Shown here one piece after another: positions 1 through 20,345 of a stretch of DNA of 20,345 nucleotides. The number at the start of each line of letters is the position of its first letter. The stretch's first letter is position 1. Source of the DNA: a virus; IMG/VR virus record IMGVR_UViG_3300025806_000294, positions 1 to 20,345 of that record; one strand, given 5' to 3'. Made by a program: the position numbers and the translations under genes. The notes under the pieces are model-generated. The model was not told the origin of the DNA, ran no database searches, and was given only the letters and a program-made list of their open reading frames with translations.

Positions 1-2269
1 CCTTCTGGTTACTTAACGAATCAAACAAAGCCTTTAGCTCAGGGTCTGCGTTAACCTTACTAACAATAGAAGTATCTGAAATCCTATCAATACCCACAAC
101 ACCCTTAGGGGTTACCTTTAATCCCTTGAAACCCTGAACAATGCCCTTAGGGTCTAAGCTGTTGGTTAATTGAATGAGCTTATCACCCAACCCTACAAGA
201 GCTTTGTATCGTGGACTCTGAAGTCTAATGTTATCCTTAGCAGCCTTAAGCTGTGGCTCAGCCATGTAACCTTCTGCTCCGAAGAACATGTGACCAAAGC
301 CCCTAAGCAATGCTCTTTCCTGTGTAGTATTACTACCGGGTTTAATTACATACTTAACACCAGAGCCAATGATATTACGCATCATGTGGTTAGTCTGGAA
401 GCTATTGTTCTGAATAACATTAAACCTATGAGTTCCCGACTGATTGTTGAAGGTATGATAAAAAGGTTTACCTGAATATTGACCTAGCATCCCAGCAACT
501 TCCATGTGCTTTGCTACAAAACTAAAGTAAGCTGGTCGTAGTTCGCTCCCTGCTACAGGTATAATAGGTTTACCCTGCTCATCTTGCTTTACTAAATACT
601 CTGGGTTGTGCTCTGGTATAAGTGCATACTGGGCAGCTGGAGTATATTTAGCTCTAACCTTTTCGACAGCTTCCTTTTGTTGAAGTAAGACTTCCCTCCT
701 GTACATTAAATCTTTAGCGTTCGTAGGTCTAAGGGCTAACTTATTAGCTATGTCTTCTAGCTCTAGGTTAATAGCTTCAAGCTTAGCTGCCTGCTTTTGA
801 CCAATCTGCATAACCTTATTGATACGCTCACTACCTTGCTCTACTAAGTTGTGAGTAAAGTTTTCTGAAGTTGGCCCAAAGATAACCGGGTTAGTAGCTA
901 CAGCTGCAGATTGTAATGCTGCAAAAAGAACACCTCTTCTGCTATCAATAACACTCATAACCTGAGAAGAGTTATGAATGGCTTCTTCTACTTCCTCGGG
1001 TACGGGGTTAGGGTTAGCTCCAGATCTAGTAGGAAGTAAGCTACTCTCGTACTGGTATCTGCCCTCAGTTGGTGGTACATATAAGAACTGCTTGTTAAAG
1101 TTTGGTACAGATACATTACCAGCTTCTTGCCTTAGAACCTGCTCACCAAATGGTGTCAACACGTACTGAGACTCACCGCCCTCAGGCCCCATGTTAACCT
1201 TATTAACCATGCGTGGGTTAACTGCTTGGTAGTAAGCCATCAAAGACTTACCGATTAACTCAAAGGCTTCAGGGGTAAGGTTACGGAAGTCCTGCACATA
1301 CTCATCAGTATCTGTGCCTTCCATGTCTGCTATAACTCTACGAAGTTGTTGGAAACTATCACGACCAAGACGAGACATACTAACATCTGCTTCATCTACT
1401 ACCGCAGGGTCAAAGGTATCCTCTTCTTTAGTCGCTATCTTTTCTCTAGCAGCAGCTTGGTTTAGCATAAAATCTTCAACCGCCATAGAGATTACAGGGT
1501 TAAACTTTTTATTGATACCAGCTACCTGCTCACTACCTTCAACTGACCTACGATTAGTCAATCCACCCAAAGCTTTCTTAGAAGTAAAGATATTCTGAGG
1601 TGTTAAGATTAAAGAACTTTTGTCCTTTCTCATCATCATAGGTTTATCTTTAGAGCTCTCTAGCTTAGCCTTATCCTTAGCTTCAATAGTCTCTTCAAAC
1701 TTATCGGTACCTACATCCACGTCAGCTGCTACATTGTCAAACGAATCCAACCTAAGGTTCACTACATCATAAGCCAATGGGGTGTTCACTGTAGCTGCCA
1801 ACCTAGTACCAGTGTAAGGTCCTAGTTGAGTAACTATGTTATCTAAGTTTGTAGATAAACCGTTAGCTCTAAGGAGGCTAGGGACCTTTTCAGATTCCCT
1901 TTGAGCTTGTTGCTCAGGACTTAGTTCTTCTACAGGAGCTCCTGCAGTTTCTATAGTTTCCTTAAGAGCATCAGCTGTGCCTACCGAAGTAGCACCCTGT
2001 TCATGGGCAGTCTCTGTCGCAGCAATTGTAGCATCAAGCCTATCTTTAGCTGATAAGCCTAAAGAGTCTACTGGGTTTTTTAATAAACCTACAGACTCAA
2101 GCTCTGCCTCTGTAGCTGTACTAATAAGTGGGGCATCCCGCCCCTTTTCTTCATCCTTGGGAATGGCAGGAGCATCTTGCTCTAAGTTTTGTATCAAGTC
2201 GTATTGCTTAGCTTTTACGTCTTGCGGTGTTTCAAAGACTTGACCTACTACTCTTGGGCCTTTAGCCAT
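1..2269 (-). CDS. Giant internal virion protein, partial; possible virion RNA polymerase
   Basis: The frame is open from the ATG at 2269 to the left edge: 756 codons, no stop, so the C-terminus is missing. The start lies in a TAATG overlap with the stop of the 1581-residue gene. Residues 1-130 are acidic and low in complexity and contain a short motif, ATEAELESVGLLK (52-64), shared with the upstream giant. Residues about 480-545 look like a coiled coil. Residues 602-634 (around SGTHRF, 611-616) resemble the palm entry of T7-type single-subunit RNA polymerases: Arg615 would match the Arg of DxxGR/TxxGR, and Gln625, Asn627, Met629, Arg631 and Ile633-Ile634 fall at the same offsets as Q, N, M, K, L-L in T7 RNAP. 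The catalytic Asp, Lys/Tyr and HD motifs would lie beyond the window, so this is unproven. Placement after the ejection proteins fits a protein packaged in the virion and injected. The alternative is another internal core protein with no enzymatic role. Confidence 0.85.
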   Translation of the reverse strand, partial: MAKGPRVVGQVFETPQDVKAKQYDLIQNLEQDAPAIPKDEEKGRDAPLISTATEAELESVGLLKNPVDSLGLSAKDRLDATIAATETAHEQGATSVGTADALKETIETAGAPVEELSPEQQAQRESEKVPSLLRANGLSTNLDNIVTQLGPYTGTRLAATVNTPLAYDVVNLRLDSFDNVAADVDVGTDKFEETIEAKDKAKLESSKDKPMMMRKDKSSLILTPQNIFTSKKALGGLTNRRSVEGSEQVAGINKKFNPVISMAVEDFMLNQAAAREKIATKEEDTFDPAVVDEADVSMSRLGRDSFQQLRRVIADMEGTDTDEYVQDFRNLTPEAFELIGKSLMAYYQAVNPRMVNKVNMGPEGGESQYVLTPFGEQVLRQEAGNVSVPNFNKQFLYVPPTEGRYQYESSLLPTRSGANPNPVPEEVEEAIHNSSQVMSVIDSRRGVLFAALQSAAVATNPVIFGPTSENFTHNLVEQGSERINKVMQIGQKQAAKLEAINLELEDIANKLALRPTNAKDLMYRREVLLQQKEAVEKVRAKYTPAAQYALIPEHNPEYLVKQDEQGKPIIPVAGSELRPAYFSFVAKHMEVAGMLGQYSGKPFYHTFNNQSGTHRFNVIQNNSFQTNHMMRNIIGSGVKYVIKPGSNTTQERALLRGFGHMFFGAEGYMAEPQLKAAKDNIRLQSPRYKALVGLGDKLIQLTNSLDPKGIVQGFKGLKVTPKGVVGIDRISDTSIVSKVNADPELKALFDSLSNQK

Positions 2270-5200
2270 TAGTTATCTCCTGTTATCCATTGGGCTTGTA
2301 CCATACTATCGTAGATACGATGTTTGAATGGTGATCCTAAAGGGAGAAGACTCGCACCTGATTTAACAGTAGCTCTTGAGTCACCTTCTATAAGACCATG
2401 CCCTAGTTTATAAACGTTTTCAAAGATAGCAGAAGAAGGTGCTTCACCAGTACCGAAGTTCCAGATAGCTTCACCCATAGTTCTACTTCTATCTTCATAC
2501 AAAGGGAACAGCATGTTGTTGCTAAGAACCCTTTCAGTTGTACCTAGTAACCCTGAACTATACAGGGCTCTGAGGTACTTTTCGTTATCTTCTAAGTAAG
2601 GTGAAGACTCACCAAACTTAATAAGGTCCTTCAAGTGTTGAGCAGCATAACCAAGTAACAGCATAGACATTAAAGTTGCAAACGTAGAGTACTTAAACCC
2701 TGGAGTTGCACTCTTAACTAGGTCATACAGTCTTGGTATGTGATGCGCTGTGAACTTAGATATAAAACCTTGGAACTGCGTAAACATAGCGTAGTGAGGA
2801 TCACTGTAGAACAAAGGTCTGCCCATAGCATCTGGTAAAGGTACAGCTTCATTGATAAAGTTAAACAAACCGTTATCAAACTGTGCTTCCCAATCTGCTT
2901 GTAACTTAGGGCTAGGGTTACCTTCAGCTGCTAGTAACTCCTCAGACAACTCTAACATCCTGTCAGGTGGTACACCCATCTTCTCGAGGAACCTTCGGGC
3001 TTCTCGAGTTTCGTTAGTGTCAGCTGTACCTTCGTTCTTCTGCTGGTGTAGTATGTCTAAGTTTCTGATTAAGAAGTCATTAAAGAAAGAAGCTCGGACA
3101 GTACGTGTTGCATTAGTAACAGCATTCAAACCAATCACCTTAAAGAATGCATCCATAAGGTTCTTAGTGAACTTGTTAAATTCTGTAACACCTGTTAGCT
3201 GAGCCTGACCTGTCCTAGCGTCACCGTAACCTACCCTTCTATTCAAACCTGCAGGGTCATTGTACTCAACAAACCGTACATCTGTGTCCTTTTTATTTCT
3301 ACTTTTAATCTTAGTCTCAAAGCTACTACGCTGTGGGGCAATGCCCGTAAGCCTACCAACCTCTGCAAAGTACTCAAAGATCTCACGCCCTAAGATCATA
3401 CCTAAGCTACCTACGTTCTTGTTAAGTGTTTTTACATCAACACCTACAGGTGTCAAAGCAAACTCAACAATAGACATAGGGGCTGCAAGGCCAAGCATAG
3501 TGAGTACACCAGTAAGCGTCAATGCTTTCTGAGTACCCCTAAGTACGTCACTCTCAATACGTTTGTAGTTACCAGAGTCAGCGTTAATAAGATCTCGAGT
3601 AAGCCTTGCTATGTCATTGACATCAGCGTTAGCAACTTCTGCATCAGCAGACTCTTCCTCAAGCCCTTCGGTAAACTCTCGTTGTATCTTATCAAACATA
3701 CTGGTAAGTAGTGAACTATTAGGTCCAACAAACTTAGTCATAGTAGTGTATCGAGCTGCAGACTTCATAGAGTTTTCTAAGTTATCAAAGAGATTATTCT
3801 CAAAGAACTCAGAAAAAGCGTTGTTATCTGCAATATCTAACGATCTACGCTTGTGTGTCTTAGGGTTTATACCACCTTTAGTTAAGTCGAATGCATCGTC
3901 TAGTGTGTTAATCTCAGGGTTATCCAAGATAGCATTAGTAACAGCATTAGCTTCTTCAACATTCAGTCCTTTCTCTGACATAAGAAGGTTAATAAACTTT
4001 TCTTTGTTAGCAGAAATAGCTGACTTTAAAAAGCTTTTACTTCTAAAGATGTGATCCTGAAGGTCCCCAATAGGGGGTATGTTAGCCCGTGCCTGCGCAA
4101 GAGTAACGCTTTCATACATCTTACGGTCTACTTGATACAGTCTATCAATAAGGTCCTTAAGAGCTGCAGAGTTTTCTTGAAACTCAGGCTTAGATAGGTT
4201 GTCCCAATCAATCATAGCAACAACAGAGTCACCAGTTATCCATGTCTGGTTGTTATCTTGCTTCTCTGTTACAGGTTTAATGTGTACATTATAAAAATCA
4301 TACACAAGAGCAGACAGTGCCTCACGCTTAGCACCAGATCTTCTACCGTCTAGTTTAAAAGCAGAATACAAAGCTCTAACTTCAGGTATTACTCGTTCAA
4401 AGGATTCAAAGTTAAGCATCTTATCTGAGTGAAAGTCAATACCAGCATGTACTTTGGTAGCCTTACCACCAAGCATATCGTATAAACGTCTCAGAGTCTT
4501 GCTCTTTTGCAGTCTCTCGATAGTAAAGACAGTATCCCTAGCATCCCTAAGGGTAAACGCAGGGTCCATTAGACCGTCCTTAAGGGACTCTGTGGAGGGC
4601 TTAGCATCATAGTCTGTTTGACCAGCATCAGCTCTATCGGAGAACTTTACGTCCTCGACTGCCTCTGCATCTACGTCAGCTTGTTTCATCTGATCGTACT
4701 CATCTATGTCGCCTTTAGGTTTCTTAGGCTTAGGGCTACTCTTAGCTCTAGTAGTATCAGCCCACTCTTCTTCAATAATCTCACTAAGATCAGCTACACG
4801 CCCTGTATCGGGGTCCTTAGCTTCTGAACGGAATGTATCAGCAGCGTCATCAAACCTGCCATCATACTCAGACATAGCAACAGTTGCATCTCGCCACTGA
4901 CCTGCTTCCCAAACACCACCGGGTAAAGAAAAACCTGCACCCATAAGTCCACCAGCTATAACAGCATTGGTCATTCGGTGTTGTAGTTCGTCAAAGTCCC
5001 AAGTTTTCTCAGAGCCTATGACTGCAGCAGTGTACATTGTGAGTTCCTGAAGCATCTCTGTGCTTCCCTCGAATGCTGCACCCTGTGCCAATCGCTTAGA
5101 TAAGTCTTTTAAGACAGCACCTTTGGTTAGTTGTAACTTTGTAAACTTAGCTACGTCATCTGCATAAGAAACAATCTGTCTCTTAGTCATTTTCTGTAGT

Positions 5201-7014
5201 GCAAGTGCAGCTTGTTCTCTAGTAAGGCCTACTCGCAATGCATTACCAACTTTATCAGAAGGTAACATCGACACTGCTCTTGCTCTTGAAGGTCCTGTAG
5301 ATTGCATAACCAACTTGATAGCTGATTCTTTACCCTCTTTAGTAAGAAACTGAGAAGGTTTAATAAGACCTGCAGCACCCTTGACACCAAAGACATCTAG
5401 TGCAGCAGCTATACCACCGCCTACAATAGCAACACCATAGTTCTTTTGGTCTTGCTCTCCGGGCATTTCATCCAGAATCATACCTGAATACATAGCTACT
5501 GGAACACTAAGGCTACCTCCGAATGTAAAAGGAGCAGCCACAATAGAAGCGATAGTCACCCCCATAAAAGGCATAGAGGTTGCAAGGTTAGCACCCACAA
5601 ACTCACCAATCTCCCCAAGGTCTGTCCAGTTTACATCACGGTAGTCTAAACGTACTTTAGGTTTGTCAGATAGTTGCTGTCTTGAGTAGTCAATACTGCC
5701 CAGAAGTGATGCCTCAGCCTCTTCAAAGCCTGTTACGTCAGCAGCCATTACACCTACTTGCTTAAATGCATTACCAACCATGGTAAGTGCAGAGTCCCAA
5801 GACTGGGAGAAGGGGTGTATAGCTCTGTTCTCGTATGTAGCATTGTTGTTACGAATAACTACATCAGTGTAGAAGTCAGGCATGAGTGAGTACTCTGCTT
5901 CATTCAAGGCTCTCTTCTTAGCTATGATTTCTCCACCAGTACTCTCAAGGCTAGCAGCCTTAATAATCTGAGAAGCAATCTCTATGTCACTCTTCTTTCT
6001 GTACGGATCAGCAATAGACCGATCAGCTACTCCATGTAAGTATCGTGAGTAGTCATCATCGCTCATAGTCTTAGTAGTTCTACCAATAAGGGTAGGCTTA
6101 GCAATACCTGAGGATATCAAAAGATTCTGGAAAGAGTTACCCTCCTCGTCTACTAGGTCACCAACCTTACGGCCATACCCAGCATCTTCATCTTTTACTT
6201 TTACTTTAGTGTAGCCGTAACGGTTAGCTAACGAAGCAATGTACTGCTTAGCTACCTGACCACCAGACTCACCCATGATGTAGCCCTTATCCTTAAGGAC
6301 CTTTTCAACTTCCTCGATGTCTATCCCTTCAAACCTAACAGACTCGCTAGTTTCTTTATTACGGAAAGTATCACCATCAATAAACTTATATCCTGAGTCA
6401 CCGATGTCATAGTCGGCTTCGGAGGGTGCAGCCTCAGGAACTGCTCTCCTCTTTTCTGCGTAACTTGAGACAGCATCAGAGACTCTCTTCATGCGCTTAT
6501 GCACACCAGAGCCAGTTACCTCTGAGTTACGGTAGTCATTGTTATCAAGGAACTCCTGAGATGCCTGAGCGTAGTTACCTTGATTAAGTAGTTTTAGAAA
6601 CGTAGGTGAATGTCCAAGGTCTCCTCGGTACTCAGCTTGTATAAGCTCAGCCTGAAGGTCCTCAGGGTATTCATCTAAGTTTGGGATTCTTGTTCTGGCT
6701 CTATCAACGTGGTGTGTAAATGCAGCTTCAAAACCTGCTTCAATCCACTGACCAGTTTGGCCTACACCTTGAGTAGTAATACCCTTAGTGTCGGTATAAG
6801 GGGTAGCAACGTACCCCTCTTCCTCTACGACTCTCTTCTCAGCATAAGTAAGTGGGCGACCAATGTTACCCTCTACCTGTGCTATAGCGTCAGAGCCATA
6901 GTAGACTTCCTTGTCCACCGTACTATCAACTGTAGGATTAGAGTCGGTACTTGCGCTCTTTAGCAAACCTACCTCTTGTAATTCTTCATCTGTAGCTTTA
7001 ATCTTGTCGCTCAT
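2269..7014 (-). CDS. Giant internal virion/ejection protein with GH24 lysozyme and SNase-like nuclease domains
   Basis: This 1581-residue protein is probably stored in the capsid and ejected during infection. Residues about 50-190 form a GH24 (T4-lysozyme-type) muramidase: Glu66, Asp75 and Thr81 are spaced exactly as Glu11, Asp20 and Thr26 of T4 lysozyme, and the C-terminal lobe (LGHSPTFLKLL, then VHKRMKRVS at 171-179) is present. Residues about 205-335 match staphylococcal nuclease: IDGDTF at 212-217 gives Asp213 and Asp215, then Arg227, Asp232, Glu235 and YGR with Arg282. Only the Thr41 equivalent is changed (Ile233). Hydrophobic stretches at about 473-510, 526-550, 684-700, 1165-1190 and 1440-1460 could enter the host membrane, as T7 gp16 does. 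Residues 750-815 are charged linker. The last 170 residues resemble a C-terminal domain seen in other large phage virion proteins (recalled, not searched). The ATG at 7014 has AGGAGA upstream. Role by inference: local wall digestion, channel formation and possibly cleavage of host nucleic acid. Confidence 0.9.
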   Translation of the reverse strand: MSDKIKATDEELQEVGLLKSASTDSNPTVDSTVDKEVYYGSDAIAQVEGNIGRPLTYAEKRVVEEEGYVATPYTDTKGITTQGVGQTGQWIEAGFEAAFTHHVDRARTRIPNLDEYPEDLQAELIQAEYRGDLGHSPTFLKLLNQGNYAQASQEFLDNNDYRNSEVTGSGVHKRMKRVSDAVSSYAEKRRAVPEAAPSEADYDIGDSGYKFIDGDTFRNKETSESVRFEGIDIEEVEKVLKDKGYIMGESGGQVAKQYIASLANRYGYTKVKVKDEDAGYGRKVGDLVDEEGNSFQNLLISSGIAKPTLIGRTTKTMSDDDYSRYLHGVADRSIADPYRKKSDIEIASQIIKAASLESTGGEIIAKKRALNEAEYSLMPDFYTDVVIRNNNATYENRAIHPFSQSWDSALTMVGNAFKQVGVMAADVTGFEEAEASLLGSIDYSRQQLSDKPKVRLDYRDVNWTDLGEIGEFVGANLATSMPFMGVTIASIVAAPFTFGGSLSVPVAMYSGMILDEMPGEQDQKNYGVAIVGGGIAAALDVFGVKGAAGLIKPSQFLTKEGKESAIKLVMQSTGPSRARAVSMLPSDKVGNALRVGLTREQAALALQKMTKRQIVSYADDVAKFTKLQLTKGAVLKDLSKRLAQGAAFEGSTEMLQELTMYTAAVIGSEKTWDFDELQHRMTNAVIAGGLMGAGFSLPGGVWEAGQWRDATVAMSEYDGRFDDAADTFRSEAKDPDTGRVADLSEIIEEEWADTTRAKSSPKPKKPKGDIDEYDQMKQADVDAEAVEDVKFSDRADAGQTDYDAKPSTESLKDGLMDPAFTLRDARDTVFTIERLQKSKTLRRLYDMLGGKATKVHAGIDFHSDKMLNFESFERVIPEVRALYSAFKLDGRRSGAKREALSALVYDFYNVHIKPVTEKQDNNQTWITGDSVVAMIDWDNLSKPEFQENSAALKDLIDRLYQVDRKMYESVTLAQARANIPPIGDLQDHIFRSKSFLKSAISANKEKFINLLMSEKGLNVEEANAVTNAILDNPEINTLDDAFDLTKGGINPKTHKRRSLDIADNNAFSEFFENNLFDNLENSMKSAARYTTMTKFVGPNSSLLTSMFDKIQREFTEGLEEESADAEVANADVNDIARLTRDLINADSGNYKRIESDVLRGTQKALTLTGVLTMLGLAAPMSIVEFALTPVGVDVKTLNKNVGSLGMILGREIFEYFAEVGRLTGIAPQRSSFETKIKSRNKKDTDVRFVEYNDPAGLNRRVGYGDARTGQAQLTGVTEFNKFTKNLMDAFFKVIGLNAVTNATRTVRASFFNDFLIRNLDILHQQKNEGTADTNETREARRFLEKMGVPPDRMLELSEELLAAEGNPSPKLQADWEAQFDNGLFNFINEAVPLPDAMGRPLFYSDPHYAMFTQFQGFISKFTAHHIPRLYDLVKSATPGFKYSTFATLMSMLLLGYAAQHLKDLIKFGESSPYLEDNEKYLRALYSSGLLGTTERVLSNNMLFPLYEDRSRTMGEAIWNFGTGEAPSSAIFENVYKLGHGLIEGDSRATVKSGASLLPLGSPFKHRIYDSMVQAQWITGDN

Positions 7015-7041
7015 TCCGACTTTCTCCTATGATTAATATAA

Positions 7042-9489
7042 TTACTTCATTTTATTTATTACGTCTTGCATGCTTCCTGCAAAGTACTTAGAGCTTGTAG
7101 CGGATTTATTTCTATCCATAGACATAACCCAAAGTAAAGCGGGGGATGCCCCCTGTCCTTTCTTATCAGCAGAGTCTTCTGATTCAGATTCCCAAAAGGT
7201 TTTAAACTCAGGTCCCATTTCTTCAGATTGCTTGTTGTAAAGTCTTTCTAAGTTACTCCACATAGCTACTTTGGGTACTGCTTTATTAGCACCTATTTCT
7301 TTACCAAAAGCACTAGCTAAATACTTAACTTTAGCTGTAGCTTTAGACCAAGCTTCGCCACCAATAGCATCTTCAGAGTCATCTCCTACAACCTTAAAGA
7401 AAGAAGGGCTGATTGAATACTCAGTCTCAACCTTAAGTCTTTCTTTTTCCATAAAGGCTGCAAGGTTTTTAGAATTACCTTCCATACCCCTAGCCACAGA
7501 CTGAATGTATTTTTGAACTGCATTAGTAGAAACCTCTTGCAGGTTAAAGTCACTAAAGTCAGTGCCTGCTGGGTAAAAGGATTTAAATGCTCTAGCAGCT
7601 CCATTTCTTACAGTGCCGTTTATAGCGGAGTTAAGTCTAGTAGTTAGTGCTTCAGCTTCCTCAGTCTCAAGTCCTTGTTCGCTAACATAAGTAGCAATAG
7701 AACCTTCAACATCAAGATCTATGTTAGCTCTTATACCAGAAATAATATCGTTACCAGTTAAACCAACCCCTACACTAAACCGCTTACCACCTTGAGCTGC
7801 TCTTACATTAGCAACAGGGAGTACAGGGTATACACCACTTGCATCTGGCTCTATACCTAAGGACTCGTAGAAGCTAGCGTCATCAAGACGAACCATTGTA
7901 CCGTCAGCAGAGAAAGCACCTGTAAGGTTTGTCTCTGTTTCTTTGTCGTAAATAGTTGCTACCTTAGAAGGGTCAATAGCTTTAGCTTTCTTCTCTGCTT
8001 TAAGAGTAGCTAAGCCTTCCTTACCATATATCTTCTCAAGCTCAAACTCTTGCTTTCTTTCAGCAGCTTGTACTTTCCACTCATTCTCTAGTACTTGACC
8101 AGCAAAGGTAACACCATCGTAGCCTAAGGCTCTAGAACCCACATAAGCGAATAGTGTCTTACGGAAAGCTGGGTCTTCCATACCTTCCTTAAACATATCC
8201 TTCATGCCACCCCAAAGTTTCTTAAGGAATCCTTCCTTCTCTTCTGGAGGTGCATCCTTCTTAGGAGCAGTACCTGCACCCTTAACTAGAGCATCCGCAT
8301 CAGTTTTAACTGGATCTGTAATAGTAGTCTCAGCTTCTTCAGCGTCTTGCTGTGTAAGGTTACTGCCACCTGTAACATCTGGTTGCGTAGTTGTAACAGC
8401 TGGTTGAGTAGGTGTTAAGTCTACTGCAGGTTCAACCACAGGGATATTAGATCCTTCTGGTTCAGGTATGTCTGGGAATAAAGCCTCTCCTGCTTCACTT
8501 CCTGCGTAAAGACCTGCACCTGTAGCCCCTGTTTTTATAGGGGAAACTGTAAACACTTCTTTAGTAGTTTTTACCGGATCATAAACCCCCGGCTGGCCCT
8601 CTCTTTGTACCTTGGTAGTGGTACTTTTACCCGGAACTGTTTTAGTGTTACCAAAGAAATCTCTAAACCTTTTAGGTAATTTACCTCTAGTAAAGTTACT
8701 TAGTTTACCAACAACCTTAGCTGCCCCACTAGTTACAGCGCTTCCTATTCTTGCAGCGGGGTATAAGGATACACCAGCAGCTGCAGCTTCTACAGGATTA
8801 TCTTTAACCCAGTTAGCAAACTCATAAGTTTTATCAAGTGTTTCTTGGCTAGAGACATCTTCTTCAAACCCAGAAGGTAAGTATGAAGGCCTTGGGGCTC
8901 TCATGTTATCAAAGAACGAGGGCTCTCTCTCAACTTCCTGTGATCCTTCAGAACCCACTGTCTGACTAAGTTTAGCTGGGCCTTGAGGCATAGAGTCTAA
9001 AAAGTTAGGATCAGTAACTTGAGGGATATTACCACCAAGCTGAGGTACTTGCTCTATGCCCCTAGTAGGTTCAGGTGCTTCAGGTGCTTCAGGTAAACCT
9101 TGAGCAGATTCTCCTAACACTACCTGTTCAGGTGGACGTAGGACAAAGTTATCAGAGTTTGGAAGAGGAGCAGCTGTAGGCATTGTAGGCTGAGGTATGT
9201 TCATTTGCACAGGGGGTACAACACCGATGTTATCAAAAGACTCTGGTGTATACTGTTGGTTAAATGCTGTGTCTACTGGCATTAGCTTAGATGGGTCCAT
9301 ATTTTGCTGGAATGCTAATTCCTGAGAGGTCTCTTGTAGCGGAATAAACTGCTGAGGTGCCATAGGTATCTGAACCTGAGGGATCTGCTGTTGTGTCATT
9401 TGAGGAACTTGGAATCTATTTACATCTTCCGCATCCATATCATCCACTAGGCCCCTAAGGAGCTTTGATAAATCTGTTATATTAGACAT
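7042..9489 (-). CDS. Internal virion (ejection) protein, Pro/Gln-rich N-terminus
   Basis: This 815-residue protein has no family I can name with certainty. Residues 25-200 are rich in Pro and Gln (PQMTQQQIPQVQIPMAPQQ at 29-47) and are probably disordered. Residues 232-262 and 312-337 are Ala/Gly-rich and weakly hydrophobic, compatible with membrane contact. A basic stretch at about 262-300 lies between them. Residues 338-415 are a Pro/Thr/Glu-rich linker. From about 416 an amphipathic segment (FLKKLWGGMKDMFKEGM) begins, followed by a charged helical region and a folded C-terminal half. It lies directly before the lysozyme-nuclease giant and after the Gly/Ala-rich protein, the place and size of P22 gp20-type or T7 gp15-type ejection proteins. 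The ATG at 9489 has AGGAGA seven bases or so upstream. A role in the ejection conduit is inferred from context; a scaffold-like role cannot be excluded. Confidence 0.8.
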   Translation of the reverse strand: MSNITDLSKLLRGLVDDMDAEDVNRFQVPQMTQQQIPQVQIPMAPQQFIPLQETSQELAFQQNMDPSKLMPVDTAFNQQYTPESFDNIGVVPPVQMNIPQPTMPTAAPLPNSDNFVLRPPEQVVLGESAQGLPEAPEAPEPTRGIEQVPQLGGNIPQVTDPNFLDSMPQGPAKLSQTVGSEGSQEVEREPSFFDNMRAPRPSYLPSGFEEDVSSQETLDKTYEFANWVKDNPVEAAAAGVSLYPAARIGSAVTSGAAKVVGKLSNFTRGKLPKRFRDFFGNTKTVPGKSTTTKVQREGQPGVYDPVKTTKEVFTVSPIKTGATGAGLYAGSEAGEALFPDIPEPEGSNIPVVEPAVDLTPTQPAVTTTQPDVTGGSNLTQQDAEEAETTITDPVKTDADALVKGAGTAPKKDAPPEEKEGFLKKLWGGMKDMFKEGMEDPAFRKTLFAYVGSRALGYDGVTFAGQVLENEWKVQAAERKQEFELEKIYGKEGLATLKAEKKAKAIDPSKVATIYDKETETNLTGAFSADGTMVRLDDASFYESLGIEPDASGVYPVLPVANVRAAQGGKRFSVGVGLTGNDIISGIRANIDLDVEGSIATYVSEQGLETEEAEALTTRLNSAINGTVRNGAARAFKSFYPAGTDFSDFNLQEVSTNAVQKYIQSVARGMEGNSKNLAAFMEKERLKVETEYSISPSFFKVVGDDSEDAIGGEAWSKATAKVKYLASAFGKEIGANKAVPKVAMWSNLERLYNKQSEEMGPEFKTFWESESEDSADKKGQGASPALLWVMSMDRNKSATSSKYFAGSMQDVINKMK

Positions 9490-9500
9490 ATTAGTCTCCT

Positions 9501-10190
9501 TTAAATAAACCTACGAGGACCACCGCCACCAGATTGCTTCATTCGTTGTTGACGATTCAAAGCTGCTCTTTGGTACGGACTAACTTGTTCTTGTCCTGAA
9601 CCTTTAAGTGCAAGGCTTGGGCCTTGTTGTATTTGTGCTTGCGGCTGTGGTTTCATCAAGCCAATTGCACCTTGAGCTGCTATGGTTTTAGCAGTGTCAC
9701 TTGTCAAGGCTTCTTTGCCTTTAGCCATAGCAGCATTAGTCATAGCACCTACCTTACTAGCACCTATTTTACTACCCATAGTACCTGTGTGTGCAATACC
9801 AGTGGAAGTGTTTATAGCTGCTCCGGGTAGTACTGATTGAATACCTACTGGTGCTGCCATAGAAGATGCTGCTGGCGCTGCCAGTGCTGTAGGTGCTGCC
9901 AGTGCTGTAGGTGCAGCCCCCATGCCTGCTACGCCTGCGCCTGATATACCTGTTGTCATTACGGGAGCTACTGCTCCTGTTGCTGCTCCTGCTGTACCAG
10001 CTCCTACTGCTCCTGCTGTACCAGCTCCAGCTCCTGCTGCACCACCTATACCCATCATCGGTGCTGCTATTGGCGCTAGTAGTCCAGCACCTAGGCCCAT
10101 AAGAGCTCCTTTCTTTCTATCTTCTGGGTTAGCCAAAGCACCTAATGCTGCCCCACCTAACGCTAATGTTGCCATAGTTGCAAAACTCAT
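9501..10190 (-). CDS. Gly/Ala-rich ejection-type protein
   Basis: The 229-residue product is dominated by Gly and Ala. It opens with a hydrophobic stretch (MATLALGGAALGALA, residues 6-20), then NPEDRKKGALMGLGAG, an arrangement I know from phage DNA-transfer/ejection proteins. Residues 45-115 are a low-complexity glycine-zipper-like region including two copies of PTALAA (94-105). The C-terminus is basic and polar with a Gln-rich stretch (181-190) and ends in GGGGPRRFI. Such segments can insert into membranes. The start overlaps the stop of the cupin gene by four bases (ATGA), which suggests translational coupling. Function is inferred from composition and from its place among ejection genes; P22 gp7 is a possible functional analogue but I claim no homology. 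Confidence 0.75.
   Translation of the reverse strand: MSFATMATLALGGAALGALANPEDRKKGALMGLGAGLLAPIAAPMMGIGGAAGAGAGTAGAVGAGTAGAATGAVAPVMTTGISGAGVAGMGAAPTALAAPTALAAPAASSMAAPVGIQSVLPGAAINTSTGIAHTGTMGSKIGASKVGAMTNAAMAKGKEALTSDTAKTIAAQGAIGLMKPQPQAQIQQGPSLALKGSGQEQVSPYQRAALNRQQRMKQSGGGGPRRFI
9874..10032 (-). repeat. Short tandem repeats in the Gly/Ala-rich gene
   Basis: Two copies of an 18-bp unit (encoding PTALAA) lie around 9881-9918, and two copies of a 24-bp unit occur at about 9985-10008 and 10009-10032. They sit inside coding sequence and keep the reading frame. They probably arose by slippage and account for part of the low complexity of the protein. Confidence 0.7.
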
Positions 10191-10672
10191 ACGTCTACTC
10201 CTAGTAATTTGTAGTTTGGCTCTTCGAGGCCAATAGAAGAATACGAGGGAGCTGTTACTTCCTCTTCTAGTTTGTCTAGGTTTTCTTCACTTTTAATTGT
10301 TGTTATGTGTACGTTAAGAATAACCGAATCTTCTAACGCATAAAATGCTCTTTTAGAACCTGCAGGTGCAGCCCAAGTACTAGGGGCTGTTATTATCTTG
10401 CGACCTTTTTCAGAAACAACAGACATACTTCCTTTAATTAATGTTATAATATGGGGGTGCCTATGTAATGCACCTGTAATAACCATACCCTTAGGTACAC
10501 TTAACTCTCTTCCATATAAACATAAATCGTTAAAGTCTTTTATAGGGTCTGTAAAGTAATGATTAAGACCTGTTTGATCCATGTTATCTTCAACTTCTCC
10601 AGACTCTATTGAATCTTTAATAGCTTCTTCTAAATAAGATACACTTGCTTTTAGTTTTAAATCTGTTGTCAT
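10187..10672 (-). CDS. Cupin-fold protein in the ejection module
   Basis: The 161-residue product has a central single-domain cupin (RmlC-like) region, residues about 55-125. VPKGMVITGALHRHPHIITL contains a His cluster (His70, His72, His74) like the metal-binding HxH of cupin motif 1, followed by IKGSMSV and a second-motif region (TWAAPAGSKRAFYALEDSVILNVH, written here as residues 99-122) ending in His122. The usual motif-1 Glu is not obvious, so metal binding is possible but not certain. Residues 1-50 are helical and acidic, and the last 30 residues form an extended tail. Cupin-like proteins do occur beside phage tail genes, but the substrate is unknown. The ATG at 10672 has only a weak ribosome site (AAGGA lies rather far upstream). 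The gene ends inside the start of the Gly/Ala-rich gene. Confidence 0.72.
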   Translation of the reverse strand: MTTDLKLKASVSYLEEAIKDSIESGEVEDNMDQTGLNHYFTDPIKDFNDLCLYGRELSVPKGMVITGALHRHPHIITLIKGSMSVVSEKGRKIITAPSTWAAPAGSKRAFYALEDSVILNVHITTIKSEENLDKLEEEVTAPSYSSIGLEEPNYKLLGVDV

Positions 10673-10697
10673 AGGATTACTTAGGTCCTTAGGAGGT

Positions 10698-11501
10698 TTA
10701 CTTACCCCCTCCTGATTGTTTAGTTATACTACCGAAGTCAATACCACTAAGCATGCTAGATGCATCTCGTAGGTTTTGTCTCGGTGCATCCTGCTCAAAT
10801 TCAAATCGTTCTCTATCAGCATCAATATCTGCTTGACCGTAACCTTCATAACCAGCACCAACATCACGTAGGATTTGACTACCTTTAAGAGATGCGTCTT
10901 GCAAGCTACCTAGCTGTCTAAACATATCACCCTGATAGGCCCTGTTAGAGTCTACCATTCCTTGAAGAGCCTTAGTTCTTGTATCACCTACAGAAGATGC
11001 TAGCTCGCCTGCAGCTGAAGACTTAAGTAAAGCAGCACGGTCACCACCAAAGGCACCTGCATTAACCGCAGCAGTATTAAGTCCAGGGATTGTCTCTTCG
11101 TTAAATTGTTTCATCAGAGGGTTAGTCAAGGCATCCAAGTACTCTCCGGTTCGTGGATCATTCATCGGATCGTAAGCCATTGCATCTTGGAACCTGTCAG
11201 CAGCTGTGCCAGCTAAGGCACCAGCAGAACCCGCAGCCCCACGTTGAGCCTCTAGTCCTTGGACAGAAGCAGCGTCACGTTCAGCTAGTGTACTACCTCC
11301 ATAGAAGTTTTGGGGCCCAAAGCCTTCCATCTGATTTGCATAGCCTAGTTGTTTTTCAAGTATTCGTCTTTGTTCTGGAGAAGGTCCAGTAGTAGAAGTA
11401 CCACCACCACCCTTATAGTTAATCATATAGTTATCAGTAATCGCCCCAACTTCTGCGTCATACTCATTAAACTGTTTAGATCTTTTTCCTTTAAGTTTCA
11501 T
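10698..11501 (-). CDS. Probable virion DNA-ejection protein with AVNAGAFGGDRA motif
   Basis: This 267-residue protein starts with a basic segment (MKLKGKRSK) and a Gly-rich hinge (residues 31-39), then Ala/Gln-rich helical sequence. The stretch LNTAAVNAGAFGGDRAALL (141-159) resembles a motif common in podovirus proteins annotated as DNA transfer or tail-associated proteins (usually AxxAGxxGGSRQG). The C-terminus is Gly/Lys-rich (KQSGGGK). It overlaps the end of the GNAT-like gene by 11 bases, and its start at 11501 is preceded by AAGGATC. It is the first clear member of the ejection set after the tail genes. Function is inferred from the motif and from order; a tail-closure role is a possible alternative. 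Confidence 0.75.
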   Translation of the reverse strand: MKLKGKRSKQFNEYDAEVGAITDNYMINYKGGGGTSTTGPSPEQRRILEKQLGYANQMEGFGPQNFYGGSTLAERDAASVQGLEAQRGAAGSAGALAGTAADRFQDAMAYDPMNDPRTGEYLDALTNPLMKQFNEETIPGLNTAAVNAGAFGGDRAALLKSSAAGELASSVGDTRTKALQGMVDSNRAYQGDMFRQLGSLQDASLKGSQILRDVGAGYEGYGQADIDADRERFEFEQDAPRQNLRDASSMLSGIDFGSITKQSGGGK

Positions 11502-11943
11502 TAGTTGATCCTTTATTTATTGTTGGTTCCCTCAGAGACTTACCTAATACGGTGTATCTATCTGAGTACCCATGTTTCTTTAAGGCTCTTAGCCAACCCT
11601 TTCGACCTATCACTTGCATGTCGTCACAGTCATTAAAGATTGCCCATCGTTCTATGTATTCGACTTCACCTAAAGCTTCCGCTACGCCTTCTCCTGATTC
11701 ACCACCAAGGTAGGTTATTTCACAAGTACGTTTTAGCGGGTAGTCTATGACTTGGGTGACAACAGTAGCAACAAACTTTTCGCCTATAGTCCCTAGCCAT
11801 ATTTGTTTACTACCCGATACAAGCTCTTCGATTACGTGTTCTACTTTACGCTCTCCATATCCGAATCTTAAGGCAGACTCGATGTGCTTTAGGGTTAGTG
11901 CAGGCATATCTTTAAAGTGTTCTTGTGTCCACATGCAAAGCAT
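11491..11943 (-). CDS. GNAT-like small phage protein (T7 gp13-like position)
   Basis: This 150-residue product has the layout of a small GNAT-fold protein family often encoded next to phage tail and internal-virion genes. Residues 1-45 form a helical start; SKQIWLGTIGEKFVATVVTQ (45-64) would be the central strands; and ERWAIFNDCDDMQVIGRKGW (98-117) with ALKKHGYSDRYTVLGKSL (120-137) matches the typical GRxGWxRxLxxxGF block. The acetyl-CoA-binding RxxGxG/A loop is not clear, so enzymatic activity is doubtful. T7 gp13, also encoded before the core proteins, has a similar size and place. The ATG at 11943 has a strong GGAGG a few bases upstream; a second Met (residue 4) is a less likely start. Confidence 0.7.
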   Translation of the reverse strand: MLCMWTQEHFKDMPALTLKHIESALRFGYGERKVEHVIEELVSGSKQIWLGTIGEKFVATVVTQVIDYPLKRTCEITYLGGESGEGVAEALGEVEYIERWAIFNDCDDMQVIGRKGWLRALKKHGYSDRYTVLGKSLREPTINKGSTNET

Positions 11944-11958
11944 ATAGTCCTCCAGTTG

Positions 11959-12348
11959 TTACGGTTTAGTTGGAAACGAGACCTGAGACAACGCAGTTGC
12001 ATCTACTAAGTTAGCAGGTAGATCCCTTAAGGCTTGTCTATATATAGCCCACTCTGTTTTCTTCTCATCAGACAAAGGGCTATCAGGCATCTGAGTCCAA
12101 TCGCTCATCATAAGGTAGGACTCTCTCATCCCTCGTACAGCTCTGTCTAAGGTAGCTTTAGCTTCTGAGGGACTAGTGGTACCCTCAAGGAAGACACCGC
12201 CTATAAAGTACTTATGAGAGGCCTCAGGGGTACCTACGGTATAGCTCTCAGTACCTGAGTGATTATACTCAATGTTTTCTTCGTTACAAATTAAAGTCTT
12301 TTTAATAAGACCTGTATCCGTATCATATACAACGTAGTTAGTACTCAT
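11959..12348 (-). CDS. Phage tail assembly chaperone-like protein
   Basis: The 129-residue product has a C-terminal block MMSDWTQMPDSPLSDEKK (80-97), then W100 and IYRQALRDLP (102-111). This DWTQxPDxPL...WxxYRQxLRDLP pattern is typical of small phage tail-fibre-associated or tail assembly chaperone proteins usually found right after the fibre gene, as here. The N-terminal half is a short beta-rich domain. Its ATG overlaps the stop of the 1140-residue fibre by four bases (ATGA), so the two are probably made together. Inferred role: helping the large fibre fold or trimerise. It might instead be a small structural fibre cap. Confidence 0.75.
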   Translation of the reverse strand: MSTNYVVYDTDTGLIKKTLICNEENIEYNHSGTESYTVGTPEASHKYFIGGVFLEGTTSPSEAKATLDRAVRGMRESYLMMSDWTQMPDSPLSDEKKTEWAIYRQALRDLPANLVDATALSQVSFPTKP

Positions 12349-15300
12349 TTCTTAGTCTCCAATATATCTAACGTAGCATCAATAGCGTTAACACCCCAAG
12401 CAGTTCCGCTTTCTAATACTTTAAAAATCAAAGAAGTTTCTATTCGAGTAGTCCCTGAAGGAGGGGTAGACAAGAAATCAATAATGTGAGCATTAGTGTT
12501 ACGATGAGTCGCTGTTACATTAGAGTTAACTTCTTGGTTAGTCGATAGTAATGTGGTTACATTGTAGTACTTAACCTGAACTGTCACATCAAGCTTACAA
12601 AAGATATTAAACATAGAAACCGAGTTGTTATTATAGGCAGGTTGAAACCAAAGTTTACCTCTAATCCTAGTAGGTGCCCCGGAGTTATTTACATTCAACG
12701 TTACAGGCATAATTTCAGTGTTATCATCCTCTTCATAGTAAGTATTAATAGCCGTCTTAGCAGAAGAAGGTACAGTAACAGCTTGACCTGCAATAGTTAA
12801 AGTATCTACAGATCCATTCTTAATGTAAGCGGTATCCATGTACACACCTGCAGGAACTGACTCACCCCCTACAGTAGTTGGGGTAGTAGTAACAACAAAA
12901 GGATTAGGTGTTGCTAGCTCATCCCAAACGTAACCACCTTGAGAAGCACCTAAAGCCCTAAAATACTTTTTGGTTATAGTCGCCCAGTATATCTGACCTA
13001 AAGACCCTACTGTGCTGCTAGTGGGGCTGTACGGCCCTGTAAGATCAGGGCTAGGTGCTAGGTAAAACCTATCAGCTGCTATGGCAAACTCAGAGCCAGT
13101 AGTAGCATCATTGTATAAACCAAAGCCAGCTACCTTACCAGCCACATCAGTCTTAACTGTAAACTGAGATGTGAGTCCGTCTATAGTAGTAGCTTGAGTT
13201 TCTATGCTAGCTGAGTTTTCACCTACTGTTGTGTTTAAGGTTTGGACAGCGGTTACTGTGCTCCCTAAAGTATCACCATTAGTTGTAACTGTAGTTTCTA
13301 AGGTATCTAAAGCTGAAGCAGTAACATTTACACCGGTAGCAGGGTCATTAACTGTAGACTCTAAAGCAGTAATTTTAGTAGCTGAAGCATTAACCCCATC
13401 ATCCTCGTCGTTAACTGTAGTTTCTATAAGACCTAAAGCAGTAGAAGTAGCCTCTACACCTGTATTTTCGTTATTAACTTTAGATTCTAAAGCAGTAATC
13501 TTATTAGCTGAAGCAGTAACTCCAGATACTTCGTGGTTAACTAATAACTCTACAGTATCTAAAGCGCTAGATACAACATTAAAGCCTGTAGTAGGACTGT
13601 CTATCGTAGCTTCTAGAGAATTAAGTCTATTAGCTGACACTTGGTTACCAATCTCATTACTAGTGACTACAAGTTCTACAGCGTCAATAGCATCAGCGTT
13701 AGCTTGTAAACCTGTTGCAGGGTCAGTTACTGAACTTTGCAGATTACTAATCTTAGTAGTGTGGGCGTTAACACCATCCTCATTATCATTAACTAACAAC
13801 TCTACGGTATCTAAAGCACTAGCTACAACATTAAAGCCTGTAGTAGGACTGTCTATCGTAGCTTCTAAAGCAGTAATCTTATTAGCTGAAGCAGTAACTC
13901 CAGATACTTCGTGGTTAACTAATAACTCTACGGTATCTAAAGCTTCTGAAGTAGCTGTAACCCCTGTAGCAGGATGGTTAACTTTAGTTTCTAAAGCAGT
14001 GATCTTACTAGCTGAAGCAGTGACTCCAGATACTTCGTGGTTAACTAATAACTCTACAACATCTAAGGCATCTGAAGTAGCTGTAACCCCTGTAGTAGGA
14101 TGGTTAACTTTAGTTTCTAAAGCAGTAATTTTAGTAGCTGAAGCAGTAACTCCATCATCATTGTCAGTAACTAATAACTCTACAGCATCTAAAGCGGAAG
14201 AAACAGCAGTAAAGCCTGTAGTGGGGTGATTTATTGTGGCTTCTAAAGCAGTAATCTTACCAGCTGAAGCAGTAACTCCAGTTCCATCAGCATTAACTTT
14301 AGTTTCTATAAGATCTAAGGCATCTGAAGTAGCAATAACTCCTGTAGTTTCGTTATTAACTGTAGATTCTAGAGCAGTAATCTTATCAGCTGAAGCAGTA
14401 ACTCCAGTTCCATCAGCATTAACTTTAGTTTCTATAAGATCTAAAGCTTCTGAAGTAGCTGTAACCCCTGTAGCAGGATGGTTAACTTTAGTTTCTAAAG
14501 CAGTAATTTTAGTAGCTGAAGCATTAACACCGTCTGTCCCATGGTTAACTAATAGCTTTACAACATCTAAGGCATCCGAGGTAGCTTCAACCCCCGTAGT
14601 TTCATCATTAACTGTAGCGTTAAGGGCGGTAATTGCCTGAGCTGCAGCAGAAGAACTACCAGCAGTTACTGTATTTATGGCAGTAATATCTGCAGAGTTG
14701 TCTGCTACCAAAGCACCTAAGCTAGAGTAGTCACCTAACACATCCCAAAAAGAAGTGTTCGTAGGTAAATTACCCGTAGTAGCTGCAGTCGCAATGTAAA
14801 GTTTATCAAGGTAAACAACTTGATCGTTAATAGCGTAGGCAGTTGTGTTGTTATAGTCAGGGACAGCAAGCAGGTCATCTATCTGGTCTTGTAGTGAAAG
14901 AGCAGAAGAAGCAATTGCAGCAGTTCTTGCAGTAGCTTCAGCTGCTAGTTGAGCTGCAGTTACTTTAGCGTTAGCTACAGTTTCTGTTGCGGTTAACCTT
15001 GAAAGCACAGCATCCCCTGAGTAACCTTCAGTGTAACCAGTGAAATCTATAAGGTCACTAATGTTTCCATTACTAGTATTTAAGTTTGTAGTAAGAGTAC
15101 TTAGATTACTAGTCAATGTCGGGATAGTAGCAATCGGAGTAGATAGACTACTAGCTAACTCACTGTCGGTTATAGCACCATTTAGTGTAGTAAGAAGTTC
15201 TCCTGCTGATGCTGACTGACTATCTACATATTGTTTAATAGACTGTTGGGTCGCTAAGGCTGTGTTAGAGTTAGATGCCATATTGTCTTCATCTAGTATA

Positions 15301-15767
15301 CGTGTCACGGTAGTACCAGTAGTTCCCTTAAGACCACCAAACTGTATTGTAGTTTCTACTTTAACACCACCACCCATAACAGTCTCTAAGCATTTAATAC
15401 CCCCAAAGTTTAACTCAGCGGATCCACTAGAGTTTGCTATAATAATTGGAGAGCTATAGGGCCCTCCCATTCTTATCTTAGCAGACCCCCATAATACAAG
15501 GTCTCCGGCACCCGTTTCAGAAACATAGCTGTTATAGCCATCATGGTATATCTTAAGGATATCATTGTATGTGCTCTTAGAACCTACGCCAAAGTTAATA
15601 TCATCACCGGTACTAACATTGATATCACTTCCACCAGTAGAGTTACCTTTAGCTAAATCCTCTGCAAGGGTCGTAGGGGAACCACCAGCTTCTATCTTAT
15701 TAACTTTATTATCTATTTTATCTAACTCACGTTGAGTAGACCTTGCATCGTATTTAATTGGTAACAT
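12345..15767 (-). CDS. Long repetitive tail fibre with lambda-J-like C-terminal domain
   Basis: This 1140-residue fibre protein is modular. Residues 1-30 are a helical start. Residues 60-160 are beta-rich and end in DEDNMASNSNTALATQQSIK (160-178-type linker), frequent in marine phage fibres. Residues 185-300 are coiled coil. Residues 304-347 (YNNTTAYAINDQVVYLDKLY and on to FWDVLGDY) resemble a CBM5/12-like carbohydrate-binding module. Residues 371-832 are 22 units of 21 residues, three heptads each, consistent with a trimeric coiled-coil shaft. Residues 869-996 resemble the DUF1983/central fibre domain of lambda gpJ (VAGFGLYND, SEFAIAADRFYL, NPFVV, VYMDTAYIKNGSV), with about 45 residues inserted at 906-953. 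Residues 1010-1140 form a beta-rich C-terminal domain, likely receptor-binding. The start lies in a TAATG overlap with the hub gene. The inferred job is host recognition at the cell surface. Confidence 0.9.
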   Translation of the reverse strand: MLPIKYDARSTQRELDKIDNKVNKIEAGGSPTTLAEDLAKGNSTGGSDINVSTGDDINFGVGSKSTYNDILKIYHDGYNSYVSETGAGDLVLWGSAKIRMGGPYSSPIIIANSSGSAELNFGGIKCLETVMGGGVKVETTIQFGGLKGTTGTTVTRILDEDNMASNSNTALATQQSIKQYVDSQSASAGELLTTLNGAITDSELASSLSTPIATIPTLTSNLSTLTTNLNTSNGNISDLIDFTGYTEGYSGDAVLSRLTATETVANAKVTAAQLAAEATARTAAIASSALSLQDQIDDLLAVPDYNNTTAYAINDQVVYLDKLYIATAATTGNLPTNTSFWDVLGDYSSLGALVADNSADITAINTVTAGSSSAAAQAITALNATVNDETTGVEATSDALDVVKLLVNHGTDGVNASATKITALETKVNHPATGVTATSEALDLIETKVNADGTGVTASADKITALESTVNNETTGVIATSDALDLIETKVNADGTGVTASAGKITALEATINHPTTGFTAVSSALDAVELLVTDNDDGVTASATKITALETKVNHPTTGVTATSDALDVVELLVNHEVSGVTASASKITALETKVNHPATGVTATSEALDTVELLVNHEVSGVTASANKITALEATIDSPTTGFNVVASALDTVELLVNDNEDGVNAHTTKISNLQSSVTDPATGLQANADAIDAVELVVTSNEIGNQVSANRLNSLEATIDSPTTGFNVVSSALDTVELLVNHEVSGVTASANKITALESKVNNENTGVEATSTALGLIETTVNDEDDGVNASATKITALESTVNDPATGVNVTASALDTLETTVTTNGDTLGSTVTAVQTLNTTVGENSASIETQATTIDGLTSQFTVKTDVAGKVAGFGLYNDATTGSEFAIAADRFYLAPSPDLTGPYSPTSSTVGSLGQIYWATITKKYFRALGASQGGYVWDELATPNPFVVTTTPTTVGGESVPAGVYMDTAYIKNGSVDTLTIAGQAVTVPSSAKTAINTYYEEDDNTEIMPVTLNVNNSGAPTRIRGKLWFQPAYNNNSVSMFNIFCKLDVTVQVKYYNVTTLLSTNQEVNSNVTATHRNTNAHIIDFLSTPPSGTTRIETSLIFKVLESGTAWGVNAIDATLDILETKK
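13272..14657 (-). repeat. 63-bp coding tandem repeat (22 units), 126-bp higher-order period
   Basis: Within the fibre gene, 21-residue units follow one another without breaks. Odd and even units differ: one type reads like GVTASATKITALETKVNHP, the other like GVTATSEALDLIETKVNA or ...ALDTVELLVNHEVS. The true period is therefore partly 42 residues (126 bp). Hydrophobic residues recur at positions 9, 12 and 16 of a unit (I, L, V). Several copies are nearly identical in DNA over about 60-115 bases (for example around 13501-13617, 13801-13900 and 13880-13950), so unequal recombination is likely. Units at the ends (371-391 and 812-832) are more diverged. Confidence 0.93.
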
Positions 15768-17530
15768 TATCTAAACCCTCTTATCCTTCCTTTAATAACA
15801 ATGTTAGAGATTTCCCAAGTGTCCGAATCTCCAGAAGAGCTTACCTTCATAAAAAGGTACCTGCCTGAAGTACGAACAGGGTACTCTTTGTACTCTGAGT
15901 TTACATAAAAAGAATCAGCAGGGTTAAACGTAGGCTCATCATCAATGTTATTTGCCCAACCAATCTGAACTAAAGGATCACCTGACCCGATCTTACCTAC
16001 CCTAACACTTGTAATCTCTTTAATAGAGTAAGGGTCGTCTAAGTCATGAGCTTTGGTCAAAGCGCTAGTTGTATGTGCAGATGCAGACTCGTCTTCAAGA
16101 TAGATAGAGGAACTACTACTAGCTGTAATAACGTGAGGAAATACTCCACTCTCCAGAGCTGCAGAAACGTTAGAAGTTTTCTTACTAAAAACACCTGTTG
16201 AGTAATTGTAAGTAATCTCTACATTAGGTTTTGTATCATTTAAGGGTAAAGACCAAATAACTTCATTGTTCTTTTTATTGTGGTATGCACAAACTTGTGG
16301 GTATTCAGACTCTGAAATATTAGCTAAGATGTAGCGGTTAATACCTTCCCCATCTCCAATACGGGTAACGCTGTTACCATCTGTCATAAACAAACCTCTT
16401 CGTGACAAACCGTAGTTAACCCTGTCTACTGATACTACTGACCTAGCGGACACTGCTCCGACCCCTGAGGTCATAGCGGTTTGATACCCAAAGTAAAAGG
16501 GAGACCCGAGGTAGCTAAGGATAAACATCTGATCATCTGTGTAGATAGCCTTATTCTCACCTAAAGGTACAATGCATTTAAGGGGAGACGATGCTTCTCG
16601 TAACGTAAGACTACCAGCAGCGTTATCGGCAGCAGGTGCCCAATCATCTGGATCGTCCTCTGCAGACCAAGCTACATCATAAGGATGCTCTGTGGTAGCT
16701 TTGTCGTAGTTGACAGCTAGTATGTGTGGGCCTGACTTATCAATAGCTCTTACCCTAGTAAAAGGGCAGTTTGTAATCTGTGTTGTGATTTGAAGATTAG
16801 CACCAGATCCGCCAGAAGCCGAAAGGGTTTGGTTGGCTGTGTAAGTAGTTCCAAAGTTTGTAACTTGTAGTTGAGTAACTACTCCGCTGTTTACACCTGT
16901 AACCTTTGCAGTAAGACCTCCGGTAAAGGTAACAATATTGTTGAGTGCGTAAGAAGACCCACCGCTGGTTATAGTAACACCTGTGGCTTTGTTCAAAGAC
17001 ATTTCAGCAAAGTTCTCATTGTTCTTTTTAATCTTAATAGGACCTGCGTTATCAGCAGCTAGCACCCAAGTACCAAAGTTAGTAAAGGACCAAGCAGATG
17101 CCTCAATTACCCCATCATCCCATACAGAACCACCAGCGTCCCAAACAGTAGACCCGGAGTCCCAAGTAGAAGCTCCAGCTTTTTCTACTAAGTTATAACC
17201 GGAGCCTACTATCTCACCGTCAACTTCAGGTGAGTCTTGTTTGTAACGGTACAGCTTAGTTAAATCACCCGCATAGATTACCTTAGTGCCGTACTCTTGT
17301 ATTGAAGTAAGGCCACGTATAGGCTTGTAGACCCCCACAGAGTTTAAGGGTCTAAGTAAAAAACTATGACCGGGTTTACGCCTAACACCAGTCTCTGTAA
17401 ATTGGAGTCCGTCAACGTCAGCCCAGAAGGGGATGCTTCCATCAAATTTATTTGTTTGCCATCCAGAAAGAATCAGTGGCGTTAAGTCAGCCGGAAAGAA
17501 ACCTCTCGGTGCTCTTGGTGAAGTTGACAT
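15767..17530 (-). CDS. Tail hub / DNA stabilisation protein, P22 gp10-like beta-propeller
   Basis: This 587-residue protein resembles the tail hub proteins of short-tailed phages (P22 gp10 packaged-DNA stabilisation protein and relatives), which sit below the portal and hold the fibres or needle. Typical features are the N-terminal WQTNKFDGSIPFWADVDGLQ (24-43), the GVRRKPG turn (48-54), repeated beta blades such as GENKAIYTDDQMFIL (324-338) and YGLSRRGLFMTDGNSV (373-388), and a C-terminal beta domain ending at IKGRIRGFR. Two inserts stand out: three W-D-x-G units at 123-140 and a Gly/Thr/Ser-rich beta domain at about 178-250 with a VTITSGGSSY...VVTQLQVTNFGTTY pattern seen in other phage surface domains. 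The family size is nearer 470, so the inserts account for the excess. The ATG at 17530 has GGAGA upstream. Confidence 0.82.
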   Translation of the reverse strand: MSTSPRAPRGFFPADLTPLILSGWQTNKFDGSIPFWADVDGLQFTETGVRRKPGHSFLLRPLNSVGVYKPIRGLTSIQEYGTKVIYAGDLTKLYRYKQDSPEVDGEIVGSGYNLVEKAGASTWDSGSTVWDAGGSVWDDGVIEASAWSFTNFGTWVLAADNAGPIKIKKNNENFAEMSLNKATGVTITSGGSSYALNNIVTFTGGLTAKVTGVNSGVVTQLQVTNFGTTYTANQTLSASGGSGANLQITTQITNCPFTRVRAIDKSGPHILAVNYDKATTEHPYDVAWSAEDDPDDWAPAADNAAGSLTLREASSPLKCIVPLGENKAIYTDDQMFILSYLGSPFYFGYQTAMTSGVGAVSARSVVSVDRVNYGLSRRGLFMTDGNSVTRIGDGEGINRYILANISESEYPQVCAYHNKKNNEVIWSLPLNDTKPNVEITYNYSTGVFSKKTSNVSAALESGVFPHVITASSSSSIYLEDESASAHTTSALTKAHDLDDPYSIKEITSVRVGKIGSGDPLVQIGWANNIDDEPTFNPADSFYVNSEYKEYPVRTSGRYLFMKVSSSGDSDTWEISNIVIKGRIRGFR

Positions 17531-17542
17531 ATGTTTCTCCTA

Positions 17543-18439
17543 TTATGCTGTACGTGTCCAGATTGCAATAGCAATGTATGGCATACGGTTATCAAAAGAT
17601 TGACCACCACCTGTAGGCGCTGACTCAAACTGAGGGCTTCCTACGACACTTGCGCTAGAGCCTTCTGGTTGACTACCACTAGATGATCTGTTTTCACGAA
17701 CCTCTATTGTAGTTGTGTGCGTGTGTGCCGGTATTTGGTCAACTGTTAGGGTTTGACTTTCAGAACCGTGAGAGTCTACCCCTAAAGCGTACTCAGGGTC
17801 AGCTACAGTAGTCTTAAGACCAACAAGAGCTTTACCGGACGCATACCGTTCCCATGTGCCACCAAATATAGAAGCGGGGGTAACAGATGTAGTAGTTAAG
17901 TATAAAGCCCCTACTGGGTATGCGGCAAGGCCTGAAACGGCTGCAGCAGTCGTATTAAGAGTTGTACTTCCAAAGAAGCTTGTAGTTGTGCTGCCTGTAA
18001 TAGCACCTGTTAAGTTTATAGTTTTATTAGTAGAAAAGTAACCTGATTGTACAGGGTAGGGGTTAAGTAACTCCCAAGAAGAGTTTACAGCATTCCACAT
18101 TAACTCGTGGTAAGCCCCTACTTTAATCATGCCTTGTGCTAAAGCCACATTACCAAAAACTGTAATAGGGCTTATACCGGTACTGTTAATGTTTATTGTA
18201 GAACCGCTTGGTCCATTAGCAACATGAAACAATACGGTGACTCTTTCACCTGCAGTCTTAGTTGCGGCTGGAGAAAAGGCAGCTACATACGCTGTCCCAG
18301 TTCCGGAGGATGTTGCAAAGTCTTTAGAGGTCTTACGGTAATCGTTGATACCATTATTAGCTTTTACAAAGTTTTCCCTTACAGACGCTGTAGTAGGGTT
18401 ACCCTCTTCGGGTTTATTTACGTCAATACCAATAGGCAT
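17543..18439 (-). CDS. Tail collar domain protein (short tail fibre)
   Basis: The 298-residue product has a phage tail-collar fold in its C-terminal half: YPVGALYLTT (174-183), FGGTWERYASGKALVG (192-207), SQTLTVDQIPAHTHT (228-242) and FDNRMPYIAIAIWTRT (282-297). PAHTHT contains the HxH that in T4 fibre trimers binds metal. The N-terminal part (MPIGIDVNKPEEGNPTTAS) is a start often seen in marine phage tail proteins, and residues 55-130 are beta-rich. It precedes the hub gene by 12 bases and begins with ATG at 18439 after AGGAGAG. Inferred role: a second, shorter adsorption fibre or collar beside the long fibre. Confidence 0.85.
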   Translation of the reverse strand: MPIGIDVNKPEEGNPTTASVRENFVKANNGINDYRKTSKDFATSSGTGTAYVAAFSPAATKTAGERVTVLFHVANGPSGSTININSTGISPITVFGNVALAQGMIKVGAYHELMWNAVNSSWELLNPYPVQSGYFSTNKTINLTGAITGSTTTSFFGSTTLNTTAAAVSGLAAYPVGALYLTTTSVTPASIFGGTWERYASGKALVGLKTTVADPEYALGVDSHGSESQTLTVDQIPAHTHTTTIEVRENRSSSGSQPEGSSASVVGSPQFESAPTGGGQSFDNRMPYIAIAIWTRTA

Positions 18440-18457
18440 TATATCTCTCCTGTATTA

Positions 18458-18856
18458 TTATTTATCTCGTTGAACGCCTTTGGCTTTCTCAACGGTCCTC
18501 ATGGCACCTAGGCCAAGCATACCTAATAGCACAGGCATCATCTCTGATAGAGCTATAAGGGGTATAGTGATTGTAGAATTGGATAAAGCAAGCGCAAAGT
18601 TTGCCATCGGTATGACCAAGAAGTTACTTGCCATTCCCAAGCAACATACCCAACCCACAGCTGGCCTCCAACCTGCGACGAATAAACTTTTGTGTTCCGC
18701 TTCTTTCTTATTAACTTCAATCTGAGCTTTAGAAAGTACCTGCGCATGCTCTTGAGCCATGGTTGCAATCTTGTGGGCAATGGCATTCTTCTTGTCTTTG
18801 TCCTCTATAAATTTATCCAGTAGCCCTGTAACAGGCCCTATAAGTTGTGCTAGCAT
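18458..18856 (-). CDS. Holin, GTA 3TM type
   Basis: The 132-residue product matches the layout of the 'holin of 3TMs, for gene-transfer release' family. An N-terminal amphipathic helix (MLAQLIGPVTGLLDKF) is followed by a charged helical region with many Lys/Glu/Gln (18-56), then AGWRPAVGWVCCLG (61-74), the family's GWRP signature, within a first membrane segment (about 59-90), a second segment (about 96-118) and a basic tail. It would form pores in the inner membrane and time lysis. AGGAGAG lies just upstream of the ATG at 18856. No separate endolysin gene is visible nearby; it may lie outside the window. Confidence 0.85.
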   Translation of the reverse strand: MLAQLIGPVTGLLDKFIEDKDKKNAIAHKIATMAQEHAQVLSKAQIEVNKKEAEHKSLFVAGWRPAVGWVCCLGMASNFLVIPMANFALALSNSTITIPLIALSEMMPVLLGMLGLGAMRTVEKAKGVQRDK

Positions 18857-18881
18857 CAGTCCTCTCCTTTTTGTTTAAACG

Positions 18882-19073
18882 TTACTTAGCTTGCAAAGGG
18901 CCTTTAAGTTTCTCTAGCTTTTCTTTTTCTTTCTTTTCAGCAGGAGAAAGATTAAGGTTTTGCATTTGAACATCTTTAGCACGTTTAATCTTCTTCTTCT
19001 TTTTCTTAGCTGCATGGTATTCTTTTAATCCAGCTTCGTCATACTCGTATTCCTTGCCTTTGTACATTGGCAT
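18882..19073 (-). CDS. Small Lys-rich protein
   Basis: This 63-residue protein is strongly basic, with a run of six lysines at residues 24-29 and further KK/EK pairs, and is probably helical. It starts with MPMYKGKEYEYDE, so a second Met three codons in is an alternative start, but AGGAGA is well placed for the first ATG at 19073. It shares a KGPL motif near its C-terminus (KLKGPLQAK) with the next two upstream genes. The charge suggests nucleic-acid binding, for example compacting packaged DNA, but no family is recognised. Confidence 0.7.
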   Translation of the reverse strand: MPMYKGKEYEYDEAGLKEYHAAKKKKKKIKRAKDVQMQNLNLSPAEKKEKEKLEKLKGPLQAK

Positions 19074-19083
19074 TGTTATTCTC

Positions 19084-19485
19084 CTATTTACTTAGTGGAC
19101 CCTTACGGTACTTAGCTGTCTTCTTAGCAATCTTATCTGGTTGCTTAGAGAACTGCTTACCTTTCTTAGTGTCTTCTCGTTTCTTTTTGCTGGTAGCTGC
19201 ATACTCTTTACTAGACAAAGAATCCCTAGCTGCCTTGGGTAAGTATCGTTCACCGGTAGCCTTAGGGCCCCTTGTGCTATTCTTACCAGACTTAGTGCCC
19301 CACTTTTCTTTAGTCCACTTAGTCAAAGACTTCTGCTCTTTAGATTTACTGCCTGAGTAGCCACCACCCATTTCTTTGTAATACTTACCAGCTAACTGCA
19401 TAGCACGGGCTGAATGCTTACCACCCATTTTACGTTTAGCCTTTGCTTTAGCTTTAGCCCATAACTTTGGATGAGTCCTAGCCAT
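19084..19485 (-). CDS. Basic protein joining two small viral domains of unknown function
   Basis: I start this gene at the ATG at 19485 (133 residues), inside a TAATG overlap with the upstream stop and behind AGGTGA; a GTG six bases earlier is less likely. The N-terminal part (residues about 1-45, MARTHPKLWAKAKAKAKRK then KHSARAMQLAGKYYKEMGGGY) and the C-terminal part (about 56-133: SLTKWTKEKWGTKSG, RYLPKAARDSLSSKEYAATS, KRED, KGKQFSKQPDKIAKKTAKYR) each look like separate small domains that I recall from marine phages and large DNA viruses; the second resembles DUF5872 (from memory). It is very basic and ends RKGPLSK. Binding to DNA or to the capsid interior is a guess. Function unknown. Confidence 0.75.
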   Translation of the reverse strand: MARTHPKLWAKAKAKAKRKMGGKHSARAMQLAGKYYKEMGGGYSGSKSKEQKSLTKWTKEKWGTKSGKNSTRGPKATGERYLPKAARDSLSSKEYAATSKKKREDTKKGKQFSKQPDKIAKKTAKYRKGPLSK

Positions 19486-19492
19486 TACCACT
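19481..19492 (-). promoter_or_regulatory. TAATG start/stop overlap fixing the start of the 133-residue gene
   Basis: The stop TAA of the 96-residue gene and the ATG of the next gene share one base at 19485. AGGTGA lies about seven bases upstream. This favours the ATG over the in-frame GTG at 19491 and suggests translational coupling. The same TAATG arrangement occurs at 15767 and 2269. Confidence 0.6.
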
Positions 19493-19775
19493 TCACCTTG
19501 TTAGCCCAGTAAGCTGCTGACAAAGGCCCCTTAGCAATGTTTTTACCATGACGAGCCTTAAAGCTTTTACGCTTAGCTTTCATCTTTGCTCCTTCACCTG
19601 ACTTAGGCTTACCTGCAGTAGATGCGCCTTGCTCTCCAAAGCGAATTGTTTTAATTGTGTCACCTGACTTAGCCACAACTACGTGTGACTTCTTAGGGTG
19701 ACTAGGGGTTCTCTTAGGCTTATTAAACCCAGAGACCCCTGCCCTCTCTAATCGAGGATCTTTTTTACTAGCCAT
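19485..19775 (-). CDS. Small basic marine-phage protein ending SAAYWANKVKW
   Basis: The 96-residue product is a compact basic protein that I recognise by pattern from cyanophages and other marine phages (I recall the label DUF6321, not checked). Markers are DPRLERAGVSGFNKPKRTPS (6-25), HPKKSHVVVAKSGD, IRFGEQGAS, a basic stretch KMKAKRKSFKARHGKNIAKG and the end LSAAYWANKVKW. The Lys/Arg density suggests binding to nucleic acid. No biochemical role is known to me. The ATG at 19775 has AGGAGA upstream, and the gene ends inside the next start. Confidence 0.8.
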   Translation of the reverse strand: MASKKDPRLERAGVSGFNKPKRTPSHPKKSHVVVAKSGDTIKTIRFGEQGASTAGKPKSGEGAKMKAKRKSFKARHGKNIAKGPLSAAYWANKVKW

Positions 19776-19784
19776 TTTATTCTC

Positions 19785-20069
19785 CTACAATAAGTACTTA
19801 ACGCCCATACTTACAAACCCAGCTAGCGTAACCCACATAACCCTCTCAACCCAAAGGTTGGAGGCTATGCTGAGTTCTAGTTTTCGAATACGAGCTTCAT
19901 GGTCATCCATGCGGCTTCGTGTTTCTAAGTACTTAGCTTCGAGTACTGATAGGGTCTTTAAGCTTTGTGCTATATCTTTAAGTGCAGATCTAACATCCTT
20001 CATGTCTTCTGACATGTTTTCTTGTTGGACCTTTAGGGTTGTCATTAAAGCTGTAGTATCGCCATCCAT
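19785..20069 (-). CDS. Coiled-coil protein with C-terminal membrane segment (XhlA-like)
   Basis: The 94-residue product has a long helical, heptad-like region (residues 10-70, including VLEAKYLETRSRMDDHEARIRKLE) followed by one hydrophobic segment (NLWVERVMWVTLAGFVSMGV, 71-90). This is the layout of haemolysin XhlA-type lysis-associated proteins and some holin partners. It would sit in the inner membrane with the coiled coil in the cytoplasm. It lies four genes upstream of the 3TM holin, so it may act with it in lysis. The ATG at 20069 has a GGGGG stretch upstream. A spanin is less likely, since the membrane segment is C-terminal. Confidence 0.7.
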   Translation of the reverse strand: MDGDTTALMTTLKVQQENMSEDMKDVRSALKDIAQSLKTLSVLEAKYLETRSRMDDHEARIRKLELSIASNLWVERVMWVTLAGFVSMGVKYLL

Positions 20070-20081
20070 GGATTAACCCCC

Positions 20082-20333
20082 TTAGTCTTCGAATAAATTG
20101 TTATAAGAAATAAAAGCAGACACTACCTCATCAGTGTGTACTACTGAGCAAATAGCTTGCACTTCAGTTGACTCACCGCTATAGTCGTCACCCGCTGAAA
20201 TTACTTTGCGGCTGTAGGCTGAAGAGATTTCAACGCCATCATCAGTGATTGCTGTCTTGGTGCGTACCTGTACGGCCTTAAACTCGCCAACAATTTCAAT
20301 CTTATCTTCTGTAATTACTTTTTCTAATGCCAT
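20082..20333 (-). CDS. Small acidic phage protein of unknown function
   Basis: This 83-residue protein begins MALEKVITEDKIEIVGEFKA, then VQVRTKTAITDDGVEIS and YSRKVISAGDDYS, with a beta-rich, acidic pattern. Similar short proteins are common in marine phages (recalled), with no known function. The ATG at 20333 is twelve bases from the window edge, so its upstream region is largely unseen; GGA lies about ten bases before it. It is followed after 12 bases by the coiled-coil gene. Confidence 0.7.
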   Translation of the reverse strand: MALEKVITEDKIEIVGEFKAVQVRTKTAITDDGVEISSAYSRKVISAGDDYSGESTEVQAICSVVHTDEVVSAFISYNNLFED

Positions 20334-20345
20334 TATATATATTCC

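Follow-up and report, generated by a model that had tools for sequence, protein, structure and literature searches.

The closest described counterparts of the gene studied here are the virion RNA polymerases (vRNAPs) of phage N4 and its relatives in the Schitoviridae. The N4 vRNAP possesses motifs A, B and C together with TxxGR, and R440 and E557 (mini-vRNAP numbering; equal to R1437 and E1554) are among the residues around the phosphates of the initiating NTP (PMC4496689). ExDGxxxG is the diagnostic motif of the N4 vRNAP, and the full-length N4-type protein (2,842–3,820 aa) is one of the seven hallmark genes of the Schitoviridae (PMC10654107), the other six being DNAP, MCP, portal, tail, TerL and TerS. 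The N4 literature ties the absence of cysteine from the vRNAP to passage through the tail and periplasm (PMC3715699, PMC3915230). Earlier statements restrict N4-type vRNAPs to N4-like phages (PMC5512222), and an IMG/VR survey for N4 viruses dropped vRNAP-like proteins of less than 2,500 aa (PMC10654107). A vRNAP was also proposed for StenR_269 from size, helix content and lack of cysteine (PMC10747016), which we weighed as prior art.

The window analysed here is a 20,345-nt stretch of viral DNA (IMG/VR record IMGVR_UViG_3300025806_000294, positions 1 to 20,345). A giant gene lies at its left edge, where the reading frame of 756 codons is still open (Table 1). We consider it very likely that this gene encodes a compact, catalytically intact single-subunit RNA polymerase (RNAP) of the N4-vRNAP type from a marine podovirus, which would be packaged, injected and used to transcribe the first genes before a T7-like RNAP takes over. 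This view is based on the homology, the fold, the intact motifs, the order of the genes, the scarcity of cysteine and a T7-like RNAP gene as constant neighbour.

Table 1. Features of the window that bear on the giant gene and its surroundings.
Feature	Position in window	Strand	Basis or remark
N4-vRNAP-like single-subunit RNA polymerase, first 756 residues	2..2269	−	Full length about 1,318 aa, remainder beyond window edge
TxxGR-equivalent block, aa 611–634 (SGTHR ... Q625 ... R631)	368..439	−	Arg615 codon 427–425, Arg631 codon 379–377; both invariant in 23 relatives
Predicted ejection protein, 1,581 aa, directly upstream of the giant	2269..7014	−	phrog_6958 virion structural (E 1.8e-19), PF00959 (E 0.0033), PF00565 (E 0.043); 0 Cys
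Predicted ejection/virion protein, 815 aa, same block	7042..9489	−	Position; no Cys, no family match
Ala/Gly-rich protein, 229 aa, same block	9501..10190	−	Position; no Cys
Protein resembling phage DNA ejection protein, 267 aa	10698..11501	−	phrog_4287 DNA ejection protein (E 3.2e-4); no Cys
Tail-fibre-like protein, 1,140 aa	12345..15767	−	Numerous imperfect TGVTATSEALDxIETKVN-type repeats
Three-TM holin of gene-transfer-agent type	18458..18856	−	PF11351 (E 4.5e-19)

An IMG/VR scan with the 756-aa protein found near-identical contigs that read past the window edge. Contig L006 was 100% identical over residues 336–756 and then ran on to a stop (983 aa from residue 336), which together with the window part gives a total of about 1,318 aa. 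Contig L005 contained the complete gene (1,313 aa, 86% identity to the window protein), and only the start was missing from contig L004 (95% identity). The sequence-only reading had given the protein at least 756 residues, and the frame indeed continues far beyond that point. The window (positions 1–2) and contigs L002 and L003 all stop within 1–2 bases of one another inside the giant gene, and other contigs read through; the shared end is an assembly break, not a genome end.

The initial clue was a block after Arg615, in SGTHRF, where Q, N, M, R, I and I had been noted at +10, +12, +14, +16, +18 and +19. All six are present, and the T7 RNAP residues given for comparison (Q, N, M, K, L, L after Arg425) are correct, NC_001604 reading DWRGRVYAVSMFNPQGNDMTKGLL there. 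Taken alone, a six-position match picked afterwards is weak evidence. Among 23 aligned giants (as little as 15% identical to the window protein; residue numbering = L006 residue + 335), Arg615 and the Arg at +16 were invariant (23/23) and Gln +10 was common (17/23), whereas the N, M, I and I positions were merely chemically similar. The proposed equivalence of SGTHR with TxxGR held for the Arg and not for the Ser and His, which are unconserved; the T and G are likewise unconserved in N4-type vRNAPs. As a reference set, 12 vRNAPs of diverse Schitoviridae were fetched and aligned. R1421, Q1431 (+10) and R1437 (+16) are invariant in all 12, with the spacing of Arg615 and Arg631, so the informative part of the signature is its conserved part.

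The catalytic motifs had been predicted to lie left of the window, and they were found just past the edge (EIDGISNG, KPPLMTFPYG and IFDAVITD). The stretches NAIEIDGISNGL (Asp795), NFLKPPLMTFPYGQ (Lys901, Tyr909) and LPIFDAVITDLGSFEAVERKIN (Asp1139, Asn1156) correspond to the A, B and C motifs of single-subunit RNAPs. Motif C had been expected to read HD; the Asp is there, preceded by Phe in the window lineage, and the family as a whole uses His, Tyr, Phe or Trp at that position. The protein thus shows the Asp of motifs A and C, the K(x7)YG of motif B and the DxxGR/TxxGR Arg of the single-subunit T7/N4/mitochondrial RNAP superfamily. Sixteen columns are invariant in the 23-giant alignment (R615, R631, D795, G796, N799, G800, G809, G818, R846, Y909, G910, G991, D1108, D1139, A1140 and N1156); most are catalytic-core positions of single-subunit RNAPs, and K901 is kept in at least 90% of the sequences.

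The comparison with the reference set was close. Conserved in the 12 vRNAPs were R1421, Q1431, R1437, E1554, D1556, G1557, N1560 (11/12), G1561, K1667, D1948 and N1965, and the window protein shares the equal spacings of R, +10 and +16, ExDGxxNG, YG at K+8, F/H/Y-D-A/G and the Asn at D+17. N4 motif C also reads Phe-Asp. The Asn 17 residues after the motif-C Asp is common to the giants and all 12 N4-type vRNAPs and is absent from the T7-like set. The diagnostic ExDGxxxG occurs in the window lineage (EIDGISNG) and in 26 of the 48 dereplicated relatives, and both R1437 and E1554 of N4 have counterparts in the window protein. Two positions differ. At +13, the N4 K437 position (mini-vRNAP numbering), the window lineage has His and the three remaining subgroups have Lys. 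The Arg of the motif-B RxxxK (R1663, 12/12 Schitoviridae) is replaced by Ser in the window lineage and by Lys or another residue elsewhere.

These losses would suit a degenerate polymerase fold that no longer makes RNA and was retained for a role in ejection or DNA translocation, as would the diverged CRP-7 type, in which the motif-B Lys is Arg and motif A has a two-residue insertion. Such a protein is very unlikely here. Both catalytic Asp, the YG and the motif-B Lys are kept in nearly all of the 23 highly diverged giants, and a pattern search found motifs A, B and C in 48/48 dereplicated giants outside the CRP-7 type. The retention of these motifs across such divergence points to selection for catalysis.

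Single-protein searches of Pfam, PHROGs and PDB sequences gave nothing usable, and PF00940 (Pfam RNA_pol) did not match the window giant at E up to 1. A Pfam H_T_assoc match at the motif (E 0.08–0.2) was dismissed as weak and below the cut-off. The family profile run against PDB sequences (hmmsearch) missed N4, which was reached only by profile–profile and fold comparison. With hhalign, the window subgroup matched the N4 vRNAP at 97.6% (E 3e-12) and the merged family at 99.1% (E 5e-19), these E-values being those of single pairwise comparisons, to be read against decoys; for the merged profile, reversed profiles, a neighbour, primase and DNA polymerase reached at most 0.3%. The match to T7-like RNAP required the merged family (91.3%, E 1e-6), the window subgroup alone giving none (0.3%). 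Weak independent tblastn matches were obtained from two subgroups, both to N4-type vRNAPs. The reading of the signature as that of an RNAP therefore stands, with a profile nearer to N4 virion RNAP than to the T7 RNAP it had been compared with.

AlphaFold2 was run on a 23-row alignment over 983 residues, from residue 336 of the window protein to the end, and gave a model with mean pLDDT 79.1 and pTM 0.77. Structures of the N4 virion RNAP are available (PDB 2PO4, 3C46). The Foldseek PDB list was led by T7, mitochondrial and N4 RNAPs, and every listed row was a single-subunit RNAP. In VIA-align the N4 mini-vRNAP (Z 20.2, rmsd 5.6, 601 residues) was tied with yeast mitochondrial RNAP (Z 19.8) and T7 RNAP (Z 19.7), and the best BFVD match was a Vibrio N4-like vRNAP. 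The predicted structure is a right-hand polymerase fold with RNA polymerases as its top matches. The counterparts of the N4 promoter-hairpin contacts might lie in the first 335 residues, upstream of the modelled part. The giants share this fold and the catalytic motifs with T7-like single-chain RNAPs, but they lack the PF00940 match, have the Asn at D+17 and are nearly free of cysteine, and a separate bona fide T7-like RNAP is encoded by the same phages. Homology, motifs A–C and fold together support the suspected virion RNAP signature as far as the polymerase is concerned.

A family A DNA polymerase or a primase relative, making DNA or primers, would have the right-hand fold in common with the model. 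At motif-B K+4, Phe or Tyr is the residue rule for DNA polymerases, but 47 of the 48 dereplicated giants have Met or Leu there and none has Phe or Tyr. With hhalign there was no signal against the phage's own DNA polymerase (0.1%), and the top structural matches were all RNA polymerases, so that we give this identity almost no credence. A helical core or ejection protein like T7 gp16, with the polymerase signature arising by chance, is extremely unlikely as well, and we count it as refuted. The giant does lie among ejection proteins and is similar in length to T7 gp16 (about 1.3 kaa), but the motifs, the profile–profile scores and the fold search all indicate a single-subunit RNAP rather than a helical core protein, and a lysozyme-like end is already present in the neighbouring 1,581-aa protein. 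In that neighbour, the lysozyme-like segment (aa 64–167) is followed by a weak staphylococcal-nuclease-like segment (aa 226–312, below the cut-off). An injected nuclease, if this segment is real, would be unusual.

As the sequence-only reading had noted, the gene follows ejection proteins; it is the last gene of a block of giant predicted ejection proteins. N4 gp50 is likewise the final gene of its ejection block and convergent with the early and middle genes. This place is kept in diverged lineages. Only 3 cysteines were counted in 44,933 residues of 36 giants, against 135 in 7,444 residues of the T7-like RNAPs of the same phages, and there were none in the window part of the giant, in the flanking ejection proteins or in the 12 reference vRNAPs. 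We infer virion status from the position at the end of the ejection block, the near-absence of cysteine and the homology to packaged enzymes. It would also be conceivable that the giant, though a genuine RNAP, is not packaged and instead acts as a second polymerase synthesised later in the cell, its place beside the ejection genes being accidental. We consider this unlikely, given the constancy of that place in diverged lineages, a scarcity of cysteine exactly like that of the flanking ejection proteins, and packaged vRNAPs as the nearest homologs. On the packaged-polymerase reading, the giant RNAP would be a late product that enters the particle together with the ejection proteins encoded next to it and, once injected with the DNA, transcribes the first genes.

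The T7-like RNAP, from the tail-to-tail neighbour gene, would then assume middle and late transcription. In near relatives, the gene after the giant is convergent and encodes a T7-like RNAP (PF00940, E 1.6e-57). With the T7-like RNAP as bait, 80 loci were retrieved. Wherever a contig ran on for 1.5 kb or more past the T7-like RNAP (52/52), a giant gene lay on the opposite strand, and all 55 giant/T7-like RNAP pairs were convergent. The reverse scan, from motif A of the giants, recovered a T7-like RNAP at all loci long enough to include one; five others (L118, L119, L128, L135 and L150) are cut off by the contig end before its place. The two scans have many contigs in common. The group comprises 60 dereplicated full-length giants, which are diverse. 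Phage P23-45 also has two phage RNAPs in relay, one of them carried in the particle, as is proposed here from the genes; its tail-tape-fused virion RNAP and its non-virion RNAP, however, are homologous to cellular enzymes and not of the single-subunit type (PMC10770324).

The layout could be followed in a 52-kb relative (L112 + L043 + L113). The terminase, portal, scaffold and capsid genes run leftward, followed by a 650-bp noncoding divergent region; early and middle genes then extend rightward as far as the T7-like RNAP, beyond which the giant polymerase gene and the ejection genes again point leftward. In this genome two exact copies of the candidate T7-type promoter AGTACCTTATAGAG face the terminase and one precedes a middle gene, the latter site recurring in relatives; the first early genes have no exact copy directed at them. 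This placement fits a relay in which another polymerase would serve the early genes. AATTAAGTACCTTATAGAGGG is a candidate promoter sequence for the T7-like RNAP. A candidate T7-like promoter (A/G)GTACCTTATAGAG, often inside AATTAAGTACCTTATAGAGGGCACCCTAGAA, was located at L043:1012, L198:7581, L033:137, L021:693, L112:12335 and 12361, and L196:7389; these sites are conserved, before a middle gene and facing the terminase. When the early region of the 52-kb relative was searched, neither hairpin promoters nor sigma-70 promoters rose above chance. Two relatives (L112:12403, L196:7192) have a 13-nt hairpin, TAAAG-GGT-CTTTA, in the noncoding divergent region, but its orientation to the early genes is opposite in the two, and the number of hairpins was near chance.

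The giants differ from N4-type vRNAPs in size. The dereplicated relatives are 1,116–1,366 aa long, about one third of the N4 vRNAP (1.1–1.37 kaa versus 3.0–3.7 kaa in the N4 type). The C-terminal, peptidase-like HExxH module, present in all 12 reference vRNAPs, was found in none of 36 giants. The partner polymerase is a single-chain T7-like RNAP here and the RNAPII heterodimer in N4, and the genome contig of one relative is 52 kb versus about 70 kb in N4. With giants of at most 1,366 aa and a single-chain T7-like RNAP, these phages lack the full-length vRNAP hallmark of the Schitoviridae. Counting against the preferred N4-vRNAP-type reading are the motif-B Arg to Ser and Lys +13 to His changes in the window lineage, the missing HExxH, the one-third length and the fact that no conserved early hairpin promoter was established.

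Roseobacter phage CRP-7 (MK613349), whose host is roseobacter RCA, was the only isolate found; its T7-like RNAP is 38.6% identical. Its gp33, annotated as hypothetical, has no cysteine and a motif C of HDALITG. Like the window giant, gp33 is convergent with the T7-like RNAP (gp30), has the same gene place and is followed by two giant cysteine-free genes. It differs in a motif A spaced as DARQSNAG and in the Arg of motif B, and there was no BLAST similarity between gp33 and the window protein. With hhalign the CRP-7 type matched subgroup GB at 88%, and against N4 it gave 37%, on the wrong region. In a low-confidence model of gp33 relatives (pLDDT 59), single-subunit RNAPs matched first. Because of the profile link to subgroup GB, the position and this model, gp33 is probably a diverged version of the same gene; that it is an active polymerase is less certain than the kinship.

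In our judgement it is moderately probable that infection by a large, mainly marine podovirus clade including CRP-7 begins with an injected compact vRNAP and passes on to a T7-like RNAP, so that the clade's first transcripts would be independent of host RNAP; the vRNAP would then not be confined to the Schitoviridae, and the C-terminal half of the N4 vRNAP would be dispensable for the core job. The enzyme that begins transcription of the phage genes is thus probably supplied by the phage itself in this wide group of marine phages, which also make an ordinary T7-type polymerase. Proteins of 1.1–1.37 kaa fall below the 2,500-aa filter and would therefore have been excluded from the IMG/VR survey (PMC10654107). 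No paper describing the compact giants was found in the literature searched, most subscription literature lying outside it. Giant genes of this family stand unannotated in marine viromes, and the results suggest what they do. The occurrence of the enzyme across a diverse group that pairs it with a T7-like RNAP makes two questions directly testable: does transcription of the first genes depend on host RNA polymerase at all in these phages, and is the large C-terminal half of the N4 vRNAP needed for injection or for regulation only? With CRP-7 a cultured phage exists.

The T7-like RNAP gene itself varied among loci. In L117 (8356–10879, minus strand) its frame is split in two ORFs around motif A, possibly by an intervening sequence or a frameshift. 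L179 and L181 have the same short C-terminal ORF, and L180 has one long ORF. The two-polymerase cassette of L117 sits in a contig binned to a Dehalococcoidia MAG (CALGTL010000115.1), which is probably a misbinned phage contig.

Follow-up and report, generated by a model that had tools for sequence, protein, structure and literature searches.

A predicted phage ejection protein combining a divergent GH24 lysozyme with a staphylococcal-nuclease-like domain

The ejection proteins of phages are known for their wall hydrolases. In phage T7, residues 1-228 of the large ejection protein gp16 are periplasmic and its wall hydrolase is N-terminal, and wall-hydrolase domains are swapped among ejection proteins (PMC8954989). 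Enzymes acting on nucleic acid have been described next to such hydrolases, or in their place, in two other settings. Polyvalent proteins are multi-enzyme proteins thought to be injected together with the phage DNA, and in prophages they include a fusion of a lysozyme with a DdrB-type ParB DNase (Iyer et al. 2017, PMC5512222). The BtI1 homologue of the gp147 baseplate hub of Bacillus phage 0305phi8-36 possesses an N-terminal domain related to staphylococcal nuclease (SNase) where the phage has a transglycosylase, and in 2007 the authors had no explanation for an SNase in a phage-like hub protein (PMC2147016).

The window analysed here, i.e. the whole stretch of 20,345 nucleotides taken from the IMG/VR virus record IMGVR_UViG_3300025806_000294, contains tail, holin and other structural-type genes, all of them on the minus strand. 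An earlier note, made from the letters alone, had proposed that one virion protein of this stretch joins a GH24 lysozyme to an SNase-like domain at 6010-6867, which corresponds to residues 50-335 of a 1581-residue protein. The open reading frame (2269-7014, from the ORF list and its translation) and all residues named there (E66/D75/T81; D213, D215, R227, D232, I233, E235, R282) are present in the translation. The protein is organized as follows:

2269..7014, minus strand: whole gene, 1581 aa, comprising an N-terminal 36 aa, GH24, a linker, SNase and a long body
6454..6906, minus strand: predicted GH24 lysozyme domain, residues 37-187 (profiles, conservation, structure models)
6817-6819, minus strand: GH24 catalytic E66, invariant in relatives
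6790-6792, minus strand: GH24 catalytic D75, invariant in relatives
6772-6774, minus strand: GH24 catalytic T81, invariant in relatives
6010..6408, minus strand: predicted SNase domain, residues 203-335 (profiles, conservation, structure models)
6376-6378, minus strand: SNase active-site D213 (this and the next five by alignment to staphylococcal nuclease)
6370-6372, minus strand: SNase active-site D215
6334-6336, minus strand: SNase active-site R227
6319-6321, minus strand: SNase active-site D232
6310-6312, minus strand: SNase active-site E235
6169-6171, minus strand: SNase active-site R282
2272..6009, minus strand: protein body, residues 336-1581, homologous along its length to CRP-7 gp34, with a match to a "virion structural protein" family at residues 1275-1472
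5371..5601, minus strand: hydrophobic stretch, residues 472-548, behind both enzyme domains (Kyte-Doolittle scan)
3454..3516, minus strand: second hydrophobic stretch, residues 1167-1187, predicted (Kyte-Doolittle scan)

Full-length relatives of the protein show a mean column identity of 66% in their alignment. The search of the PHROGs assigned the whole 1581-aa protein to the "virion structural protein" family phrog_6958 (E=1.8e-19), and residues 37-345 to a single family of unknown function, phrog_37474 (E=6e-41), the profile of which also covers the protein of the Alteromonas phage H4/4 type. The stretch of residues 472-548 is predicted to be possibly membrane-inserting. Taken alone, the 1581-aa protein reaches only sub-threshold scores for both enzyme domains in Pfam: 18.2 bits for PF00959 at residues 64-167 (curated cut-off 22.3) and 14.7 bits for PF00565 at residues 226-312 (cut-off 21); standard annotation would therefore leave them unnamed. 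A search of solved structures with this protein alone gave no match. The assignments have been made through profiles of relatives and structure models.

For the N-terminal domain, the PHROG endolysin family phrog_7 matches residues 62-156. The profile built from five GH24 relatives found the P22 lysozyme 2anv among the solved structures with E=2.2e-4, and T4 lysozyme with E=0.53. The AlphaFold model of this domain superposes on T4 lysozyme with Z about 11 (118-125 residues, rmsd about 3). The spacing of E66/D75/T81, +9/+15, is identical to that of T4 lysozyme residues 11/20/26, exactly as the earlier note had claimed, and the three residues are invariant in two alignments of GH24 relatives, the full-length set included. 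On the basis of profiles and models, residues 37-187 are assigned to a divergent GH24 lysozyme. In the model of both domains together, pLDDT is about 90 for GH24 and 81-89 for those parts of SNase that are well ordered; the pTM is 0.49, a value that does not fix the orientation of the two domains relative to each other. The VIA-align listing for this two-domain model consisted of lysozyme rows only, and the SNase was therefore modelled on its own.

For the second domain, the profile of seven SNase relatives has staphylococcal nuclease 1syb as its top match among all solved structures (E=7.9e-9). The match spans residues 15-120 of the 1syb chain, with DGD, R, D..E and GR in register with the known active site. 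The separate AlphaFold model (mean pLDDT 76) gave E=2.6e-5 in Foldseek, every listed row being a staphylococcal nuclease, and superposes on this enzyme with Z 8.1-8.5 over 95-116 residues (rmsd 3.3-5.8). A Z of about 8 is moderate taken alone; it is the sequence profile, together with the conservation of the active site, that carries the assignment. A viral structure database already contains an entry for an uncultured phage protein named SNase-like. The equivalents of Asp21, Arg35, Asp40, Glu43 and Arg87 are all five present in the window protein. The alignment of 24 distinct SNase homologues leaves only D213, G214, D215, T216, R227, E235, G267, R282 and G292 without variation; thus the equivalents of Asp19, Asp21, Arg35, Glu43 and Arg87 are unchanged down to about 20% identity. 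The Asp40 equivalent (D232) is Asp in 18 of the homologues and Asn in 6, and the Thr41 equivalent is variable. The second alignment, of 20 SNase domains, agrees with this pattern. The profile and model together identify residues 203-335 as a divergent SNase domain. The residues that the earlier note had equated with the active site of staphylococcal nuclease thus stand, whereas the spacings differ: R227 follows D215 by 12 positions as against 14, and R282 follows E235 by 47 as against 44. The combined profile and structure-prediction check recovered both domains, with the SNase catalytic residues aligned to 1syb; the model of the second domain shows the OB-fold, and the catalytic Asp, Arg and Glu columns do not vary freely, being invariant except for Asp/Asn at Asp40. 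A chance likeness of short motifs is ruled out by the profile, the fold and the conservation.

Asp40 is a Ca2+ ligand in staphylococcal nuclease. Asn occupies this position in the SNase ejection proteins of H4/4 and of six further contigs (L109, L110, L112, L121, L122 and L054), and these members may use metal differently. As Asp40 is Asn in a quarter of the relatives and Thr41 is variable, activity or metal use may differ within the family. Of six pairs compared, five give a dN/dS of 0.11-0.18 for the SNase domain, near the value of the body, and the last is too nearly identical to be informative. These values indicate that the region is under purifying selection, and together with the invariant active site they disfavour a decayed, non-catalytic domain. 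Between the window and its close relative L006, residues 161-400 (window 5815-6534) show 72-87% nucleotide identity, with flanks at about 93-96%. The dS is raised over the SNase segment and its edges, as if exchanged by recombination, and another dip in identity lies at residues 561-641.

The GH24 profile scan over 2.9 million viral contigs yielded 76 contigs. In 19 of these, all other than the window, GH24 and SNase occur in one open reading frame, which makes 20 viral contigs with the window. Eighteen of the 19 belong to the window type, with complete copies of about 1520-1610 aa, and the remaining one (L054) has a body of the H4/4 type, 1976 aa from stop to stop, with the fusion in frame. 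The carriers of the pair are mostly marine phages. The majority of GH24 relatives lack SNase and many SNase ejection proteins lack GH24, so that the pair is not obligatory. In one contig (L012) a gp16-like protein opens with SNase and GH24 is a separate gene behind it. CRP-7-type phages have SNase at the start of the protein and a Pesticin-type lysozyme at the start of the gene before it, and in L121 the preceding gene carries an SLT transglycosylase. N4-like Vibrio phages carry the same GH24 as the first domain of their virion RNA polymerase, where it is not accompanied by SNase. A stand-alone version of the same GH24, 311 aa with LysM-like matches behind it, is located at L069:5929-6861, 2.3 kb upstream of an SNase-first ejection protein. 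Assignment to a prophage or host was attempted as well, and the profile scan of genome contigs returned no relative.

The Alteromonas phages H4/4 and R8W possess a short GH24 gene followed by a large gene opening with SNase, and the annotation of H4/4 places a -1 frameshift between the two frames. In both phages the GH24 frame ends in GTA AAA AAG TAG, i.e. a slippery A_AAA_AAG followed by a stop:

L009:12474-12483 (H4/4) and L020:5962-5971 (R8W): slippery A_AAA_AAG, then TAG, at the end of GH24

A probable frameshift at this site would give GH24 alone plus a GH24-SNase-gp16 fusion. An RNA structure stimulating the H4/4 frameshift has no consistent support, with z of -1.9 in H4/4 and +0.2 in R8W. 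The large body of the H4/4 type belongs to the T7 gp16 family of ejection proteins (phrog_342, E=2.7e-74 for H4/4). In contrast, the window protein has no phrog_342 match in the PHROGs, and in hhalign only SNase aligns between the window family and the H4/4-type proteins; membership of its body in the gp16 family was therefore rejected. By sequence the window protein lies outside this family, and by analogy it may work like a gp16 member. The pair appears to be carried on two bodies without demonstrable common ancestry, for which a very distant homology is possible.

The genes on both sides of the 1581-aa protein, and the copies of the downstream gene in relatives, are located as follows:

7042..9489, minus strand: 815-aa gene upstream, in the same cassette; at this position relatives encode a large protein, in some with a Pesticin-type or SLT wall hydrolase
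2..2269, minus strand: downstream gene, N-terminal 756 aa, running off the window; full length in relatives about 1313-1328 aa
L006:9835-13776 and L114:12424-16410: relatives of the downstream gene

The upstream 815-aa protein has a weak match of 42 columns to the corresponding CRP-7-type proteins (E=1.5e-4, probability 52%). Its homology with the protein at the gp15 position of H4/4 was considered and rejected (E=0.056, probability 1%). In a relative, the copy of the downstream gene matches phrog_2206, a family of virion RNA polymerases, with E=8.7e-7. In the alignment of its relatives EIDG..NG, PLM...YG and HDA.ITD occur at the expected motifs A, B and C of single-subunit RNA polymerases, and hhalign paired motifs A and B of the family with those of the virion RNA polymerase of pVa5 (E=3.8e-5, probability 71%). 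From these matches the downstream gene looks like a small N4-type virion RNA polymerase, that of N4 itself being about 3500 aa. CRP-7 gp33, annotated as hypothetical, belongs to the same family. A virion-RNA-polymerase-like gene next to the 1581-aa protein supports, without proving, ejection of the cassette.

A 52-kb relative (L113-L115) encodes a terminase, portal, scaffold, major head protein, DNA polymerase, primase-helicase and T7-type RNA polymerase; of ten related records tested, nine have a match to the family of this polymerase. The 52-kb relative has a holin, GTA_holin_3TM, but no gene recognisable as a separate endolysin; GH24 could thus also serve lysis. A protein of the same PHROG holin family is encoded at 18458-18856 of the window. 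The relative also contains a cluster of genes for a COOH.NH2 ligase, an amidoligase, a glutamine-fructose-6-phosphate aminotransferase-like protein and a RimK-like protein (L113:14932-19660), perhaps for surface or peptide modification.

Gene order, the relatives and domain swapping are sound grounds for inferring that the protein is probably located in the virion and ejected. The paper on R8W reports limitations of its own proteomic analysis (PMC8228385). It is likely that the protein is a phage ejection (entry) protein, in which GH24 opens peptidoglycan and the adjoining SNase is a catalytically competent, non-specific nuclease, probably Ca2+-dependent, delivered together with it. This reading is supported by (i) intact active sites, purifying selection and the recurrence of the pair on two ejection-type bodies; (ii) the order GH24-then-SNase kept at the start of the gp16-family protein in H4/4 and R8W; (iii) the same GH24 heading the virion RNA polymerase of N4-like Vibrio phages; (iv) the SNase-first homologue in CRP-7-type phages, preceded by a gene that starts with another lysozyme. 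The GH24 muramidase would open peptidoglycan and the SNase would be delivered with it at entry. By analogy with T7 gp16, the N-terminal enzyme region would end in the periplasm, the topology being borrowed in this way since the body is not alignable to bodies of the T7 gp16 type. The SNase would be exposed there, with the hydrophobic stretches of residues 472-548 behind it. Staphylococcal nuclease requires Ca2+, which is scarce in the bacterial cytoplasm and plentiful in seawater and the envelope. The nuclease may be inactive while virions are assembled in the cytoplasm, where Ca2+ is low, and active once in the envelope or seawater, and the own genome of the phage would be spared by passing inside the channel. 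Such Ca2+ gating would explain the building of a non-specific nuclease beside the phage's own genome.

Of the possible targets, we tentatively favour nucleic acid encountered in the envelope during entry, which would include competing DNA, over cytoplasmic host DNA. A more specific picture, which is conceivable but doubtful, is that of mainly marine short-tailed phages with an entry machine armed with a Ca2+-gated SNase, silent in assembly and destroying competing or obstructing nucleic acid in the envelope while their own genome stays inside the channel.

That the SNase enters the cytoplasm of the host and breaks down its DNA or RNA for takeover, like an early DNase, seems unlikely. The non-specific nuclease fold with its intact active site would fit such a role, and the breakdown of host DNA yields nucleotides. 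Ejection proteins are able to reach the cytoplasm, as does the C-terminal part of T7 gp16 (PMC8954989). However, the SNase is N-terminal and adjoins the wall hydrolase, a position that in T7 gp16 is periplasmic, and the incoming DNA of the phage itself would be exposed. The very low free Ca2+ of the cytoplasm also counts against this role.

We give similarly little credence to a dedicated weapon that cuts, at the envelope, DNA brought into the same cell by other phages or plasmids. It would be delivered at the place and time of entry, and the SNase segment is far more diverged between close relatives than most of the protein, but region 561-641 is diverged too, and the exchange is therefore not confined to SNase. 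Cleavage of incoming phage DNA at the envelope is workable in the bacterial defence nuclease SNIPE, which is, however, an unrelated host protein of the GIY-YIG type (PMC13190303). Furthermore, few ejected molecules per virion would face a rare event.

Rather improbable is a non-enzymatic SNase fold forming a nucleic-acid-binding part of the ejection channel that guides the phage's own DNA. OB-folds do bind nucleic acid and the Asp40 and Thr41 equivalents vary; the catalytic Asp, Arg and Glu, however, are invariant at about 20% identity, which is unexpected for pure binding. The SNase folds of eukaryotic Tudor-SN proteins have lost catalysis, which would provide a precedent for such a role.

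A protein acting mainly in lysis, with the nuclease thinning released host DNA, is very improbable. In its favour, GH24 is a classic fold of endolysins, the 52-kb relative has no other recognisable endolysin, the authors of R8W name their GH24 gene endolysin (PMC8228385) and the frameshift site could let H4/4 and R8W make GH24 alone. Against it, the gene lies among large structural-type genes, its product of 1581 aa has a body that matches a virion-structural family, and an entry protein, the N4-like virion RNA polymerase, begins with the same GH24.

Read as an entry protein, the window protein can be compared with several known systems. The T7 gp16 family (phrog_342, including H4/4 and R8W of the genus Foturvirus) likewise consists of large ejection proteins with a wall hydrolase at the N-terminus, and H4/4 and R8W have the identical order GH24-then-SNase, but divided between two frames by the slippery site. 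T7 gp16 itself has a transglycosylase, unlike the GH24 of the window protein, and no nuclease is mentioned for it in the review (PMC8954989). Gp34 of Roseobacter phage CRP-7 (1368 aa, annotated as hypothetical) is homologous to the window protein from SNase to the end (hhalign, E=3e-121). It is without GH24, the wall hydrolase of CRP-7 being of the Pesticin type and opening the preceding gene. The virion RNA polymerases of N4-like Vibrio phages (pVa5 and relatives, Schitoviridae) carry the same GH24 module, with 48% identity, at the N-terminus of an ejected protein; no SNase domain was found in them and their body is a polymerase. Staphylococcal nuclease (PF00565) shares the fold and the active-site residues that are invariant among the 24 homologues (equivalents of Asp19, Asp21, Arg35, Glu43 and Arg87), but it is a secreted single-domain enzyme, whereas the window SNase has Thr41 replaced and other loop lengths.

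The protein shares with the polyvalent proteins the presence of two unrelated enzyme domains, GH24 and SNase, in one chain, and the words "staphylococcal", "thermonuclease" and "SNase" are absent from the text describing that group (PMC5512222). In the BtI1 hub homologue no lysozyme is reported ahead of SNase, and the protein is a baseplate hub from a Bacillus phage lineage. A search of the open-access literature for SNase in internal virion proteins gave no description of the GH24-SNase pair. The earlier statement that a nuclease directly behind such a lysozyme was not known has to be qualified, since the pair recurs in about 20 phage contigs and has kindred precedents (PMC5512222, PMC2147016). 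The GH24-SNase pair joins a conserved nuclease with an intact active site to the wall hydrolase for which ejection proteins are known. It occurs on two bodies that appear to differ, and it has relatives in the isolated phages CRP-7, H4/4 and R8W. The entry apparatus may thus attack nucleic acid too, which is directly testable, and the pair provides an experimental handle on the puzzle posed in 2007 by the SNase domain of a virion hub protein (PMC2147016).
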